DNA from: a virus
Virus record (IMG/VR): IMGVR_UViG_3300009181_000079
Location: 1 to 62,046 of that record
Strand: one strand, 5' to 3'
DNA length: 62,046 nt
Shown: in pieces, positions 1 to 62,046 of the stretch
How positions within the stretch are numbered: the first letter of the stretch is position 1
Layout: every line of letters begins with the position of its first letter
Translations under genes and position numbers: made by a program
The notes under the pieces: model-generated
Seen by the model: the letters and a program-made list of their open reading frames with translations, nothing else
Told to the model about the DNA's origin: nothing
Database searches by the model: none

Positions 1-49
1 GGTCACCTCGGAACGAGCAGCGAGAGCGTTTAAGCAGGTAATTTTTTAA
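1..49 (+). CDS. C-terminal end of a small gene that begins at 61868 (if the molecule is circular)
   Basis: The reading frame that starts at 61868 and runs off the right end continues from base 1 without a break: the last two bases (GA) plus base 1 (G) make a Glu codon, followed by 15 open codons and a TAA at 47-49. The joined product would be about 76 residues. The continued peptide is helical and charged. This is an inference from joining the two ends. If the window is a linear fragment, this stretch is simply non-coding sequence before the terminase genes. Confidence 0.4.
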   Translation, partial: VTSERAARAFKQVIF

Positions 50-103
50 TTACGGTTACGGTTACGACCTTGACAGGCGAAACAGGGTCACAAACCCGAT
101 CCA
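38..103 (+). promoter_or_regulatory. Stem-loop, direct repeats and TTGACA element before the terminase genes
   Basis: A perfect stem with a T4 loop (GTAATT-TTTT-AATTAC, 39-54) is followed by two tandem GGTTAC units and a TTGACA at 70-75, 28 bases before the first terminase ATG. Such repeats next to a small terminase gene could be a terminase recognition (cos/pac) site or an operator. Nothing here proves either. The stem followed by T-rich sequence could also terminate the preceding gene. Confidence 0.35.
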
Positions 104-715
104 ATGCCGAGCCTAACCGAAATTGCAAAAGCCTGGGGCACGTCCCGCCCGTATGTGAGTAAGATGAAGAAGCAGGGATGCCCGATTCACAGTCTGTCGG
201 CGGCGACGAAGTGGAGAGAGGCTCACGCGAGCAAGAGGGTCTCGCCTTCAGCGAAGGCCCCGGTGGCGGAGAAGCCGGCAAAAGGGAAAAAGGCAGGGAG
301 GCCGCGCACTCTACCCGAGCCATCGAAGACTGGAGACTCACTGCTCGACGCGCTGAACAACGCGATCTACACGGCTGACATGGCGTATATCGCCTACAAG
401 GACGCAGTGCTCGTGGAATCGCCTACAATGGCCGCCAGGCTCTCGGAGAGCTCAAAGGCTACCCAGGTGAGGATCGTGGTGGAAAAAGCTTACAGGGAGG
501 AGCAGGAGCGCCGGGGAGTGCTGGTTCCGAAGCCAGTCATCATCGAGCGGTGCAGGAAAGGGATGGAATCGGTTTTGAGGATGCTGAACAAGTTGCCGTC
601 AGAACAAGGCCCTCAGTGTAATCCCGACAATCCCATCATGGCGATGAAGGTTCTACAGAGGAAAGTCGATGAGATCAAAATTGCCTGCCAGGCGGCGATA
701 GGAGGACTGGCGTGA
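104..715 (+). CDS. Terminase small subunit-like DNA-binding protein
   Basis: 203 residues. The N-terminus (about 5-40: TEIAKAWGTSRPYVSKMKKQ) is a clear helix-turn-helix of the Nu1/terminase small-subunit kind. It is followed by a basic Ala/Pro/Lys linker (about 45-70) and a helical C-terminal half likely to bind the large subunit. It ends in a GTGA overlap with the large terminase gene, so the two are translationally coupled. The role, inferred from position and the N-terminal fold, is to recognise viral DNA and recruit the packaging motor. The start is the first ATG, with no evident Shine-Dalgarno site. Confidence 0.8.
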   Translation: MPSLTEIAKAWGTSRPYVSKMKKQGCPIHSLSAATKWREAHASKRVSPSAKAPVAEKPAKGKKAGRPRTLPEPSKTGDSLLDALNNAIYTADMAYIAYKDAVLVESPTMAARLSESSKATQVRIVVEKAYREEQERRGVLVPKPVIIERCRKGMESVLRMLNKLPSEQGPQCNPDNPIMAMKVLQRKVDEIKIACQAAIGGLA

Positions 716-2571
716 CACCGATCGCAAAACTGATTCAGGAGACATCTGACGCGATCGGGGCGCTGTGGGCTCCGATGAGCATGGAGTCGGTCTGCGAGTG
801 GATTGAGAAGAACGTCGATCTCCCCACTGGAGCAATCACAGGAAGAGCGAATCTTTCCAAAACAGCGTATGCCAGGGAAATCCTGGAGAGGTATGGAGAC
901 AAGACCACCAGGCACATCGTCATGGTGTTCGCGACCCAGTTGGGCAAAACCACGATTTTGATCTTCGGTATGCTTTTCCGAATCGCCCGGGACCCGGAGG
1001 ACGCGATGTGGGTAATGGCAAACGCAGACCAGGCCCGCGACTTCAACAAGGAACGGTTCATGGCGTTTGTCCGCCTGTGTAGGGTTGTGATGGACCTGGT
1101 GCCGAAAACCGCAAAAGGCGCAGTGGACAAGAACCTGTGGGGATTCACCGCCCAGCACTACACCAGCATGGTTTTGAACTTTGTCGGAGCGGGATCCCCG
1201 GCGAACCTGGCCTCTCGGCCCCGTGGATTCCTGCAGCTCGACGAGTGCGATAAATACTACGACCAGCTCGGATTCGACGCCGGCTCCATCCAGTTGGCTG
1301 AGGAGCGGCAGAAAACCATGTCCTTCCCGCTTTCCGTCAAGGCATCGAGCCCAACCCTCGTGGACCGGATGATCTGGCAGGAATACCTCAAGACCGACAT
1401 GCGGCAATACTGGGTGCCATGTCCCCGGTGCGACCAGAAGATTCTGCTCAAGATGCGCGTCCGGTCCGAAACTCACGGAGACTGCGGAGTTCGCTGGTGG
1501 CAGGAGCACGAGAGCGAGGCGAAGACCGATAACGAATGGGACATGAGGAAAGTGAAGGCCAACGCTTTTTACAAGTGCCAGTGCTGCGGAGGGAAGATCC
1601 ACGACTTTGAGCGGGAGGACATGATCCAGCCCGAGAACGGGGCGCTGTGGGTTCCGCAGAGCGCGAGGGCCGAAGCCGGCAGATACGGCTACCACCTCAG
1701 CTCGCTCTACTCCGTGCTCGGACCGGAAACGTCGCTCGGGAGCATTGCGGTGAAATTCCTGCTCGCCAATGGGCTCAGGTCAGAATTGCAGAACTTCGTG
1801 AATGGCTGGCTGGCGGAGCCGTGGGACGAATCCCAGGCATACGACTTCCAGGAACTCCGCTTCGAGGTGTTCACTGGAAAAGAAATCCCGCAGGACACAG
1901 TTCCAGTCATGGCGGTCGATGTGCAGGAGCTCGGCTTTTGGGTGCTCATCCGCAAGTTCCAGCGCCCAACGCCGCAGAGGCCACACGGCGAGAGCTGGCT
2001 GGTATTCGCGGACTTCGTGCAGACCGTGGAGGAGATTGTCGAACTTCAAAAGGAATACGGAGTTGCCGGCGAGAACATCACGCTCGACATGGCCCATCGT
2101 CCCAACGCAGTGGCCAGAATCATCATCGAGAACAACTGGCGCGGCATCTGGGGATCCGACACCCGCAAGTTCCAGTGGACCATCGACGGGCGCAAAGTGT
2201 GGAGACCCTACTCGGTCCCGCAGTTCCGCGATCCGATGCTCGGGACATCGTGGGAGAACAGAACCTTCAAGCGCGCGACATTCGTGTTGTTCAGCAAGCA
2301 GGGAGCGCTCGACATGGTATCCTCGCTGCGCTACGCAGAACCGGCGATCTGGCACGCATCTGCCAACGTCAATCCCGGCTACTCGGCGCACCTCAATAGC
2401 CGCATCCGAAGGCAGCAGAAAAACAAGCGCACAGGTCGCGTGGAGTGGATGTGGCATGAACTCACGCAGACGAACCATTTGGCGGACTGCGAATCGCATG
2501 TCACCATCCGCGCATTGCAGCTCGGATTGCTCGTCCTTCCCGACGAAACAGACCGCGCCAACGTGAAGTAG
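712..2571 (+). CDS. terL: Terminase large subunit, lambda gpA family
   Basis: 619 residues, the usual length for gpA-type packaging motors. The Walker A variant is ATQLGKTT (74-81). The Walker B/catalytic acid stretch is LQLDECD (174-180). A two-CxxC zinc site follows (CPRC about 235-240 and CQCC about 290-295), and an RNase H-like nuclease core starts near AVDVQELGFWV (about 400). It uses ATP to pump DNA into the prohead and cuts concatemers. It starts with GTG inside the stop of the small-subunit gene. The portal, its docking partner, lies about 28.7 kb away on this linear map, which is unusual for a lambda-type head module. Confidence 0.95.
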   Translation: MTPIAKLIQETSDAIGALWAPMSMESVCEWIEKNVDLPTGAITGRANLSKTAYAREILERYGDKTTRHIVMVFATQLGKTTILIFGMLFRIARDPEDAMWVMANADQARDFNKERFMAFVRLCRVVMDLVPKTAKGAVDKNLWGFTAQHYTSMVLNFVGAGSPANLASRPRGFLQLDECDKYYDQLGFDAGSIQLAEERQKTMSFPLSVKASSPTLVDRMIWQEYLKTDMRQYWVPCPRCDQKILLKMRVRSETHGDCGVRWWQEHESEAKTDNEWDMRKVKANAFYKCQCCGGKIHDFEREDMIQPENGALWVPQSARAEAGRYGYHLSSLYSVLGPETSLGSIAVKFLLANGLRSELQNFVNGWLAEPWDESQAYDFQELRFEVFTGKEIPQDTVPVMAVDVQELGFWVLIRKFQRPTPQRPHGESWLVFADFVQTVEEIVELQKEYGVAGENITLDMAHRPNAVARIIIENNWRGIWGSDTRKFQWTIDGRKVWRPYSVPQFRDPMLGTSWENRTFKRATFVLFSKQGALDMVSSLRYAEPAIWHASANVNPGYSAHLNSRIRRQQKNKRTGRVEWMWHELTQTNHLADCESHVTIRALQLGLLVLPDETDRANVK

Positions 2572-2741
2572 TAACCTCATAAACTGTCACCGAATAAAGT
2601 CGCAAGACAAACTGCGACAGGTAAAAGCTAAAGGTCGAATTATTCGCGGAAAGATTTCTGAAAGTTTTTCTTGCCATCTTCTTAGCAAGATGATTTAGTC
2701 GCCCCACTTCGGACAGTCCGGAGTATCCAAACCAAACCAAA
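2572..2741 (+). promoter_or_regulatory. Intergenic leader with three hairpins before the recombination and replication genes
   Basis: 170 bases without a gene. Three short stems can be drawn: GTCGCA/TGCGAC (2608-2627), CATCTT/AAGATG near 2675-2692, and TCGGA/TCCGA near 2710-2724. The last 15 bases before the ATG at 2742 are a purine/C-rich ACCAAACCAAA leader with no Shine-Dalgarno site. The layout fits a terminator for the terminase genes plus a promoter or leader for the next operon. I cannot point to a convincing -10/-35 pair. Confidence 0.35.
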
Positions 2742-2957
2742 ATGAACCAAACCAAATACAAGATCACCATCGAAAAAATCGAGGAAGTCACCAAGGTCGT
2801 CCGGGGAGAATGGACGAGGGTAAGCGATACCGGACCGAACCCATTCGGCTACACACCAGACCGAGAGGCGGAGGTCAAGGTGGAGACCACGATTCTGGAA
2901 CAAACTGTCGAAAAACTCGACCTTAAGGCTGTTCTCAAAGCCATCAACGGACTATGA
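2742..2957 (+). CDS. Small protein of unknown function, first gene of the recombination operon
   Basis: 71 residues, not recognised. The N-terminal half is beta-like (YKITIEKIEEV), followed by a loop containing PNPFGYTPDRE and a second strand (KVETTILEQTV). It ends in an ATGA overlap with the next gene, so it is coupled to the DUF1351-like protein. The start is preceded by a repeated AACCAAACCAAA leader rather than a Shine-Dalgarno site. Confidence 0.6.
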   Translation: MNQTKYKITIEKIEEVTKVVRGEWTRVSDTGPNPFGYTPDREAEVKVETTILEQTVEKLDLKAVLKAINGL

Positions 2958-3754
2958 ACCAACTCATCATCGCACCTCCAATCGGCGAAACCCCATCCAT
3001 CCACATCACGGAGGAGGGACAGAAAATCAAATCCACGCTGATTCACGCGGCCATTGAGGTCGCGCAGATAGTCACCGCCGAACAGCGAGACAATGCCCTC
3101 GTCGCCGCCGGAAACATCAAGGCCCATATTTCCGCCGTCGAAAAGACCCGCAAGGAAATCAAGGAGCCATTTCTTCAAATGGGCCGCGCAATCGACGCCG
3201 CAGCCAAGGAGCACTCAGAGGATCTTGAGTCATATCTGAAACGCCTCAACAACCTCATCGGCTCATTCGAGGATGCGCGCCGCCGCGAGCAGGAAGCCCA
3301 GGAGCGCGCCCGCCGCGCCGAGGAGGCCCGACTTGCCGAGGAGCAACGAAAAGCCCAGCAGGAGGCCGACAGGCTCGCGGAAGAGGCACGCAAGAAAGCG
3401 GAGGCCGCAGCAGCCAAGGGCAAGGAACTGACCCCAGCCCAGAAAGTCAAAGCGCTGGAGGAGCAACTCCAGGCAGAGGAAGAGCAGGAGGCCCGCGAGC
3501 GTGAACTGCGCCGACTCGAAGAAGAGCGCATGACCGCACGCCAGAAAGCCGAAGAAGCGAAGCCCACAGGAGGAGCGCTCAGGGAGGAGATTGATGTGGA
3601 GGTGACAGACATCCATGCTCTCTACAAGCACATGCCAGTCTGCGTGAAACTCACCCCCGACCTCGCCATGATCAAAGCCATGATCAAATCAGGACAGACT
3701 CTCCCAGGAGTCAGCGCCACGAAGCGCCATGTGTTCGCAACCAGGAGCCGATAA
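2954..3754 (+). CDS. DUF1351-like coiled-coil protein, recombination-associated
   Basis: 266 residues. An N-terminal helical region (about 20-100) is followed by a long charged coiled coil rich in Ala, Glu, Arg and Gln (about 105-205) and a small globular C-terminus with an EVTDIHALYKHMP stretch. This architecture resembles DUF1351-type phage proteins, which commonly sit beside RecT or Bet annealing proteins. Here the RecT-like gene lies about 230 bases downstream. The exact role of the family is not known to me. Similarity was judged by architecture only. Confidence 0.6.
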   Translation: MNQLIIAPPIGETPSIHITEEGQKIKSTLIHAAIEVAQIVTAEQRDNALVAAGNIKAHISAVEKTRKEIKEPFLQMGRAIDAAAKEHSEDLESYLKRLNNLIGSFEDARRREQEAQERARRAEEARLAEEQRKAQQEADRLAEEARKKAEAAAAKGKELTPAQKVKALEEQLQAEEEQEARERELRRLEEERMTARQKAEEAKPTGGALREEIDVEVTDIHALYKHMPVCVKLTPDLAMIKAMIKSGQTLPGVSATKRHVFATRSR

Positions 3755-3761
3755 TTTCAAT

Positions 3762-3980
3762 ATGGCATACGAACAAAAACCAAACAGCGGCTCGCTCTTT
3801 AAGAACGACCGGAAACGCGAAGGCAAGAACGACTCAGACTACACTGGAAAGGGAGTAGTCGAAGGCAACGATGTGTGGATAGACGCATGGATTAAAAACA
3901 ATCCAAAGTCACCAGACCACGACCCAGACAAGCCAGTATTCATGTCCCTTTCATTCAGACCACGACAACCCAAAAACTAA
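3762..3980 (+). CDS. DUF736-like small phage protein, possible ssDNA-binding helper
   Basis: 72 residues starting at the internal ATG (MAYEQKPNSGSLFKND), chosen because it lies just after the preceding stop and because this opening is typical of a widespread small phage protein family. The sequence alternates polar turns and strands (DYTGKGVVEG, VWIDAWIK, PVFMSLSFRPR), consistent with a small beta-barrel. Placed between the DUF1351-like and RecT-like genes, it probably belongs to the recombination module. A longer start at 3729 would overlap the upstream gene in another frame and looks wrong. Confidence 0.65.
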   Translation: MAYEQKPNSGSLFKNDRKREGKNDSDYTGKGVVEGNDVWIDAWIKNNPKSPDHDPDKPVFMSLSFRPRQPKN

Positions 3981-3986
3981 ATCACC

Positions 3987-5123
3987 ATGTCCACAGAAAT
4001 CACACCAATGCCGATGGCAGAAATGCAATCACTCGCCCAGGACGCCGCCAAGAGCGGAATGTTCGGGCTCCAAAACCCCAGCCAGGCAATCTGCCTCATG
4101 GCCCTGTGCCAGGCTGAGGGAATCAACCCGGTGCTCGCGCTCCGACGTTACCACCTCATTGAAGGCAAGCCATCCATGCGCGCAGATGCGATGTTAGCGG
4201 AGTTCGCGGCGCGAGGCGGAGGAGTCATCTGGCACGTCCGCAGTGACGAGATCGTAGCTGCCACCTTCTTCATCGACGCCAAGAAGATGGACGAGAAAGC
4301 CATCGAGCGCGCCCGCACCCGTGCAGCAGCTATGCTGGAGAACGACCACGCAACCGTGATGGAGAACTCCTACCCAGGAGAGGAAACCATCGTGCGAACG
4401 ATGGAGGATGCCGACAAGAAGAGAACCTCAATGCAGTGGGACAAGGATACCCGTCAGTTCAAGAAGAAGCATGTGTGGCAGGCCAACCCGCGCCAGATGC
4501 TCACAGCAAGAGTCATTACAGAAGGTGTCCGCCTCATCGCCCCGGGAGTGGTCGCCGGCATCTACGCACCCGAGGAGATCGAAGACTCCAAGGAATCCTT
4601 CCTGCAAGACGCAGGAGCCTCGCCATCGCACGATCTTGAGTCCATGCGGTCCATCCTGGCCCAGCACGAACAAAACGCGCTGGACGCCACCACAGAGCCG
4701 GAGCGCAAGAAGTATCAGGGTCTCGCGGCAGACATGCGCCAGAAGATTCAGGAGGCATGGGACAATGAGAAGCCGGCGAAGCTTGAGCAGGTCGGGCCGG
4801 AGCATGAGAAGATGGCCAAGCTGGTCAGGGCCGAGCCGCCCGACGACATCCCGGGACTCGAAAACTGTAAGCTGGTCAAGGGCAGCGAGATTCCACAGCC
4901 CCCGCCAAAGCCCACAGCAGATGCGCCGTGGCCAGAGCACATCATTACGTGCGTGAAGTCTGCTGCATACCGCGGCAAGCGTCTCGACTCTTTCAGCAAG
5001 GAGGAGATCGAAGTGCTTCATAACTCCTTCCAGAAAAAAGACCTCAAGGGAGGAAGTGAGGAGCTTAAGCACGAAGCCGCACAGCTCGCCAAGGCCCACG
5101 AACACTGGAGCAAGGTCAAATGA
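3987..5123 (+). CDS. RecT-like single-strand annealing protein
   Basis: 378 residues. The N-terminal two-thirds carries the pattern of RecT-family annealases: ALCQAEGINPVLALRRYHLI (about 38-57), then a RADAMLAEFAARGG stretch, and WQANPRQMLTARVITEGVRL (about 165-185). The C-terminal third is a charged tail, likely a partner-binding region. Proteins of this family anneal complementary strands during recombination-dependent replication and repair. It sits between an SSB-like small gene and further replication genes, and a RecU-like nuclease is encoded downstream. The start is an ATG after an A/C-rich leader. Confidence 0.75.
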   Translation: MSTEITPMPMAEMQSLAQDAAKSGMFGLQNPSQAICLMALCQAEGINPVLALRRYHLIEGKPSMRADAMLAEFAARGGGVIWHVRSDEIVAATFFIDAKKMDEKAIERARTRAAAMLENDHATVMENSYPGEETIVRTMEDADKKRTSMQWDKDTRQFKKKHVWQANPRQMLTARVITEGVRLIAPGVVAGIYAPEEIEDSKESFLQDAGASPSHDLESMRSILAQHEQNALDATTEPERKKYQGLAADMRQKIQEAWDNEKPAKLEQVGPEHEKMAKLVRAEPPDDIPGLENCKLVKGSEIPQPPPKPTADAPWPEHIITCVKSAAYRGKRLDSFSKEEIEVLHNSFQKKDLKGGSEELKHEAAQLAKAHEHWSKVK

Positions 5124-5500
5124 AAACCCATCCACTGCACATACTCATGGAAGACGGCAAAGCCTACTGCATCGGTAGGAAGCCTGCGGGCATGGGCGAG
5201 ATCGCCTGCCCAAAATGCGCCCAGGCGTATGCCGAGGAACAGGCTTTGGCCCGCAGAAAGGCGGAGCGCGAGCAGCGAAAAATCCAGCGGGCTGCCGATC
5301 TTGAATCTGGCATCCTTTCCAAAAAGGCCAACGGATACTGGGCGCTGCGATACACCCTCGAAAATAAAGAGGTCGAGGACTCTCTGAAGGAACTCTCCGA
5401 GGAAAGAGCCAAGACGCTCGCTCCTCTCTGCATGAAATACATCCGCAGGACCGGGAAGCGTCTGGGCGATATTACTAAGTGTGTAGCTGACTACCAATGA
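5120..5500 (+). CDS. Uncharacterised protein with a zinc-like CxxC and charged helix
   Basis: 126 residues. An N-terminal part with CIGRKP and CPKC (about 18-35) is followed by a strongly charged helix (about 38-62) and a small C-terminal helical domain. The CPKC motif has no obvious second knuckle other than the earlier Cys, so zinc binding is only possible. It overlaps the RecT-like gene by ATGA and the next gene by ATGA, so all three are co-translated. Not recognised. Confidence 0.6.
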   Translation: MKTHPLHILMEDGKAYCIGRKPAGMGEIACPKCAQAYAEEQALARRKAEREQRKIQRAADLESGILSKKANGYWALRYTLENKEVEDSLKELSEERAKTLAPLCMKYIRRTGKRLGDITKCVADYQ

Positions 5501-5850
5501 AGCTTCCGTCTCCAGCGGTCCTCAAATCCGCCATCACCATCATGCGAACGCTCGCCAACATCTTCGAGTCCATGCTCAACCAGCCACAGGAAGACCTGGT
5601 GATCGTTGATCCAGCCCCGAAGAGGAAAAGCACCCACAAGGCGACCATCGAAGAGATGCGCGCGTTCTGCAAGTCCATCGCTGTCGCAGAGTCAGACGGC
5701 GACTACTTCTTCCACAAGAACGAGGCCGAGAAATGGCCAAAGAACTGGCAGGCTAAGATCCGTTCATGGAAGTCATGCGGCTACCTCCCGAGTCAGAAGG
5801 CAGGAGTCACGCAGGCACCGAAACCAGCACCGAAGAAAGTCACGGTATGA
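5497..5850 (+). CDS. Uncharacterised protein upstream of the helicase
   Basis: 117 residues. It has an amphipathic N-terminal helix, a basic linker (KRKSTHKATIEEMRAFCKSI) and an aromatic stretch (GDYFFHKNEAEKWPKNWQAKIRSWKSCGYLP) that resembles small helical DNA-associated domains seen beside phage replication genes. Its stop overlaps the helicase start as ATGA. A role as helicase loader or replication adaptor is possible from position alone. Confidence 0.55.
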   Translation: MKLPSPAVLKSAITIMRTLANIFESMLNQPQEDLVIVDPAPKRKSTHKATIEEMRAFCKSIAVAESDGDYFFHKNEAEKWPKNWQAKIRSWKSCGYLPSQKAGVTQAPKPAPKKVTV

Positions 5851-7133
5851 GCCAACCCATCCAGCCATTCATCCAAAAGCAGGAAGACGCAGCCATTGGC
5901 CTGATCTCCTGCATGAGGGCCGACCTTCTCCGCGCCGGGGCTCTCGCAAAGTCAGCAGGAATCACCGCTCACCACTTCGCCTCACCACTCGACACCGTGT
6001 TCGTCTGCATGATGGGCATGTGGGCCGATAGCCAGGAGTTTGACTGGCTCGATCTCATCCAGAGAATGAGAACCCACGGAAAGCTCACCCGGGACGGCGA
6101 GAAAGAGAGCCTCAAGGCCGCAATCTACGCCGACACGCTCATCCACACCGCCCCGTCTCACATCAACGCCCTCCTGGAGTGCGCAGCAGCCCGCAGGATG
6201 CACGAGATTGGCTCCAGACTCATGGCGAGAGCCTTTGACCTCTCCGAGCCCACCACGGAGCTTCTGGACGAGGTGCGCGACCAACTTTCTGGAGTGACCA
6301 CTCGACCCGTAGAGAACAAGACAGGGATCAAGGGGTTTGTTACGGAGGCGATCGCAGCCATCACCAGCAAGCTCAATGGAGATAATGAGGATCACGAAAC
6401 CATCGAACTCGGACTCGGGCTCGATCGCGCTGCTGGCCCATTCTACCGCTCAGATCTGGTGATCATCGCCGGAGAGACCAAGCGCGGCAAGTCGGCCCTC
6501 GCCGGGAACATCGTGGAGAACGTAGCCGCAGCCGGAAAAGCCGTCGCCCTGTTCTCTCTGGAGATGTCTGGTCGCCAGAACGCAGAGCGTATGCTCGCAA
6601 GCCAGGCTGGAGTGAACATCCGCAGCCTCAAGATGGACGGACCGGTGCCACGCGACATCTTCGACAAGGGACCCAGCGAATTTGAGCGCCTCACCAAGGC
6701 CGCAGCCAGAATCGCACAGTGGAACATCCAAATCTTCGAGAAGACTAAGAAGATCGACGCCATCGTGGCTGAGATGCACCGGATGAAGGCAACCACAGGT
6801 CTCGATCTCGCAGTCGTTGATTACGCCCAGCTCACCCGTGGGATCCGGAATGACGGAGACAACCGGGAGCGCGAGGTGGCCAGCATTTCCGGAATGCTCA
6901 AGGAAGCTGCCAGCGCATGTAACTGCTTGGTCATCCTTTTGAGCCAGCTCAATGAACACGGGAAGCTCCGCGAGTCACGCGCGCTCGGTCAAGACGCCAA
7001 CTGCGTGCTTGCAATCGAGGAGGATGGGAATGGTCGCAAGATCAGCGTCATCGCAGCCCGCTCCGCGCCAGGCAGCGAAATCCCGATCAAGTGGGAGCCT
7101 CAATACACACGATTCTCGGAGGTATCAGAATGA
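5847..7133 (+). CDS. DnaB-like replicative helicase
   Basis: 428 residues from the ATGA-overlap start at 5847; the upstream ATG at 5766 lies inside the previous gene and is rejected. The N-terminal helical domain (about 10-150) matches DnaB N-domains. The RecA-like motor has Walker A GETKRGKS (209-216), then VALFSLEMSGRQNAERMLAS (helicase motif H1a region), Walker B LDLAVVDYAQL (about 320-330) and VILLSQLNEHGKLRES (H3). The last motif is followed by the DANCVLAIEED segment usual for the family. It would unwind the replication fork. A C-terminal extension is absent, so it is slightly short. Confidence 0.9.
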   Translation: MSQPIQPFIQKQEDAAIGLISCMRADLLRAGALAKSAGITAHHFASPLDTVFVCMMGMWADSQEFDWLDLIQRMRTHGKLTRDGEKESLKAAIYADTLIHTAPSHINALLECAAARRMHEIGSRLMARAFDLSEPTTELLDEVRDQLSGVTTRPVENKTGIKGFVTEAIAAITSKLNGDNEDHETIELGLGLDRAAGPFYRSDLVIIAGETKRGKSALAGNIVENVAAAGKAVALFSLEMSGRQNAERMLASQAGVNIRSLKMDGPVPRDIFDKGPSEFERLTKAAARIAQWNIQIFEKTKKIDAIVAEMHRMKATTGLDLAVVDYAQLTRGIRNDGDNREREVASISGMLKEAASACNCLVILLSQLNEHGKLRESRALGQDANCVLAIEEDGNGRKISVIAARSAPGSEIPIKWEPQYTRFSEVSE

Positions 7134-7366
7134 CCCACCTCGATAAAATCCGGGACGAGTTCATCGAGATGGTCCACGACTCATTGGAAGAGAAAGACCG
7201 AGGCCCAGGAACCCCGTTTGACGACTGGAAGAAGATGTTCAACCGGGTCGCATCCCACAAGCAAGCGGTCCCAGAGCTGGCATACCAGCAATGCGAAGAA
7301 CTCTTTGCGAAACTACCACCACGGAAGAATAGTGCTCGACTTCCAGAGATCGAATTTACAGAGTAG
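7130..7366 (+). CDS. Small helical protein coupled to the helicase
   Basis: 78 residues from the ATGA overlap at 7130. Acidic and helical throughout (LDKIRDEFIEMVHDSLEEKD), with a WKKMFNRVAS amphipathic helix and no cysteines. Position directly behind the helicase suggests a replisome accessory role, but I do not recognise the family. Confidence 0.55.
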   Translation: MTHLDKIRDEFIEMVHDSLEEKDRGPGTPFDDWKKMFNRVASHKQAVPELAYQQCEELFAKLPPRKNSARLPEIEFTE

Positions 7367-7386
7367 GTGACATCACGCTCCCAAGC

Positions 7387-7935
7387 ATGAAATCCAAACC
7401 AACCAAATCCAAACTCACCATACCCGACCTGCTTACGGAGATCGTCCGTTCAATCACCAAGGGATCTGAGACACCGTTCGTGGAATACGACGAGGAGCAG
7501 CGAATCATCAGCTTCCGGGTCTCACCGCAGGACCACGGGCGATGTGTAGGAAAGCAAGGCAACGTCATCGCCAGCATCTCTCGCATCATCTGGCTCGCCA
7601 GCGTCATTCAGGAGCTCAGCCCGGTCGCAGTGAAGCTACTTGAGCCTGATGGCCCACGTAAGATGAACGCCAGCCTACCTGTCCTGTTCGATCCGAAGTG
7701 GAACCGGAAGGCAATCGGAAAGCTGGTTGAGGACATCATCGAATCCATCGTCCCGACCTCCGCATGGATCATCGAGGAGAAGTCCGAGACCACAGCCACC
7801 GTCACCATCCGCATCGAGGAATATCTCCAGCGTGCGCTGATGGATCCTCCATTCGAGCTGTCCCTTTCCAACGTCCTCCGCGCTGCCGGCATGGCTCAGG
7901 GTGTGAACCTCAACCTAAAACTGGAATGGGTGTAG
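7387..7935 (+). CDS. KH-domain RNA-binding protein (KhpA/type II KH-like)
   Basis: 182 residues. Residues 40-70 read FRVSPQDHGRCVGKQGNVIA, a near-canonical KH core with the GxxG loop GKQG at 55-58, very close to bacterial KhpA (IGKxGR). A second, weaker alpha/beta repeat follows at about 100-150, where a charged segment (IGKLVEDIIESIVPTSAWIIEEK) may be a degenerate second KH unit lacking the GxxG. KH proteins bind single-stranded RNA or DNA. In a phage operon it could act on phage or host transcripts or on a structured RNA. It overlaps the SWIM gene by 10 bases. The start at 7387 follows a GCTCCCAAGC leader without a clear Shine-Dalgarno site. Confidence 0.7.
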   Translation: MKSKPTKSKLTIPDLLTEIVRSITKGSETPFVEYDEEQRIISFRVSPQDHGRCVGKQGNVIASISRIIWLASVIQELSPVAVKLLEPDGPRKMNASLPVLFDPKWNRKAIGKLVEDIIESIVPTSAWIIEEKSETTATVTIRIEEYLQRALMDPPFELSLSNVLRAAGMAQGVNLNLKLEWV

Positions 7936-8243
7936 AAGAAGATCTAGCTCAGGAAATTACCCTTGAAGGGATGAAGATACGGCGAACCGGAAGGGGCTGC
8001 TATGTCGCAGAAAGTCAGTCTGAGGTAGGGGTGTCATATATTTTAGACATCAAGGCGAACGATGGACTCGGATACTGCTCCTGTATCGACTTCACGGGCC
8101 GACGCTTTCCTCGCTGGAGGGGCATCAAGAAGCCATACGATTCGATGCGATGCAAACATCTGAAGCGCGTAAGAAATTACGAGTTGGATTTGATCATAAA
8201 ATACTACATCGAGAAGGAGAAAAATGGACTCAAAGCTGAATAA
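7926..8243 (+). CDS. SWIM-type zinc-finger protein
   Basis: 105 residues from the ATG at 7926, overlapping the KH gene by 10 bases. It carries C51-x-C53 ... C76-x-H78, the CxCxnCxH signature of SWIM zinc fingers with a 22-residue insert. The preceding segment (GCYVAESQSEVGVSYILDI) gives the beta strands typical of SWIM domains, and the C-terminus is a lysine/tyrosine-rich helix. SWIM domains bind DNA or protein partners and often accompany recombination mediators. Here it sits between a KH protein and a RecU-like nuclease. Confidence 0.65.
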   Translation: MGVEEDLAQEITLEGMKIRRTGRGCYVAESQSEVGVSYILDIKANDGLGYCSCIDFTGRRFPRWRGIKKPYDSMRCKHLKRVRNYELDLIIKYYIEKEKNGLKAE

Positions 8244-8421
8244 CTACCGCTGCCCAGGGTGCAAGTCCATCCAGCAGAGAATTTCAAAAGCAAAGACCAT
8301 CCGCGGTTATTGCTCCATAGCACTGCGCAGTGTGGTGCTGAGGATAGTAGCGAAGAAGAAAACCAAACCGAAAGGAACCAAACCAAATGGCCAAACCAAA
8401 AACAGAAGAAGTCTCGCCTGA
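8224..8421 (+). CDS. Small CxxC protein, possible zinc-ribbon
   Basis: 65 residues. It begins after a good Shine-Dalgarno-like GAAGGAGAAAA and overlaps the SWIM gene by 20 bases. RCPGCKSIQQRISKAKTIRG gives one CxxC knuckle with a later CS as a possible partner. The C-terminal half is basic and low complexity (KKKTKPKGTKPNGQTKNRR) and overlaps the start of the next gene, so part of it may be shadow coding. Confidence 0.4.
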   Translation: MDSKLNNYRCPGCKSIQQRISKAKTIRGYCSIALRSVVLRIVAKKKTKPKGTKPNGQTKNRRSLA

Positions 8422-8695
8422 AGCGGAACACGCGACAGCGATCATCAACAAGACCACCGAAGAGCTCGCCCTGCTCCTCTCCCGTAACTGGGCAGACATC
8501 GGGGAGATGCTCAAGCAAGAGCAGGAGGTCTCCATCGCCACCAAGATCATCATCACAGATCGCAAGGCGGAAGCCGGAACCCAGAGCGACAAGGACTCGC
8601 GCATCAAAGTGGCCATCAGCTTCTCCAAGAAGTTCTCGGACTCTTGTGAGGCGGATCTACCAGACCCGAACCAACTCGAAATCCCGGGAGTATGA
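8387..8695 (+). CDS. Uncharacterised helical protein before the RecU-like nuclease
   Basis: 102 residues. Helix-rich acidic N-terminal half (IINKTTEELALLLSRNWADIGEMLKQ) followed by a basic stretch (KIIITDRKAEAG). The start is preceded by a tandem ACCAAACC leader, the same non-Shine-Dalgarno pattern as the gene at 2742. Its stop overlaps the next start as ATGA. Not recognised. Confidence 0.6.
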   Translation: MAKPKTEEVSPEAEHATAIINKTTEELALLLSRNWADIGEMLKQEQEVSIATKIIITDRKAEAGTQSDKDSRIKVAISFSKKFSDSCEADLPDPNQLEIPGV

Positions 8696-9243
8696 TCCCC
8701 GAAAAGTTATCAGGCAAGGACTTCGAGAATCTCATTCTCTTCAGGGCTCACAGGCTCGAAGAGCAGGGGATTCTGACGATGGGACGATACGGAACCCAGG
8801 TGGTTATGATGAATGACGACCACGGCATACCAAGATGGCAGCCCATCCCGTCCTTGCCTGACTTCGAGGGAATCGTGTCTGGAACCGGACAGCAGATCAT
8901 CATCGAAGCCAAGGTCTGCTCGCAGGCCAGCTACCCCATTCACCAGGCCGGCAAAGCGCACCCAAAGCAGTTTAGCCACATGCTCAAGCGCGCGGAGTTC
9001 GGAGCCCGGTGCTACCTCCTCCTGCACTTCAACGGCAGAGAGATGAAAACCAAGAGCGACCCATCCACCACATACGCCATCAAGGTCCACCCAGATCTTC
9101 CACTCTGGAGGGAGCACGCAGCCGCGGAGCGCCTCTCCATCGGACGCAGTGAGGCCGACCTTTTCGGAACCCCGCTGGAGTGGACCCTATACTCAGACAG
9201 AGCCAGTAAGTTCACCCCGAACATCGCATCACTTATCCAATGA
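8692..9243 (+). CDS. RecU-like PD-(D/E)xK nuclease, probable Holliday-junction resolvase
   Basis: 183 residues. The PD-(D/E)xK core is visible: PDFEG (D57) and IIEAK (E72, K74), with G-K-x-FE at the N-terminus (GKDFEN, 8-13) as in RecU. The helix after the core (QFSHMLKRAEFGARCYLLLHF) matches the RecU arrangement in which the helix packs on the beta-sheet. RecU enzymes resolve branched DNA made during recombination. With the RecT-like annealase upstream this completes a recombination set. ATGA overlap at both ends. Confidence 0.7.
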   Translation: MIPEKLSGKDFENLILFRAHRLEEQGILTMGRYGTQVVMMNDDHGIPRWQPIPSLPDFEGIVSGTGQQIIIEAKVCSQASYPIHQAGKAHPKQFSHMLKRAEFGARCYLLLHFNGREMKTKSDPSTTYAIKVHPDLPLWREHAAAERLSIGRSEADLFGTPLEWTLYSDRASKFTPNIASLIQ

Positions 9244-9593
9244 ACACACCACACCCATACAGACAAGCCGCAGGGCGCATAGGATGCGCTGACTGTGGAA
9301 AATCAAGAACCCACATGAGTCACCTCGGCCAAGGCGAGGACGAGCCAGAGCAGCCAGATGACGCGCAGCAGGACCCCATTGGCGATCTGCCGGTGAGTGT
9401 TCAGCCCGCCGCTCGTGAATACGCCCGCCAGCAGTCAGAGCAAGCAACCCGAGATGAATCCAGCTTCTCGATCACCAGCTCTGGCGGATACACCACCGTC
9501 CTCATCAAGGTTGCCGGCCCCGTCACGCCAGAACTGCTACATGCAGCCTCGGTCTTCATGCAGGAAGCTCAACCACAGGAGGGAGAAAAATGA
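9240..9593 (+). CDS. Uncharacterised protein with an N-terminal CxxC
   Basis: 117 residues. GCADCGKSRTHMSHLG at about 15-30 gives a single CxxC with two nearby His, a possible small zinc site. A long acidic linker (EDEPEQPDDAQQDP) precedes a compact beta-rich C-terminus (SSFSITSSGGYTTVLIKVAG). ATGA overlaps on both sides. Not recognised. Confidence 0.55.
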   Translation: MNTPHPYRQAAGRIGCADCGKSRTHMSHLGQGEDEPEQPDDAQQDPIGDLPVSVQPAAREYARQQSEQATRDESSFSITSSGGYTTVLIKVAGPVTPELLHAASVFMQEAQPQEGEK

Positions 9594-9772
9594 ACTGGCA
9601 ATACACGCACATCACGATCCGAGTGCCACTGGAGAGCGGCAGGCCGTTGAGCGAGGAGCTGAACAAGATCGGTGCGCTGGGATGGGAGATGGTATCCGTG
9701 ATTTCGCACAACGGAATGGATCGCACCTTTTACTTCAAGCGCCCAATGCAGCCCAAGGAGGAAGAGAAATGA
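9590..9772 (+). CDS. DUF4177-like small protein
   Basis: 60 residues. The pattern W-x-Y ... L-N-K-I-G-A-L-G-W-E-M-V-S-V followed by an aromatic strand (TFYFKRP) is the DUF4177 signature, a small alpha/beta fold of unknown function common in phages. ATGA overlaps bind it to the genes on both sides. Confidence 0.65.
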   Translation: MNWQYTHITIRVPLESGRPLSEELNKIGALGWEMVSVISHNGMDRTFYFKRPMQPKEEEK

Positions 9773-9945
9773 GAGTCATCGTATCCAGAAGAATCGACTG
9801 CAACGACAAGATGGAGGAGAAGACCGTAGAGGCGGAAGTCGAGGAGTCATTCTCAGAGGTCCGCAGCGAAGAGCAGCGCGCGTCCGAAATGGCCCGCGCC
9901 CTATTTGAGAGCATGGATGAAAAGAAAGAGGGGGCAGAATCATGA
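9769..9945 (+). CDS. Small acidic helical protein
   Basis: 58 residues starting at the ATGA overlap at 9769 and ending in an ATGA overlap with the next gene. The N-terminal strand (RVIVSRRIDC) is followed by a strongly acidic helix. No family recognised. It is kept because both overlaps match the operon pattern exactly. Confidence 0.5.
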   Translation: MRVIVSRRIDCNDKMEEKTVEAEVEESFSEVRSEEQRASEMARALFESMDEKKEGAES

Positions 9946-10289
9946 GCGCCCGAAAGAAGAAACCCAAGACCCTCTGTGAGGTATTCACTGAGGACGCAGA
10001 GACCCCGGGAACGAACGCATGGTTCGAGAACGTGAGAGAGACCTACGGGAATCTACTCAGGTGCGACGGCTACGATGACTGCATCATCGGACTCACCACC
10101 CAGTTCAACACCACGACCATCCTCTACGACCGGGATAAGGTCATCCACAAGCTCGCAGCCGACTTCAGGAAGGCTGACAAGAAGCTCTCAAAGTCGCAAG
10201 CCTACGACGACGCTCTCGACTACTTCAGCTTCAACATCGAGGGCGCCTGGATGGGCAAGGAAACACCGTCATTCTTCACAAAATCATGA
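9942..10289 (+). CDS. Uncharacterised protein
   Basis: 115 residues. Basic N-terminal tip (SARKKKPKTLC), then a mixed alpha/beta body with FNTTTILYDRDKVIHKLAADF and an aromatic tail (YDDALDYFSFNIEGAW). Four-base overlaps at both ends. Similar proteins are common in phage accessory operons, but I assign no function. Confidence 0.55.
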   Translation: MSARKKKPKTLCEVFTEDAETPGTNAWFENVRETYGNLLRCDGYDDCIIGLTTQFNTTTILYDRDKVIHKLAADFRKADKKLSKSQAYDDALDYFSFNIEGAWMGKETPSFFTKS

Positions 10290-11167
10290 ACACCAAAGAA
10301 CTACAACAACATCCCTACGGGGCGCTATTCCCACACATGCCAGAGGAGGACTTCAAGACCCTCTGTATGGACATCAAAACAACCGGCTTCTCGGAGCTAC
10401 ATCCAATCGTCCTGCACGAAGGGATGGTGTTGGACGGATGGCATCGAAATCTGGCCTGCATCGCCACCGGCATCACGCCCACCTACGTCGAGTTCCGTGC
10501 TCCCGATATGGCGAACACTCCGCTGGAGTTCGTCATTCAAGAGAACCTGCATCGCAGGCACTTGGATGTAGGCCAGCGGTGCATTGTCGGGGCTAAATAC
10601 CTTAAACTCACCCTGGAGCTTGAGGCCGGAACCGAGGGGGTCCGGAATTCCGGACCCTCGGAGAAGAAGCCATCCCAACAGAAGATCGACACGGCTGCCG
10701 AGGTCCTAAATGTGAGCCGCGACTCTGTGATTAAAGCCGCAGCGCTCATCAAGCAAGACCCGGAAGGTGCTCAGGAGGTCCTGGAGGGCAAGAAGTCACT
10801 CCACGCAGCCAAGACCGCAGCAGACGCTAAAAGCGAGGCACACGGGGCTGCTGTGCGCCGGATTGAGGCAGTCCTTGGAGACTCATGGACGAAGACCGTC
10901 AAGCTCAGCAGCCGCGAGCTGGTGAAGATGTCCGGACTCATCCCCGAAGAAATGGAGCGCGTGAAAGCCTTCATCGAATCTGGATGGAAGCTTGATTTAG
11001 CCCTTGGTCATACCAGCGTCTCGCTCACTCCGGCCCACTCATTCCGAGATGGATTTCACAAGTCGATGGAGATGGGAAACAAGGGCACATTCATCATGGA
11101 CGCCGAGAAGATCCGGTGGACAATCGTAATGACAGGGGAACCAATCACACCAAAAACAACAAAATAA
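10286..11167 (+). CDS. ParB-like (ParB/Srx-fold) DNA-associated protein
   Basis: 293 residues. The N-terminal half has the ParB box layout: SELHPIVLHEGMVLDGWHRNLA with DGWHR at 50-54, then ENLHRRHLDVGQRCIVG at 86-102, which is the second ParB signature. A helical segment (about 130-185) carries a possible helix-turn-helix (AAEVLNVSRDSVIKAAALIK). The C-terminus is charged. Such phage proteins can be transcription regulators, nucleases or partition-like factors. The sequence alone does not separate these. A second ParB-like domain appears at the N-terminus of the 1460-residue virion protein. Confidence 0.7.
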   Translation: MNTKELQQHPYGALFPHMPEEDFKTLCMDIKTTGFSELHPIVLHEGMVLDGWHRNLACIATGITPTYVEFRAPDMANTPLEFVIQENLHRRHLDVGQRCIVGAKYLKLTLELEAGTEGVRNSGPSEKKPSQQKIDTAAEVLNVSRDSVIKAAALIKQDPEGAQEVLEGKKSLHAAKTAADAKSEAHGAAVRRIEAVLGDSWTKTVKLSSRELVKMSGLIPEEMERVKAFIESGWKLDLALGHTSVSLTPAHSFRDGFHKSMEMGNKGTFIMDAEKIRWTIVMTGEPITPKTTK

Positions 11168-11304
11168 TGAAACTCATCTGCTCAACACTCACATCCATCG
11201 CATTCACCGCCGGAGGCACTCACCTCGGGATCAACAACCACTGGGCGCTCGCCACTCTCTGCCTCATCTGCGCAGTGGCCGTCTGGACCAACCAGAAGGG
11301 GTGA
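11167..11304 (+). CDS. Small membrane protein
   Basis: 45 residues, started at the ATG that shares one base with the preceding TAA (TAATG). One or two short hydrophobic segments (LICSTLTSIAFTAGG and ALATLCLICAVAVW) suggest a membrane peptide with a hairpin. Not recognised; possibly a superinfection-exclusion or holin-like peptide, by size only. Confidence 0.5.
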   Translation: MKLICSTLTSIAFTAGGTHLGINNHWALATLCLICAVAVWTNQKG

Positions 11305-11305
11305 T

Positions 11306-12466
11306 ATGCCGCAGTATCCAATAAAGACCGGAGGATTCGGAGAGCCAGTTATAGGTGAAATCATGCGCGGCACAAATGGTGAATCGCTCGGCGTCTATGC
11401 TGGCGGCGGAACCGTAATCCAAGACACGGGGAGCAAATCGAAACTCTTCGATCTTCCAATGGGAGTGAAGGCGAGTGAATCGCCCGCGCTGGAGCAGTGG
11501 AGGCGTGTTGATTTCGTGGCGGAGTTCAATCCGGAGGTGAGATCGGAGATGGACAGGAACGGCACCATCGTTGGGTTATCTTCGATAAAACCATACTTCT
11601 TCGAGATGCCCGACAAGATCGGAGGCGCACCGCCGCCGCCTCCTCATTGCGGCAAGTGCAATAGACCTGTCTCCAGGATCCGCGTGGTATGTGATTCATT
11701 GGGTGCCTCGATCGAAGCGAGCTGTCACGGCAGCAATGCCGGCAAATTCGTGTATGCCTCCACGTTGGTGGAGCGAGGGGCCTATGCGATCTACCTGGAG
11801 ATGCTGGAGGCATTCAGCAACAAAGGCGGATTCCAGAAGGCCGAGGACTACCGGGACTGGAAGACCAAGAAGTTCGATGACTGGAAGGCTATTGATGACC
11901 CCCGCGATAAATACAAGTTCGACCCAGAGAGGGGAAGAAAGGCATTCGAGGATGTTGCGAAGCGGGCGCAGGAGGAGATCATGAAGGATGATCGGTGGAA
12001 GATTAAGGACCCCAAGTGGAAGGAATTATCCTTCGACTCCGAGGACATCCCAGAGAAATACAACCCCGGCACAGGAATGAGGGTATTGCGGGACATTCAG
12101 GAGCAGGAGCTACTCAGGCAGTTGGGCGGACCGATATATTCCGACACCACCTCCATCTCAACCCGATACTCTCCAGACTGCTGCCTGTGCAAGAAGCCAG
12201 TGAGAGTGACTTCGCAGGAGGACTACTCCATGCGCAGGCACATCGTAAGATTCGAGTGCCACGGGCGACGGGAGGAGATCATAATAAGCGATCAGGAGCT
12301 TCTGTATAGCGGCAGATGTCTCGGTGAATTTATCGTCAAAGCCAGCCCGTTCTTGTCTGACTTCAAGAGGCTCAACATCCCGGAGGAGCCGCCGAAGCAA
12401 AAGCCAAAGACCAGAACAGGACTCGCCATCACCATCGGACAGGAAAGAATCATCAACCTCGAATGA
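11306..12466 (+). CDS. Large uncharacterised protein with two CxxC knuckles
   Basis: 386 residues. It contains CGKC (about 115-120) and CCLCKKP (about 293-299), plus other Cys that could complete one or two zinc knuckles. Between them lies a helical, charged middle rich in K, D and W. The C-terminus ends in IINLE. It starts one base after the small membrane gene and overlaps the HNH gene by ATGA. Not recognised. Its length and the two separated metal-like sites suggest a two-domain protein. Confidence 0.6.
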   Translation: MPQYPIKTGGFGEPVIGEIMRGTNGESLGVYAGGGTVIQDTGSKSKLFDLPMGVKASESPALEQWRRVDFVAEFNPEVRSEMDRNGTIVGLSSIKPYFFEMPDKIGGAPPPPPHCGKCNRPVSRIRVVCDSLGASIEASCHGSNAGKFVYASTLVERGAYAIYLEMLEAFSNKGGFQKAEDYRDWKTKKFDDWKAIDDPRDKYKFDPERGRKAFEDVAKRAQEEIMKDDRWKIKDPKWKELSFDSEDIPEKYNPGTGMRVLRDIQEQELLRQLGGPIYSDTTSISTRYSPDCCLCKKPVRVTSQEDYSMRRHIVRFECHGRREEIIISDQELLYSGRCLGEFIVKASPFLSDFKRLNIPEEPPKQKPKTRTGLAITIGQERIINLE

Positions 12467-12768
12467 AACGCTCACCACTGAAACGTCTAGGTAAGAAAGG
12501 TCTCGCATGGGAGAAATGCAGGCAGGAGCTCAAGGTCAAGTTCCAGCGTGCCGGCATCACCACTTGCGAGATCAAGGGTCACGGATGCTGGTATGACAAC
12601 GGATTGGGATTCGCCCACGCGAAAAAGCGCCGCAACCTCGGCCCCGGAGAGCTGTCAGTTGTGGCGCTTGCTTGCTGCGTCTGTCATGACCGAATTGAAA
12701 TCCTGCCCGAGCAGGAGATGGCGGAGATCGTCATGCGAATTATTGACTCACGGAAAGCTCCAGTGTAG
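12463..12768 (+). CDS. HNH-like small nuclease domain protein
   Basis: 101 residues. It opens with MKRSPLKR, as many NinG/HNH-like phage proteins do. Metal and active-site candidates are C35, C42, H52 in LGFAHAKKRR, and CxxCH at about 71-75 followed by DRIE. This matches the C-x-C/AH-x-KR/C-x-x-C-H-D pattern of small HNH endonucleases involved in recombination or packaging. It is the last gene of the rightward early block. Confidence 0.65.
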   Translation: MKRSPLKRLGKKGLAWEKCRQELKVKFQRAGITTCEIKGHGCWYDNGLGFAHAKKRRNLGPGELSVVALACCVCHDRIEILPEQEMAEIVMRIIDSRKAPV

Positions 12769-12769
12769 A

Positions 12770-12862
12770 TTCACATAGCCAGTTCACCGTGCTCGCCGAG
12801 GAGTATTGTTTCAGCTCATTTCTTGGGGCTCTTGCAGGCCCCGGCTAACGGGAAAGCAAACT
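12770..12862 (+). other. Intergenic region before the terminator
   Basis: About 90 bases with no gene. A short GC hairpin (GGGGC/GCCCC around 12826-12843) precedes the main terminator stem. I see nothing else supportable. Confidence 0.3.
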
Positions 12863-12900
12863 GCCGCGCAGGAGGAGTGAACCCCCTGCGCGGCTTTGTT
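12863..12900. terminator. Bidirectional transcription terminator between convergent operons
   Basis: A 10-bp perfect stem (GCCGCGCAGG 12863-12872 and CCTGCGCGGC 12885-12894) with a 12-base loop is followed by TTTGTTT on the top strand. On the bottom strand it is followed by AGTTTGCTTT. The flanking GCAAAC and GTTTGC extend the pairing. It lies exactly between the rightward gene ending at 12768 and the leftward gene ending at 12908, as expected for a shared terminator. Confidence 0.8.
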
Positions 12901-12907
12901 TGCCCTC

Positions 12908-13285
12908 CTAGTCTTGATCCGGGCTGAAGTCGAAGTCGCCAGCGCTTTCGCCGAGCATCTTCTTTACGAACTCCACCGACTCCGGCCTGCCGCAGATCTC
13001 ATACTCCTTCTGCATGTATTGCACGAAGGCCCATAGGGCTTCAGCGATGTTCTTATCCATCGCTTCGCCCGACCGGATAGCCCGGACGTGAGCCTCGTAG
13101 GCTGCGCGCTGCCAGAACGGCAATGGGCCGCCAGGCAGTGTCGCTATCTTTACCAGCGTCAGCCTGCCGAGCATGAAGTTACAAAAGGCATTGCTGCCAT
13201 CGTGCTTCTCGTCGATCGCCCGGGTGATGGCGACCTGCTCGGACTCCCACTCGTCCAGGTCCGTTGGATGTTCCATTATCTTCAT
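12908..13285 (-). CDS. Uncharacterised protein, last gene of the leftward block
   Basis: 125 residues, helical and acidic, with a conserved-looking middle (HDGSNAFCNFMLGRL and PFWQRAAYEAHVRAIRSGEAMDKNIAEALWAF). It starts four bases after the preceding small gene behind AGAAAGGAAA, an acceptable Shine-Dalgarno site. Not recognised. Confidence 0.6.
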   Translation of the reverse strand: MKIMEHPTDLDEWESEQVAITRAIDEKHDGSNAFCNFMLGRLTLVKIATLPGGPLPFWQRAAYEAHVRAIRSGEAMDKNIAEALWAFVQYMQKEYEICGRPESVEFVKKMLGESAGDFDFSPDQD

Positions 13286-13288
13286 CAG

Positions 13289-13432
13289 CTATTTCCTTTC
13301 TACGTTGTTCGGTCTCGGATACTTCACCGGCCCGTTGAATGCAACGAGCGACTCAAGCAGGTAGGGTATCCTCGCGTTCCTGCGCTTGTTCTGCTTTCTG
13401 AACCAGCGCCATGGTAGGAGTTTGTTCCTCAT
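13289..13432 (-). CDS. Very small basic protein
   Basis: 47 residues. Its ATG at 13432 overlaps the upstream stop as ATGA and its TAG ends three bases before the next start, so it fills the gap exactly. The product is highly basic (WRWFRKQNKRRNARIPYLLE), which suggests nucleic-acid or ribosome binding. Not recognised. Confidence 0.55.
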   Translation of the reverse strand: MRNKLLPWRWFRKQNKRRNARIPYLLESLVAFNGPVKYPRPNNVERK

Positions 13433-13683
13433 ATCAAGGAGCGCACCTCGTCAATGTCCACCACATCCCTGGACCCCAGGTATGCCGCGTCACTAAGGTA
13501 GGCCCGAGGAATTGCCTGAAACAGCGCATCATCGGGCTCCAGTCGCACGATTACCGCACCGTCAGTCCATACACCCTTCTTTTCCTCATATTCCTTCACG
13601 GCCCTGGCGGCCGAGAAGAACTCCCGAATCGTGAGGCAGGGTGCATCGGCTGGCGAAGGCGGATGTTGGATCGCTATCTTCAT
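13429..13683 (-). CDS. Small uncharacterised protein
   Basis: 84 residues. Compact alpha/beta pattern (KIAIQHPP ... GAVIVRLEPDDALFQAIPRAYLSDAAYLGSR). Coupled by overlap to both neighbours. Not recognised. Confidence 0.55.
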   Translation of the reverse strand: MKIAIQHPPSPADAPCLTIREFFSAARAVKEYEEKKGVWTDGAVIVRLEPDDALFQAIPRAYLSDAAYLGSRDVVDIDEVRSLI

Positions 13684-13916
13684 TACTTTTCTCCTCTCTC
13701 AATTTGCAGCACCACCGCCAGGTCATAGGCGGCGGAGTCTTCCAACACATCGGCCAGGCATGACTGGATAAGCCTGCGCGTATCCAGATGACTGAACGAA
13801 GTGGTGTCGTCCTGGGCCTCCAGGGCTCCCACTATCTCCTCCAGATACCGGCTCATCTTTTTAAGCGACAGTATCAGGGTCTTCTTCCTGAGCTTGGTCA
13901 TTTCGCGTGCGCTCAT
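13683..13916 (-). CDS. Small helical protein
   Basis: 77 residues from the start at 13916, chosen because it makes an ATGA overlap with the preceding gene; the ATG at 13928 is four codons upstream. All-helical and charged (MTKLRKKTLILSLKKMSRYLEEIVGALE), possibly a four-helix or coiled-coil peptide. Not recognised. Confidence 0.55.
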   Translation of the reverse strand: MSAREMTKLRKKTLILSLKKMSRYLEEIVGALEAQDDTTSFSHLDTRRLIQSCLADVLEDSAAYDLAVVLQIERGEK

Positions 13917-14083
13917 TTGGCGCTCCACGAGTCCAGCGCATTGCAGACGGCATCATTGATGTCGCCCTTCGCGCGCTCGATGTCTTCATCCCAATCTTCG
14001 GCCCCTCCGGTGCAGGCTTCGGCAGCCTTGTCCAGATACGGCCAGATCACTTCGATCAGTTGGTTCATCAGTTCTTCGTTCAT
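13913..14083 (-). CDS. Small NEEL...IWPYLD protein, paralogue 1
   Basis: 56 residues. It begins MNEELMNQLIEVIWPYLD and ends NALDSWSAK. The gene at 18557-18691 has the same beginning and ending, so the two are diverged duplicates about 4.5 kb apart on the same strand. Amphipathic helical peptide of unknown function. ATGA overlaps on both sides. Confidence 0.65.
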   Translation of the reverse strand: MNEELMNQLIEVIWPYLDKAAEACTGGAEDWDEDIERAKGDINDAVCNALDSWSAK

Positions 14084-14280
14084 CAGTTTGTTCCTTTCAG
14101 ACTCGATTTATACTCTTCGCCAAGAACCCAATGGAGTGCCTTCAGGTTCTCCTCTGTGGCGAGCTGCATCAGCGCCCTTGGGGCATTGCACTGGATGGTT
14201 GCCAGCGATCCCGTCAGGGTGTTCTTGCACACTCTCTTTATATCTACGATCTTCTTCCGGATTGCCCTTTCGGTTTTCAT
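14083..14280 (-). CDS. Small basic helical protein
   Basis: 65 residues. N-terminal basic helix (KTERAIRKKIVDIKRVCKNT) and a second helix (PRALMQLATEENLKALHWVLGEEY). ATGA overlap with the downstream paralogue gene. Not recognised. Confidence 0.5.
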   Translation of the reverse strand: MKTERAIRKKIVDIKRVCKNTLTGSLATIQCNAPRALMQLATEENLKALHWVLGEEYKSSLKGTN

Positions 14281-14786
14281 TGCTGTTCTCCTTCCTTCCC
14301 CATGTCGGAGGCTCCGAAGTCATGCCCGCACTCACCACGACAGATCAGGCGACCATTCTCAAGGCCGATGGTTCCGTTGTGGCAATTCGGGCACTCGCCC
14401 TCAGCTTCAGGTTTCTCCTTCCCCATGTCGGGGATGTTGGTGGCTGCGGCGAGGATGTAGGCCGCTTTTTCCGAGTCTCTCTCTAGCGCCATCTTGTCGA
14501 AGCCTACGGCCCTTGTGGCCGCCACCCTGGCTGCGTGCGCAAGGTTCTCCAGCGCCTCCACCACTGCGCCAAAGTGATTGACGCAGTGGGTGATTAACTT
14601 CCCGTCCGCAATGTCCGAATCCCCGGCCGTGGACCAGACTTCAGCGACAGTCTCGCAGTTATCTTCCTCCGGTCCGTCCTTTGACCACCGGACGATGCTC
14701 ACGCGATTTCCCTTATGGAAGCAGCATTGCTCTCCAATCTCGATGCTCCACGGCAGCGGCGTTGTCTTCAGTTCCTTCAGCTTCAT
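14277..14786 (-). CDS. Uncharacterised protein with C-terminal zinc ribbon
   Basis: 169 residues. A beta-rich N-terminal domain with LPWSIEIGEQCCFHKGNRVSI and a helical middle (VVEALENLAHAARVAATRAV) are typical of a widespread phage protein with unknown role. The end carries CPNCHNGTIG ... CRGECGHDF, a four-Cys zinc ribbon (about 135-162). The ribbon could bind nucleic acid. Confidence 0.6.
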   Translation of the reverse strand: MKLKELKTTPLPWSIEIGEQCCFHKGNRVSIVRWSKDGPEEDNCETVAEVWSTAGDSDIADGKLITHCVNHFGAVVEALENLAHAARVAATRAVGFDKMALERDSEKAAYILAAATNIPDMGKEKPEAEGECPNCHNGTIGLENGRLICRGECGHDFGASDMGKEGEQQ

Positions 14787-14995
14787 AGACGTTCCTCCAT
14801 GTATTCCTTCACGGACTTAATCAGGTCCGCATCTTCCGAGTCTTCGAGCAGATCCACTGGGAGTTCACCCAATGCCGGCTCTCCGACCGCAAGCTGGTCC
14901 TGGTCCACTACGACCGAACGGATGACCTTGCTCGCATCATACTTCTCGAATACGTTCATCACGCATCCGCCTTTGACCACTATCACGATGATCAT
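14783..14995 (-). CDS. Small protein with hydrophobic N-terminus
   Basis: 70 residues. Very hydrophobic first eight residues (MIIVIVVK), then an acidic body. A second Met at position 13 could be the true start, removing the hydrophobic tip. The upstream GGAGGGAAATAACC favours the first ATG. Not recognised. Confidence 0.5.
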   Translation of the reverse strand: MIIVIVVKGGCVMNVFEKYDASKVIRSVVVDQDQLAVGEPALGELPVDLLEDSEDADLIKSVKEYMEERL

Positions 14996-14997
14996 GG

Positions 14998-15198
14998 TTA
15001 TTTCCCTCCTTTGATTCTCTTCACATGCGGCTCAACGTGCGTCTGGTAAAAGTTACCAACCGCTTTCACTGCATCCGCTACTTTGTCCACTGTCTGTGTG
15101 AAGTCGCTTGCTGCGTGCTCCACTTTGCTGAGCTCGCGCTTTTTGCGCACGCGCTTCAGCTTCACTGGCACTATCTGGCTGTCTTTTGCTTTACTCAT
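14998..15198 (-). CDS. Small basic protein with amphipathic helix
   Basis: 66 residues from the ATG at 15198 behind GGAGGAGAAATAAC. Basic N-terminal half (LKRVRKKRELSKVEHAASDF) and a helix resembling apolipoprotein- or phasin-like repeats (VDKVADAVKAVGNFYQTHVEPHV). Not recognised. Confidence 0.5.
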   Translation of the reverse strand: MSKAKDSQIVPVKLKRVRKKRELSKVEHAASDFTQTVDKVADAVKAVGNFYQTHVEPHVKRIKGGK

Positions 15199-15199
15199 G

Positions 15200-15556
15200 T
15201 TATTTCTCCTCCACATCTACCATCACTGTATTCCCCTTTCGATCTGTGACCTCGAACACGGTAGCCACGCTCCCTGGGTCGCGCTGGATGCGCAAAGCCT
15301 CGCGCGCAGCGCCCTTCGGGCCTCTCTCGTCCAAGTCGATCTTCCATGTGACTAGATACCTGAACGGAGGCATTGCTTTTTGCGGCTCTACCTCGGTGTG
15401 CGTATACACCATATCCTGATCGCACTTCTCGCACACTGGAGTCCCGCACTCGGCGAGTCTCTTCGGGTGGATTCCCGCGTAGGTATCCACGTCTCCACAA
15501 CTGCATTTGAAGGCCAGGAGAACCCGGCGCTCCTCTACGATGTTTGGCTTGCTCAT
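15200..15556 (-). CDS. Small zinc-ribbon-like protein
   Basis: 118 residues. CSCGD ... CGTPVCEKCDQDM (about 18-48) provides four Cys in two CxC/CxxC knuckles, a probable zinc ribbon. The C-terminal half has an alpha/beta pattern ending in TDRKGNTVMVDVEEK. Overlaps the gene upstream by ATGA. Not recognised. Confidence 0.55.
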   Translation of the reverse strand: MSKPNIVEERRVLLAFKCSCGDVDTYAGIHPKRLAECGTPVCEKCDQDMVYTHTEVEPQKAMPPFRYLVTWKIDLDERGPKGAAREALRIQRDPGSVATVFEVTDRKGNTVMVDVEEK

Positions 15557-15780
15557 TTCGATCCTTTCTTCTTCTCTTTCTCAATGGCCACAGAGAGCTT
15601 GATCAGCTCGCTGGCCAAGGCTCTCATCTCCTTGGGCGTGAGGTAGGCGCAGGCCCAATGCCCCGGGCCGTGCTTCTCCGGGGTTTTCAATACCCCGTGA
15701 AGCGAGCCCATCCCATCACTCGCAGTGAGGCCGACTTTATCGACCCCGAACTCTTTATAGTAGTCCATTGGGTCGCTCAT
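15553..15780 (-). CDS. Small uncharacterised protein
   Basis: 75 residues. The segment GPGHWACAYLTPKEMRALASELIKL followed by a lysine-rich tail suggests an alpha/beta peptide ending in a charged helix. ATGA overlaps on both sides. Not recognised. Confidence 0.5.
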   Translation of the reverse strand: MSDPMDYYKEFGVDKVGLTASDGMGSLHGVLKTPEKHGPGHWACAYLTPKEMRALASELIKLSVAIEKEKKKGSK

Positions 15781-15956
15781 TGCTGCTCCTTCGATTCATC
15801 CAATACCCCACCAACCCTGTGCATGGTCAGCGCAAACTGCTGCGCCTCTTCTTCCGTATCGAACTCAGCCGTGCTTGCGAACGGGGAATCCAGCTCCATG
15901 TATTCATCCTTCTCTTCATCCACCATCTCTACCGTTACCCAGACTTTATAGGTCAT
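15777..15956 (-). CDS. Small acidic protein
   Basis: 59 residues, start at 15956 (TAATG overlap with the upstream stop, behind GGAGGTAAAA), stop overlapping the next start as ATGA. Beta-alpha pattern: YKVWVTVEMVDEEKDEY then AEFDTEEEAQQFALTMHRV. This layout resembles small DUF-type modulators but I do not recognise it. Confidence 0.5.
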   Translation of the reverse strand: MTYKVWVTVEMVDEEKDEYMELDSPFASTAEFDTEEEAQQFALTMHRVGGVLDESKEQQ

Positions 15957-16177
15957 TATTTTACCTCCGTGACCCGGTAATCCTCCGGGTCGTATTTGCC
16001 CACCATGTCGCCAGCATCCACTGCTTCGTGCTGGTCCTTGATGAACTCATCTATGGCCGCCTGCGCGGCTTCCCTTGTGGGAAACCGGCAGGGGCGCTCC
16101 TTGTCCGAGTCTGGATCGGTCTCTGTCCAGCCGGCATCATCCCACCCGTAGGTGAAGTTCATTTCGATTTTGAACAT
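15956..16177 (-). CDS. Small protein, possible SPOR-like or double-wing fold
   Basis: 73 residues. Strand-helix-strand with FKIEMNFTYGWDDAGWTE ... FPTREAAQAAIDEFIKDQHEA ... EDYRVTEVK, a layout common to small phage peptides that take a ferredoxin-like fold. One-base overlap (TAATG) with the following gene. Not recognised. Confidence 0.5.
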   Translation of the reverse strand: MFKIEMNFTYGWDDAGWTETDPDSDKERPCRFPTREAAQAAIDEFIKDQHEAVDAGDMVGKYDPEDYRVTEVK

Positions 16178-16179
16178 GG

Positions 16180-16377
16180 CTACTCCTCCGGATCGAACGA
16201 CTGCACCAGCTCATCATCCTCGCCCAGATAGACGTGGATCTTTCTGAGCCCCTCGAAGCTCTCAATGAGAACCCCTCCGAGCTTCTTGTTGTCCGAGTCC
16301 CTGTAGATGTTCACACAGATCCCGGTGGTCTCCTCTATCGAGGTGATGGTGACTCCATCGACTTTTCGTATTATCAT
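16180..16377 (-). CDS. Small uncharacterised protein
   Basis: 65 residues from the ATG at 16377, behind GAGGAGTAAAAC. Beta-strand-rich (MIIRKVDGVTITSIEETTG; CVNIYRDSDNKKLGGVLIE; KIHVYLGED). Not recognised. Confidence 0.5.
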   Translation of the reverse strand: MIIRKVDGVTITSIEETTGICVNIYRDSDNKKLGGVLIESFEGLRKIHVYLGEDDELVQSFDPEE

Positions 16378-16381
16378 AGTT

Positions 16382-16630
16382 TTACTCCTCTTCTTCTGCG
16401 CGCGTCTCGGCACTGAGGAAGATGGCGTTCTGGTCCAGATCCTCGAACCATGCGCCTTCTTCTGTTCCTGCCATGCTTGGCCTGCTGAGGTCATCTCCGC
16501 ACCCTGAGAACAGGGCCGTGATTTCACTCATAGCCTCATCGGCCTTCCGTATGGCATCCTTCTCCCCCTTGGCGGACACCTCTATGCAGACCGTGATGGT
16601 CACTGGTGTTTTGACGATGAATTTCGGCAT
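16382..16630 (-). CDS. Small uncharacterised protein
   Basis: 82 residues. A strand (KFIVKTPVTITVCIEVSAKGE) and a helix (KDAIRKADEAMSEITALF) followed by an acidic tail. The strand-helix unit resembles DUF-type small ferredoxin-like folds. Not recognised. Confidence 0.5.
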   Translation of the reverse strand: MPKFIVKTPVTITVCIEVSAKGEKDAIRKADEAMSEITALFSGCGDDLSRPSMAGTEEGAWFEDLDQNAIFLSAETRAEEEE

Positions 16631-16632
16631 AA

Positions 16633-17763
16633 CTACTCCAGAACGATACTGCGGTCCCCGACATTCACCAGCAGTTTGCTGAGTGATGCCTTGACCGTCT
16701 CTACGTCTTTCTTCACGCTCTCCCTCAGCTTGGTATCTGAGGACATCGCCTTGAGGTCGATGCCTGACACAAGTTGGTCGAGCTTCTTCATCTCGGCATC
16801 CAGCTCCGTGTCGTTGCAGATGTTTCTGCGTCCGAACGTGGCCAGGAACTCCTGGATGTTGGTGACTGTCGTGGCGTAGAACTTCTTCTTCTCGCCATTA
16901 TCCTTCGGAGTCAGACTATCCGTCAGCGTGCTCACCAAGTCCGAGACCGTCTGCCGCAGGAGTAGAACCCCATTGGCCTCGATCTCTTTCCAGGTCTCTT
17001 GCGCCTTCAGCTTGGCCTTCTCGTAGATCCGAACGTCGAATTGCTTCAACTCTTCCGGCACTCCGAAGCTCAGCCACTCATAGCCGAACGTGAACCGGCC
17101 CATTAACGTCTCCACAGCCGCGTAGTCGCGTTCGTTGTAGAGCGGCCCTAGGTTGACCGCCTCCGGGGTGATCTGAGCCGGATACGAGGCAACCAGGGCC
17201 TCTACCAGCTTCCTCAGCTCAACCTCGGTCTTCTCCGCCAGCATCTCGATCTCCGGGATGCGGGTGATGTCCACGACATGAGCTGCCTGGAACTTCACAT
17301 GCGGGATACCGAACGACGCAAACTCATCACGGCGATCCTGGACGAACTTCTGAAGGGCATCGTATTCCTTGGATGCCCACAGGGTCTTGTCCCCGCCCAC
17401 TAGCGCGAGGTTCAGGCCGCCCGATTTATCCGCAATCTCGCCACTCAGGCCGAGACCGAGCTTGGCCGAGTTTTCATTGATCTCGGACTCCAGCTTCATC
17501 ACAATGGCCTTCTCAGCCTTGGTGAGCTTCTTGGTCTTCGGCAGTGACCCGGCGAAGGAAACCCTCACCACGATCCTGCCAGCCAGCTCGGCGTTGATGT
17601 CCGCCACGCTGGTCACGACCTCTTTGATGCGCTCACGGGCTACTCGCTCCGCTTCTTCCAGGTTCATCTGGGTGCATTCTGCCTGGATGTCGTTGTGCCA
17701 CATCTCATCAATGGCCTCGCCAACTTTGTAGTTCTTGCGTGCGTATTCTTGGTATTTAGTCAT
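16633..17763 (-). CDS. DUF3150-like protein, partner candidate of the AAA+ ATPase
   Basis: 376 residues, helical. Its size, the position near an AAA+ gene, and the mix of central (KFVQDRRDEFASFGIPHVKF) and C-terminal helices resemble DUF3150-type proteins, which often accompany MoxR-like ATPases. The match is by architecture and context, not by a checked profile. It ends in GDRSIVLE, almost the same last eight residues as the unrelated 327-residue protein at 21713-22696 (GDRAIVLE). The start is preceded by AAGGAGATAAATAAC. Confidence 0.5.
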   Translation of the reverse strand: MTKYQEYARKNYKVGEAIDEMWHNDIQAECTQMNLEEAERVARERIKEVVTSVADINAELAGRIVVRVSFAGSLPKTKKLTKAEKAIVMKLESEINENSAKLGLGLSGEIADKSGGLNLALVGGDKTLWASKEYDALQKFVQDRRDEFASFGIPHVKFQAAHVVDITRIPEIEMLAEKTEVELRKLVEALVASYPAQITPEAVNLGPLYNERDYAAVETLMGRFTFGYEWLSFGVPEELKQFDVRIYEKAKLKAQETWKEIEANGVLLLRQTVSDLVSTLTDSLTPKDNGEKKKFYATTVTNIQEFLATFGRRNICNDTELDAEMKKLDQLVSGIDLKAMSSDTKLRESVKKDVETVKASLSKLLVNVGDRSIVLE

Positions 17764-17764
17764 G

Positions 17765-17971
17765 TTATTTATCTCCTTCTTCGTCTATCTTGCTCTTGAT
17801 CTGGTCGTGTGTGTTCGACCAGTCAATATCATCACCTATCTCTGCTGCTGCGGCCCACTCCGGGCCTTCTTCCATTCCGAACATCTCCGGGGTCCAGTAG
17901 GCAAAGACGACATTCTGGATGCCGGCCTTGCGCTCTTTCTGGAGGAGTCGGATCGCATCGTCGATGCTCAT
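17765..17971 (-). CDS. Small uncharacterised protein
   Basis: 68 residues from the ATG at 17971. N-terminal helix (MSIDDAIRLLQKERKAG), a strand (NVVFAYWTPEMFGM) and an acidic tail. Part of the cassette with the AAA+ gene. Not recognised. Confidence 0.5.
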   Translation of the reverse strand: MSIDDAIRLLQKERKAGIQNVVFAYWTPEMFGMEEGPEWAAAAEIGDDIDWSNTHDQIKSKIDEEGDK

Positions 17972-17984
17972 GTTAGTTTCCTTT

Positions 17985-18203
17985 CTAGTGCTGATGCGTG
18001 GTTTGAGACCCATCCGCATGATGATGCGTGTGGACCTTGCCGCTCTTATTCGATACCACCTTGAAGGTGCCGCCGCTGTCGCGCTCGACATTCTTCACGA
18101 ACTCCTCTGCAACGATGTGCAGGTCTCTATCACTGATCAAGTCTGTGGTCAGCTTGATGATACCACCCGGAAGGATGGTTCCTTTGATTTGGTTATCAGC
18201 CAT
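17985..18203 (-). CDS. DUF2997-like small protein with His-rich tail
   Basis: 72 residues. The N-terminal half (IKGTILPGGIIKLTTDLI) follows the pattern of DUF2997, a small protein encoded beside Ycf46-type ATPases and DUF1257 proteins in cyanobacteria and some phages. The C-terminus has VHTHHHADGSQTTHQH, a likely metal-binding tail. It is preceded by AAAGGAGCAAAATAAC. The family call rests on pattern and neighbourhood. Confidence 0.45.
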   Translation of the reverse strand: MADNQIKGTILPGGIIKLTTDLISDRDLHIVAEEFVKNVERDSGGTFKVVSNKSGKVHTHHHADGSQTTHQH

Positions 18204-18204
18204 G

Positions 18205-18555
18205 TTATTTTGCTCCTTTATCTATCACGAAGTCGAACTCACTGGTCCAAGTAAGGGTGATTTTGGTCGCCTTATACTTGTCCGTGTTATTGTCCGACAC
18301 TTGCTTCTTGATGTTGGCTTTCCCAACATATTGACCCAGGGCTACCAGGTTCATTCCGGTGCTGCTGGTCAGCTTCCCGTCCCTGTATTCCCCGCTCTGG
18401 TATTCCCCGGTGGTCTTATCGACCCCGGAGAACGCCACTGTCTTTCCGATCACTCGGGTGGTGAACCCCATCTCTTCCAGCCCCTTGGCCAGAAGGTTGA
18501 TGTCAGGCACGTCATTGAGCGCCTGAGTGACCGATCGCGTTGCGTAGCACGGCAC
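18205..18555 (-). CDS. DUF1257/Ycf35-like small protein
   Basis: 116 residues, GTG start one base after the preceding stop. It has a helix (INLLAKGLEEMGFTTRV), then beta strands with a turn rich in Gly/Thr. This matches the layout of small alpha/beta proteins encoded next to AAA+ ATPases in the Ycf46/DUF1257/DUF2997 gene neighbourhood. Inference from length, fold pattern and context; a profile search would decide. Confidence 0.45.
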   Translation of the reverse strand: MPCYATRSVTQALNDVPDINLLAKGLEEMGFTTRVIGKTVAFSGVDKTTGEYQSGEYRDGKLTSSTGMNLVALGQYVGKANIKKQVSDNNTDKYKATKITLTWTSEFDFVIDKGAK

Positions 18556-18556
18556 C

Positions 18557-18691
18557 TTACTCGCCCTCCTCTTTTGGTTCCCATGAGTCCATCGCGTTAT
18601 CGAACGCGCACTTGATGGACTCCTTGCTTGCGCCAGCGTCCAGATACGGCCAGATCAAATCGATCAGGTCGTTGATGAGTTCTTCGTTCAT
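18557..18691 (-). CDS. Small NEEL...IWPYLD protein, paralogue 2
   Basis: 44 residues, directly downstream of the AAA+ gene. It begins MNEELINDLIDLIWPYLD and ends DNAMDSWEPKEEGE, the same start and end as the paralogue at 13913-14083. The two proteins differ mainly by a deleted middle. An RBS (AAGGAAA) precedes it. Confidence 0.6.
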   Translation of the reverse strand: MNEELINDLIDLIWPYLDAGASKESIKCAFDNAMDSWEPKEEGE

Positions 18692-18702
18692 GTTTTCCTT
18701 TC

Positions 18703-20220
18703 TTAGTTATTCCCGGCGCCCTTGATGGCCATTTTCCGGATGCTTGCTATATCCAGGGTCTTCTTCGTGGTGAAGTATCCCGGATAGTTCACGGAGAGGT
18801 ATTTACCGTCAGCCTCTTTCCGCATCTTGTCCAGCCCGTCACCCATGGATGCAACCACAGGACTGATGAACTGGGCCGCCTCGGTGAGCGGGATACCGAA
18901 CTCCCACGCAATCTCCGAGCAGCGCTCTATCTCTGCGCCCGTCCAGCCATTACAGACAGGCAGCTCGCCAGTGACTCCGAACTTGTTCATGTAGAAGTCC
19001 CAGATTGGTTTCTGCTGAGCTTCCGTGAGAACATCGAAGAAGAAGATGGTGCCGAAGCGTCTCTTCATCTGCGGAGCGATGTCCTCCATGCTGTTCGTGG
19101 TGCCGATGAACAGCACCCGGTTCCCGAAGCGATTCCAGAGCGTCCCTACGGCCGCCCTGATCATTCGCTCGGAGTCCGACACGATGCCACCCTTCATCTC
19201 GCCCTGGTCCCAGTTGATGAACATGGCCTTACACGCATCGGCGATTGCACCGCCGAGCTGAGTCTTGCCTGTCCCTGCGACACCGTTGAAGATGCCGCCG
19301 CGCCAGCCATAGTTCTGCATGGCACCAAGCATGACCGACCGAGCATCACGGTTGATGCCGTTCGAGTCACCCTGACCTGCGGACTGGTCGCCCATCTCAT
19401 CAATGAGCACCACAGCCAGCGGGCACAGTTTGCCGCCAGCCTTCATCCTGCCCCACTTCTTGCCCTGCTCCAGGCCGGCAAGTTGGTCGAGGGTCATCTT
19501 GTTCTCAATGACGCTCAAGCCTGCCGTGGCGTTGACCGCCGCGATAGACCCGCTCCTCAAGATATTGATGTTGAAGCCGCTCTTGCTTGCTGCTGCGGAG
19601 CATAACTGCTCAACACCAAACGAACTCAGACCTCGAAGGGTATCCGATACCTCGGACAGATCCTCCTTGGATGGCTCCCCGATCTTCGATGCCCGCGCAA
19701 TGTTTTTGGCGATCTGGATGCGTTCCTCGTCACCTGGGGGTGGCGATACGATCACCTCGAAGTCATTCCCGATCTCCGCGTTCGCTACGAACTTCGGACA
19801 CAGGAATACCAAGTGCCTGTTGCTCGACTTGAACTCATCCCGACAGTTGCGGATGCACTGGATATACAGCGCCCGAACCGTCTCATCCCTGTGTTGCAAC
19901 AGCAGATGGATGTCGTCAATCACCAGGATCGACTTCGGGGGCAGCAGGTCGAGCGCTCTCTGTAAGCACTCTTCCAACTTCGCCGTGGTCAGTGCCGGCT
20001 CTTTGTCGCTGTTCATGACGCCAGAGGCCAGCGCCCCCGCGTCATTGATTCCGATCGCACCACGAGCCATATCGTGATGCAGAAGGGCCATCCCATTCGC
20101 TTTCTCCTTGATCCCATCATTGATGTCAGACAGCGTGTATTGGTAGTTGTCTGTCTCTACAACGATGAACGGGAAGGCCCGACTCACACGCTGTAGGAGC
20201 GTTTCGATGTGTTTCTTCAT
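18703..20220 (-). CDS. AAA+ ATPase, Ycf46-like, with permuted motif order
   Basis: 505 residues. The N-terminal domain is a degenerate AAA module with a Walker B-like SILVIDDIHLLL (97-108) and no Walker A. In the second module the acidic VVLIDEMGDQ (270-279) comes before Walker A GVAGTGKTQ (313-321). Then follow a DSERMIRAA stretch (349-357), sensor-1 TTN (374-376), arginine finger RRF (387-389) and a sensor-2-like WTGAEIER (426-433). In normal AAA+ proteins Walker B follows Walker A. This order has appeared to me in other phage ATPases, so it may be a family trait. The enzyme probably remodels protein complexes. Neighbours are DUF1257-, DUF2997- and DUF3150-like genes. Confidence 0.75.
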   Translation of the reverse strand: MKKHIETLLQRVSRAFPFIVVETDNYQYTLSDINDGIKEKANGMALLHHDMARGAIGINDAGALASGVMNSDKEPALTTAKLEECLQRALDLLPPKSILVIDDIHLLLQHRDETVRALYIQCIRNCRDEFKSSNRHLVFLCPKFVANAEIGNDFEVIVSPPPGDEERIQIAKNIARASKIGEPSKEDLSEVSDTLRGLSSFGVEQLCSAAASKSGFNINILRSGSIAAVNATAGLSVIENKMTLDQLAGLEQGKKWGRMKAGGKLCPLAVVLIDEMGDQSAGQGDSNGINRDARSVMLGAMQNYGWRGGIFNGVAGTGKTQLGGAIADACKAMFINWDQGEMKGGIVSDSERMIRAAVGTLWNRFGNRVLFIGTTNSMEDIAPQMKRRFGTIFFFDVLTEAQQKPIWDFYMNKFGVTGELPVCNGWTGAEIERCSEIAWEFGIPLTEAAQFISPVVASMGDGLDKMRKEADGKYLSVNYPGYFTTKKTLDIASIRKMAIKGAGNN

Positions 20221-20221
20221 G

Positions 20222-20356
20222 CTACTTGTTCTCCTTCTTCACTGCTGCCCAAAGGACCATCAAGAATACGATGGCCACTCCAACTATCCCCACAGCCTCA
20301 TGGCCGTGGATATGCGGCGCACCTTCAACGTGCGCGATGATGATTTGATTGATCAT
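20222..20356 (-). CDS. Small single-span membrane protein
   Basis: 44 residues, start at 20356 behind AAAGGAGAAATAAC, stop one base before the AAA+ start. One hydrophobic helix (VGIVGVAIVFLMVLWAAV) with a short charged C-tail (KKENK). The N-terminal half has several His (HIHGH). Not recognised; it could anchor or regulate the AAA+ machine. Confidence 0.55.
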   Translation of the reverse strand: MINQIIIAHVEGAPHIHGHEAVGIVGVAIVFLMVLWAAVKKENK

Positions 20357-20357
20357 G

Positions 20358-20762
20358 TTATTTCTCCTTTTTCACTGTCTCAGCGAGCTTGTTCAAAAAG
20401 CTCATAACTCTTCTCCGGCCCTTCCAGCGCTCAGCGTTGGGAGAGGGCCACACTTCCTTTAACGACTCCATATACTCCTTGCTCGCCATTGGGATAGGCG
20501 CGCAGATGTGATCCAAGAACATCAGGTGGTAGGCTCTCACGAGTCCCTTCCCATCTGGCCCCGGAACCACATAGTCATTGGTATGCGGGCAGTTGATCGG
20601 GCAGTATCCGCAGTCGTCATCAATGAAGTGAACGTGCAGATCATCCGGCCCTTCCTGCCAGCAATGACTTACCGGGATTCTGATCCCGCAGTCATCCAAG
20701 CCCCGGTTGGTGTGCTTCCAGGCATAGCCCGAGCCCCTCCGGAATAGGATTTCGAGGAACAT
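20358..20762 (-). CDS. Uncharacterised protein with Cys/His-rich middle
   Basis: 134 residues from the ATGA overlap at 20762. The centre (DDCGYCPINCPHTNDY) has four Cys/His within about 15 residues, a likely metal site, preceded by HVHFIDDDCGYC. The N-terminus is basic (FRRGSGYAWKHTN), the C-terminus a helix. Not recognised. Confidence 0.55.
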   Translation of the reverse strand: MFLEILFRRGSGYAWKHTNRGLDDCGIRIPVSHCWQEGPDDLHVHFIDDDCGYCPINCPHTNDYVVPGPDGKGLVRAYHLMFLDHICAPIPMASKEYMESLKEVWPSPNAERWKGRRRVMSFLNKLAETVKKEK

Positions 20763-21364
20763 CAGTATGATTCCTCTAACGAGAGATCTCCGATAAACAC
20801 ACCGTCCACCGTCAGGTGAATCATCAGCTCCTCGTCCCGCCAGGCGCCATTGCAGCAGGTCATCGCGCATCTCACGTTGGTCATGGCGTCTGCGTAGTTC
20901 GATCCGCCGTAGCAGACCTCGCCAGCATACACGCCACCATTGACCTTGGCCGCGGCGTAGTCTTTGTATTGGCTTGCCCTCCAGAACTCGATGTCGAACC
21001 TCTCGACCGACATCCAGCTTGTAACAGGCGATCTCCCTGCTGCCACATGGGCGTCCGAGATCTTCTCAAGCAGCGTCTTTGGCTCCAGGGATTCCTGAAT
21101 GTAGTCATCCAGTCCCGGGATAGTGAAGTCGCCAACCACGCCCTCTTCCCCGCAAGTGTTGCACTTGCAGAACGAGGTAGCGTCCCACGAATGATCTCCA
21201 GTATCATCCGTGGTCATATCGGTCATGGTGCATATCCCAGTGAACTCGACGCGGAAGTTATTCCGCTCCCCACATGCAGAGCACGCAATGTTATTGCAAA
21301 TGTTCTTCATGATGGGCGAGTTCCTGAACGTCAGCACGAACTCCTCTTTGGTTATTTTCTTCAT
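20762..21364 (-). CDS. Uncharacterised zinc-ribbon protein
   Basis: 200 residues. Two CxxC pairs (CSACGERNNF about 27-37 and CKCNTCGEEG about 66-76) would form one zinc ribbon. The C-terminal half is mixed alpha/beta with EFWRASQYKDYAAAKVNGG. It overlaps its downstream neighbour by ATGA. Not recognised. Confidence 0.55.
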   Translation of the reverse strand: MKKITKEEFVLTFRNSPIMKNICNNIACSACGERNNFRVEFTGICTMTDMTTDDTGDHSWDATSFCKCNTCGEEGVVGDFTIPGLDDYIQESLEPKTLLEKISDAHVAAGRSPVTSWMSVERFDIEFWRASQYKDYAAAKVNGGVYAGEVCYGGSNYADAMTNVRCAMTCCNGAWRDEELMIHLTVDGVFIGDLSLEESY

Positions 21365-21365
21365 A

Positions 21366-21485
21366 CTACTTCCTCCTATTTTTCTTCTTCTTGGTCAGGA
21401 AGGGAGCCAGCATCAACATGATGCCAAGCACCTCCATGACCGTCTCGGCTGCCTTGACCCACTTGGCCTTGGTCTCCTTACTCAT
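21366..21485 (-). CDS. Small membrane peptide with polybasic tail
   Basis: 39 residues, start at 21485 overlapping the upstream stop (ATGA), ending TAG. One hydrophobic helix (VMEVLGIMLMLAPFL) followed by KKKKNRRK. Possible membrane-bound effector or scaffold; not recognised. Confidence 0.5.
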   Translation of the reverse strand: MSKETKAKWVKAAETVMEVLGIMLMLAPFLTKKKKNRRK

Positions 21486-21709
21486 ATCTCCACTCCCTCT
21501 CTCCTCGCCCAGCGGTATAGACCCTCATCATTGAGGATCCATCCTCGCAGGTCATCGTCATCCAGCCTTGGTGGGGCGTGGTGATGGTCTGACCCGCTCT
21601 TTGGGCAGTCACAACTCGCCTGTCTCGGAACGAAGCTGAGAGCGCGCCCTGCGCACGCATCCAGCTCGGGCCGGTTCTCTTCGATGAACTCTTCGATTGT
21701 TTTGCTCAT
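21482..21709 (-). CDS. Small Cys/His-containing protein
   Basis: 75 residues. N-terminal helix (TIEEFIEENRPELDACAG), then C-D-C with HHH (CDCPKSGSDHHHAPPR) and an aromatic C-terminus (DDLRGWILNDEGLYRWARREG), consistent with a small metal-binding fold. Not recognised. Confidence 0.5.
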   Translation of the reverse strand: MSKTIEEFIEENRPELDACAGRALSFVPRQASCDCPKSGSDHHHAPPRLDDDDLRGWILNDEGLYRWARREGVEI

Positions 21710-21712
21710 ATT

Positions 21713-22696
21713 TTACTCCAACACTATCGCCCTGTCCCCAGTATTCTGAGCGGGCTTCATTCTCTCCTGGATGGCAGCAAGCTCTTCAGCCTTGCTCTCC
21801 AAATCCCAGTTCTCGCGTTGCAGGTCGGAGATTCTCTCCTCCGACTCCTTCTTGGCGAACGTCAGTCGCAGCTTCAGCACGACTGCCAGCAGATCAATGC
21901 GATCAACCAGCAATTCGTCATTGTAGCCGAACGAGTAGAGGCTCGTCCGCATTTTCTCTGGCAGGCCGCCGAGATTCCATGGGTTTTGCTTCACCCACTT
22001 GGCATACTCCTCGCCGCGCCCAATGGCGCTTGCGATGTCGGCAGCCCGCTGTCTCTCCCGCTCAGCTTGCTCATGTGCTCTGCGTGCATCGGTAGCAGCG
22101 TTGATCTTCGCCTCATAGGCTTCAAGGATCTCCGTGTTCCGATGCCGGTTCGCTTCCTCGCCCACGATGATCTTCTCGATCTTCGCAGATGGCAGTTTGA
22201 ACCACTTGCAGGCCTCCAGCGCCTCAGGAAGGTGCCGGTAGCGGTGTAGGTATTCCCGGGCGATAATCCCCGCCCTGGTGCCCTTCCTGTGCCCAGGAAC
22301 GACCCTCCACTCATCGAGGTGGTATTCCCTCAGCGACTCCGGAGTGACATGGAGCGATTGCCCACGACCGCCGAAGTCCACATGAAAGACCTTGACCTTG
22401 GCACGCTTCAGGGCGTTCTCTACCTCCCTGCGGTGCCCCGGCGTGACCGTGGAACCAAAGTTATTGATGTCCACAACACAGCACCGGGTTTTTCCCTTCC
22501 CGATGAACCTCGCGATGGTAGTCCGATAGGAGAGGAACTGCTCCCCAGTGAACCCCATCCTGCTCTTCCTGTGGCGACCATCCGGCGCAGATTGCTCTGC
22601 GAAGGCTTTCACCATCTCATGCTCCGACTTGAAGTGCTTGTAGCCCTTCGAGATCGGAGTGTCGCTCAATGAGCCATACATCCCGCTGAATCCCAT
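21713..22696 (-). CDS. Uncharacterised protein with GDRAIVLE C-terminal tail
   Basis: 327 residues. The N-terminal half is alpha/beta with motifs such as CCVVDINNFGSTVTPGHRR. The C-terminal half is a long charged coiled coil. The last eight residues (GDRAIVLE) match those of the DUF3150-like protein at 16633-17763 (GDRSIVLE) although the rest is unrelated. RBS AAAGGAGAATAACG. Not recognised. Confidence 0.6.
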   Translation of the reverse strand: MGFSGMYGSLSDTPISKGYKHFKSEHEMVKAFAEQSAPDGRHRKSRMGFTGEQFLSYRTTIARFIGKGKTRCCVVDINNFGSTVTPGHRREVENALKRAKVKVFHVDFGGRGQSLHVTPESLREYHLDEWRVVPGHRKGTRAGIIAREYLHRYRHLPEALEACKWFKLPSAKIEKIIVGEEANRHRNTEILEAYEAKINAATDARRAHEQAERERQRAADIASAIGRGEEYAKWVKQNPWNLGGLPEKMRTSLYSFGYNDELLVDRIDLLAVVLKLRLTFAKKESEERISDLQRENWDLESKAEELAAIQERMKPAQNTGDRAIVLE

Positions 22697-22698
22697 CG

Positions 22699-22989
22699 TT
22701 ATTCTCCTTTCGTCTTATCTGTGACCTCGATCCCCGCTGCCTTGAAATAGGCCGCAATGGTCTCGAAGTCCGCTCTCTGATACTCTGGCATCAGCTCTTC
22801 CAGCAGCGGGATGTCTTCCCCGCCACCGAGCTCTGCCATCTCCCTGGTCATCGGAAGCATGGAGGTCAGCGCCATCGCATCCGGGCCGGTCTTTGTAAAG
22901 AACAACCCGGAGCGAGGAACCGCCCACACTCCGCCGATACTCAGCATGTCGCACTGCTGGCGCGACCATCGGATGTGCGCCGGGCTCAT
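22699..22989 (-). CDS. Small uncharacterised protein
   Basis: 96 residues from the ATGA overlap at 22989. A Trp- and Arg-containing N-terminus (HIRWSRQQCDMLSIGGVWAV) is followed by FFTKTGPDAMALTSMLPMTREMA and a short acidic helix. The first segment resembles the start of phage replication or recombination accessory proteins, but I do not recognise it. Confidence 0.5.
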   Translation of the reverse strand: MSPAHIRWSRQQCDMLSIGGVWAVPRSGLFFTKTGPDAMALTSMLPMTREMAELGGGEDIPLLEELMPEYQRADFETIAAYFKAAGIEVTDKTKGE

Positions 22990-23345
22990 TGCCATGTCTC
23001 CGGCTCCTCGCCATTGGCGTGATACAGAACGCAGTCCACGCACACGTCGAAGTGGGTGATTTCCCGCCCCGGCTTCTGTGCCTCCCACATTGTCTCCGCG
23101 ATGACCCCGTGCGCCGGGTATCGCTGGCCGCCCAGCGTGGACCCGCAACTGTCGCAGGAGGCTGAGTTCACAAAGAACCCCTCCTCCACGGCCGCCCTGC
23201 GGCGCTCATGCTCTTGACCAAACCACTGATCGCCATCAGCGCCCGGCGCTTCTAGCCCGCACTCCTCACAGCCAGGGCAAGCCCCGACCGAGAAGAAATG
23301 CACGCCCTTCAGGTTGCGCTCCACTGCTTCAGTGAAGGCGCTCAC
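22986..23345 (-). CDS. Small multi-Cys protein (GACPGCEECG)
   Basis: 119 residues from a GTG at 23345 that overlaps the upstream stop (GTGA). The longer ATG at 23393 would overlap the upstream gene by about 50 bases. The motif FFSVGACPGCEECGL and a later CDSCGS plus CVDCV give eight Cys in four pairs, a probable two-zinc fold. Related small phage proteins with this opening are widespread; function unknown. Confidence 0.6.
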   Translation of the reverse strand: MSAFTEAVERNLKGVHFFSVGACPGCEECGLEAPGADGDQWFGQEHERRRAAVEEGFFVNSASCDSCGSTLGGQRYPAHGVIAETMWEAQKPGREITHFDVCVDCVLYHANGEEPETWQ

Positions 23346-24046
23346 AACACTGTCGATCGGCTGCCCGACTCCGTGAACAGATACTCGTTGCACTTGATGT
23401 TCTCATCCACCTGTTCATCCGAGTTCTGATACTCATACTCCTTCTCCAGTTGCCGGTAGATCCAGCGCATGAAGTCCTTGGCGGCTTCCTTGAGCTCGTC
23501 ATCCGTTCCCTGGAAGAAGCAGTCATCCATTTTATCCGAGAGCCCATCATCGGTCTGATCAGCAGAATCACGGAATGCTTCCAAGTCTTTCGGCTCGCAG
23601 TATTCGTGACCACTGTTGAACTCGAACTCCGTGCAGTGCTCGTGGCTGTAACGGCCGCGGTGCTTCACGGTGAACGATGCGTGCGGATACTTCTTGGCGA
23701 TCTCCGCGAAGACGGCGGCAATCCGCTTGATCTCCGTGGTAGCCGGGTTTTCGCCCCAGCCATCCGCCACCTTGTCGGCCTTCACGTCGCTCGCGCGCCA
23801 TGTGCCTTCAAAGCAGGCGCCGTCGCCCTGTGACCAGAAGCCGCTGAAGTAGATGTGAGCGCCGCGACTGTCTTTATTGTTGGTGATGTCGATCCCCATC
23901 AATGCGGCCTGCTCCTCAGCTTCTTCGAGCGTGCATTCGCTCCAGAAGGTGTCATTGTTTCCGCTGCGCCACCACTCTCTCGCCCTCTCTTTGGCAGAGT
24001 CCGACAGTTCATCGAACTCGTATGCTTTTACTTGGATTGTCTTCAT
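23342..24046 (-). CDS. Conserved phage protein with KVYEFDELS-type N-terminus
   Basis: 234 residues. It begins MKTIQVKAYEFDELSDSAKERAREWW, close to a widespread phage protein of unknown function sometimes annotated as an antitoxin-like protein. The middle has alternating aromatic strands (GAHIYFSGFWSQGDG) and the C-terminal half is acidic and helical. It ends SGSRSTVL, faintly like the GDRxIVLE tails found elsewhere in this block. RBS AAAGGATAAAC. Confidence 0.65.
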   Translation of the reverse strand: MKTIQVKAYEFDELSDSAKERAREWWRSGNNDTFWSECTLEEAEEQAALMGIDITNNKDSRGAHIYFSGFWSQGDGACFEGTWRASDVKADKVADGWGENPATTEIKRIAAVFAEIAKKYPHASFTVKHRGRYSHEHCTEFEFNSGHEYCEPKDLEAFRDSADQTDDGLSDKMDDCFFQGTDDELKEAAKDFMRWIYRQLEKEYEYQNSDEQVDENIKCNEYLFTESGSRSTVL

Positions 24047-24060
24047 TGTTTATCCTTTCT

Positions 24061-24360
24061 TTATACCGGCAGGGCGAACATGAATTGCTCCACATCCATA
24101 CCCTGCGCCTCTTCTGTGCTCGCAAACTCTGCGAACTTCTTTGCCACCGAGGAGACTCGCATCCCCACCAGTGGCTCAAGCAACTCGGGAGCGGCTATGA
24201 CTGTCTTGCCGCTCGCGCTCACTACGAAGTGGTAGGGGTAGAAATACCACTTCGATCCGAGGCCGCCTGAATACTCCCAGGCATCCTCTACGCTCTCGAA
24301 CTCCGGGCGCTCCGTCTGGTAGTCGCCATCGAAGGCCATGCAGATGAGTTTGTAGCTCAC
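24061..24360 (-). CDS. Uncharacterised protein
   Basis: 99 residues from a GTG overlapping the upstream stop (GTGA at 24360). Pattern: KLICMAFDGDYQTERPEFESVEDAWEY, then KWYFYPYHFVVSASGKTVI and a helical C-terminus. Resembles small DUF-type phage proteins; function unknown. Confidence 0.55.
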   Translation of the reverse strand: MSYKLICMAFDGDYQTERPEFESVEDAWEYSGGLGSKWYFYPYHFVVSASGKTVIAAPELLEPLVGMRVSSVAKKFAEFASTEEAQGMDVEQFMFALPV

Positions 24361-25082
24361 TGCTCCACCTCCACCTTCAACACCCGCTTCCCGGTGGCGA
24401 CACAGAACACCTCGTAGGGAGCCTTCTCCCCATCGAAGAAGTCGTGACCCAAGCAGTAGCACTTCACGTATCCGATGGCCTGTGCCTCAGCTCCGTAGTC
24501 CTCGGCAAACGAGCCGTGGCGGCCACTAGGCACTGCCAGCCCCTCGAATGGATTGTCGAGGTTGCACGCTCCCGGAACACACGGAGAGCAGAACTGCGCA
24601 TAGGTGAAGTAAGGCGACTTGCTCACGAACACGTCTGAGACCAGACAGTTCGACAGCTCGTAGCCGTCCTTCTCCCACAGCCAGTTCTTCCTGTCATTGT
24701 AGTAGGAATCATTGAAGTGCTGCTCCACGACCTCCCATAACTCTTCTGCGGCGCCCTCGCCATACTCTTGCTTGAGGTCAATCAGGTCGTCGATGATCTG
24801 ATTTTCCTTGCGGCTCAAGAACCATTCCTTGAGCACGGCAGAGAAAGCGGCCCTCTGCGATTCCTCGTCATCATCCTCAAGGCAGGCCAGAAGGCGCTTC
24901 TTGGCCTCAGTGGTTGCCGCCTCGTAGCTGAGGTCTCTCGACCCCTGCCAGATGTCCGACATTGCATCATACTGGATGGAGTTCTGGCTGATGACCCCGT
25001 AGCGGATGCCTGTCTCGGCATCCCTGTTTGCTGTCGAACCGGGACCAGAGTAATCCAGTCCAGGGTAGTTTGCTTTATTCAT
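24357..25082 (-). CDS. Conserved phage protein with a CSPCVPGAC motif
   Basis: 241 residues. The N-terminus is polar. Helices occupy the middle. Near residue 165 it has FTYAQFCSPCVPGACNL, three Cys in a tight metal-site-like pattern, followed by CYCLGHDFF. Similar proteins with this cysteine pattern are frequent in phage accessory regions; no function known to me. Confidence 0.6.
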   Translation of the reverse strand: MNKANYPGLDYSGPGSTANRDAETGIRYGVISQNSIQYDAMSDIWQGSRDLSYEAATTEAKKRLLACLEDDDEESQRAAFSAVLKEWFLSRKENQIIDDLIDLKQEYGEGAAEELWEVVEQHFNDSYYNDRKNWLWEKDGYELSNCLVSDVFVSKSPYFTYAQFCSPCVPGACNLDNPFEGLAVPSGRHGSFAEDYGAEAQAIGYVKCYCLGHDFFDGEKAPYEVFCVATGKRVLKVEVEQ

Positions 25083-25660
25083 GCTTCCTCCTCGTTCTTA
25101 ATCTCCAGAGTGATCTCCAGCTCTTTGATCAGCTCTGGCGTCAGTAGGTGTAGCCAGTCTCCATTGAGATCCTTGGCGTATATACCATGCTTCACTGTGT
25201 CGGTGGCGTTAGGCCCATTTGGGCGAAAGCCGAACGACTCACAGAATAGCTCGTTCTCCGGCCATGCGTCAGGGTCCAGTGTCTCGCGGGTTTCCCAGCG
25301 AACGAACTGCCCCTCGCGCAAGTTGCCGCCAGCGGCCTCGTAGTCAGCCATCTCGGAGTCCTTGATCACCGAGCGGTCGATCTCCCCATCCTTCAGTGGA
25401 TGGATGACCTTCACATGCTCGCGGCGGAATCCATACTCCTTCACGAGCTGCTCGACGGTCTCATCCGCTTCCGGAAAGAACTCATCTTCGCAGATTCCGT
25501 AGGCATCCTCCCAGGTCTTTGCCCGGACGATGCCGCTGATTCCCATTGAGTCTCGATGGATGAAGAGAGGGCCGTAGCCGTCATCATACACCGGGATCTT
25601 GTGGCCGAATCGGGACGTTGCCCCGACCAGGCTTTGAGTGTCGTTTATTAGTTGGCTCAT
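25079..25660 (-). CDS. Uncharacterised protein
   Basis: 193 residues. Alternating short strands (GHKIPVYDDGYGPLFIHRD) and acidic helices (DETVEQLVKEYGFRREHVKV). The C-terminal tail KHGIYAKDLNGDWLHLLTPELIKELEITLEIK is typical of small phage proteins. ATGA overlaps at both ends. Not recognised. Confidence 0.55.
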   Translation of the reverse strand: MSQLINDTQSLVGATSRFGHKIPVYDDGYGPLFIHRDSMGISGIVRAKTWEDAYGICEDEFFPEADETVEQLVKEYGFRREHVKVIHPLKDGEIDRSVIKDSEMADYEAAGGNLREGQFVRWETRETLDPDAWPENELFCESFGFRPNGPNATDTVKHGIYAKDLNGDWLHLLTPELIKELEITLEIKNEEEA

Positions 25661-25980
25661 TTTTCCTCCGTCATCAACTCTGCCACATGCAGGAGCACGC
25701 TTTTCATGTCCTGATGTAGCTTCTGCTCATTCTGGTTGAGCACCAGCACGCAGCCCGGATAGTCCGAGTCGATGCTGATCACAACCGCTCCGCTCTTCGT
25801 ATCAATGACGATACGATTGGCGCACCCGCCCTTGCGGGACTTGATGCCCATGTCGCTCACAATCAAGTCGCGGCGATACTGAAGCAGGGCCTTCTTGACG
25901 GGCTTCATCCCATCAATGACCCGCTGGCGCCGCTTCTCCCGTAACTGCGGGACGGCCTTGAGTGCTTCCTTTAAGCTCAT
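25657..25980 (-). CDS. Uncharacterised basic protein
   Basis: 107 residues from the ATG at 25980. Basic N-terminal helix (LREKRRQRVIDGMKPVKKALLQYRR) and a strand-rich body (RIVIDTKSGAVVISIDSDYPGCVLVLNQ). Possibly nucleic-acid associated. ATGA overlaps on both sides. Confidence 0.5.
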   Translation of the reverse strand: MSLKEALKAVPQLREKRRQRVIDGMKPVKKALLQYRRDLIVSDMGIKSRKGGCANRIVIDTKSGAVVISIDSDYPGCVLVLNQNEQKLHQDMKSVLLHVAELMTEEK

Positions 25981-26174
25981 ACGTCTCCTTTCTCCCCGGT
26001 CTCGGGGTATCCACACTCCAGCTCTCCAAGGCTCGTCAGCAGACAGCACCCGCCGTCCACCATGATGAACCCTTGATCCAGGAGCTCCTGCTTCTCCTCC
26101 TCTGTCCCAAAGTCGGGCCAGAAGAGCGTGGTGTCTATCCACTCCAGGAGTTCCAACATCCGGAGGTATTTCAC
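25977..26174 (-). CDS. Small protein
   Basis: 65 residues, GTG start overlapping the upstream stop (GTGA). Helix (LELLEWIDTTLFWPDFGTEEEKQELLDQ) then strands with CC (FIMVDGGCCLLTSLGELEC). Not recognised. Confidence 0.45.
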   Translation of the reverse strand: MKYLRMLELLEWIDTTLFWPDFGTEEEKQELLDQGFIMVDGGCCLLTSLGELECGYPETGEKGDV

Positions 26175-26320
26175 TTCCCCTCCTTCTTCATCTTCTCAGC
26201 CAGTCGCTCCACCTCTTGCGGTAGAGCCTTCAGCATCGCCGCGATCTTCGGGCGATACTTCTCCTTGCCTGGCTTCACATCCAGCAGGCGAGGGATTCTC
26301 GCCAACTGATCCCGGCTCAC
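26171..26320 (-). CDS. Small basic helical protein
   Basis: 49 residues, GTG start at 26320 overlapping the upstream stop, stop overlapping the next GTG. Composition is strongly basic and helical (RLLDVKPGKEKYRPKIAAML). Fills an otherwise empty 150-base gap with perfect overlaps on both sides. Confidence 0.5.
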   Translation of the reverse strand: MSRDQLARIPRLLDVKPGKEKYRPKIAAMLKALPQEVERLAEKMKKEGK

Positions 26321-26433
26321 TGGAGCTTCCTCCAGAGCCACGCACAGATCCCACCCATCACCATCCCAAACAGCGTGAAGGCCACGCCGCCCAGGATGAG
26401 GGTGTTTTGATTCACTGTAATTGTCTCAATCAT
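26317..26433 (-). CDS. Small single-span membrane protein
   Basis: 38 residues, ATG at 26433 behind AAAAGGAGAATAGAA. One hydrophobic helix (LILGGVAFTLFGMVMGGICAW) and a short basic end (WRKLQ). Its stop overlaps the following GTG. Not recognised; it is one of four tiny membrane peptides spread through this operon. Confidence 0.5.
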   Translation of the reverse strand: MIETITVNQNTLILGGVAFTLFGMVMGGICAWLWRKLQ

Positions 26434-26556
26434 TTCTATTCTCCTTTTCTTGTTTCTAACTCTGCGGACTTAAACCGCACACCATCATCCGGCATTCGCC
26501 GGGACGGTGGCACCAGCCTAGGGGATCGGGCCCTAGGCTGGTATCTCGCACTCGAA
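26434..26556 (-). promoter_or_regulatory. Hairpin between the 449-residue gene and the small membrane gene
   Basis: A perfect 12-bp inverted repeat (ACCAGCCTAGGG 26512-26523 and CCCTAGGCTGGT 26531-26542) sits just after the stop of the leftward 449-residue gene. A second GGC/GCC stem (26490-26505) follows. There is no T-tract, so an intrinsic terminator is unlikely. It could be an RNA processing or stability element between two transcription units, or an operator. Confidence 0.45.
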
Positions 26557-27906
26557 CTACTTCAGGCGGCGGGGCTGCGCCACACACACCTCCAGCAGGT
26601 TCAGCGCGCCTTTCGGCTTCGCTGGCGCTGCGGCCATCTTGACCGCATGGGTCTTCGGCTCATCAGCTATCGCTCCGGCTTCCACGAGGCGCTGGGCAAG
26701 ATACTCTTGCTTGCGGCCGCGGCTGCCGTCCAACCTCGGGGATGCCTGCACCTTACGGTAGGCATCCTGCACCACTTCTGCCCTGGTCTTCTTGATGCGC
26801 TCGAACAGGACTGGCTCCTTGCGCTCAGGCATCACGAACGCCCTTCCAGGGTTGGTGATTGCGAGGAACTGAGTCTGGGCGTATGCCCGGAACTCTGCCA
26901 ACACCCTATCCTCGGTTGCGGGCTGAGCACCCTCAGCGCGGTAGTATTCACAGAGGACTTCCTCTGCCTTGCCGCAACTCATCAGGTGCTTGGGCTGCTT
27001 GCCCAGGTCCTCGATGACGCCGCGCAGCAACTCCGCTGCGGCCGTGGCCTTGAACCGGCGAACCAACTCTGCGTGTTGGCGCTCCTGCTGGAGCTTCACG
27101 CGATTTGCATTCTCCTTGGCCCAGTAGGAGTCTGCCGTTCCGGCCTGCATGGATAGGGCGTATGCCCGATCCTTGTTGCGGATGGCGGTTTCGATCCAGA
27201 ACGGAGCGAGCTCCGGGATTCCAGCGGCGCTCAGCATCCACTGATCGCCGTTGACCTCAGCGTTGAGCCGGATGATGTCAGCCAGCCCTGCGGCCCGAGC
27301 CCGAGCCCGGAGGCTCTTGAGCTTCGAGTCAGCACGCTTGCGGTTCCTCGCCATCCATCCTTGACTGGACTGGAGGTGGACATGCCTTTCGGCGCGCTCC
27401 TTGGCGTCATCCGCCACGAGCACTCGAACGAGGTCTGCCTTGCCGGCATTCCTGCCGTTGATGGTGAGCGGGACGCACAGGCCACGCTCGATGCAGATTC
27501 GCTCCAGGGTCGCTGGAGATTTCTTCACGTATTGGATCCTGGACGGATCCTCTGCGCGAATGAACTTGCTGGACGGAGCCTCCTGCCAGAGGCAGTTGCT
27601 CATCTTGACCTCAGCGAGCGCCGACTTCGGAGTTGGCTCCCACTGCTGGGACTCAGGGTGAAACACCAGCGTTTCTGTGGCTGGGGCTTTGATCCACTGC
27701 GCCTCCCAGTCCGTCATGCGGATGTTGTAGAGCGCCTCCCCGAGGGAGAGCCGCTGTGGGCGCTGCTGGTGCTGCATGGGCCGTTGAGCCTGCTGAGGCT
27801 TGCGGGACTCATGGCGGGGCTCCTGGCGCTGCGCCGGGGCCTTGGCTGAGTTGGTGTTGATGTTGAGCTGTCCGAGTTGGGACAGGCTGTTGAGTTGTTG
27901 TTTCAT
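26557..27906 (-). CDS. Large uncharacterised basic protein
   Basis: 449 residues, strongly basic and Gln/Arg-rich at the N-terminus (about 15-50). The middle is helical with repeated RNR/RARA stretches (RKRADSKLKSLRARARAAG) and several Trp. It carries no motif I recognise. The start lies behind AAAACAAACCAA, an A/C leader, with a hairpin (27943-27969) just upstream. The composition suggests nucleic-acid binding; phage host-takeover proteins often look like this. Confidence 0.6.
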   Translation of the reverse strand: MKQQLNSLSQLGQLNINTNSAKAPAQRQEPRHESRKPQQAQRPMQHQQRPQRLSLGEALYNIRMTDWEAQWIKAPATETLVFHPESQQWEPTPKSALAEVKMSNCLWQEAPSSKFIRAEDPSRIQYVKKSPATLERICIERGLCVPLTINGRNAGKADLVRVLVADDAKERAERHVHLQSSQGWMARNRKRADSKLKSLRARARAAGLADIIRLNAEVNGDQWMLSAAGIPELAPFWIETAIRNKDRAYALSMQAGTADSYWAKENANRVKLQQERQHAELVRRFKATAAAELLRGVIEDLGKQPKHLMSCGKAEEVLCEYYRAEGAQPATEDRVLAEFRAYAQTQFLAITNPGRAFVMPERKEPVLFERIKKTRAEVVQDAYRKVQASPRLDGSRGRKQEYLAQRLVEAGAIADEPKTHAVKMAAAPAKPKGALNLLEVCVAQPRRLK

Positions 27907-28105
27907 TTGGTTTGTTTTACTGATGCCAGCTTGTTGAAGAGATCACACACCACTGGTCCGAGTGTGTGAAATAACCAATCTTCACTCGAAGATCGGTCGG
28001 GCATGGAGACCCGTGCCTAGTTGTAGGCTCGGATTGTTTTCTCCATTGGAGTTACCTCCCTGCAACCGCCAGGTCCAATGACCCATACCTGGCGGCTGAC
28101 AGGAG
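27907..28105 (-). promoter_or_regulatory. Leader and hairpins between the 205-residue and 449-residue genes
   Basis: 199 bases without a gene. Two inverted repeats stand out: CCGCCAGGT (28066-28074) with ACCTGGCGG (28087-28095) right after the stop of the upstream gene, and TCACACAC (27943-27950) with GTGTGTGA (27962-27969) close to the ATG of the downstream gene. No T-tract and no clear promoter are visible. The second hairpin lies in the probable 5' leader and is followed by a 36-base A/C-rich unstructured stretch up to the start codon. Confidence 0.45.
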
Positions 28106-28723
28106 CTAACTTCCTGCGGCCTGTTTGGCTGCCTCTTCGAGCGCTTTGAGTTCGCGCTCGTCATTCTCATCGGAGCAGCCCCAGCAGACGTGCATGTTGA
28201 TGGCACGCTGGTTGGTCTTGCACTGAGGGCACAGGTGCTTGATGCGATCCGCCTCTACGGTGGCACGCACTCCGTCCCAGTGTGTCTGCCATTCATCCTT
28301 GCACGAAGGGCAGTATTTTCCGGGGCGACCATCCACCACCGATGATCCGATGTCGCCGCAGTAGTCGCACACGCAATAGCGAGGCAGGCGCGTGTTTTTA
28401 GTGAGCTGCCAATAGACTTCTCTGATGAGGTCCGGCCTGTCTCCGAACTGTCCTTTTTCAGACAGCCCGAATCCCATCTCATCGACCAGTAGCTCGACGA
28501 TCAGCGCGGCGACCGCTTCCGTTGAAGTGCCGCCGTCGATGAAGACGTAGGCCCGACGAACCGGATTACAGGTAAATCCGGACCTCCCGGATTTCAGCGG
28601 ACTGACGAACCTGTATCGCAGCAGGGTCGTGATTTTGAACCGATCGCCATTCTCATCCGAGAACGGCTTGATGAAGACCATGACTTTTGAGCCACAGAGG
28701 TTGAACTTGATGTGTGTTTTCAT
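28106..28723 (-). CDS. Uncharacterised multi-zinc-finger protein
   Basis: 205 residues. The C-terminal half contains CDYCGD (about 133-138), CPSCKDEW (about 152-159), CPQCKTN (about 179-185) and CWGCSDE (about 194-200): eight Cys in four CxxC knuckles, enough for two zinc fingers or ribbons. The N-terminal half is a beta-sheet (FNLCGSKVMVFIKPFSDENG; RYRFVSPLKSGRSGF). Probably a nucleic-acid-binding protein. It is preceded by a hairpin and a CAACACAAC leader. Confidence 0.6.
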   Translation of the reverse strand: MKTHIKFNLCGSKVMVFIKPFSDENGDRFKITTLLRYRFVSPLKSGRSGFTCNPVRRAYVFIDGGTSTEAVAALIVELLVDEMGFGLSEKGQFGDRPDLIREVYWQLTKNTRLPRYCVCDYCGDIGSSVVDGRPGKYCPSCKDEWQTHWDGVRATVEADRIKHLCPQCKTNQRAINMHVCWGCSDENDERELKALEEAAKQAAGS

Positions 28724-28851
28724 GTTGTGTTGTTTTTCTTTGGCAGGGGAGCGATTCTCCTGCCGGGTTTGTTGTGTTGCGCTCCATCCTGCCTTCGCAG
28801 GGGATCAGTATGCGTGTGCATAAAGACCCCCTGCGGGCAGACTGGAACTAA
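28724..28851 (-). promoter_or_regulatory. Two hairpins in the leader of the zinc-finger gene
   Basis: 128 bases with no gene. The larger stem (CTGCC..CGCAGGGG 28789-28803 with CCCCTGCGGGCAG 28828-28840, one two-base bulge) follows the stop of the upstream gene. A smaller GGCAGG/CCTGCC stem (28742-28764) lies about 18 bases before the start codon, separated by AAAGAAAAACAACACAAC. This is the same hairpin-then-A/C-rich-leader layout seen before the genes starting at 27906 and 30411. Confidence 0.45.
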
Positions 28852-29025
28852 CTACTCTTCGTCTTCGCCGAGGACGCAGACGAGGCATGTCGGCTCAACC
28901 GACTCTGGCTCATCGTCCACGAGGCAGACACCCATTCCCTCCGAGTCGATCGGAGTGAAGGTTTCAGCTTCGCGTTCCTCGCAGCAGGAGCACAGGACTC
29001 CTGAGAACGGGTTCATGCCGCTCAT
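28852..29025 (-). CDS. Small multi-Cys acidic protein
   Basis: 57 residues from the ATGA overlap at 29025. CSCC (about 14-17) and CLVC (about 46-49) suggest one zinc site. The rest is very acidic (DDEPESVEPT, GEDEE). Last gene of this sub-block before the hairpin. Not recognised. Confidence 0.5.
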   Translation of the reverse strand: MSGMNPFSGVLCSCCEEREAETFTPIDSEGMGVCLVDDEPESVEPTCLVCVLGEDEE

Positions 29026-29279
29026 GACTGCACCTCCTCGATGATCCACCCGGCCTCACGAAGTCGGTCACGCCCTGCGCGCGTCCGCTTCTCCATCTTC
29101 AGGTGGTGGTCGGCGGCATCGTATGCTGCGATGCACTGGGCCTCGGTGAAATGCTCCCGACCACGGGGGCGGTAGCCGAACACTGACTTGTGGAAGTCGC
29201 TGAAGTGCATCAGCTTCTCATAGCGGAGGTCTTCCGCTTCTCCGATGGCAGTGATTTCCGCCTGACTGAGCGCGCTCAC
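29022..29279 (-). CDS. Small conserved phage protein
   Basis: 85 residues. Helical with a DFHKSVFGYRPRG motif (about 28-40) that recurs in small phage proteins of unknown function, followed by a basic helix (HHLKMEKRTRAGRDRLREAGW). The basic end hints at DNA binding. Overlaps its neighbours. Confidence 0.55.
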   Translation of the reverse strand: MSALSQAEITAIGEAEDLRYEKLMHFSDFHKSVFGYRPRGREHFTEAQCIAAYDAADHHLKMEKRTRAGRDRLREAGWIIEEVQS

Positions 29280-29527
29280 AGCCGCACCTCCCGCCCCACA
29301 GGAGAGCCAGCCTCACAGAACTCCGCGAACTCCGCGAGGATCTGCTGCTGCCCCTGATGCCGCTCGAAGCGACGGTCGATGCGCTTCTGGATTGCCAGCT
29401 TCCGCTGGACACAGGGACCGAGCTTGTTAGGGATTCCCAGCACGGGATTGATCCCGCGGTTCTTGATGAGTATATCGAGGTCAGGCTCGATGCACTTGTG
29501 ATGCTGTTGTTTCTTGTTCATGTTCAT
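29276..29527 (-). CDS. Small basic protein
   Basis: 83 residues from the ATG at 29527 (behind AAAGAAGAAACC). Basic and Gln/His-rich start (MNMNKKQQHHKCIEPDLDIL), then RIDRRFERHQGQQQILAEFAEFCEAGSP. The helical part could bind RNA or DNA. Not recognised. Confidence 0.5.
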   Translation of the reverse strand: MNMNKKQQHHKCIEPDLDILIKNRGINPVLGIPNKLGPCVQRKLAIQKRIDRRFERHQGQQQILAEFAEFCEAGSPVGREVRL

Positions 29528-29676
29528 GGTTTCTTCTTTGCCCGCTTTGATCGGTTGAGCATCCGGTTTGTTTTGGCACAGGGGTCGTGCCGTTTTGTTG
29601 CCCCTCACTTGGTTAATTCCAAGCAGACCAGCGGGACAGACAGGGATTGGACCTGCTGCCCGCGGCGTCTGCGCGG
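29528..29676. other. Intergenic region with tRNA-like fragments, no gene supported
   Basis: About 150 bases with no supported gene; the upstream in-frame extension of the 29276 gene reaches partway in but lacks an RBS. On the bottom strand a 5-bp stem with a 7-base loop (CCGCG-CAGACGC-CGCGG) and a T-arm-like CAGG-TCCAATC-CCTG are present, but no D-arm or acceptor stem fits. I do not call a tRNA. Confidence 0.3.
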
Positions 29677-30411
29677 TTAGGCTATGACCATCTCGCTTCC
29701 AGGCGGCAATCCGCCGGCCGCTTTGAACGTATCCAGAAGGCGGCGAAGATCCGCCGCGTTCGTCTCATTCGCAGCCATCACCAGCATGTGTTGCCCTTTG
29801 TCGTCGAGGGTCCCCTTCTCAGCTCCGGAGGCCCTTTTACTCGCGTCAATGAACCTGTTCGCGTAGAACAGGTCTTGCAGGATCATCGCGACTGTCCTGG
29901 CGTCTTGTTCGCTGATTTGCACGGCCGCCGCCTGCGCTTTGTGTTTCCATTTTACGGCCCCGACGAGCAGCAGGATACTGCACGCTCTCTGATAGACCTC
30001 GCTTCCGCGGGACCGACGCAGGAAATCCGCAACACTCCCCGGCGAGATGTATTCGTAGCCTTCATTGCCGTATCTCATGCACACCGACTGACCGGAGCGC
30101 GGCTGATCGAACACGTAGAGGTCGAACTTCTCCATTGTTCCCTCATTGGTCGGATGCTCGAATGAGCACACGTATTCCTGCGGATCATGCTGGCATCCAT
30201 CGTGCCAAAATGGGCCGTCACATATCCCGTGCTCAAGCCCGTATTCATCCTCGTATTCCGGGATGTGGACGAAGACGTTGCCGCCCTCGTCTGTCTTCTG
30301 CGCCGCGTCTGCCGCCGCCTGCGCCTCCGCAGGGGTGGCGTATTCTCCATACACCACCCATCCTGGGGTGCGTATGACTTGGTAGTTGGTTTGGTTTGTG
30401 GCGTTAGCCAT
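29677..30411 (-). CDS. First gene of the leftward operon, uncharacterised
   Basis: 244 residues. N-terminal alpha/beta part (YQVIRTPGWVVYGEYATPAEAQAAAD) followed by a Cys/His-rich stretch (GICDGPFWHDGCQHDPQEYVC), a likely metal site, and a helical C-terminus (ARTVAMILQDLFYANRFIDAS). The start is behind GGAGCAACACAAA, an A/C leader with a weak GGAG. It is directly downstream of the structured region at 30.5-31.2 kb on the same strand, so it may be transcribed with that RNA. Confidence 0.6.
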   Translation of the reverse strand: MANATNQTNYQVIRTPGWVVYGEYATPAEAQAAADAAQKTDEGGNVFVHIPEYEDEYGLEHGICDGPFWHDGCQHDPQEYVCSFEHPTNEGTMEKFDLYVFDQPRSGQSVCMRYGNEGYEYISPGSVADFLRRSRGSEVYQRACSILLLVGAVKWKHKAQAAAVQISEQDARTVAMILQDLFYANRFIDASKRASGAEKGTLDDKGQHMLVMAANETNAADLRRLLDTFKAAGGLPPGSEMVIA

Positions 30412-30499
30412 TTTGTGTTGCTCCGTTATCGGGAGACTTATGTTTGCCAGCGCAGCTTGCTGGCGGTTTGTGTTTTGCTGCCATTCTTCGTATGAAGAA
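30412..30499 (-). promoter_or_regulatory. Leader between the structured RNA and the first leftward gene
   Basis: 88 bases on the bottom strand between the end of the candidate RNA and the ATG at 30411. Holds a GCCAGC/GCTGGC stem (30447-30465) and, at the RNA end, TTCTTC/GAAGAA (30484-30499). No clear promoter. The ATG is preceded by GGAGCAACACAAA. Confidence 0.35.
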
Positions 30500-31195
30500 C
30501 GACTTGAGCCCGGAAGGATTGCTCCCTCCGGGCTCGGTGTCGTTTCTCAGTAGATTACTACTTGAGGCCACCCTTGCGTAATGGCCGACCCACCGGACAG
30601 CGGGATAGTGGCTGGATGATGCAGAGTCTCTACATCCCCGATGACGAGCCCCAAGCCCGTCATCTCCGGATTACTGGTGGTTCGCAGTCCGCCCATCGCT
30701 GGCGCGGTCCCTGCGCGATCTGCCGCTGGACGAACCAGGACGCAGTGAGCCACCTTTTTGAGGTGCGCTCGCGAGAATACAATACTCCCGCCGCTTCGAT
30801 CTCATCACCGCCGGGCTAATCTTCCATGTCGCTACCTTTGGCATATCAAGGCAACAGTTCGGGTTTCGCCATCCATGCAAGCATGGACCACCTTCCCCAG
30901 CCGAAGCTGAAGTGGTGCCGGTCGGATACTCGTGCGCCATGTTTCCATAGCACTTACAGGCCGCGATTCGAGACAAGGGATTATACTCCCTGTTCGGCCT
31001 TTAGAATTTCAATGAACAATGCTTGCCCGACGACTATCCGCGTCGGAAGAGGTCATCCCGTGAGGTTTGATTGCTCGCAAGCAGTAGGCAGCCCGGTTGT
31101 GGTTCCGGGCATTGCCAGTCCGCCAACATTTCTGTTGAGCGGGCAGGATCCGTTAAGAACACGCCTACACCCTGTTCTCGTGCCCGCTACCCATG
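30500..31195 (-). ncRNA. Candidate large structured RNA (about 690 nt)
   Basis: No convincing gene fits here on either strand, but nested complementary segments are dense. Examples: GAGCCCGGA/TCCGGGCTC (30505-30535); GATGACG/CGTCATC (30640-30664); TGGTTCG/CGAACCA (30678-30737); GAGC-CACCT-TTTTG-AGGTG-C-GCTC (30747-30770); a 16-base palindrome (30872-30887); AGGCCG/CGGCCT enclosing AGGGA/TCCCT (30958-31000); TGCTTGC/GCAAGCA enclosing CCGACG/CGTCGG (31020-31083); GGCA-GCCCGG/CCGGGC-TGCC (31087-31116); AGCGGGCA/TGCCCGCT enclosing AGAACA/TGTTCT (31138-31188). Loops are A-rich (CAAAA, AACCACAA) and one is a UUCG tetraloop when read leftward, so the bottom strand is the likely RNA. It could be a known phage large RNA class (GOLLD- or ROOL-like) or new. 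Confidence 0.5.
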
Positions 31196-31266
31196 TAACG
31201 TAAATATGTATAAATATAAATTTTTGGAGGAAAAATTTCGGGAACATTGACACCCCGACCTCTGGC
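31196..31266. promoter_or_regulatory. AT-rich divergent promoter region
   Basis: The only strongly AT-rich stretch in the region (31199-31240, TAAATATGTATAAATATAAATTTTT) lies between the candidate leftward RNA and the rightward gpW/portal genes. A TATACAT on the bottom strand (31206-31212) could be a -10 for the RNA, and TATAAAT on the top strand a -10 for the head genes. A GGAGG (31226-31230) and a TTGACA (31247-31252) follow, the latter 14 bases before the ATG at 31267. Confidence 0.5.
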
Positions 31267-31527
31267 ATGGCCTACGCCGACCATCTCCTATCCTACCGAT
31301 CCGAATCATCTGAAGACCTCATAGCAGAGAAGGCCGCACTCAAGGCACAGCGCACGATCTACTCAGCACAGGGGATGGGCACAAAATCCATGCAACGGGA
31401 TCTGCGTCTTCTGGAGGAGAGGTTGCAGGCTATCAACTTTGTCTTGAGGGAGAGAAACCCTCCTGTCATCGTGCCGCCTGTGACTAACTTTGGCGTAGGA
31501 ATCTCTGACTTCAGCACCGTCCGATGA
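31267..31527 (+). CDS. gpW-like head-to-tail joining protein
   Basis: 86 residues. Helix-turn-helix-like N-terminal part (SSEDLIAEKAALKAQRTIYS), a GMGTKSMQRDLRLLEERLQAINFVL helical core, and a short tail. gpW proteins are of this size and lie directly before the lambda-type portal gene, exactly as here (ATGA overlap with the portal). gpW closes the portal after packaging and joins the head to the tail. The start codon follows a TTGACA by 14 bases and no Shine-Dalgarno site. Confidence 0.6.
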   Translation: MAYADHLLSYRSESSEDLIAEKAALKAQRTIYSAQGMGTKSMQRDLRLLEERLQAINFVLRERNPPVIVPPVTNFGVGISDFSTVR

Positions 31528-33362
31528 GCGACAATTTGATCAAGCTCTATGATGGTCGGGGGAATGTCGTCACTGAATTTCACCCCAAGTTCAACGATGT
31601 CCGCAGGGAGATCCAATTCGGCGCGCAGTATAACCCCGCCCCTGAGAGAAGGGGCTCAAGTGGCGGAATCTATGGCAACGCGGCTCCCGAGACATGGGCT
31701 CGCAATCGGGATAGGCTTCAGTCCATGTGGGACGCGAGAGATCAATGTCAATTTAGTTGGGTTGGCGGTATGCTCGGTCGCGTCTGCCGCTACGTGGTAG
31801 GCAGGCTTCACTGCAAGTCTGAGACTCAAGACCCGCAAATTGACGCAGCCTACGACGACTACTTCCACTCCTGGTGTGGAGACGAACGGAACGAGGACGG
31901 CACAACCAACTGCGACATCACGGGCAGGGCAAGGTTCCTCAAGATGGTTCAACAGGCTTTCCTTGCTCACCTTATTGACGGCGACCATGGCTTTATCGAG
32001 GTAGCTCCAGAGTTCTCACCAACCGGAAGATACTGCCTTCAAGCAATCGAGGCGGACTGCATCGGATCCCCGAATGAACAGACTACTTTTGAGGACTATA
32101 TCGGAGGCGTGAAGATTGATGTCAATACGGGCCGGGTTCTCTACTATCGAATCTTCAAGCGCACACGCACACAGCAATATGTGAAGCTCGCAGAGGTGGA
32201 GCCAGCGAACTTCATTCATCTCAATGACTTTGACCGCTCGGGGGAATACCGGGGCCGCACCAAGCTCCTGCGCGCCCTGAACGATCTCCGAGACATCCGT
32301 GAAGCACTCACAGCCGAGATGGTCAGCGCCAAGACTCAGGCCCAGTGGTCAGCACTCATCGGAGTCAAGGACCCGTTCTCCAACCAAGGCCCGGCGGCCT
32401 GGTCGGGAAAGACCGCAGACGGCACCCCAACTCAAGACGCACAGTGGGGCAAGATTCTAAAGATGGCAGAGGGCGAGCAGTTCCAGATGCTCACCCCTTC
32501 CGCCCGTCCTTCAGGTGCTTTCATGAACCTGATTGACACCCTGATTCGCAAGCTGGCCATCAGCCTGGAACTCAGCTACGGTATGGTGTGGAACCTCGCC
32601 ACCCTCGGCGGAGCCAGCCAGCGCATCGAGACAGAAGCCGACAATCTCAAGATTCAGACCTGGCAGGATCTCCTGAAGGACTACATCCTCACACGGGTCC
32701 GGAACAAAGTCATCGCGGAAGGCATCGCCACTCAGATGCTACCACCTCATCCAGCATGGAAGAGGCACTCTTGGAGATTTGGTAAGCAGATCACCGCAGA
32801 CTTGGGCTACGAGATGGAAAGCGACCTGAAGGCCGTAGGCGCCGGCATTGCCGAGATCGAGCATGTGGTGGCCAAGCACACCGGAAAGAGCTTCAGCGAG
32901 GTCTGTGCGAGCAACACGGCGGCAGCCAATACAGCTATCAACAACGCATCGCAGGCCGGCATCCCCGTCGAAGTCACAGCCCGCGGAATGTTCCCGGACA
33001 TCACAGCCCAGCGCGCGAACTTCCTGCAAAGCCAGGCGCCACCTCCACCACCCGCAAGCCCCGTCAGCATCGGCGTCCTCGGGGACAAGGGCATCAAGCC
33101 TCTCATCGACATCATGGAGAAAGTCGGAGACGGAACGATCGACAGGGAATCCGCCATCAACGCCATCATCGAAATCTACAGCCAGCCAGGCAACGAGCTC
33201 TCCCGCCAGGACGCGGAGAAGCTCATACCAGAGGAGCCGGAAGAGGAAGACCTCAATCGGTCGGCGGGGCTCACACCTGAAGGCAAGCACGCGCCAGTGG
33301 TCGCAGGTCCGAAGCCCAGCAGCAACGGCAGTAAGCCCAAGACGAACGGAGCACGCAAATGA
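31524..33362 (+). CDS. Portal protein, lambda gpB family
   Basis: 612 residues. The sequence follows lambda-type portals: an N-terminal crown and clip region with ETWARNRDRLQSMWDARDQC; DITGRARFLKMVQQAFLAHLIDGDHG, the wing motif; and a C-terminal charged tail (about 560-612). The portal ring is the DNA entry and exit channel. The N-terminus also carries the REIQFG peptide (30-33), part of a motif shared with the downstream virion proteins. It overlaps the next gene by ATGA. Confidence 0.85.
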   Translation: MSDNLIKLYDGRGNVVTEFHPKFNDVRREIQFGAQYNPAPERRGSSGGIYGNAAPETWARNRDRLQSMWDARDQCQFSWVGGMLGRVCRYVVGRLHCKSETQDPQIDAAYDDYFHSWCGDERNEDGTTNCDITGRARFLKMVQQAFLAHLIDGDHGFIEVAPEFSPTGRYCLQAIEADCIGSPNEQTTFEDYIGGVKIDVNTGRVLYYRIFKRTRTQQYVKLAEVEPANFIHLNDFDRSGEYRGRTKLLRALNDLRDIREALTAEMVSAKTQAQWSALIGVKDPFSNQGPAAWSGKTADGTPTQDAQWGKILKMAEGEQFQMLTPSARPSGAFMNLIDTLIRKLAISLELSYGMVWNLATLGGASQRIETEADNLKIQTWQDLLKDYILTRVRNKVIAEGIATQMLPPHPAWKRHSWRFGKQITADLGYEMESDLKAVGAGIAEIEHVVAKHTGKSFSEVCASNTAAANTAINNASQAGIPVEVTARGMFPDITAQRANFLQSQAPPPPPASPVSIGVLGDKGIKPLIDIMEKVGDGTIDRESAINAIIEIYSQPGNELSRQDAEKLIPEEPEEEDLNRSAGLTPEGKHAPVVAGPKPSSNGSKPKTNGARK

Positions 33363-36300
33363 AGAACCCGCTTTTCAAGTCAGGCATCAAATCCGGAACC
33401 CACCACCTCGGAGGAGTGGGTGAGATAAAGCGCATCCGCCTGCGCGACATCCACAGCCCACAGCAAACCGTGGACGAGAAGAAGGTGAGGAAGCTTGCCC
33501 GCTTCACGAAGAACATGCCAGGCACGCCCACGGTGAGCCACGCAGGCCGCGGGAAGTATGTCCTCAAGGACGGCAACCACCGGGTCAACGCAGCGCTCAG
33601 GCAGGGCAAGCGGGTGATCGATGTCCGGGTTCAGAAGTTCTCCTCCCGCTCTCCTCTCATCCAGTTCATGCACTGCACAGCCGAAGCCGTCCCACGAGCT
33701 GACATCCCGCGCAAGATTGTGAAAAGAAAGATCACCAAAAAGCCAATCCAGTTCGCTGCATTTGATATGTATAGAACCTGGATGGACCCGATCGACAAGA
33801 GTAGCCCGGGCCGAAAGAACCGCAGGGCGCTTCAGGATGCCGCCGGCAGGTCCGTTGATCTACCGGCCAGCAAGCCGCCCCGAGTTTCATCCGGAGGGAT
33901 TGGGCGTTCACTGTCCCAGGAGCGCATCGAACAAAAGATACAACAACGCGCGGCTAGAGAAGTCGCGGACCAGATGGAAGGCATTCGCGATCACCCGGGC
34001 GTCGGGGCGCCCTCTACTGAGGGCGAGCTTGCTCGGCACAAGAAGGCCATGCAGGGTCCGGAGCTTTATCATCCTGAGAACGAGGCGAAGGGCTCAGTGA
34101 TCCACACGCGGAATAAGCCAGCTCCAGTGGACGCATGGAAGCACCGAGACCCGAAGGCGTGGTTGGTGGCTAACAAGGCTCAAGGGAGACACGCCGATCT
34201 CGATCCGGAGAACATGACCGCCATGCAGAAGGCGTCCATGAGAAAGGAGGCACAAGCCTTCCGCGATACTGAAGCGAAGACGCTCCGATCTCTCCGTGGT
34301 CGGATACAGGAGATGCGCAAGGCCGTAAGCCCTGGATTCAAGCCATCAGAAAATTTCAAGCCGAGCTCTGGGTCTAACAATATCGTCGGCGGGATGAAGC
34401 CAGAGAAGTGGGAGCCAAAAGGAACACTGAGGATCGGCCCTGGACTCAGCACTCCTGAGATGGTCCATGGCGCGATCTCTCATGTGGATCAAAAAGCAGG
34501 AGAACGCATATCCACGGTGAAGAGCAGACTCGCCCGCATGGTCGGAACCTTAAGGAACAGGGTGTCTGAGACAACCGGTATTCCGGAAGGACCGGCACGC
34601 CATGCTCAGGTGAAGGGATACCTCGAAGGAATGATTCCATCGGAAGGCCCTACAGCAATGGACCTCACGAAGAAGATTGATCCAACTCGATCCGAGCGAA
34701 TCCAGAAAGCGATGAATTGGAAACCGGAGCGGGTCGAGAAGTCACGCCGCGCAATCGCGAAGCTGGAGCACCAGGCAAACAGCGCTGAATATCTCTCACA
34801 GGTCCGGCAGGGCGTCGTAAAGAAAATGGTAGCCGCCCCAAGAGTATCAACCCTTCCTGACGGTTACGTTCCAGGCGCCGCCCTCAAGAAGCTCGGGCGC
34901 ATCGCTGGCGCAACCGCCCTGGTCGGCGCAGGAGCCTACGGCATCCGGAAATATCTGAACCGCAATAAGGAGGAGCCAAAGCAGTTGAAGATGTCAGCGC
35001 GCGGACGGATCATTCAGTTCGTGGTCCCTCGTCAGGTTAAGCAAATAAGGAAGGCGATCCTGACCGCGCGCGAGCCAGCAAAGCGATGGAGGGCTTCTTC
35101 CTTTGCTGATCATGTGATGTCCGAATCTGAGAAAAGAGGAGGAACCGCACAGCGATTCTTCCCGAATCTTTACTCGAACATGCCACCCAAGACCTACAAT
35201 CTGCACGGGCGACCAGTGGACGCTCAGCGAATGGCCCGAGAGCAGAGCAGGGCCGGCCACGAGGAGAAGCTCGTCCAGCGACTTGTTGAGCAAGGGAAGA
35301 TCGTCCGCACTGACAAGCCGATTCCGAAAGAAGCATTCACCAACTACCCAGTCAATGCCATCGGAAAGCTGCCATCCGTGGAAGAGGTGATGTCCCAGGA
35401 TATTGTCGGCGATGTATCAAGCCGGGTTTCCAATCAATTCGCAAAGCACGCAGGGACCGCTCGTGCCGTAGTCTCAGAGGAGAGACGGATGCCGCTCGCA
35501 ATCATCCAGCACACTCCATCTCCATTGGCTGATAAGATCGCCGCAACTGAGCGGCGCGCAGTCGAAGCAGAGGGTCTCGTAGGCGGGCTCAGGGCGTCAG
35601 TAGCATCCTCAAAGAAAGCAGCGTCGGAGTCCGCCTCGCGCCACGCTGAGGAGATGAAGCGCCAGATCTTTCGCGGCGACCGCAACCTTTTGATCGGAGC
35701 CGGGGCCGCCGGGGCCGCCGGGATTGGCGGGGGATACCTACTTGGCCGCAAGAAGAAGGAAGTGCAGTTCAGCGAGAAGAAGCGCGAACTTACACCATGG
35801 CAGAAGGTCGGCATCTCGGCCGCAGCCAGCGGGGCGGTCCTCGGGGCTATTCCAGCATTCAGACATGGATCGACTTTCGGGGGAGTCGCCAGGTCCATCG
35901 CGACCGGGGCTGGTATTGGGTCTGTCGTCGGAGGCGGCGGGACATACATTGGCACTAAAATTCTAGGCGAACCGAGAAAGGACGATCCGATCGGCACAAC
36001 TAAGCGGGCCGCTGTAGGCGGGGCTATCGCCGGCCTTGGTCTCGGTGCCGCAGGGGCCATCGCTCTCCGTAGGGGGCATTTCAAGGGCGCTATGAATGAC
36101 TGGAGGCCCGTCACATTTATCAGGCGCACCGCAGCGCCAGTGGCCATTGCCACAGGAGCCGGAGCCGGAGCCCTTATTGCGGGTAGCCACGCAGCAGACG
36201 AGGGGCAGCAGGTTGATACGATGCGCAATCTCAAGAAGTCCATCCGCATGTCGTCCAAGCTCAAGCCAATCAGGTTCGCCATCGAAGCCCCGCTCTCGGG

Positions 36301-37741
36301 TAAGCTGGCCGCAGATCGTTATCGCAAGAAAATCGCCGATGATGATTTCGATCGCCGTGATGCAAATGTGCTTCGCTCCTCCGGGGCGGGGGCAGTCCTT
36401 GGCGGAATGTTGGGAGGCAGGCGCGGGGCTCTTGCCGGCGCCGGGCTTGGGGCAGCAAGCGTTCTTGGAATACGTCAGGCCACTAATAGCGGCAAGGATA
36501 TGTATGGCGAGCGTTCGCGCGGAGCCAAGCAAGCTGAGAGCCTTCCATGGAAGATTGCCGCCATCGGAGCGGCGGGACTTAGTGGGCGCAGTATTTACAA
36601 TAAGCTGAAATCACTTCGCGGCACCACCCTGAGCCGCAAGGGAGGGCTGATCGAATTTCGCGATTGGTCTGACAAGTGGGTTGGCGACAATGTGAACTAC
36701 ACGGCCCGAGGCGAAGACGTATCCCGATGGGGCGGAAGGGGCGGAAGGCTCGTCCGCGACATCGGGCGCAAGGCTCGCGGTGAGGAGCACAAGGATTCCC
36801 GCGGCAGGGTCCAGACCCCTGAGTGGCAAAAGCCATGGGCTAAGAAGGCCATGCTCATTGGCGGTGTCGGACTGGCGCTCGGAGCGGGCGTCCTTACACG
36901 CGGAAAGCTCAAGGGGCTCGCCCAGGAAGCCAAGGCATCGTATGGGGTCAATCAGGTCCCAAGGCCCGCTGCAAGATTTGCGCACAACGTCATGGAGGGC
37001 AACGTGTCTCATTCGATCAAGAACCGCATCGGGGCCTTTGTTCCAGGACCAGTGAAGCGCGGCTATCAAAAGGTGAAGGGATTCTTCGGCAACGTCGCTC
37101 GCGATGTAGAGCACAAGGCCGCCAGCAAGCTGGACAAGATCAACGAAGCCGTGGAGAACGAAAGCAATATGGTCGTCACCGCGAAGGGTAAAATCCACAA
37201 CGCGCGCAAGGTGAATGCAGCAGTTGCAGAGCAACAAGATGCTGTCGATAAAGCCAATGCCATAGCAAAGAGAGGGCAGGCCAATATCCAAGTGATGCGC
37301 TCCCCAGAGGAGCAGGCAGCAGAGGAAATTCTCAATACTATCCATGGGAAGCCACGCACATTTCTTTCTTCCAATGAAAAGCCGATCCGATTCGACGCTT
37401 GGGACATCAAGGAGAGGAGCCGCAATACCGCTATTGTCCGCACCCCGGACTACGACGAGACCCGCAAGAAACGCGAACACAAAAGGATGTCGAAATCCAC
37501 CGGATACCTTCTGCGTGATCTCGGCATTGCAGCGGCGGGCGGGATTGGATTATGGGCGGGGCACAGGCGCGGATTTGCGAAAGCCGCCAGCACCCGTCCT
37601 TTGATTTCTCCGACCGCTCGCGCCATCGAGGAGGCCCCTCCTCAGATGTGGATCCCGCAATCTGTCCAGCCAATCCGGTCCTATCAATCCATGGACCAAA
37701 TCATCCATCTCAATAACCAACTAGACAACCTGTTGACATAA
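33359..37741 (+). CDS. Very large modular virion protein (ParB-like N-terminus, glycine-zipper helices)
   Basis: 1460 residues. The N-terminus (about 20-95) has a ParB/Srx-fold signature with DGNHRVNAAL at 71-80. The rest is modular: basic helical segments alternate with glycine-rich hydrophobic helices, for example near 510-540, 780-800, 815-870, 880-905, 925-945, 1010-1045, 1160-1185 and 1390-1405. Seven copies of an [I/V]-[Q/R/E]-F peptide occur, at 101, 130, 552, 802, 971, 1098 and 1343. Its place after the portal and before the prohead protease suggests an internal, possibly ejected, protein. Processing into several products is possible. I do not recognise a known counterpart. Confidence 0.7.
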   Translation: MKNPLFKSGIKSGTHHLGGVGEIKRIRLRDIHSPQQTVDEKKVRKLARFTKNMPGTPTVSHAGRGKYVLKDGNHRVNAALRQGKRVIDVRVQKFSSRSPLIQFMHCTAEAVPRADIPRKIVKRKITKKPIQFAAFDMYRTWMDPIDKSSPGRKNRRALQDAAGRSVDLPASKPPRVSSGGIGRSLSQERIEQKIQQRAAREVADQMEGIRDHPGVGAPSTEGELARHKKAMQGPELYHPENEAKGSVIHTRNKPAPVDAWKHRDPKAWLVANKAQGRHADLDPENMTAMQKASMRKEAQAFRDTEAKTLRSLRGRIQEMRKAVSPGFKPSENFKPSSGSNNIVGGMKPEKWEPKGTLRIGPGLSTPEMVHGAISHVDQKAGERISTVKSRLARMVGTLRNRVSETTGIPEGPARHAQVKGYLEGMIPSEGPTAMDLTKKIDPTRSERIQKAMNWKPERVEKSRRAIAKLEHQANSAEYLSQVRQGVVKKMVAAPRVSTLPDGYVPGAALKKLGRIAGATALVGAGAYGIRKYLNRNKEEPKQLKMSARGRIIQFVVPRQVKQIRKAILTAREPAKRWRASSFADHVMSESEKRGGTAQRFFPNLYSNMPPKTYNLHGRPVDAQRMAREQSRAGHEEKLVQRLVEQGKIVRTDKPIPKEAFTNYPVNAIGKLPSVEEVMSQDIVGDVSSRVSNQFAKHAGTARAVVSEERRMPLAIIQHTPSPLADKIAATERRAVEAEGLVGGLRASVASSKKAASESASRHAEEMKRQIFRGDRNLLIGAGAAGAAGIGGGYLLGRKKKEVQFSEKKRELTPWQKVGISAAASGAVLGAIPAFRHGSTFGGVARSIATGAGIGSVVGGGGTYIGTKILGEPRKDDPIGTTKRAAVGGAIAGLGLGAAGAIALRRGHFKGAMNDWRPVTFIRRTAAPVAIATGAGAGALIAGSHAADEGQQVDTMRNLKKSIRMSSKLKPIRFAIEAPLSGKLAADRYRKKIADDDFDRRDANVLRSSGAGAVLGGMLGGRRGALAGAGLGAASVLGIRQATNSGKDMYGERSRGAKQAESLPWKIAAIGAAGLSGRSIYNKLKSLRGTTLSRKGGLIEFRDWSDKWVGDNVNYTARGEDVSRWGGRGGRLVRDIGRKARGEEHKDSRGRVQTPEWQKPWAKKAMLIGGVGLALGAGVLTRGKLKGLAQEAKASYGVNQVPRPAARFAHNVMEGNVSHSIKNRIGAFVPGPVKRGYQKVKGFFGNVARDVEHKAASKLDKINEAVENESNMVVTAKGKIHNARKVNAAVAEQQDAVDKANAIAKRGQANIQVMRSPEEQAAEEILNTIHGKPRTFLSSNEKPIRFDAWDIKERSRNTAIVRTPDYDETRKKREHKRMSKSTGYLLRDLGIAAAGGIGLWAGHRRGFAKAASTRPLISPTARAIEEAPPQMWIPQSVQPIRSYQSMDQIIHLNNQLDNLLT

Positions 37742-37752
37742 CCACAAACACC

Positions 37753-39096
37753 ATGAACACACGCCTAATCCAACTGAACAACACCGCCTCCCGCTGCCTC
37801 GAATTTCGCAGCTACGATGAAGATGAATCACATCTCCTGCGAAACACAGCCATCGGCGCAGGAGGACTTGCGGCGGCCGGAGCAGGCGCGGCATACTACC
37901 GCGGAGGTCAAATCCCTCGCCCATCGGCAGTGATGTCCGGAGGTTCAACTTTCGGGAACAGGCTCAGCGACGTTGGAACACGAATGAGGGTTGGTGCGGC
38001 ACAACTCGGCGATGATGCTGCTGGCCTTGGTCGGCGCGCTGGGCAATATGCCAGCGGAGCCGGTGGAGCGATTGGCGGAATGGGCGCAGAATACAGAAGC
38101 CTGCGCTCCGCGCAAGGCGGGCTTGGTCATCCTGTCACCCGGGCCGGCGCTGGTCGCATGAGCTCGCTCTGGGGCGCAGTCAAGGGAGCAGCCAGCAAGA
38201 TCAAGGGCCTTCGGTTTGATGCAATGGGTAACGTCATTGAATTTCGCAGCTACGATGACGAGTCTCATCTCGGTCGCAACGCCGCCATCGGTGCTTTATT
38301 AGCTGGCGCTGGCGTGGGTGGTGTGTATGCAAGGGGGGCGCGCTACAATGCCGCGAACAACTGGGAGGGTCGCATGGAGGGGTCTAAATTTGGATTTGGA
38401 GAAAATATGCGCTCTGGTGTCACTGGGCTTCGCGATGACGCCACGCGCGCTGGGCGATATGCCAAGAACGTAGGCTCTGGAATTGCTGAAGGAGCCGGGC
38501 ATTATGGCGACCTTCGCGCAGGCGCGAAAGAGGGACTCGGCCTGGGTCGCGGCGCTTCAGCCAAGGGAGCGCTCAAGAGGCTGGTCCAAAACGTAAGGAA
38601 CATCCGCTATCAGTCCAGCTCTCCATTGATTGCCCTCAACGCAAAGCTGGATAGTGTCATTGAATTTGAAGATCGGCCCAAGGCTGGATATTGGAGCAAC
38701 AACATGGCGGCAACCAGGGCGATGCGGGCCAGCGATAAGGGGGTTGGTCTAGTCCTGGCAGACCCCGAACTGATTGGCAACAGAGTGACAAAATCACTCG
38801 GACACTCTTTGGCGGGCGCTGGCATTGGAGCCGGAGCCGGAGCTGGCATCGGAGCGCTGGTTGCGAAAAATATGCCAAGAGGCAGAGGCGCGGGCATTGG
38901 GGCGATTATTGGCGGGCTGACCGGCGCTGGTATCGGAGATGTTCATGGCATGTATTCCGCGGATAAAGCTTACCTTGCAAAGAAGGGCATCACAATGCGC
39001 GGAGGCGGCTTTTTGGCTCCCAAGCTTTCCAAAGAGGCGCAACAGAAATACTTGCACCAAGATTACGCCGGAGGCGGCTGGAAGCCCAGTAAATAA
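37753..39096 (+). CDS. Glycine-zipper virion protein with internal duplication
   Basis: 447 residues. Two copies of a module run FRSYDEDES-HLLRNTAIGAGG (from about 17) and FRSYDDES-HLGRNAAIGALL (from about 163), each beginning with LEF or IEF followed by a glycine-zipper membrane-type helix and a helical spacer. A third partial unit ends with SVIEF at 303. A very Gly/Ala-rich segment (about 350-395) resembles a membrane-penetrating hairpin. The start follows TTGACA by 14 bases with an A/C leader. Probably an internal or ejection protein, by position. Confidence 0.65.
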   Translation: MNTRLIQLNNTASRCLEFRSYDEDESHLLRNTAIGAGGLAAAGAGAAYYRGGQIPRPSAVMSGGSTFGNRLSDVGTRMRVGAAQLGDDAAGLGRRAGQYASGAGGAIGGMGAEYRSLRSAQGGLGHPVTRAGAGRMSSLWGAVKGAASKIKGLRFDAMGNVIEFRSYDDESHLGRNAAIGALLAGAGVGGVYARGARYNAANNWEGRMEGSKFGFGENMRSGVTGLRDDATRAGRYAKNVGSGIAEGAGHYGDLRAGAKEGLGLGRGASAKGALKRLVQNVRNIRYQSSSPLIALNAKLDSVIEFEDRPKAGYWSNNMAATRAMRASDKGVGLVLADPELIGNRVTKSLGHSLAGAGIGAGAGAGIGALVAKNMPRGRGAGIGAIIGGLTGAGIGDVHGMYSADKAYLAKKGITMRGGGFLAPKLSKEAQQKYLHQDYAGGGWKPSK

Positions 39097-39113
39097 GGCA
39101 ATCCATAAAAGCC

Positions 39114-41039
39114 ATGTCAGCCAGGCGCGATCTTGAATTTATTATAAGCCTCTCTGACGAGGAGCCCGACAATCATCTTCTCCGAAACGCCGCCATGCTT
39201 TCCGGCATAGGCGCGATTGGAATAATCGGGCACAAAGGCGGAAGGCTGATGGATACTATCCGCAAGTCCTACAAGGCTGGCGCCAAAGAAATCGTAGGAC
39301 GCACTGGCCCAGCGGTGGAAGCGGTCAGGGCAGCGGCGGACAACATCCAGAACGCAACCGCATGGACATCGGACGTTGGTAGGCTTTGGGGCGCAGTGAA
39401 TGGCCCGCAGGCTGTGCAGAGGGCGGTCAGGGGCGCGAAGCACATCAAGGAGTTTCCAGCGATGGTGCGTGAGGGCATGAATGATCCGAACTCAGCAAGC
39501 TCGCTTGGTGGAAGAATTGGTAGGCGCCTCGGTAAAGCATGGAGATCGGCCGCCGAATCATTCAACTCTGCTCCGGCAGGAATGCCAGTTCACATGTCCG
39601 CCCGCGAGGAGCTTAATGAGATCCGGTTTGGGTATAGCTGGTCAGCCGATCCATTGAAGGTAGAGGCGCAGGGTGGATGGGATGTCGCCAAAGCGAGAAT
39701 CGAAACCGACGAAGGCGGCTTCATGGATGAGAATATCGCCCGGAATAAAAAGCGAGGAGTCTTGAACGCAATCAAGCGACTCAACGGGCGTCCGAGATTG
39801 AATCCATTCCTATACCACGACAAGGCAGGACATTCAGCGGCCTTCAAAAAGGCGAACCCTCACTGGGAGACCAATAGCACCGGCATGTTCTCCGCCCGCG
39901 ATCAACTGGATGAGATCCGGTTTGGGATTATGGGCGATCTCTGGAAAGGGATTCCCGGCAAGACATGGGCTGGAAGCATCGGTCGTGCCGCTGGCGCTGG
40001 GGCTCTACAAGGAGGAGCTGTCGGAGCTGGAATTGGCGCAATAGGCGGCGGCATTAGCGGAGCGATGAGCGATGATCCAAACAAGGGATTCATCAGCGGG
40101 GCCGCAGGTGGAGCACTCAAGGGTGGCGCAATCGGAGCCGGGCTTGGCGCAGCGGGATACGCTGGGATTCACGCAGCAGCCCCAGCAATTAGCCGATGGG
40201 GCGGGAAGCACCTTCCGAGCAGCATTGGCCCAGAAGGGGCGAAACTTGGGAGGGACCTCAACTCACTCAACCACCAGATCAGGGCCAGGGGATACAAGGG
40301 AAGACTAGGGGACGCAGGGAAGTATAACACACCTACATTATTAGCCAGGCACTCACTTGACTCCATTATTCAGATGTCCATGGAAGAGCCCACAGAACGC
40401 ACCAAGCGCGCGTCGAAGGGGAACTGGGCGGCAAAGATCGACCCAAAGGTAGTGCGCGGGGCCATTAGCGACAAGGAATCGAGGAGGCTTGCGCGCGAGG
40501 CTATTGAGAAAATCGCAAAGATCGGGAAGACGGCGCTCTCCGCCCGCGATCAGCTCAACACCATCCTCTTCAAAAGCATCGCCCGAGACGATCTTCAGAT
40601 GCCGGATGCGTGGATATGGAATCAGGAGGGCGGTAAATTCGGACCCGCAAACCATGGGCAAGTGCGCGCCGCCATGGCGGACCCGGATAACTACGCAGGC
40701 CCGCAGATCATCCGCAAAGTGAGCTACGGCGGACCAAGGATGCGAGTCAATCTGAAGAATGGAAAGAAAACCGTGCGTGACAGGTCCGGGGCAGAGAGAG
40801 AGCTGAGCGCCCGAGATCAACTAAATCTCATCACCTTCGGCGTTGACGCCAACGGCAAGCTCCACAACTCCAAGGGAGAGTTCGGAGGGGATAACGACGC
40901 TGTAGCGCATCCCGAAGCTATGAGAATGACATACCAGCGCGCAGCGGGCCTCGGGGCCACTGCCGGGGCTGCTGGAGTGGCTGGCGGCATGGGAATGAAA
41001 GCTCTCATCGAAAAACTCAAGGGACTGAAGCGCAAATGA
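39114..41039 (+). CDS. Modular virion protein with repeated SARDQL-type peptides
   Basis: 641 residues. Modules are delimited by MSARRDLEF (N-terminus), SAREELNEIRF (ending at 172), SARDQLDEIRF (ending at 270), SLDSIIQM, SARDQLNTILF (ending at 486) and SARDQLNLITF (ending at 575). Between them lie glycine-zipper segments (about 280-355 and 610-635) and basic helical spacers. The N-terminal HLLRNAAM unit resembles the duplicated module of the previous gene. The layout suggests repeated gene fusion of units that each began with the same N-terminal tag. Confidence 0.65.
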   Translation: MSARRDLEFIISLSDEEPDNHLLRNAAMLSGIGAIGIIGHKGGRLMDTIRKSYKAGAKEIVGRTGPAVEAVRAAADNIQNATAWTSDVGRLWGAVNGPQAVQRAVRGAKHIKEFPAMVREGMNDPNSASSLGGRIGRRLGKAWRSAAESFNSAPAGMPVHMSAREELNEIRFGYSWSADPLKVEAQGGWDVAKARIETDEGGFMDENIARNKKRGVLNAIKRLNGRPRLNPFLYHDKAGHSAAFKKANPHWETNSTGMFSARDQLDEIRFGIMGDLWKGIPGKTWAGSIGRAAGAGALQGGAVGAGIGAIGGGISGAMSDDPNKGFISGAAGGALKGGAIGAGLGAAGYAGIHAAAPAISRWGGKHLPSSIGPEGAKLGRDLNSLNHQIRARGYKGRLGDAGKYNTPTLLARHSLDSIIQMSMEEPTERTKRASKGNWAAKIDPKVVRGAISDKESRRLAREAIEKIAKIGKTALSARDQLNTILFKSIARDDLQMPDAWIWNQEGGKFGPANHGQVRAAMADPDNYAGPQIIRKVSYGGPRMRVNLKNGKKTVRDRSGAERELSARDQLNLITFGVDANGKLHNSKGEFGGDNDAVAHPEAMRMTYQRAAGLGATAGAAGVAGGMGMKALIEKLKGLKRK

Positions 41040-41329
41040 ACCGCCTCGTCCTGCTCAACCAGAAGCTCGACAGGCTGATTGAGTTCTCTCCGTCATGGAC
41101 GCGCAAGGCCGGCAAGTCAGACTCCGGAGGGCTGAATGAAAAGGGCCGCAAATCTTACGAACGAGCGAATCCAGGATCAAACCTCAAAGCACCGCAGCCC
41201 GAGGGAGGCTCACGCAGGGACTCCTTCTGCGCTCGGATGCGAGGGATGAAGAAGAAGCTCACCAGCGCGAAAACAGCAAACGACCCGGACAGCAGGATCA
41301 ATAAAAGCCTGCGCGCCTGGAAGTGCTGA
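41036..41329 (+). CDS. Small virion-associated basic protein
   Basis: 97 residues. N-terminal LNQKLDRLIEF tag (7-17), then a strongly basic, Gly/Ser-rich body ending in KKLTSAKTANDPDSRINKSLRAWKC. The sequence KGRKSYERANPGSNLKAP resembles the short DUF6321-like basic proteins often seen near phage head genes. It overlaps the preceding gene by ATGA and precedes the protease gene. Confidence 0.55.
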   Translation: MNRLVLLNQKLDRLIEFSPSWTRKAGKSDSGGLNEKGRKSYERANPGSNLKAPQPEGGSRRDSFCARMRGMKKKLTSAKTANDPDSRINKSLRAWKC

Positions 41330-41365
41330 GCGCGAACACCTTCGATTGACATAGGAGACTTCGGC

Positions 41366-42703
41366 ATGAGCCAAGTCATCCGATTCCACAACGCAAAAGC
41401 CTTCACCGGACTCACTGGACAAGTGAGATTTGATGAGGCGAAGATCCTCGGCGTGTCCCTTATCACTTCCAATCTGGAAGCGGAGGGACACAACCTGTTT
41501 GTGGACAACACCACCCTGACGCAGCTTCATGCGCTCGGCAAAGAGATGGGTCAGATACCCGTCACACAGAACCACGAAGGAGGGATCGAGGAGGTCAATG
41601 GCTGGATTGAAAACATTCGTTTCGATGGGGACAAACTCCGTGGTGATTGGTGCCTCCTACAGACCCACAAAGACACGCCTACGATGCTGGAGCGCGCGGA
41701 GAAACAACCCACCACATTCGGACTGTCTCTCGCCTTCAAAGGAGACCCGAAAGGAGTGCTACACATGGGCAAGCGTTGCGCTCGTGCAGAGAAGCTTTTG
41801 AGCGCAGACGTGGTGAAGCGTCCAGCAGCCAACCCTGGCGGTTTGTTCAGCGCAAAAGACACACCTTCCGTTGACAACAAGAAAATAGTCGAACTTAACA
41901 ATATGCCACAAGATCCCAACACCAATCAAGAGCCCACGATGGCTGATGTCCTCGCGCAAATCCAATCGCTCACACAGCATGTGCAGCAGTTGGGCGAAGT
42001 CCAGTCGCAAATCGTCGGACACATCAACGAGAGCACCGAGAACCAAGGCGATGAAGGTCTCACCGCTGAGCAGCTCGAACAACTCCACAACTCCAGCGAT
42101 GAGCAGCTTGCCGAACTCGGCCTGACTCGCGATGAAGTGGACGCAGCGGTTTCCGAATACAACGCCAGCGTCGAATCGCAGGGCGCAGAAGGCGAGCAAG
42201 GCGCAGAAAACGCTGAGCAGGGCCAAGGCGAAATGGCAACGGCAGGCGCAGGTATGGAAACCGGCGCACCCGGCGGGGCTACGATGATGCACGCAATGCA
42301 CCGCGAGCTCATCCAGCTCAAGGCTGAGATCAACCGCGAGAAGAACTCCAAGAAGATGGCAGCCGAGACTATCCAATTCCAGGAGGTCGAAAACAAGATT
42401 ACGCTACTCGCCGCACAGCGCGACCAGGCCATCCAGCTCGCTGAGATGGTTGTGTCCGAAAACGAAGCCCTCAATCTTCACATCAAAACCGGCACGCGCC
42501 CAGTGGCAGTCGGAGTTGATGAAGGTGTCCGCCTCTTCAGCGCCAACGGCTATGGTGAACTCCATCCGTTCCAACATCGCATCAAACAAATCATGCTGGA
42601 ATCCAAAGTGACGGAAGGCAAAGCCCTCCTGCTGGCCAGCAGAGAGAACTCCGCTCAACACGCCGACTGGCTCCAGTCCCAGGGCCGCACAATCAACGCC
42701 TAA
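41366..42703 (+). CDS. Prohead protease fused to a scaffold-like domain
   Basis: 445 residues. Protease half (about 20-160): the PVTQNHEGG, IENIRFDGDKLRGDW, TFGLSLAFKG and ADVVKRPAANPGG stretches fit Mu gpI/U35-type prohead proteases, with H70 and S121 as candidate catalytic residues. Residues 161-180 (FSAKD ... NKKIVELNN) form a linker that resembles the SAR-x-x-L tags of the neighbouring proteins and may be the self-cleavage region. The second half is a Gln/Glu-rich coiled coil typical of scaffolds. N-terminal QVIRF and QVRF also match the tag. Start 14 bases after TTGACA. Confidence 0.75.
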   Translation: MSQVIRFHNAKAFTGLTGQVRFDEAKILGVSLITSNLEAEGHNLFVDNTTLTQLHALGKEMGQIPVTQNHEGGIEEVNGWIENIRFDGDKLRGDWCLLQTHKDTPTMLERAEKQPTTFGLSLAFKGDPKGVLHMGKRCARAEKLLSADVVKRPAANPGGLFSAKDTPSVDNKKIVELNNMPQDPNTNQEPTMADVLAQIQSLTQHVQQLGEVQSQIVGHINESTENQGDEGLTAEQLEQLHNSSDEQLAELGLTRDEVDAAVSEYNASVESQGAEGEQGAENAEQGQGEMATAGAGMETGAPGGATMMHAMHRELIQLKAEINREKNSKKMAAETIQFQEVENKITLLAAQRDQAIQLAEMVVSENEALNLHIKTGTRPVAVGVDEGVRLFSANGYGELHPFQHRIKQIMLESKVTEGKALLLASRENSAQHADWLQSQGRTINA

Positions 42704-42722
42704 CACTCTACACTAACAACAC

Positions 42723-43454
42723 ATGAACATCTCACCTGTTATCTCACTGCCAGTCAGCGCGGATCTCTCTTCCGGCAAAGAGTATGAATGCGTGAAGCTC
42801 ACCTCGACAGGGGTGGCTATCGCAACCAGCATCACGGATCGCATCATCGGCACATTGCTTCGCGGCAATGACGCCCCTGCTAACGGTCAATCCGCTGTCG
42901 GAATGGCCTGCGACGTGTTCCTCACCGCCGGCAACGGTCTGCACTTCGTCAAGGTCGGCAACGACACTGCGATTACGGCTGGTGACGAGCTGGAGCAAGA
43001 CGCCACTGATGGCCGCGTTGTGAAGCGCGTAGCTGGCGCAGCAGTCGGTCAGGCTGTTGATTCATGCCCCGCATCCAGTGATGGTGGAGTCATCCGGGCA
43101 ATCATGTTCCCTCCTCCACAGCAGGGCGTCCTCGGCACCGCCGGGGCTGTCACGCAGCTTACCAACGCCTCCACGGGCGTAACGGTCAACGCTCTCAGCG
43201 GAGCAATCACCACGGTCGCTCTCACGGCAGCAGCCGCAGGGGAAATCCGCTTCACGGTCACGAACAGCTTTATGGCAATCGGCGACACAGTGAGCTTCTC
43301 CACCACCTACAACGGCGGAGGCACTCCAATCATCGGATCGGCACTCAACGTGACCGCAGGAACCTTCGATGTCGTAGTCACCAACTTGCACGCCAGCGCG
43401 GCTCTTGATGCCCTCATGGTCATCAACTTCGTGATCAACAAGGCAGCCGTCTAA
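42723..43454 (+). CDS. Head decoration protein
   Basis: 243 residues. The N-terminal part (about 1-110) follows the DUF2190/lambda gpD-type decoration pattern: SADLSSGKEYECVKLTSTGVA, FLTAGNGLHFVKVGNDTAITAGDELEQDATDGRVVK. The C-terminal half is an extra beta-sandwich (GAVTQLTNASTGVTVNAL ... DTVSFSTTYNGGGTP) likely exposed on the capsid. It sits between the protease and the major capsid protein, the usual place. Confidence 0.7.
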   Translation: MNISPVISLPVSADLSSGKEYECVKLTSTGVAIATSITDRIIGTLLRGNDAPANGQSAVGMACDVFLTAGNGLHFVKVGNDTAITAGDELEQDATDGRVVKRVAGAAVGQAVDSCPASSDGGVIRAIMFPPPQQGVLGTAGAVTQLTNASTGVTVNALSGAITTVALTAAAAGEIRFTVTNSFMAIGDTVSFSTTYNGGGTPIIGSALNVTAGTFDVVVTNLHASAALDALMVINFVINKAAV

Positions 43455-43482
43455 CCAATCACCACCACAATAAAACACTAAT

Positions 43483-44505
43483 ATGTTCAACACCGTTGAC
43501 TCAGTTCCAAGGACAGACATCAGCACTGCGCTGATGGAGGCTGTCGGCCAAAAGAAGCAGTTTGTCGCGCAAGCCCTCTTGCCGATTTACGACTCGCCAA
43601 CGGAAGTTGGTCGGTATCCACGCTTCCGCAAACAGGCTTCCGAGCTGCTCCGCGCAGGTCGTAGCCCTAGCGACACCACTACATTCAACAGCTCTACCAA
43701 GCGTGGTTCCACTGGCACCTACAATGAACTGACCCGCAAGTTCGAGTGGGATAGCTACCAGACCGAGGAATACGGTTTGGAAGAGCGCATCGACGACAAA
43801 GTTCGCACCCGTATGCGGAACTTCTTTGATGCGGACATGATCACAGCAGACCTGCTCATGAACTCCCTGATGCTCGACTACGAGATGGAAGTCTCGGCAA
43901 AGTTGAACACCACGGTTGGCACCGACGCCGCCGAGGGCTTCGTGCAGACCGCTGCAGGCGTGAACTACACGGAAACGCTCATTGCAACAGCGGATGTGCC
44001 GAAAGACATGAACGCAGTTATCGAGCGCCTCACATTACTCGGCACGGATCCTTCCGAGCTGACGGCAGTGATGTCTCTCACGGTTTGGAACTACCTCCGC
44101 CGCACCACGAAGCTCCAGACCTACGTGTATGGCTTCCTGAACGTGACGCAGGGTGGCTCGCAAATCACCGAGCAGATGTTTGCTCAAGCTTTCGGAATCG
44201 CCGGCCTCCTGGTCGCTCGCAAGTCCGTGGACACCGCCATGAAAGGCAAGGCCGCAAGCCTCGTGCCTGTCTGGGGCAACACCAACATCTTTGTCGGCAA
44301 ACTCGGCGAGGGAGACTTTATGAACGGCGGCGTGGGTCGCACAATCACCTGGGGCGCAGACAGCCCCGGAGGCTTGTTCACCTCTGAGCAGTATCGCGAC
44401 GAGAAGCGCCGCGGTGATATGCTCCGTGTGCGCAGCAACCGGTCGTTGAAAATCATTGACCCTACTTGCGGCCAGCTCATCGCTACGAACTACAGCGCAA
44501 GCTAA
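43483..44505 (+). CDS. Major capsid protein, lambda gpE/HK97-fold family
   Basis: 340 residues, the expected length for a gpE-like capsid protein. It shows the usual N-arm (RTDISTALMEAVGQKKQFVAQALLP), the E-loop region (YPRFRKQASELLRAGRS), LTRKFEWDSYQTEEYGLEERID, and the P-domain MNAVIERLTLLGTDPSELTAVMS. The C-terminus (VRSNRSLKIIDPTCGQLIA) is also typical. It forms the icosahedral shell. A strong hairpin terminator follows at 44526, so it may be the last gene of a head transcript. Confidence 0.85.
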   Translation: MFNTVDSVPRTDISTALMEAVGQKKQFVAQALLPIYDSPTEVGRYPRFRKQASELLRAGRSPSDTTTFNSSTKRGSTGTYNELTRKFEWDSYQTEEYGLEERIDDKVRTRMRNFFDADMITADLLMNSLMLDYEMEVSAKLNTTVGTDAAEGFVQTAAGVNYTETLIATADVPKDMNAVIERLTLLGTDPSELTAVMSLTVWNYLRRTTKLQTYVYGFLNVTQGGSQITEQMFAQAFGIAGLLVARKSVDTAMKGKAASLVPVWGNTNIFVGKLGEGDFMNGGVGRTITWGADSPGGLFTSEQYRDEKRRGDMLRVRSNRSLKIIDPTCGQLIATNYSAS

Positions 44506-44525
44506 GAACTTGGGGGGAGAATAGA

Positions 44526-44566
44526 AATCGGCCTCACTGGGAAACTGGTGGGGCCGATTCTCTTTC
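44526..44566 (+). terminator. Hairpin terminator after the major capsid gene
   Basis: A 12-bp stem with one G-U pair (AATCGGCCTCAC 44526-44537 and GTGGGGCCGATT 44548-44559) encloses a 10-base loop and is followed by CTCTTTCC. It lies 20 bases after the capsid stop. It would separate the head operon from the tail genes and reduce read-through. Confidence 0.7.
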
Positions 44567-44589
44567 CGGTTGACTCTCTCACCTTCGGT

Positions 44590-44925
44590 ATGTCCACATT
44601 CACAGACGGCATGGATGACGCCAACATCGCCTTCGGGGTGGATGCGGGCGAGGAGTTCACAGTGGTCAGGGGCGGCAATCCTGGGACCTACACGGCTATC
44701 AGCATCGACAGTCTCACAGCGGGATCCATCGTGGCGCCTGGCGGATTTAAGGGCGAGACCAAGACGATAATTTTTCTGCGAGACACCGTGCTGGCCGCCA
44801 GCGGGCTCGACACGGGCTCCGTGGTGATCGTCCGGGGTGAGAGAGGCAGAATCTCCGACATCGCCAAGGACGGGGACAATACGCTCGTGCTGAGCGTTGA
44901 ATCAGCGGGGGCTAAGTTATCATGA
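44590..44925 (+). CDS. Probable head-completion or adaptor protein
   Basis: 111 residues from the ATG at 44590, chosen because the ATG at 44548 falls inside the terminator stem and because TTGACT lies 14 bases upstream. All-beta pattern (EEFTVVRGGNPGTYTAI; GSIVAPGGFKGETKTIIF; VVIVRGERGRISDI). Position after the capsid gene and before the tail-terminator-like gene suggests head-completion. Not recognised by family. Confidence 0.5.
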   Translation: MSTFTDGMDDANIAFGVDAGEEFTVVRGGNPGTYTAISIDSLTAGSIVAPGGFKGETKTIIFLRDTVLAASGLDTGSVVIVRGERGRISDIAKDGDNTLVLSVESAGAKLS

Positions 44926-45335
44926 GCGCAGACATAAAACATCAGTGTGAGCTTTTCCTGTGCGAGAAGCTGGCTTTAGCAGTGGCGGATCACACGTTCT
45001 ATCCGTATCACGGCGGGACAGCAGCCTTGGACGCAGAGGAGATCGAGCCTCCGTTCACCGTGGTCATGCTGGACGGCGCAGAGAAAACCCATCCGAACGA
45101 GGGAACCTGGATTTGCAATGGAACCATACAAACAATTACCCACTCCAAAGAAACCAGTGTTCAGGCCCACACCGACCTATCCCGTTCGGTTTATGCGGCG
45201 CTGGATCTATCTCCGCAAGCGACCGAGACATTCGTTCTTCATGGGATCGACATCACCAAAGTTAGCACCGCCGAGGACGACCAACTCCATTGCAGGGCCA
45301 CGGTAATTGCCTTCACCGCCGGGGTGAGCGGGTAG
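44922..45335 (+). CDS. Tail-terminator-like protein
   Basis: 137 residues, starting in the ATGA overlap. Alpha/beta pattern with an N-terminal helix (IKHQCELFLCEKLALAV), strands (FTVVMLDGAEKTHPNEGTW) and a central helix (VQAHTDLSRSVYAALDL). Size and place (between head completion and tail tube) fit the lambda gpU family. Similarity is positional and by fold pattern only. Confidence 0.5.
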   Translation: MSADIKHQCELFLCEKLALAVADHTFYPYHGGTAALDAEEIEPPFTVVMLDGAEKTHPNEGTWICNGTIQTITHSKETSVQAHTDLSRSVYAALDLSPQATETFVLHGIDITKVSTAEDDQLHCRATVIAFTAGVSG

Positions 45336-45365
45336 CGGAATGTTGACACTCCGGAAAAAGATACT

Positions 45366-45749
45366 ATGGCAAACAATGAATTTCACGGGCAAAGTTACGT
45401 CTTCGGATTCGAGTCCACAGACGCACCGACAATCACCAATTTCTCGGCTCGCACTGCTGAGCTGACCTACGAGCCTGAAATCTTTGTCCAGGCCACCGAT
45501 GGCGAGGGGCTCACGGAGGCAGTCGCCCTGACCAAAGCCACCCACCGCAAGATCACTGGAACCTTCACTGGCTACATCGCGGCCGGCTTCTCTGGCAACT
45601 CGATCGCGAACACTTTCAACTTCACGGTGAACAACGTTTCTCGCTACTTCATCGTCAAATCCATTTCCGACCCTCGCAAGAAGGGCGAATACGCAGAGGT
45701 ATCTCTCTCTGTTGAGAGCTACGCCCTCGTCACTGGAGCCGCAGCTTAA
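45366..45749 (+). CDS. Candidate tail tube protein
   Basis: 127 residues, beta-rich throughout (GQSYVFGFESTDAPTITNFS; TYEPEIFVQATDG; KITGTFTGYIAAGFSGNSI; RYFIVKSISDP). It lies before the tape measure region, and its length and pattern fit tail-tube subunits. The start is preceded by TTGACA 17 bases upstream and no Shine-Dalgarno site. The next gene is another candidate for this role. Confidence 0.5.
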   Translation: MANNEFHGQSYVFGFESTDAPTITNFSARTAELTYEPEIFVQATDGEGLTEAVALTKATHRKITGTFTGYIAAGFSGNSIANTFNFTVNNVSRYFIVKSISDPRKKGEYAEVSLSVESYALVTGAAA

Positions 45750-45784
45750 CTTTAACCAAAGCAACCACATAACCAACTAATACC

Positions 45785-46171
45785 ATGGCCAACGAAATTA
45801 AAGTAGCAATGAGTCTCTCGATTACCAAGTCGAACAACACCGCCAGCGGGTCAATCAGCACCTCGCAAACTTTGGCTGGAAACAACTTCGGACAGAATGT
45901 GGCTACGGCCCCTCTTTCCGGCGGCACCGCTGAGCTTCTTCCTGTGGGAGAGCTGACTACCTATGGTGGCTGGTTCTACATCAAAAATGTTGAACCCACA
46001 AACACCACGGTCAACTTGAATGTCTATCAGAACGGGGTTACTGGCACTGTCTTGATTGGAACGCTCGCAAATGGCGAGGCATTCTTATTCAAGCCTGCTG
46101 CGGCCCCTGGAATCAGAGGCGATCACGCTACGTTGACCGCAGACTACGCAGTGGTGTATTGCGAGCCGTAG
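45785..46171 (+). CDS. Beta-rich virion protein, alternative tail tube candidate
   Basis: 128 residues. N-terminal strands (EIKVAMSLSITKSNNTASG), then AELLPVGELTTYGGWFYIKNVEPTNTTVNLNVYQNG, a jelly-roll-like arrangement typical of small phage beta-proteins. It ends in TADYAVVYCEP. It is behind a long A/C-rich leader (ACCACATAACCAACTAATACC) with no Shine-Dalgarno site. One of this and the preceding gene is probably the tail tube; the other may be a decoration protein. Confidence 0.45.
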   Translation: MANEIKVAMSLSITKSNNTASGSISTSQTLAGNNFGQNVATAPLSGGTAELLPVGELTTYGGWFYIKNVEPTNTTVNLNVYQNGVTGTVLIGTLANGEAFLFKPAAAPGIRGDHATLTADYAVVYCEP

Positions 46172-46181
46172 GCCATCGGCC

Positions 46182-46838
46182 ATGGCGGTCGATCCTAAAT
46201 TCCTTGCTGCCTGGATCGACGGGCAGCCTGATTCGGAATGGTCGGGCACGAGTATCTTCGGGCACAAGCTCCGTAAGTTCTCGCTCTGGCATAGAACCCT
46301 ACTCAAGGCTGTTGACTCGCCATTCATGCGCAAGGGGAGTGTCGCACTGTTCGACCTCCGTAATGCAGTAGGCATCTGCAAGCTCAAGTATCCGGACTCC
46401 CGGATTGTCAGACCAAAGCTCGGGCCGTTCTTAATGACCCTCGGGTTAATCACCAGGGGCTTGCTGTCGCGTCGGAAGCCTCAAGCCGACACGAAGGAGC
46501 CGAACATACTTCAGAAAGCGCTGGCGAGGCGTATAACCGCTTTCCTGGAATACTGCGGGGACTACCTGCAAGAACCGGAATACACGATCATCCCGCCTGA
46601 CATCAAGGGCGGCACCAAAAACACTCCCAGAGGGCAAGCCCCCGATGAGCTTCAGCACGCATCAGAGTTGATAGCCTGGTCAGGGTGGAGTGAGGATGTC
46701 GTCTGGAATCTCCCTCTTGGTAAAGCGAGCTGGTATCGAGCAATGGCCCGGAAAGCAACGGGTCTTGATGTAGATTTCACCACGCCTGAAGAGAAAGCAT
46801 TCCAGGCACAACTTCCGGAGTCATTCAAACATAGGTAA
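46182..46838 (+). CDS. Uncharacterised protein before the tape measure
   Basis: 218 residues. Basic and helical, with RKFSLWHRTLLKAVDSPFMRKGSVALFDLRNAVGICKLKYP (about 31-71). Lies where tail assembly chaperone genes are normally found, between the tail tube and the tape measure. No overlapping frameshift product was found, so if it is a chaperone it lacks the usual G-GT pair. Not recognised. Confidence 0.4.
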   Translation: MAVDPKFLAAWIDGQPDSEWSGTSIFGHKLRKFSLWHRTLLKAVDSPFMRKGSVALFDLRNAVGICKLKYPDSRIVRPKLGPFLMTLGLITRGLLSRRKPQADTKEPNILQKALARRITAFLEYCGDYLQEPEYTIIPPDIKGGTKNTPRGQAPDELQHASELIAWSGWSEDVVWNLPLGKASWYRAMARKATGLDVDFTTPEEKAFQAQLPESFKHR

Positions 46839-46844
46839 TATCGA

Positions 46845-49800
46845 ATGAGCAAAATCACAGACTGGATGAAGAACAACAAGGCGAACGTAGCATTCGCCGG
46901 GCTCGACCTGCCGGCTGCCGTTTCTGGCGAGCACAAGCTGAAAGGTATGTTGACCCTGATTACGAATCTGGCGCTAGGCACTCAGATTTGGAACTACCAG
47001 TTAGGAAAGCTTTTTTCCGGCATGGGGAGTATGGTCAAGGGGCTGATTACCTCCACCGGATCCTTAAATGCCGCGATGAAGAAGCTGGGCGACACCCAGG
47101 CTGCGCAGAAGTCATTCACGGCGCTCGGCGTAAGCGCATCGGGCGCGAGGGCTGAGATTCAGAAGCTTGCGAAGATGTCTGCGGCGAAGGGGATGGACTT
47201 TAGGGATGTTTCTGAGGCCACTCAAAATCTGATTTCATTGAGCCGCGGGGCGAAGGGGACGGCCTCTGATATGGAGGAGCTGATCGATGTCTCCGAGGCC
47301 ACTGGGGCGTCCCTCCAGGAGCTTGCGTCTAATGTTGGCGAAGTATCCGCCGCGATGCGCAACGGGGACGCGATCGACGGGGCGATCGACCGTCTGCGGG
47401 CCATTGGGGCCATCAGTGATTCATCCGCCACAAGCCTCAAGAACCTTCAGAAAGCAGGAGCCGGGGCGTTTAGTATCGATGAGGGGATGAATGACGCCAT
47501 GCGCAAGAACTCCTCTGGAGGAAAGGGCGGAGTGAGGCAGGCGGCGCAGGATCGGGAGTCTGCGTCCACTGGCCTGAAAGAAGCCATTGGAAAACCATGG
47601 GTAGAGGGCGACGTAGAGACCACCAAAAACTACACCGAAGCGCTCAAGGCTATTACGCCGGCCCTCGCAAGTATATCAGAGTTCTTCGCCAAGATCTTCG
47701 CAAGGACCGGCGCGTGGACCTCGTGGCTGGTAAAAACCATTGCCGCGATACCAGGGCTCGGGATTGTCCTGAAGGGGGTGACGGTGCTGTTGACCATGTT
47801 CGCTGCCGGAGTAGCGGTGGTGGCAAATATCAAGCTGGCGCAATGGCTGATTGGTTCGACTTCCTTGTTCGGGAGAATGGCGGCCGGCATCAAAACGGCA
47901 TCCTCTACGATCTTCTTCTTCACCGGCAGCGCAAGAGCCGCGACCGTGGCGGCCTACGCAATGAGTGCGGCCATCAATATCACCAGGGGTGCGCTTATAC
48001 TCTTACAAGCGGCCAGCGTCTTTCTGATTGGCTTTGCGGTTATTGCTCAGATTTTTACGGCGCTCACTGGAAATACTGCGGCGCTGGCAAAGGAGATGGA
48101 TGACGCGGCCAGAGCCTCCAAAGATTTCAACGACGAACTTATGTTGCAGGCGAACAACATTGAGACGCTGGCCGATAAGCACGCGCTGCTCCAGAAGGCG
48201 CTCAAGGCATCTACTGACGCATGGCGGGAGGTCCAGGAGCAGCAGGCGGCGAACGATCATGAATGGGGCTGGGTCAGCAAGGAGGGGAAGGCAAAGCTCG
48301 CCAGCAAGACGGCCGCAGCGGAGGCTATTGACGCCAGCGCGTCCAAAATCATCAGCGCCCCGGTTTCCGAGATCGTCGTGAAGCGCCACGAGGCCGCAAA
48401 GGAACTCTCCGAAGAGCAGACCGCCAGGGAACTCGCATCCTCGCGCGCCACCCCGGAGCAGAGGGCGGCGCTGGATATGGAGGAGTCAAAGAGGCTTGCG
48501 GGGCTCGCAAAGCAGGGCGAGGCCGAAATCGCAGCGGGCAGGAAGACCGAGCTGGATGCGTCATCGTATGAGATTGAGAAGGGGCAGATAATCGCGGCGG
48601 ACGCGGTGGCTGGCGGACCGAAGGCGAGAGCCGCTGAGATAGCACAAGCTCAATCAGACGTGACATACACGCAGTCAAACCACTGGTCAACAGCAGCAGA
48701 TACCAAGCGGATGAGGGATAACGCAAAGGCGCGACTGGAGAAAGCCTTGGCCAACAAAGGCCCCGACACGTCGAAGCAGGACAAAAAGATCGCCGAAACC
48801 TACGCCAAGTCCGACTCGCTTGAGAAGCAGGGAATGGGAGAGCAGGCTCAGGTCCAGTTGGACAGAGATGCCAACCCTAACGCCACAGATGCGCAGCGAA
48901 AGGCCTGGACCAAACGACACGATGACGCGCAGATTAAGATCGATAGAGGCAAGAAGCTGTCGGGTGAATCGCTTCAGAACAAAGCGGAATCCGTAGCTAA
49001 GGCGGAGGAATCACGCAAGGGCGAGATCGCCGGCAAATACGCCAACCTTGAGGCTGACGCGCAGGCTGAGCTTGCCGCCAGCATGGCCGTGGGGCACGCG
49101 GCATTCATGCAGCAGAGTGTCGCCAAGATGGAGAGTATCGACCGTGAGATCGCGGCATACAGGGAACTACACAAGGGCGTTAAGGAAACCACAGACGCAT
49201 ACCTCAAGAACAGAGCCAACGCCAAAGCCGCGGAGGAGGTCGCCAGGCAGTTCGCAGAGTGGAGCAACGAAACAAAGAAGCAAGAGATAGCCTCAGCCGG
49301 CGCGCTGGCAAACGACGAAAGCGTTGGCATCCCTCGCGCCCGCAAGGAGCGCGCGCAGGAAATGTCGGACCTAAAGGCGGAATACGAAGAGGCATACAAA
49401 AGGAACAATCCGGAAGAAATCCAAGCAGCTCAGAACAAAATTGATGAAGCCACGCGGAGGGATCGACTCTCAACCGTCGAAGAAACCAAACAGCAGCTCG
49501 CCACAGGTAGGGATATTCAAAACAGGCACGCAGCCGCTACGGGCGATGCGTCCATCATTCAGAAGAACCAGGCCGTCAGTGAATTTCAGGACGTGTTCGA
49601 TAGCGTTCTTCAGGCCACTGGAGACAAGGGCAAAGCCGAAGCGCTCGGTAGGAGAGCCGCTCAGGATTCCGTCAACCTACAGGGGATTCAAATGCAGCAG
49701 GCCGCAAACACATCTGGAGCTGTCAGCAGCCTGGCCAGGATAGGCGGCGGCGGCGGGGTGGAGGCGGTTGATACGCAGATTGATCTCATGAAGCAAAGCA

Positions 49801-49871
49801 GGGACATCCAGAATGCTATCAGCGCAACTCTCGTCAGGATTGAACTTGCCAAGAAGGGGATCAAGCAATGA
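46845..49871 (+). CDS. Tape measure protein
   Basis: 1008 residues, the longest protein in the tail region. The N-terminal quarter is helical (TSTGSLNAAMKKLGDTQAAQ; EATQNLISLSRGAKGTASD). Hydrophobic membrane-type helices lie around 315-350 and 380-415. Long charged helices rich in Ala, Lys and Glu fill the C-terminal half, as in tail length rulers. Tape measures set tail length; 1008 residues would correspond to a tail of roughly 150 nm by the usual 0.15 nm per residue, an estimate only. It overlaps the next gene by ATGA. Confidence 0.8.
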   Translation: MSKITDWMKNNKANVAFAGLDLPAAVSGEHKLKGMLTLITNLALGTQIWNYQLGKLFSGMGSMVKGLITSTGSLNAAMKKLGDTQAAQKSFTALGVSASGARAEIQKLAKMSAAKGMDFRDVSEATQNLISLSRGAKGTASDMEELIDVSEATGASLQELASNVGEVSAAMRNGDAIDGAIDRLRAIGAISDSSATSLKNLQKAGAGAFSIDEGMNDAMRKNSSGGKGGVRQAAQDRESASTGLKEAIGKPWVEGDVETTKNYTEALKAITPALASISEFFAKIFARTGAWTSWLVKTIAAIPGLGIVLKGVTVLLTMFAAGVAVVANIKLAQWLIGSTSLFGRMAAGIKTASSTIFFFTGSARAATVAAYAMSAAINITRGALILLQAASVFLIGFAVIAQIFTALTGNTAALAKEMDDAARASKDFNDELMLQANNIETLADKHALLQKALKASTDAWREVQEQQAANDHEWGWVSKEGKAKLASKTAAAEAIDASASKIISAPVSEIVVKRHEAAKELSEEQTARELASSRATPEQRAALDMEESKRLAGLAKQGEAEIAAGRKTELDASSYEIEKGQIIAADAVAGGPKARAAEIAQAQSDVTYTQSNHWSTAADTKRMRDNAKARLEKALANKGPDTSKQDKKIAETYAKSDSLEKQGMGEQAQVQLDRDANPNATDAQRKAWTKRHDDAQIKIDRGKKLSGESLQNKAESVAKAEESRKGEIAGKYANLEADAQAELAASMAVGHAAFMQQSVAKMESIDREIAAYRELHKGVKETTDAYLKNRANAKAAEEVARQFAEWSNETKKQEIASAGALANDESVGIPRARKERAQEMSDLKAEYEEAYKRNNPEEIQAAQNKIDEATRRDRLSTVEETKQQLATGRDIQNRHAAATGDASIIQKNQAVSEFQDVFDSVLQATGDKGKAEALGRRAAQDSVNLQGIQMQQAANTSGAVSSLARIGGGGGVEAVDTQIDLMKQSRDIQNAISATLVRIELAKKGIKQ

Positions 49872-50641
49872 ACCTAGAGAGCGGAAACTTTGAATTTTAC
49901 GGAACGCAGGCAACCGTCGTTGACCTTGGAACACTCTCGACCGAAAGGGATGGCCTGCAGTCCAACACCTCGACATACAAAATCAGGAAAGCTGGGTGGA
50001 ATTTCCTACCCAAGAGGAAATCCAAACACCCGATATTTTGGAACCTGCTGTGCGATCGTGCTGAGGTGAGCTTCTCGGGACCGTATGCAATCGCGACATG
50101 CACGTTCTTCGGGATTGAAATGGAGTCCAGCACTCCCATCTACGACCTGTCTGATAATGTGAACCAGGAGCCCATCTCGACGCATCCTGATTTCCAGAAG
50201 CTCATCGGAGGGACGGCTCAGGCCCCGCTTAACGAAGCAGTCTTCAGGCGTGTAGGACCGCAAAATGAAAACACCAACGCCATGACATCAAGGCCAAGAA
50301 CCGTGGAGTTTGCGAAAGCCAACCCTGGAGGCTGGGTGTTCGACCACTTTGAATTAGAGCTGCCGAACAAAAAGGGCCAGAATCCATTTGCAGGAGTGAC
50401 AGACTATCTGGAACCCGGACTCACATGGAGGAAGTCCTGGTGCCAGAGGAAGCCCATGGACGACCTGGCTAAGGTCGGGAAGATCGACATACCTGAAGGC
50501 GACTACCCGAACGTAGCGCCGCGAACTTGGCTGCTTGTATCGGCAACTCAGCAGGACAAAAGCGGCTGCTTCCAATGCACTAAGGAGTGGAGAACATCCG
50601 GACTGCGTGGCTGGATCCCTGAGATTTACGGCAAGAAATAA
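49868..50641 (+). CDS. Probable tail tip or distal-tail protein
   Basis: 257 residues. Mixed beta pattern (SGNFEFYGTQATVVDLGTLS; EVSFSGPYAIATCTFFGIEM) with late Trp-rich stretches (TWRKSWCQRKP; KEWRTSGLRGW). Directly after the tape measure, the usual place for a distal tail protein. Not recognised. Confidence 0.45.
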   Translation: MNLESGNFEFYGTQATVVDLGTLSTERDGLQSNTSTYKIRKAGWNFLPKRKSKHPIFWNLLCDRAEVSFSGPYAIATCTFFGIEMESSTPIYDLSDNVNQEPISTHPDFQKLIGGTAQAPLNEAVFRRVGPQNENTNAMTSRPRTVEFAKANPGGWVFDHFELELPNKKGQNPFAGVTDYLEPGLTWRKSWCQRKPMDDLAKVGKIDIPEGDYPNVAPRTWLLVSATQQDKSGCFQCTKEWRTSGLRGWIPEIYGKK

Positions 50642-50643
50642 CC

Positions 50644-51237
50644 ATGGACGACCTTTCCCTTCATCTTAAAAAACTGACTCCGGTGAAATCCGGAGACGCG
50701 CCGGAGGATGTCCTTACTGCCGGCCGCATTAACGCCATCCAGTCGGCGCTACTACTGCTGGCCACCGGGGCCAATGTTAAGACTTCAGGCGGGCTCGCTA
50801 AATCATCCCACTCATTCTCCTACATCCTGAAGGGCATTGAGCCCGGGGTTGTTGACCCAGAGGAGTCCGTGTGTGAGCTTCGCATGAGGTCAGCCTCAGA
50901 TGAATCGGGATACAAGGTCACGTTCGACTGGGGGCGCGTGGCAAACCGCCAGCCCACAGGCTTCAATACGCGAGGCAAGATTGTGCCGCTTGACGTGGCG
51001 GATGACGGGCAGCGGCATTGTTTCTACGCAAAATGCACCGTCGATCCAGTTACATTGAATTGGACGGAGGTTGAGATTGTCGAGGCCGCATGGGACGTGC
51101 TCCCCACCGCCACGGTCGCCTACTATCTGATTGGAAGCGCAGAGGTGATCGAAAAGGTGCTCACGCTAACGCCCCCTACTTGTGGACCGATTTATCCAAA
51201 CCTCTGCGATCTTCTCTCTTTTTACCCCTACGTTTAA
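50644..51237 (+). CDS. Uncharacterised tail-region protein
   Basis: 197 residues. N-terminal helix (LTAGRINAIQSALLLLATGA) followed by beta strands (SYKVTFDWGRVANRQPTG; KIVPLDVADDGQRHCFYAKCTVD). The C-terminal part has several Cys (PPTCGPIYPNLCDLL). Two bases after the preceding gene. Not recognised. Confidence 0.5.
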   Translation: MDDLSLHLKKLTPVKSGDAPEDVLTAGRINAIQSALLLLATGANVKTSGGLAKSSHSFSYILKGIEPGVVDPEESVCELRMRSASDESGYKVTFDWGRVANRQPTGFNTRGKIVPLDVADDGQRHCFYAKCTVDPVTLNWTEVEIVEAAWDVLPTATVAYYLIGSAEVIEKVLTLTPPTCGPIYPNLCDLLSFYPYV

Positions 51238-51239
51238 TT

Positions 51240-52670
51240 ATGGGATTTGAAGACGCAAAATGCCGGGTGGATGCAAAGCGTAGTATCACTGCGATCACCA
51301 TTGATGTCGCGCTGGTGTTCACCAATACCAGCGAAACCGCAGAAGACGGATCCTACGCTGTGGAGACAAAAACTACGAACGTGTCCGACACATTCCATCG
51401 GGTTCGCACGTCGGATCTTCGCGGAAAGTTTTACGGCACCGCCGACATCACCGGCTATGCCCTACTGGTCGAAGCGTCTCCGGGCGTCTATCCAACGCTG
51501 ACTTTTACGAAGCTCACGAACCCGCAGTGTCGATATGATCAGATACTCATGGAGTTCGACGAGTGGACTTTCTACCCAGACGGGCTTTTTAATGAGGAGT
51601 GGCAGCCCAGCCATGCGCTTATAGACGCCTATCGCGCCGCTGTCGGCGATGAGGATAGAGCGACCGCACTCGCGGCGTTGAAGGCAGAGTGGTTGAGTCA
51701 CAGTGTTTGGAAGCCTGGATATTTCATGCTGCTGTGTCCGCCATGCTGCCCATGTATGATTGAGCTTACGCAATACGCAGTGCCACATAAGGGTGCAACT
51801 GCCGTCCATTTCAGTCAATGGGACGGAGAGGGCAACTTGGTTATAGACTACGATGACGACTACGAAGATTGGACGACGGTAATCCCTCATCTAGTTACGA
51901 GAAACTGCAAGAGTGAACTTGGAATGGTCGGCGGCGCAAGATACGACCCGGACGACAACGAGACCTCTCCCGCAACATTCGCGGTCACATCCGTTGTCGC
52001 TGGCGACGAAACTCATGACGCAGAGGTTGAGATTCGCGTGAACGAGACCGGAGTGCCGGATGTAAGGGTGGAGTTCTCGTGGGTTTCGCCAGGGGATGAA
52101 GCGGATGTCTTTGTCTTCTATCTCACGCCGGGCGAAATCATTCTTTTCAGCCTTAATGGTGATGACGGCTCTACCTACTTAGGCTCTGATCGTGTTGCTT
52201 GGCAGGCGAAAATGGACGCCATTGTTGCTGAGAACTTCCGGCTTACCACCGGCACGAAATCAGATGGTGAGCGCGGAGTGTGGAGGATTGGGTTTATCGG
52301 GAAGTATGCCAGAACCCCGGTTGCCCTGCCGGCCTACTGCGCCACATTCATACCGCGCGCCTCTGAAGATGAGGTAAAGGTGGTAAGACCAGCCTGGGGC
52401 GGGGATGACGGTTATAGCGACTATCTGGACTTCTATGATCAATACTATTACACCACGGGCACCGTTTCCAGGGTATATGTCGTTCCGGACTACAGATATG
52501 GCTTCTATCCTACTGGCGCACAGGTTCAAGATCCACGCATATACAACTTCCTCAATGTCGCTCGGTGCATGAGCGATGCCGGGTCGAGCTGGTCGAGGAC
52601 CTTCGACAACACTCAATCCTACGCGCATGAGACTCATCGCCGAGTGGGTCATATTACCTATTCTTGGTAA
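51240..52670 (+). CDS. Large uncharacterised tail protein
   Basis: 476 residues from the ATG at 51240; the in-frame ATG at 51090 lies inside the previous gene. Beta-rich with a Cys-dense centre (LCPPCCPCMIELTQYAVPH, about 163-181). The C-terminus ends with aromatic strands (YYYTTGTVSRVYVVPDYRYG). It shares one base with the following gene (TAATG). Not recognised; the position suggests a baseplate or tail hub component. Confidence 0.5.
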   Translation: MGFEDAKCRVDAKRSITAITIDVALVFTNTSETAEDGSYAVETKTTNVSDTFHRVRTSDLRGKFYGTADITGYALLVEASPGVYPTLTFTKLTNPQCRYDQILMEFDEWTFYPDGLFNEEWQPSHALIDAYRAAVGDEDRATALAALKAEWLSHSVWKPGYFMLLCPPCCPCMIELTQYAVPHKGATAVHFSQWDGEGNLVIDYDDDYEDWTTVIPHLVTRNCKSELGMVGGARYDPDDNETSPATFAVTSVVAGDETHDAEVEIRVNETGVPDVRVEFSWVSPGDEADVFVFYLTPGEIILFSLNGDDGSTYLGSDRVAWQAKMDAIVAENFRLTTGTKSDGERGVWRIGFIGKYARTPVALPAYCATFIPRASEDEVKVVRPAWGGDDGYSDYLDFYDQYYYTTGTVSRVYVVPDYRYGFYPTGAQVQDPRIYNFLNVARCMSDAGSSWSRTFDNTQSYAHETHRRVGHITYSW

Positions 52671-52873
52671 TGGAATCTTGGATCGTCCAGAAACGACGCA
52701 AGACATGCCTCTCGTGCGAGGCGATGGCGGACTGCCTCGCGATTCCATCCATATTCAAGGAGCAGTCTGACTGCCCAAAGAGCTTTCACCCTCCGCGCCA
52801 TGAGGAGATAGCGGATCGCGCATGGCCTTCTGATAAGCCTGCCATCTCCGGATGCTGTGATAGGGCCGATTGA
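52670..52873 (+). CDS. Small Cys-rich protein in the tail module
   Basis: 67 residues from the TAATG overlap at 52670. Cys at CLSC (about 12-15), C21, C35 and a late CC would form one or two zinc or disulfide sites. Small Cys-rich genes of this kind are sometimes found among phage tail genes. Not recognised. Confidence 0.45.
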   Translation: MESWIVQKRRKTCLSCEAMADCLAIPSIFKEQSDCPKSFHPPRHEEIADRAWPSDKPAISGCCDRAD

Positions 52874-52891
52874 CAAGGCGGGAAATATCGC

Positions 52892-54853
52892 ATGGTTATC
52901 ACTGTAGATCTGGATTCCAATAGAATTGTCGAGCAGCCTGGCGTGCTCGGGTCTCCCAACGATCTCACGACACCCAGGGCAACCGCCGTTCCGTTGACAG
53001 TTCAATTCTGCCGCGGCGGAGTTATCGTAGATCCAGAGTCGAGCAGCGCTGAGATACTCACATCATCCACCGGGACTGGGACTATATTCTACGCCCCAGC
53101 GCATCCATTTGCGGTCAATGATGAGATCAGTATCTCTGGTCACACCGGGCTGCCTATAGAAATCTCAGCATCGACGGGATGCGCGCAAGCAGTCACCTTT
53201 GATACCAGCACGGATTTAGTGACTGTCTCTGGGTGTTCCGCCGGGGATAGAGTCGTGTTTTATAACGGCGACACTCTTCCGTCAGAAATCACGGGCGGAG
53301 TTATTTACTACGTTATTGCTTCAGGGCTTACTTCTGCTTCCTGTAAGATTTCCACCACCGCGGGTGGGTTGGCCATAAACCTTACGGGGTCTCCAGCAGG
53401 GACGCACACGGCGATCAACCTTTCCAGGTGCCTCATAACAACCTCGGCAGACCACGGAATGACCACCGGAGGAAACGGGACCGGAGCGAACGGGATAGCT
53501 TTGGCCGCTGGTAAGTTCCTCGTGAACATAGCCGGGCACGATACCGCTGGCTTAATCACCGGAAGCATTACCTCGGCCTCGAACGCAAATCCGGCTGTCG
53601 TGACCACCACAGCCGCGCACGGACTAAGCACGGGCGATATAATTACGGTAGTCGGGTCCACTCGCACTCAATGCAATGTGACATCTTCTATTACCGTCAC
53701 AGGAGCCACCACTTTCACCATGCCCGTAGTGACCGGAGGCTCAGCCGGAACGGGCGGCTCTTTCAGGCGCCAGGCCAGCGACATCAATGGCCAGCATATT
53801 GCGACATGGGTGAGCGCCACAACCTTCACTATCCCGAAGGCGAACTACAGCGTCCTAACTGGAGGGGCGATGGCGGTGACGACCACCACTCCGACAGCAA
53901 ACACGGCAGACGGAGCTGTATGGAAAATATCCGCCGTAACCGCAAATACATTTACGCTCAACTATGCGGGAGTAAGCGGGTTCCCATCAATGACCCTCAC
54001 GGCCGCAGGAACGGGAGGCATCGCAACCAAAACAACATCACTCGCACTCCGCTGGACGGTCAAGAATGATGGCGAGTATGACGGGGATATTGTCGCAGAG
54101 ACCAACACCTTCACAAAATACGGCAGCGGAGACACCACGAGCTTCAGAGGGACCTGCAACTACATCACTCCAGAGCTGAACTCATTACTCGGAATCGAGG
54201 CGACTACCGGCGGAGTAGTCACTGGGGTTTCTGCTACGGATCTGTTCACCCGCACGACTCACGGTTTCTCCGCTGGAGATCTCGTGGTCTTCACCGTTTC
54301 CGGTGGCGGAGCGGTCCCGGGCGGAATCACAGCCGGCCTTCGCTACTATGTCGTTTCCAGTGGACTGACCGCCAATGCCTTCAAGGTAAGCGCGACCAGC
54401 GGCGGCACAGCGATCGACCTAACTAGCGACAGCACTGCCACTGTCACGGTCACGAAATACCCAATATCCAATGACGAGACCAGTGCGACCCTGATGGCAG
54501 AGCTGAAGTGGACAGGAGCTCAGCCATCGAAGACGAACTGGATTCGCCATTATGTTCGTAATGACCTCTACAAGGGAGACGAGTCCACGCCCGTCAGCAC
54601 GGCTGGGCGGATTGGCTCGACCGATATTGTGAACGGAGACTCAGAGGTTTCAGTGACATTCGATCCAATTCTCGGCACGGCCAACTGGCACTTCATGGGA
54701 GCCCCATACGTGGAGAACACCACAGCCTCCGCGCTGGGTCTTTCTTTCGATGGACTATCCGCCAAATCCGCCTCGGGCTTCACGGCCATCCTGAGCGGCG
54801 CAACAGACACCGCTGGCACCTACAAACTTCGGTGGATCGTTCAACCTGATTAG
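52892..54853 (+). CDS. Tail protein with repeated FCCH-like beta domains
   Basis: 653 residues, nearly all beta. The recurring units have [17 protein letters not shown]-, [17 protein letters not shown]- and [17 protein letters not shown]-type cores, the pattern of E1_FCCH-like domains found in phage baseplate and tail-tip proteins. Sequence is Gly/Thr-rich. It precedes the tail fibre gene. TTGACA lies 16 bases before the start. Confidence 0.6.
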
Positions 54854-54855
54854 CT

Positions 54856-57327
54856 ATGCAGCGCGCACTCAAAAATCTACTCATTCAGGGGACGCTCGAT
54901 GGAGCGCCAACCAGCGGGACGTTGGACCTCAGTAATATCACCCTCACGCTTCCTGCGAGCCTCACCTCGACGTTTTTCGACTTCAAGGGCAACTTCTCCG
55001 CATCCGGCAATCCAAGCTACCCCACGGGGCTAAAGGGCGATGTGTATTACATCAGCGTGGCCGGCAAGGTCGGCGGAGGCTCCGGCAAGACTGTCACGGT
55101 CGGGGATATGCTCATCTGCTCCGCGGATAATGCCGGGGGCGCAGAGGGAGATAGCGGAGGAGCGATCGGCACGAGCTGGTTCGTCACGCAGAGCAATCTC
55201 GACATGACCAACGTCGCGATCACCGGAGGGAGCATCACAGGAATCACCGACCTCGCCGTGGCCGATGGAGGAACAGGAGCAAGTGACGCAGCCACCGCCC
55301 GAACAAATCTCGGACTCGCCATCGGGACGAACGTGCAAGCCTACGACGCGGATTTAACAACATGGGCGGGCATCACGCCGGGCACAGGCGTTGCTACCGC
55401 GCTCGCCGTTGCCAATAACTCAGCAGGCGGTTACTCGCCGATTGACGGCATGGCCACGCTTTCCAACAAAACGCTGACAGCCCCCAGGTTTGCCAGTGGC
55501 GGCTTCATCGCAGACGCATACGGCAACGAGCTTATTATCTTCACTACGACAGCCAGTGCAATCAATGAACTGACGCTGGCAAACGCCGCATCTGGAAGCT
55601 CACCGACGCTTTCGATGACAGGGGGCGGCAGCGATATTGGGCTGAACCTTACCCCCAAGGGCGCGGGCGCAATAACTCTGACTTCCGGAGTAACCTCGGG
55701 CAGTGGGCTTGCCGTTACCAGCAGCACTCTGAGTTCAGGAAAATTGCTGTCTCTTGCTTCGACTTCTACGGCCAGCGGCACTCAATACGGGCTGGATGTT
55801 TCTCTGACTGGTAGCTACAACAGTTCTGCCTACACATCTTACGGGGTGAATGTTGTGAACTCCCGCTACGGCAACATTGGTAGTTGCACAACTTACGGTG
55901 CCTTGTTCACGGTGAGCACTGTGGGAACCTACAGCAACACCCACTACGGAGTTTCGTCAGTAGTATCCAACTACTCAGCGGGGTCGGGAATAAACTACGG
56001 CTTCCACACTTCGCTTACGAGTTGCGGTTCATCCAGCACCAACTACGGCGTCTATAGTTCCGTAGTGACTTCTGGTAGTAGCAGCTACGGAGGTTACTTT
56101 TACGCAAATGGTGCCACTACCAGCTACGGAGGCTACTTTTATGCAATCGGAGGCTCCAACAACTATGCTATCTATGTAGGGGCGGGAGACGTGGCGACTG
56201 GGTTGGGCACAATCAATGTATTCAACACCACGGCCACAACGGTCAATGCCTTCGGTGCGGCTACGGCCATTAACATTGGTGCAGCAGCTACCGCTGGAAT
56301 CGTCACCATTGGTAAATCAGCAGACTCAACAGGTTATCTAAACGTGGTCAATACGCTAGACACCACGAGCAGCACCACGGGAGCAATCCGAACCAGCGGC
56401 GGGATCAGCGCGGCAAAGGCGCTAAACATCGGCACAACAGGAACATTCGGAGGGCAGATTATCACCGCCGCAGGGTCGGTTGGCACTCCTTCTATCGCGC
56501 CAACTGGTGACTCTAATACTGGCATCTGGTTTCCAGCAGCGGATACGATTGCCGCGTCGGTCGCCGGAGCAAGAGCGATCACGATTGGTGTCGGCGGCAC
56601 TGCTGGGCGTGTAGGCGTCAATTCGACCGTCCCCGCAGCTACCTTCCACGTCATCGCCGATTCTGCCATTAGTGGGAAAGCGATGCGGCTTTCCGATTCT
56701 GGAAACACGCAGCACGCAGACTTTTATTGTCCTACCTCTGACGGGATCACCACTGCCGCCGCTTTTGGCACGGCAACGAACCATAACTTTGGCATATTCA
56801 CCAACAACTCAGGGTGGTGGGCGTTATTCACGACTGACAAATACATACGCCTACCCGCAGGCGCAGGTGGCCTTGGCATTAAAAACGCCGATGGCACCGT
56901 GTCTATTCCCGGATACACCTTCGAGAGCGACACAAACACTGGGATGTATCGCGTTAGCGAAGATCAACTCGGATTCACAGCTGGCGGCACATTGCGGGCA
57001 ACAATCAACACGACAGATTTAGTTTTGACTGTTGGTTTGACTTTGCCAAAAACCATAACCGCACCCGCCACCACGGGCGCTCAGACCATTAACAAAACCT
57101 GCGGCTCAGTCAATTTTGCAACTGGAGCAACATCGCTCGTGGTTACAAACTCGCTTGTCACGACGAGTAGCGTGATTTTGGTTACTGGCGCAACGAACGA
57201 TATTGATCAAAGTGTATTTCTTGCGGTAGCGGCAGCGGGTTCATTCACCATTTATAACGCCACTGTTGGCGGTTATAGTTCACAGGTTGCTGCTGAAACT
57301 CGCGTCAATTTTTTAGTCCTTAATTAA
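54856..57327 (+). CDS. Tail fibre / receptor-binding protein with Tyr-Gly repeats
   Basis: 823 residues. N-terminal attachment region (about 1-120), a collagen-like [20 protein letters not shown] stretch (about 133-152) that is common in phage fibres, then a central block of Y-G repeats ([52 protein letters not shown]), then a beta-helical region and a C-terminal tip. Tyr-Gly repeats of this kind form trimeric fibre shafts. Host recognition is likely but not shown. Confidence 0.7.
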
Positions 57328-57336
57328 CACATCCTT

Positions 57337-57696
57337 ATGCCAATGCCAACACGCACCATTGCAGAAATCAGATCAGCTATTTCCGACACTTCGCTATGGC
57401 GGGATATTGACGAAACGATGAACAACATCCGACGTGAAGTAGCCGAACAATTACAAAAGCTAAAACTAGAACACGACTCCATCGTTGTCGCGCTTACAAC
57501 TGACCGCGACAGACTCGCCAAGCTGCTCGAAGACGCCACCACCGCGTTTGACGCTGGCGACGTTGCCACGCTGACAGCGATGCGCGCTGCCGCGCTGCAA
57601 ACCGAGAACGAAAAGAAACTCGCCGCCGCACTTGCTAAAAAATCGGAGGCCGAAGCGGAGATTGCAGCACTCGCGGCGCAACTCGAACTCGCATAA
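57337..57696 (+). CDS. Coiled-coil protein at the start of the lysis region
   Basis: 119 residues, acidic long helices (RDIDETMNNIRREVAEQLQKL and later ALQTENEKKLAAALAKKSEA). A coiled coil from about 30 to 115. No signal peptide or membrane span. Not recognised. Confidence 0.5.
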   Translation: MPMPTRTIAEIRSAISDTSLWRDIDETMNNIRREVAEQLQKLKLEHDSIVVALTTDRDRLAKLLEDATTAFDAGDVATLTAMRAAALQTENEKKLAAALAKKSEAEAEIAALAAQLELA

Positions 57697-57699
57697 ATT

Positions 57700-57996
57700 A
57701 TGAACGGAACCGAACAGCAAACTGAACAACAAGCGCACAGGCTGCGATTCGACGGGACGGTGAATCTCGGACACGCGCTCACGGCGAGCGCCATGCTGAT
57801 AGGCGGTTTCGTAGTGTGGACACAATCGCAGATCGTTCAGGCCAAGCAGGACGTTCGCATCGAATACATCGAGAGAACGGCTCAAAAAACAGCCGATTCG
57901 GTGAATAAAATTATGGAAATGCAGCAAGAAATGGCCAGAACGCAGGAGCACGTCACCGCAACGCTCCAAGTCTTGACCAAGAAACCGCAGCTTTGA
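57700..57996 (+). CDS. Single-span membrane protein
   Basis: 98 residues. One clear membrane segment (LGHALTASAMLIGGFVVWTQS, about 24-44) between a polar N-terminus and a long helical C-terminus (YIERTAQKTADSVNKIMEMQ). Layout resembles XhlA- or spanin-like lysis accessory proteins. Its stop overlaps the next gene as TTGA. Confidence 0.55.
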   Translation: MNGTEQQTEQQAHRLRFDGTVNLGHALTASAMLIGGFVVWTQSQIVQAKQDVRIEYIERTAQKTADSVNKIMEMQQEMARTQEHVTATLQVLTKKPQL

Positions 57997-58643
57997 AATC
58001 CCTTCTTGCCGTCCTCGCCCTCTCCCTCGCTGGTTGCTCATGGTTTTCGCACAAGGCGCGGCGCATCGAGGCACCGGACGCCACGGCGATTCACGTAGCA
58101 GCGGACCGGGCCGAGAAATCCACGGCATCAGCGGCGAAGGCATCGGCCAAGGCGGGCGAGCATCTTGCGAAAGCCAAAGCCCGGCACGGCGAGGCGATTG
58201 CCAGCCACAAGGCCGAAGAGAACCATATTACCGACGCCGAGAAAAAGGTAGCCGACTTACAGATGCGCGTGACGGTTGAGTTGCGCCCCGAAGTGGACGC
58301 GCTCGCCAACGACATCATGCAGCTACGCGCACAGCGCAGCACGACAAACGCCGCGCTGCTCGATACAGGAATGGAGGTCGGCGAGGCAACAGTCGCGTCG
58401 GCGGAATCATTGGCAGCATCGAATGTGGCGAAGGCTGAACAGGAAGCCATTCGCACGAAGCACTCTCCCGAATACGAGGGGAAGGTGAAGGAGATCGTCG
58501 CCAAGGCCAACGCCACGGAGATCGCCTATGCAAAGGCCGACGCAGAGAGATTGAAACTGCTCGGCCAAAAGACGGCGCTCATTTCGATTGCCGTTCTCTC
58601 AGTAATCGCAGGTCTGGTGCTGAAGTTCTACAAACCGCTATGA
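57993..58643 (+). CDS. Lipoprotein with a C-terminal membrane anchor
   Basis: 216 residues, TTG start overlapping the previous stop. The N-terminus has a lipobox (LALSLAGC, C15), indicating lipid attachment. The middle is a long Ala/Lys/Glu coiled coil (about 35-180) and the C-terminus has a hydrophobic helix (TALISIAVLSVIAGLVLKF, about 193-211). Anchoring at both ends would span the periplasm, as for unimolecular spanins in Gram-negative phages. Spanin is a good guess from topology, not proven. Confidence 0.55.
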   Translation: MKSLLAVLALSLAGCSWFSHKARRIEAPDATAIHVAADRAEKSTASAAKASAKAGEHLAKAKARHGEAIASHKAEENHITDAEKKVADLQMRVTVELRPEVDALANDIMQLRAQRSTTNAALLDTGMEVGEATVASAESLAASNVAKAEQEAIRTKHSPEYEGKVKEIVAKANATEIAYAKADAERLKLLGQKTALISIAVLSVIAGLVLKFYKPL

Positions 58644-59023
58644 ACTTCATCACCAAGTTTCTAAAGACGCTGCTCGCCAACTTCACATCGCGGAAGTTCT
58701 TGATGACGCTGTTTGCGCTATGGGTGGAGTGGATGATCTTCTGGGCGGTTGTCGCATCGCTATACACGCTGAAAGACCCCGCACAAATCGCGGCGTTCGT
58801 CAGTATCACGCAACATTTCCAGTGGACGATTGCGACTATCTTACTCGCGTATCTCGGCGTGCAGACAGCAGCCAATTTTAGCAACGCAGCGGCGAGCACC
58901 ATGCAGAACCTCGTGAGCACAGCCTCAACCTTCACTAAAAGCGAGACGAAACACATCGAGGTCATCGTGGATGAAAGTAAGCCAAACTCCAACCTGCGCC
59001 ACCAGAAGGACGACGAAGAATGA
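58640..59023 (+). CDS. Candidate holin
   Basis: 127 residues. Two predicted membrane helices: LMTLFALWVEWMIFWAVVAS (about 21-40) and FQWTIATILLAYLGVQTAAN (about 60-79), with a charged, acidic C-terminus (KHIEVIVDESKPN). Size, topology and position directly before the hydrolase gene fit a class II-like holin. Overlaps the hydrolase gene by ATGA. Confidence 0.6.
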   Translation: MNFITKFLKTLLANFTSRKFLMTLFALWVEWMIFWAVVASLYTLKDPAQIAAFVSITQHFQWTIATILLAYLGVQTAANFSNAAASTMQNLVSTASTFTKSETKHIEVIVDESKPNSNLRHQKDDEE

Positions 59024-59622
59024 GAATCCCGCTTCCATCACAAAACCCTGACGGGTCCTACACCACGCCACGGGCCGGCATGATGATCGACGGAGATGGA
59101 GCGCGAAACATCTACGCACCGCGAGGCTTTGGAAGCCCTCTCGACTTTATAGCCAACGCTGGAGAGCCAGGGAACTGGTATGGGATTGTCACAGATAACG
59201 GTAAGGCCAGCGGCAAGCCAGTGATTCAGAAGAAAGGCGATCCATTTCCAGGATACTACGTCTCTGCCACGTCTTACGAGTTCCCCGGTTTTTCTCGCGG
59301 AGATCCATATCGCTACGTGGACAGCGCCACGGTGCCCTACATCGTTCTCCCGTCGCACTGGCGGGCGGAAGCGCATGGCGTCGTGCTCGGCTGCAAGGCA
59401 CAAATTGAGGACACGCACACGGGCAACGTTATTGACTCGGTTGTGGCGGACTTTGGCCCTCGCGGAAAATTAGGAGAGGCCAGTATAGCGGCGGCGAATC
59501 TTTGCGGCGTGCGCTCTTCACCAAAAGACGGCGGAACTGCAGACTTGCGATTTCGTTACACGTTCTGGCCGGGAGTCGCGGCGGAAGTTCTCGGGGTGAA
59601 GTATGCGCTGATTGCGGCCTAG
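59020..59622 (+). CDS. GH75-like (chitosanase-type) hydrolase, putative endolysin
   Basis: 200 residues. It carries the GH75 hallmarks: YVDSATVPYIVLPSHW (about 99-114), GVVLGCKAQIEDTHTG and VVADFGPRGKLGEASI, with D144 and E153 spaced nine residues apart, as the catalytic Asp/Glu pair I recall for fungal GH75 chitosanase. The RSSPKDGG end of the domain also fits. No signal peptide. Being the last gene after the holin and lipoprotein, it is the best endolysin candidate. GH75 enzymes are usually fungal or bacterial chitosanases, so a phage lytic role would be unusual. Confidence 0.65.
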   Translation: MRIPLPSQNPDGSYTTPRAGMMIDGDGARNIYAPRGFGSPLDFIANAGEPGNWYGIVTDNGKASGKPVIQKKGDPFPGYYVSATSYEFPGFSRGDPYRYVDSATVPYIVLPSHWRAEAHGVVLGCKAQIEDTHTGNVIDSVVADFGPRGKLGEASIAAANLCGVRSSPKDGGTADLRFRYTFWPGVAAEVLGVKYALIAA

Positions 59623-59660
59623 CGAAGTAATTCTATTGACAGGCATTCCGGGCTCTGCTA
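59623..59660 (+). promoter_or_regulatory. TTGACA element before the regulatory gene
   Basis: 38-base gap with TTGACA at 59636-59641 and the GTG start at 59661. No Shine-Dalgarno site. The same TTGAC-to-start spacing recurs before several late genes. Confidence 0.35.
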
Positions 59661-60374
59661 GTGGCCGACTTCGTGCAAAACCTACCTGGCGAATCCAACT
59701 ACGAGGCTAAACAACAGGCGCACAGCGCTGAGTATCGTAAGGAGTGGGAGAAGGCACCGGAGTCGTGGAAGAAGAAAGTGGCTGAACTGGGCCTCAGCCC
59801 TGAAACTGAAACGATGTCCGCTGCTGTGGAGATCCACGAGGGATCAGCGACCATGAGCTACGCGCCTGACATGGCGGCTACCATCGATACCCACCTGGAT
59901 CTGATCATCGAGACCATAGGGTTCAAGTATGAGCCGATCATCAGGAAGACAGCGGAGATGTTGATGATGCCGATGGCTAGGGAGATTGAGATGGAGAGAG
60001 GGATGATGCTGGGGCGTGTAACAGGATTTATTTTGAAGGCGGACAAGAGGAATGCGCTGGCGAGGGTTCATCAGATTTTACACGCGATACCAAGGCTCGC
60101 AGCAGCCAACGGTTTTCCAACGATGAGAGCGAGCGCGAGGGAGTGTGGATGCTCGGTGGAGTGGATCAAGAGGGGCAGAGATGAGTGTTGCACAGCTCTT
60201 CAAATTCCGATACCAGCCGAGGGACAAAAGAGCGCCATCGCAAAGGTCCGCTACAAAATGAAAGCCAAGATGGACCACTGGCGCCTACGTAAATTCAAAC
60301 CAACACCAACCGAACCATGCAAACCAATCCAACCGACTTCACTATTGAATTTTCCAACACCAGCATTACCCTGA
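59661..60374 (+). CDS. HTH-containing regulatory protein
   Basis: 237 residues, GTG start behind the TTGACA element. Helical. A candidate helix-turn-helix lies in ASARECGCSVEWIKRGRDE (about 157-175), followed by a basic region (KSAIAKVRYKMKAKMDHWRLRKFK). This suggests a DNA-binding regulator. The last 58 bases overlap the next gene in another frame. Not recognised by family. Confidence 0.5.
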   Translation: MADFVQNLPGESNYEAKQQAHSAEYRKEWEKAPESWKKKVAELGLSPETETMSAAVEIHEGSATMSYAPDMAATIDTHLDLIIETIGFKYEPIIRKTAEMLMMPMAREIEMERGMMLGRVTGFILKADKRNALARVHQILHAIPRLAAANGFPTMRASARECGCSVEWIKRGRDECCTALQIPIPAEGQKSAIAKVRYKMKAKMDHWRLRKFKPTPTEPCKPIQPTSLLNFPTPALP

Positions 60375-60967
60375 CGGATCAGGGCGTCGTCCTTAAAGAC
60401 GACATGAGCTACGAGGAGTGGCACGAGGGGCTGCGCATCTTCAAGTGGGGCAAGGAGCGGATGGATCTCGGCTTTGCTGGATACCTCAAGTTTGGTGATC
60501 TGAAGTTCGGCAAAGAGAAGGTTGGCGCTTCATTGGGACAGCTTGAATTTGACCTTGGAGATGTCACCACGGCCATGTATGTGAATACCATTCCCGAAAC
60601 CCTTCGTAAAGACAACCTCAGCACCGGGCATTACGTGGTGCTGGCCAGGTCCGGCATCACTCCCAAGCAGATGGAGAAGTGGTCTGAAATTGCCAGCGAG
60701 CAGAAGCTCAGTCCTTCGCAGCTCAAGGCATCCATTCAGCATGGGGAGGTGATTGATCCTTCTGTGGTGAAACAGCAGACACATGGGATTCTCACCATCC
60801 ACGGCATCAGCCAGGAGTTTGATGTCTGGATGAGGCGTGTGGGCGGGAAGGATGGGATCGGTAAGATGTCCGATGAGGCTCGTGAAGAGATTGCCGGCGA
60901 GCTGGAGAAATTCGCCGAGCTCTACGAGTTTGTTGCTGAGTCCCTCAGTCAGATACCCTCAGCGTAA
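60317..60967 (+). CDS. LmbU-like regulatory protein
   Basis: 216 residues. The stretch MSYEEWHEGLRIFKWGKERM ... LKFGKEKVGASLGQLEFDLG ... YVVLARSGITPKQMEKWSEI ... KLSPSQLKASI follows the order of LmbU-type regulators: a SYEEW opening, a middle YGE/FGKEK segment and an LSF-hH-vA-L-peeq helix. Such proteins act as DNA-binding regulators in phages and actinobacteria. It overlaps the previous gene by 58 bases behind an ACCAACCGAACC leader. Confidence 0.55.
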   Translation: MQTNPTDFTIEFSNTSITLTDQGVVLKDDMSYEEWHEGLRIFKWGKERMDLGFAGYLKFGDLKFGKEKVGASLGQLEFDLGDVTTAMYVNTIPETLRKDNLSTGHYVVLARSGITPKQMEKWSEIASEQKLSPSQLKASIQHGEVIDPSVVKQQTHGILTIHGISQEFDVWMRRVGGKDGIGKMSDEAREEIAGELEKFAELYEFVAESLSQIPSA

Positions 60968-61125
60968 GAAAACGCTGCCACGAGGCGCACAGGTGGCTTC
61001 TCAAGCCTTTCAAAGAACTCGCGCGACCTCCGCTCCAGCTCCTCGAACTCTGCTTCCATCCGGGCAGCCTCGATATGCTTGAGCTCTTCCTCAAGGGTCA
61101 ATTCGGCTTCGGGTTTGTTTGGCAT
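60949..61125 (-). CDS. Small highly charged divergent protein
   Basis: 58 residues from the ATG at 61125, reading away from the initiator-like gene. Composition is typical of a charged helix (LTLEEELKHIEAARMEAEFEE), possibly a coiled coil. It overlaps the end of the LmbU-like gene by 19 bases. The TTGTAAAC repeats lie in the 97-base gap between it and the divergent gene at 61222. Confidence 0.45.
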   Translation of the reverse strand: MPNKPEAELTLEEELKHIEAARMEAEFEELERRSREFFERLEKPPVRLVAAFSYAEGI

Positions 61126-61139
61126 GAGGGGTGCGCTAC

Positions 61140-61204
61140 TGTAAACGCCGGTAAAGGTCAACAGGAAATTTGTAAACAATGTCTTGACCTGTAAACTTGT
61201 AAAC
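61140..61204. repeat. TTGTAAAC repeats: candidate initiator or repressor sites
   Basis: Four (T)TGTAAAC units: 61140-61146, 61170-61177, 61190-61196 and 61197-61204, all in the same orientation. Two further copies lie at 61589-61595 and 61598-61605, across the stop of the initiator-like gene. The inverted pair AGGTCAA (61156-61162) and TTGACCT (61184-61190) lies among them. A TTGACC at 61184-61189 could be a -35 overlapped by the repeats. This is the usual layout of iterons at a replication origin and of operators that repress an initiator gene. Confidence 0.55.
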
Positions 61205-61221
61205 ATTAACAAGGGGGTCCT

Positions 61222-61593
61222 ATGTATGCAAAACTGATGGAGAGAATCACTGAGTCCTCACTGATGGAGGAAGAAGTCATGGTGCGCTATGTATTCATGA
61301 TGATGATGGCGATCGCAGACCCGCATGGGTATGTGATAGGAACCGACGTGGCGATTGCGAGGCGACTCAACATTGCCGTGAAGGACTTGACCAGAGCGAT
61401 TGAACGCTTGATGGAGCCAGATCCAGACTCCAACTCGGAGGAGAAAGAAGGAAGGCGGGTCGTCGCTTCTGATGTTGAGAGGGGATACCTCTTGGTGAAC
61501 TACTGCAAATACAGGGACATGAAAGACGAGACTGGCCGGCGTGAATACATGAAGAACTACATGCGCCAGCGTAGGGCTAAGCAGCCCGTGTAA
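61222..61593 (+). CDS. Replication-initiator-like wHTH protein (probably truncated)
   Basis: 123 residues. It matches a common phage pattern: MYAKLMERITESSL, VRYVFMMMMAIADPHG, GTDVAIARRLNIAVKDLTRA (winged-helix recognition region, about 43-62), a PDPDSNSEEKEGRR hinge, YLLVNYCKYRDMKDETGRR and a basic end. Related proteins are usually longer, with a DnaD/initiator C-terminal part. Here a stop interrupts at 61591-61593 just where the VNTCK-type tail should begin, and in-frame remnants of that tail follow. The preceding leader is AACAAGGGGGTCCT, with a Shine-Dalgarno-like GGGGG. Confidence 0.6.
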   Translation: MYAKLMERITESSLMEEEVMVRYVFMMMMAIADPHGYVIGTDVAIARRLNIAVKDLTRAIERLMEPDPDSNSEEKEGRRVVASDVERGYLLVNYCKYRDMKDETGRREYMKNYMRQRRAKQPV

Positions 61594-61842
61594 ACACTTG
61601 TAAACTTTTGTTAGCCTAAGAAGATGTATATGCAGATGCAGCAGTAAAAGAAGATCAGATAGAGGAGATAGAGAGGTGCAGGAGGGAAAGAGGATAAACT
61701 CGACTTTCTTCCCATCAACAACCCAAAGACCTTTCAGATCTCAGTGCTTGATCCATTCAAAGAACACTCCCCAGCCCCTCTCGAAACATTCCAAAACATT
61801 TTTCTGGACATCTTCCGAGCAGCGTATAGAAAGGGCGCCTGA
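61594..61842 (+). pseudogene. Decayed 3' part of the initiator-like gene
   Basis: Downstream sequence reads as protein in pieces. 61590-61616 reads VNTCKLLLA, then a stop; 61620-61700 reads EDVYADAAVKEDQIEEIERC in the same frame, then a stop. From 61672, in the frame of the upstream gene, KLDFLPINNPKTFQISVLDP and DIFRAAYRKGA follow to a TGA at 61840. A base change or small indel at each break would restore one long protein. Three interruptions in about 110 bases argue for a pseudogene or truncated gene, though assembly errors are possible. Confidence 0.45.
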
Positions 61843-61867
61843 ACCAAACCGATATGAACGAAATATT

Positions 61868-62046
61868 ATGACCACCACCGAACACCTATCACTCATCGAG
61901 GCGAGTTGTAAATTTCACGTAGGCGGCGTGTATCCTCCGCTGGTTATTGCTGGCTGGAAAAGCACGCTGGCGGCAGTCGCATGGGCGCAAATCCTACTCG
62001 ACTGCACGAACGAATTAGACGCTGGCGAACAGCGTATGATTAACGA
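61868..62046 (+). CDS. Partial small protein running off the right end
   Basis: An ATG at 61868 opens a frame to the end of the window (59 codons plus two bases). The peptide is mixed alpha/beta: FHVGGVYPPLVIAGWKSTL, then AQILLDCTNELDAGEQRMI. It continues in frame from base 1 to a stop at 47-49 if the ends join. The start follows an AACGAAATATT stretch without a Shine-Dalgarno site. Not recognised. Confidence 0.45.
   Translation, partial: MTTTEHLSLIEASCKFHVGGVYPPLVIAGWKSTLAAVAWAQILLDCTNELDAGEQRMIN

Follow-up and report, generated by a model that had tools for sequence, protein, structure and literature searches.

The closest described counterparts of the region analysed here are ROOL and GOLLD, of which ROOL forms an RNA-only nanocage. 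Phage RNA classes of comparable size are few, to our knowledge, and what ROOL and GOLLD do has yet to be explained. Both RNAs are often found near tRNA islands of phages or prophages (PMC12286853). The second relevant group comprises the boxA/nut leaders of rRNA operons, lambda nut and CRISPR leaders. A boxA is found in phage nut sites and the series boxB-boxA-boxC in rRNA leaders, and in the delivery model the Nus complex is proposed to help co-transcriptional rRNA folding (PMC6614801).

The window, i.e. the whole stretch of DNA analysed in this study, comprises 62,046 nucleotides of an IMG/VR phage record (IMGVR_UViG_3300009181_000079). Terminase, RecT-like and DnaB-like genes are read rightward between 0 and 12.8 kb, about 40 genes, mostly of unidentified product, form a leftward operon of approximately 17.5 kb (12.9-30.4 kb), and the structural genes, again rightward, start at 31.3 kb. 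A weak match to a KhpA/KhpB-type KH domain, a possible RNA-binding partner, was seen in a rightward gene at 7387-7935 (E 5e-7, just under the cut-off). The related contig L003 joins the end region of the window (61780-61859) to its start (position 1 onwards), which fits a circular or permuted genome. At the divergent junction between the leftward operon and the structural genes lies a region that we judge, with somewhat better than even confidence, to encode a large structured RNA that is not translated, measures about 700 nt and opens the leftward operon; its production would be aided by boxA and Nus factors. The junction is organised as follows.

29677-30411, leftward strand: first protein gene of the leftward operon (244 aa, product unassigned)
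30495-31195, leftward strand: body of the putative large structured RNA (about 700 nt, many stable hairpins)
31196-31266, no strand assigned: AT-rich, putative divergent promoter region between the leftward RNA and operon and the rightward small gene and portal operon
31267-31527, rightward strand: small gene preceding the portal gene (86 aa), a syntenic anchor
31524-33362, rightward strand: portal protein (phrog_21, 7e-32), which served to find relatives

A gene finder based on codon usage, with the window as its training set, covers the sequence with genes almost completely; the longest true gap in its output is 30412-31266 (855 nt). Open reading frames within it score at most 1.6, compared with 16-180 for the flanking genes, and the top-strand frame 30826-31203 (125 aa) has a codon-usage score of -27. 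The description of 30500-31195 as ORF-poor, given in an earlier sequence-only reading, is therefore borne out: the region is non-coding by codon usage, lies in the largest gap of the genome and gives no coding signal in any internal frame, and no conserved coding frame was found in the window or in the corresponding blocks of relatives. Another gap left by the gene finder (59623-60316) is not non-coding: a real gene (59661-60374) is located there. Because a promoter scan gave no sigma-70 consensus match at the junction, we only infer a promoter in 31196-31266. The TATACAT reported just upstream of the region on the bottom strand is present, and a bottom-strand (G/A)TTACGTTTA-like word in the AT-rich segment is common to relatives.

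Single-protein scans with the window's portal or 244-aa protein matched no relative. The terminase as query retrieved 16 contigs, eight of them with a portal, and portal alignments added further relatives, including L083. Portal identities define one clade comprising the window phage, L036, L038, L039, L052 and L047, joined by L083, and a second clade (L043-L050) without the block at the junction. Three of the relatives, L036, L038 and L047, share 55-57% portal identity with the window phage and have non-coding gaps of 1154, 1056 and 1271 nt, respectively, at the same junction (L038 is identical to L037 over the block); in L039, L052 and L083 the junction measures 183-265 nt and the large block is absent. 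The block carriers are thus four independent members of one phage clade, with body lengths of 0.7-1.27 kb. Essentially no similarity was detected by blastn between the four RNA bodies, and none of the four matched any of 50,697 phage records; a 25-nt match in G016 was taken as chance. Prophage scans of genome contigs with portal and terminase alignments gave no match and pointed to no host. What the four blocks have in common is their position, a boxA-like site, leftward tetraloops and a 3'-terminal helix, and their probable homology rests on these features, the tetraloops counting through their strand bias. Close relatives carry either the whole block or none of it, and the block therefore most probably serves as a large accessory RNA of the phage, of the kind that ROOL and GOLLD represent.

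Other structured stretches were observed in these relatives. The junctions of L039 (9446-9710) and L052 (9448-9671) carry, on the leftward strand, a different, well conserved structured leader of about 200 nt followed by a small leftward gene. L006, which represents the same phage as L036, has a second hairpin-rich non-coding stretch beside the terminase gene (6849-7530, rightward), starting with the boxA-like word GTTCTTTGAAA. L012, a relative without the large RNA at the portal junction, contains a leftward 929-nt gap (3135-4063) in which three hairpins with canonical tetraloops and a tRNA-like stretch with a terminal CCA were seen.

An Rfam search with the window and its relatives gave no match at gathering score, GOLLD, ROOL and OLE were absent among the matches obtained for the region at E<=10, and GOLLD and ROOL among those for the three relatives at E<=5; hence the RNA is not a recognisable GOLLD, ROOL or OLE. 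This applies both to the covariance model of the conserved 3' half of GOLLD and to the Rfam model of ROOL, in the window as in the relatives. With ARAGORN, neither the window nor the loci of the four carriers yielded a tRNA, so that the tRNA neighbourhood frequent for GOLLD is lacking as well. The sequence-only reading had proposed a candidate leftward large RNA that could belong to GOLLD, to ROOL or to a new class. Membership of GOLLD or ROOL finds no support in these results, but the leftward large RNA itself is supported by the missing coding signal, the tetraloops and boxA confined to one strand, the syntenic block in three further phages and the covarying 3' elements. Like ROOL and GOLLD, the predicted RNA is phage-encoded, of roughly 600-1200 nt, highly structured, non-coding and patchily distributed among relatives; unlike them, besides the Rfam and tRNA results, it sits between a leftward operon and the portal gene and has a boxA inside. 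We read it as a new large structured RNA of phages.

The bottom strand of the region folds to -311.7 kcal/mol (z -7.2, 20 shuffles; z -5.1 in a second run with 24 shuffles), and the top strand gives z -4.2 and -3.3 in two runs. The folding energy is therefore lower than that of shuffled sequences, a comparison that had been proposed earlier, but the test discriminates weakly: coding regions of similar length from the window and related phages reach bottom-strand values of -1 to -5.8, and for this reason the whole-length z was set aside as proof. The stems named previously are present, with a UUCG loop at 30898-30909 in CAGCUUCGGCUG, a CAAAA loop in CACCUCAAAAAGGUG and the loop AACCACAA in CCCGGAACCACAACCGGG. 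Two hairpins read from the sequence and recovered in the tetraloop count are the following.

30898-30909, leftward strand: hairpin with UUCG tetraloop, CAGCUUCGGCUG
30872-30887, leftward strand: hairpin with G-CUUG-C tetraloop, UCCAUGCUUGCAUGGA

The tetraloop count considered 4-nt loops closed by at least 4 Watson-Crick pairs, with GNRA, UNCG, UMAC or CUUG scored as canonical. Over the four blocks, 12 of 26 tetraloop hairpins are canonical on the leftward strand vs 1 of 26 on the rightward strand (Fisher P 4e-4); coding controls gave 33/502 and 26/502 on the two strands, and no shuffle out of 600 reached 12. The window alone has four such hairpins on the bottom strand (a number reached by 0/600 shuffles) and none on the top. 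Taken block by block, the bias is strong in the window and L047 and weak in L036 and L038 alone. This leftward excess argues for a folded RNA and for leftward as its strand. The hairpins might instead act as DNA, in a replication origin or a packaging or recombination site, a reading to which inverted repeats at a divergent junction and the negative z of the top strand lend themselves; DNA cruciforms, however, would give no one-strand bias of RNA-type tetraloops and boxA, and we regard it as very improbable.

The boxA-like site is the second feature shared by the four blocks.

31007-31018, leftward strand: boxA-like element TGTTCATTGAAA, about 180 nt from the assumed RNA start, with 1 mismatch to YGYTCTTTRAMA (8/500 shuffles)

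We liken this word to the boxA of rRNA operons, and YGYTCTTTRAMA is a consensus that we take to represent known boxA sequences. The corresponding words are TGTTCATTGAAATTCT in the window, AGTTCTTTGACAACTTCAGA in L036, TGTTCTTTGACATTATCAGA in L038 and AGTTCATTGACATTATCTGA in L047, with 1, 1, 0 and 2 mismatches (equalled in 8, 11, 1 and 177 of 500 shuffles, respectively). In 4/4 blocks the shared word is the best leftward-strand match to YGYTCTTTRAMA, one that shuffles seldom equal in three of the blocks, and no significant boxA-like match occurs on the opposite strand; each block has, on the leftward strand, a word close to the form G[CT]TCTTT[AG]A.A with 0-2 mismatches to YGYTCTTTRAMA. The motif search was in part done post hoc. 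With a relaxed motif, the sites lie 139-182 nt from the assumed RNA start in all four blocks, and both strands of about 127 kb yield 8 matches, 4 of which are these sites. Among gaps of at least 280 nt in 24 loci, a leftward boxA is found in every large-RNA gap and just one of the remaining gaps contains a boxA at all, and the relaxed motif found no such site at the short junctions of L039, L052 and L083. The predicted accessibility of the site (partition function) is only 0.38-0.57, and a scan for boxA combined with TCAGATCG returned only contigs already known. The gamma-proteobacterial consensus GYTCTTTAANA (PMC5725501) fits less well, with G for A in all four words and A for T in those of the window and L047. 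As in boxA/nut leaders, a boxA-like word stands on a long untranslated structured transcript; unlike in these, no boxB or boxC was recognised, and the one boxA lies within a phage RNA outside both the rRNA and the CRISPR setting. By likeness to rRNA operons and CRISPR arrays, the word may recruit Nus factors.

At its 3' end the body closes with a structure that is kept in all carriers.

30498-30544, leftward strand: 3'-terminal element with outer helix AACGAC/GUCGUU, internal loop ACC/AA and long inner hairpin GAGCCCGG...CCGGGCUC
30484-30499, leftward strand: short hairpin UUCUUC-AUAC-GAAGAA after the terminal element, read from the sequence

The same architecture occurs in L036 (8664-8619), L038 (8262-8220, with GCAGAC/GUCUGC as the outer helix) and L047 (8448-8403). 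MAFFT put hairpins in the wrong place when the terminal region was aligned, and the count was therefore limited to helix segments of equal length (cut by hand, with linkers trimmed). In the outer 11 pairs, 7 are changed on both sides and 43 of 44 cells are paired, and pairing as good was seen in 0/500 shuffles. The exact helix pattern derived from the window and L047 retrieved only the L047 contig among 2.9 million viral contigs (the window's own record being left out). Covariation, proposed earlier as a test, supports this helix and the leader pseudoknot described below but not the RNA body, since the interior sequences of the four members are not alignable. The lack of conservation in the body, its lengths of between 0.7 and 1.27 kb and the strong hairpins in several intergenic regions of these phages would also be expected of a drifting, non-functional spacer or of decayed genes with incidental hairpins, in which only the leader pseudoknot and the promoter were functional. 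We consider this improbable, given a genome otherwise almost gap-free, a tetraloop bias not reached in 600 shuffles, and a boxA and a terminal helix kept in every block; the strand bias fits the DNA-level and spacer readings poorly.

Downstream of the terminal element, the transcript runs into the leader of the first protein gene.

30446-30481, leftward strand: H-type leader pseudoknot GCAGC-AAAACACAAACC-GCCAGC-AA-GCUGC-GCUGGC (10 covarying pairs, 6 phages)
30421-30435, leftward strand: hairpin CUCC-CGAUAAC-GGAG with a possible Shine-Dalgarno inside (CGCC-CGAUAAC-GGCG in L052)

In the window phage and five others, 60/60 cells of the pseudoknot are paired and 10/10 pairs show double-sided changes; the observed pairing or covariation score was reached by 0/500 shuffles. 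For this count, too, the segments had been cut manually and the linkers brought to equal length by trimming. The pseudoknot is also present in L039 and L052, which lack the large RNA, and pseudoknots of similar H-type form are found ahead of other leftward genes as well (191 kb contain 13 on the leftward strand and one on the opposite strand). The pseudoknot is therefore part of protein-gene leaders, and with it the 3' limit of the large RNA is reached. The extent of 30500-31195 given earlier thus describes the body, but the functional unit is longer, the bottom-strand RNA continuing into 30481-30446. The pseudoknot resembles that of the T4 gene 32 leader, as we understand the latter, in being of H-type, in its 5' leader position upstream of a start codon and in the A-rich single strand around it; it differs in that several genes per phage carry such a pseudoknot, the A-rich segment forms loop 1, the last two strands are contiguous, and no SSB target is known for it. 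Two further examples on the leftward strand, each with an A-rich loop 1 followed by an A-rich start region, are at 29605-29575 (gene start near 29527) and at 28785-28742, ahead of the gene starting at 28723; the like also occur in L036, L039, L047, L052 and L083. Several leftward genes of the window and its relatives have start codons with an A-rich leader and no obvious Shine-Dalgarno (e.g. 28742-28724). Very strong intercistronic hairpins are found in the leftward operon at 26434-26556 and about 28000-28140 (leftward strand), and a 350-nt segment at 26296 has a fold z of -11.3.

The main rival to a free-standing RNA is that the block is a long 5' leader that acts in cis in processive antitermination (nut/put-like) of the 17.5 kb operon and has no RNA role of its own. 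It heads a long co-directional operon on the same strand, directly precedes the leader pseudoknot and start codon, and contains a boxA, as do the phage nut sites and rRNA leaders cited above. L039, L052 and L083, however, head the same kind of operon with junctions of 180-265 nt and no boxA, so such an operon can do without the block. Known nut and put sites are also far smaller than 700-1270 nt. We therefore hold this reading to be rather unlikely. Since boxA is present with the block and absent without it, the site would appear to act for the RNA and not for the operon.

According to the preferred reading, that of a large-RNA gene, transcription from the bottom strand would start near 31195, and about 180 nt further on the transcript would expose the boxA-like site, to which NusB/S10 would attach, so that Nus factors would be loaded onto RNA polymerase. 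A polymerase so equipped could complete the long untranslated RNA, correctly folded and not cut short by Rho. The body would fold into many tetraloop-capped hairpins (supported statistically, not pair by pair) and probably end in the conserved terminal helix, for which compensatory changes in four phages speak; the H-type pseudoknot leader of the first protein gene, with covariation in six phages, would follow, and the RNA may be released as a separate species.

More tentatively, and with somewhat less than even confidence, we propose that these phages have a new RNA class that borrows the production system of rRNA: a boxA-recruited Nus complex would allow an RNA of 0.7-1.3 kb to be folded co-transcriptionally and then to operate during infection as an RNA machine in its own right. 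One more class, with an expression signal that can be recognised, would provide a handle on how large phage RNAs get made. If boxA is needed, the production by phages of long untranslated RNAs despite Rho becomes testable, and the recurring, covarying leader pseudoknot constitutes a second, separately testable regulatory RNA element.

Follow-up and report, generated by a model that had tools for sequence, protein, structure and literature searches.

The window, the whole 62,046-nt stretch of DNA analysed here, is the complete IMG/VR virus record IMGVR_UViG_3300009181_000079 and derives from an uncultured phage. Its head gene cluster is of the lambda type, and all of the genes and sites of the window described below lie on the plus strand. 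A portal protein of the lambda family (31524..33362; Pfam PF05136, E=8e-31) is followed by three large chains of 1460, 447 and 641 aa (33359..37741, 37753..39096 and 39114..41039), here termed cargo polyproteins 1 to 3, a stand-alone 97-aa DUF6321 gene (41036..41329; PF19846, E=2e-22), and a putative prohead protease with a C-terminal scaffold-like helical region (41366..42703), which was recognized from an alignment of relatives, a predicted model and a fold search. The next gene (42723..43454), which belongs to phrog_18251, a family listed with no function, likely encodes a head decoration protein as it lies between the protease and the major capsid protein (43483..44505; phrog_1005, E=3e-29). 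The 1460-residue chain opens with a ParB/Srx-like module, a name that rests on a DGNHR motif, the module having no Pfam match, and contains five strong internal copies of a short sequence, the tag. The 447-residue chain includes a glycine-zipper segment, and the 641-residue chain carries six tags. A preliminary description of this DNA had counted three large virion proteins at the locus; the number is right, and the three are presumed to be in the virion, where the tagged proteins would be internal head proteins.

Relatives were found with the major capsid protein as query, whereas the portal, searched against viral contigs, retrieved none. Seven genomes were taken from the near clade, in which capsid identity is 55-71%. 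No relative of the capsid protein was found in bacterial or archaeal genomes, and hence no host is assigned. In outgroup phages (capsid identity 34-38%) the protease gene directly follows the portal gene and there are no tag arrays, showing that the tagged block is specific to the lineage of the window.

A short tag repeated through the head gene block

Across the eight genomes the tag has the consensus [M/L/F]-[S/N]-[A/S]-[R/K]-(0-2)-L-[D/N]-x-(I/V/L)-I-x-[F/L], then often Ala or Gly. A gapped motif model, trained on the seven relatives only with the window excluded, identified 13 sites that score 10 bits or more (termed strong) in the portal-to-protease block of the window. Sixty shuffles of the block gave 0.17 such sites on average and at most 2, and the reversed sequence gave none. 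Outside the block, the window has one such site in 16,455 aa, so that a profile search, as the preliminary description had proposed, confirms the concentration of the motif in this block. Among the eight genomes, 84 tags scoring at least 10 bits occur in cargo proteins and six elsewhere in ∼136,000 aa, one of the six being in the scaffold of relative G007. Individual genomes contain 6-17 tags, concentrated between portal and protease, and the largest number in a single chain is nine (G007, ORF 20324, the C-terminal copy counted). P3 is Ile in 80 of the 84 tags, while P1 is Phe in 69, Leu in 13 and never Glu. The tags sit on many unrelated modules and include N-terminal copies, although in several chains the recognizable tags are internal only. 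Their spacing ranges from 10 to 13 residues and their sub-type varies between genomes at the same joint, as exemplified by the leader of DUF6321, which is LNQKLDRLIEF in the window and SARDQLDMIQL in G003. When all viral contigs were searched with two degenerate patterns, the SAR-type pattern matched only two members of the window's clade and the LD-type pattern matched seven other contigs, none with a tag array; within the limits of these two restricted patterns, the tag looks lineage-specific. The possibility that the tag forms an amphipathic helix was discounted, its hydrophobic moment being no higher than that of shuffled tags (p=0.2).

In the following, each strong site of the window is given with its coordinates, the start of its final (F) codon and its score, an arrow marking the presumed cut. 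Cargo polyprotein 1 contains FSSRSPLIQF↓M immediately after the ParB-like module (33638..33667; 33665; 19.6 bits), MSARGRIIQF↓V (34991..35020; 35018; 23.4 bits), MSSKLKPIRF↓A, the position of which is conserved in relatives (36248..36277; 36275; 24.3 bits), LSRKGGLIEF↓R (36629..36658; 36656; 14.4 bits) and LSSNEKPIRF↓D (37364..37393; 37391; 15.8 bits). The translation of this chain ends in a C-terminal tag, IIHLNNQLDNLLT-stop (37700..37738), that lacks the final Phe and was absent from the preliminary list; relatives also have C-terminal tags. The strong site of cargo polyprotein 2 is LNAKLDSVIEF↓E (38635..38667; 38665; 22.9 bits). Cargo polyprotein 3 begins with the N-terminal tag MSARRDLEF↓I (39114..39140; 39138), which scored 14.8 bits with the motif model placing its end at the neighbouring IISL (39150), and continues with MSAREELNEIRF↓G (39594..39629; 39627; 23.1 bits), FSARDQLDEIRF↓G (39888..39923; 39921; 22.5 bits), LLARHSLDSIIQM↓S (40338..40376; 40374; 10.7 bits), LSARDQLNTILF↓K (40536..40571; 40569; 21.0 bits) and LSARDQLNLITF↓G (40803..40838; 40836; 19.2 bits). 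The last strong site (F codon 41084; 17.0 bits) lies in the DUF6321 protein, which starts MNRLVLLNQKLDRLIEF↓SPSWTRK.

The preliminary description had listed 21 tripeptides, read as about 20 copies of one motif. All 21 are present in frame, and the list is for the most part correct, comprising the 13 strong sites, two weak ones (38242, 8.4 bits; 42377, 7.8 bits) and six that score below 6 bits (31611, 33746, 35762, 37798, 41378 and 41423). The scaffold-like part of the window's protease carries tag-like sequence, with IQF at 42371-42379. Three of the low-scoring sites, 33746 (KKPIQF↓A), 35762 (EVQF↓S) and 37798 (N-terminal MNTRLIQLNNTASRCLEF), have recognizable counterparts in relatives. The IRF and VRF strings near the N-terminus of the protease (41378 and 41423) are not considered to be tags, since the aligned relatives have none there. 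The portal sequence REIQF↓G (IQF at 31611-31619) shares only x-x-F-[S/G] with the other portals, near the N-terminus in 8 of 8 clade portals; it may be a processing site, but resembles at most a bare cleavage sequence and not the full tag. The tripeptide at 41078, previously grouped with the large proteins, is where it was reported but belongs to the separate small DUF6321 gene. The proposal that the Met found at the start of several internal tags marks a former N-terminus has no specific support. Met is interchangeable with Leu or Phe at this position, and ribosome-binding sites show no excess there, preceding 10 of 28 of these codons compared with 131 of 448 other internal Met codons, although the latter is a weak test as real starts score no better.

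Exchange of modules at the tags

To compare modules, the chains were cut at the tags and the segments compared between genomes. The same modules occur in different company among the genomes. An HNH-like module is encoded by its own gene in G002 but is fused ahead of a tag in G003. In the window and G007 the ParB/Srx-like module stands at the head of the long chain. In G002 and G003 it comes after a tag in a separate gene of smaller size, and in G004 and G005 it is the first module of a ligase-like gene; the G005 gene matches Pfam DNA_ligase_OB_2 at 4e-11 and, below threshold, LigD_N. Similarly DUF6321, which the window encodes as a tagged gene of its own, is found inside a chain in G003, flanked by a tag on either side. 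In G007 it is inserted after the ParB-like module and ahead of the tag SSKAPLIQF; the window has no such insertion, and there the ParB-like module leads directly into SSRSPLIQF. Of the alignment ends inside chains, 36% lie no more than 10 residues from a tag, compared with 13% of random positions, although the alignments are not independent of each other. These data fit the earlier suggestion that the chains are fused modules, with joints at the tags; in the related phages, tags and module boundaries move together.

Cargo in the window includes ParB-like, DUF6321 and glycine-zipper modules, while the relatives add nucleases, ligase-like and metallopeptidase-like domains. The metallopeptidase-like segment occurs in some relatives only and is below the Pfam cut-off in L003; no metallopeptidase match was found when the window's chains were searched against Pfam. 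HEAGH/HEATH sequences were spotted by eye in L003 and L013. Short genes that comprise a single module with an N-terminal tag are found in the window (41036) and in relative L007 (4844).

The presumed cut site and presumed prohead protease

Of 79 internal tags, 47 have Ala or Gly as the residue that follows the tag (P1'), a position outside the motif model; the enrichment is 3.3-fold. The bias persists when one tag is taken per non-homologous group (p=1e-9, or 5e-7 against local composition), and hydrophobic residues are depleted at P1' (4 observed, 23 expected). Within the window alone, the residues at P1' are varied (M,V,A,R,D,E,S,G,G,S,K,G,S). The end of the tag also differs according to its location. 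Phe is present in 1 of 9 C-terminal tags, a hand-curated set, compared with 36 of 43 internal tags chosen without use of those columns (p=7e-5); when both groups were selected automatically in the same way, the C-terminal count is 1 of 6 (p=0.002). As C-terminal tags keep the leader but mostly lack the Phe, the leading part appears to matter everywhere and the ending only inside chains. The conserved stretch extends ∼10 residues upstream of the presumed cut, and is thus longer than the L/I-x-E of T4.

The DUF6321 module provides a further view of this joint. It is present in 538 phage records, mainly T4-like cyanophages, and in a spread of 17 of the latter the joint consists of Glu followed by one to four small residues or Lys and then Trp in 17 of 17; only P1 was examined in this comparison, P3 often not being Leu or Ile. 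In P-SSM2, the genome of which encodes gp21 and gp22, the sequence ahead of DUF6321 is FVNE↓GAAWTKK. The corresponding joints are IEF↓SPSW in the window, IQL↓GSAW in G003 and IEL↓ASAAW in G007. Thus at one shared boundary Glu precedes DUF6321 in gp21-type phages, and Phe or Leu in the window's lineage. In two Pelagibacter phages DUF6321 is bare, with no leader, and starts MAKSPAW and MGLLSSPAW. The P-SSM7 DUF6321 protein (PSSM7_194) begins MKTYSQFIEE, which we take to be close to the leader of T4 internal proteins.

Pfam and PHROGs returned no convincing match for the protease of the window, and the same is true of its outgroup homologues. The predicted model has low confidence overall (mean pLDDT 59). 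Its best PDB match is T4 gp21 (prob 0.98, E 0.012), with herpesvirus maturation proteases next, and in a viral structure library it matches prohead proteases and prohead core scaffold proteins (E<1e-3). His70 and Ser121, which are invariant in 10 relatives in the protease alignment, are candidate catalytic residues. The C-terminal half of the protein contains a long predicted helix (residues 305-375) and partly conserved tag-like sequences, consistent with a scaffold that may itself be cut.

The preliminary description had left the choice between a sorting tag and a protease site open, and both fit the data. A processing site is the reading that the sequence evidence supports best, given the P1' bias, the loss of Phe from C-terminal tags, the Glu at the DUF6321 joint of cyanophages and the adjacent gp21-like protein. 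A putative role in head targeting is supported by the position of the tagged genes, the type of cargo and the likeness to the T4 signal.

A model for the tag and its relation to known systems

We consider it likely that the tag is a T4-like signal for head targeting and processing, with the new specificity I-x-F↓A/G, repeated along cargo polyproteins. The variable-length leader ([ML]-S-A-R/K..L-D) would bring its module into the procapsid, and would presumably do so by docking on the protease-fused scaffold. At the end of the tag, I-x-F or I-x-L followed by Ala or Gly would be the sequence at which the gp21-like prohead protease, the product of a gene just downstream, makes its cut. The presence of tags at the joints of long chains suggests that each chain is delivered in one piece and then cut into separate modules inside the procapsid. 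The freed modules would remain inside the head, probably to be ejected together with the DNA.

All of the evidence for processing applies equally to a tag that serves only as a recognition site for the protease, with the chains entering the procapsid by other means, for instance by way of the first module or of joint assembly with the portal or scaffold. Such a tag would account for the P1' bias, the C-terminal loss of Phe and the Glu/Phe joint, and would sit well with the chains in which recognizable tags are solely internal. We regard it as rather unlikely, however, as it leaves unexplained the length of the conserved stretch upstream of the cut, the N-terminal tags of short single-module genes and the persistence of C-terminal tags that lack Phe; in the absence of cleavage, the last of these need a separate reason to exist, which targeting would supply. 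The converse view, in which the tags are uncleaved docking sites that provide many anchors on the scaffold or capsid interior, like the cargo-loading peptides of encapsulins, is consistent with the confinement of tags to head-region proteins, the C-terminal copies and the tag-like sequence in the scaffold. It is nevertheless unlikely, since docking alone would predict neither Ala or Gly after the Phe, nor the disappearance of that Phe from C-terminal tags, nor the Glu that gp21-type phages have at the DUF6321 joint.

Two further explanations attribute no direct role in assembly to the tags. Modules do exchange at these sequences, as would be expected of recombination seams or repeat-expanded linkers in which shared sequence aids the recombination of modules. 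The spacing and sub-type of the tag differ between genomes at the same joint, however, and stand-alone genes retain an N-terminal tag, making this explanation highly improbable. That short IxF strings were assembled by chance or selective reading by eye could be argued from the six of 21 listed sites that do not score, but for the strong sites it is refuted by a model derived from other genomes, which finds 13 of them where shuffles give 0.17, and we attach almost no probability to it.

If the combined targeting and processing signal is real, the head-targeting principle of T4 reaches an unrelated phage group with a different protease specificity, and tag-bounded cassettes are a means by which phages can gather and swap injected proteins. 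The tag provides a sequence criterion with which ejected proteins that lack annotation can be found in uncultured phages, predicts exact N-termini that can be checked in virion proteomes, and could be adopted as a new signal for packaging proteins in phage heads.

The closest precedent is the T4 capsid targeting sequence (CTS) of the internal proteins IPI-III and Alt, a short two-part leader in which the upstream part targets and the end is cut by the prohead protease (PMC9026906). Targeting by that sequence depends on its residues 4 and 7, and processing on residues 8 and 10, while gp21 cuts after L/I-x-E (PMC9026906). Both systems would carry unrelated cargo into the head and would use a gp21-like protease, and the small residue favoured after the presumed cut here resembles the glutamyl-alanyl bond at which T4 gp22 is cut (PMC9026906). 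In contrast to T4, P1 is Phe or Leu rather than Glu, so that the L/I-x-E ending is not found; the tag occurs up to nine times inside one chain; the portal and head genes are lambda-like; and protease and scaffold appear to be a single protein. The tag would thus act in the manner of the T4 targeting sequence while falling outside its strict L/I-x-E definition. In phiKZ and SPN3US, propeptides of head proteins are cut by gp175 and gp245 (PMC9026906, PMC10052503). As proposed here, many internal head proteins are cut after a short motif, sometimes several times, although that motif ends in Glu, nearly all of the propeptides are N-terminal and no repeated inter-module tag has been reported. In phage P1, an N-terminal targeting signal of DarB, of which 30 residues suffice, brings a large cargo protein into the head (PMC9024508); it differs from the tags in being single and in having no consensus among Dar proteins.

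With respect to the cargo, polyvalent proteins of phages and conjugative elements, which are predicted to be packaged, injected and processed into parts, likewise combine disparate domains, ParB-like and metallopeptidase-like among them, in single chains encoded by late phage genes (PMC5512222). The tagged chains of the window and its relatives similarly unite several biochemically different domains (ParB-like, DUF6321, HNH and metallopeptidase-like segments), and by analogy these cargo types suggest roles early after ejection. Processing of polyvalent proteins is ascribed to a built-in zincin-like peptidase (PMC5512222), whereas here it would depend on a separate prohead protease and a tag at each joint. 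The DUF6321 proteins of Kyanoviridae (P-SSM7 PSSM7_194, ACG-2014f AIX41773) present a further parallel, as DUF6321 often ends long multi-module chains and the presumed cut site is at the same joint as in the window's lineage, although P1 is Glu and the phages are otherwise unrelated to that lineage; no description of these cyanophage proteins as polyproteins was found in the literature searched. A leader for targeting and processing with a gp21-type protease is already known from T4, as are multi-domain injected proteins. As far as the literature was searched, the reiteration of the tag at joints, Phe or Leu at P1, the occurrence in a lambda-portal lineage and the cyanophage parallel are new. 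Whether tailed phages have a polyprotein strategy resembling that of retroviruses, in which tag-bounded cargo cassettes are cut in the procapsid, with Phe at P1 here and Glu at P1 in T4-like cyanophages that share some of the cargo, is in our estimation evenly balanced.

Tags and tag-like sequences in other proteins

In two relatives (L007:5178-6818 and L005:1566-3527) a single tagged gene joins ParB-like, LigD_N-like and DNA-ligase OB domains, and this ligase-like protein is apparently bound for the head. In the window (42371-42379) and in relatives (alignment A2), the scaffold region of the protease protein bears partially conserved sequences that resemble the tag, FxALxxEVIQL and AExIQF, which are possible self-cleavage sites. 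Distant from the head genes, a 91-residue ORF (window 7091-7366) displays the tag-like C-terminal sequence KNSARLPEIEF-TE, which scores 16.9 bits in the relatives-trained motif model. This end may reflect chance, or the ORF may encode a cargo protein outside the portal-to-protease block.

Variation among neighbouring genes

GIY-YIG-type ORFs, assigned by Pfam match in relative L002 (6618-7865) and by similarity in relative L013 (7223-8137), separate the tagged block from the protease gene and are perhaps mobile endonucleases. The product of the presumed decoration-protein gene (window 42723-43454, L002 and L014) varies from about 124 to 243 residues across relatives, some of which carry an extra domain. 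In the outgroup phages L076-L078 the portal proteins (873-991 residues) have long C-terminal extensions, and downstream genes amid the structural ones look, by eye, glycosyltransferase-like and methyltransferase-like.

Possible module chains in T4-like cyanophages

GC119/gp114-type proteins of T4-like cyanophages (L091, L093, L094, L098, L099, L100 and L106) have the appearance of short modules in series, exemplified by KDACY..SVWPSAYAS, CWDGYEKKG and DUF6321, with Glu-Gly/Ala at the joints. FS-x-WRDDLDL-x-E is a repeated motif in these proteins, and T4-like leaders recur internally in the cyanophage chains, as KTFAEFCAE/G in S-CAM7 (L106) and KTYEEFVSE/C in S-RIM14 (L107; the slash marks the joint). 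The GC119/gp114-type proteins possibly represent a second polyprotein system.
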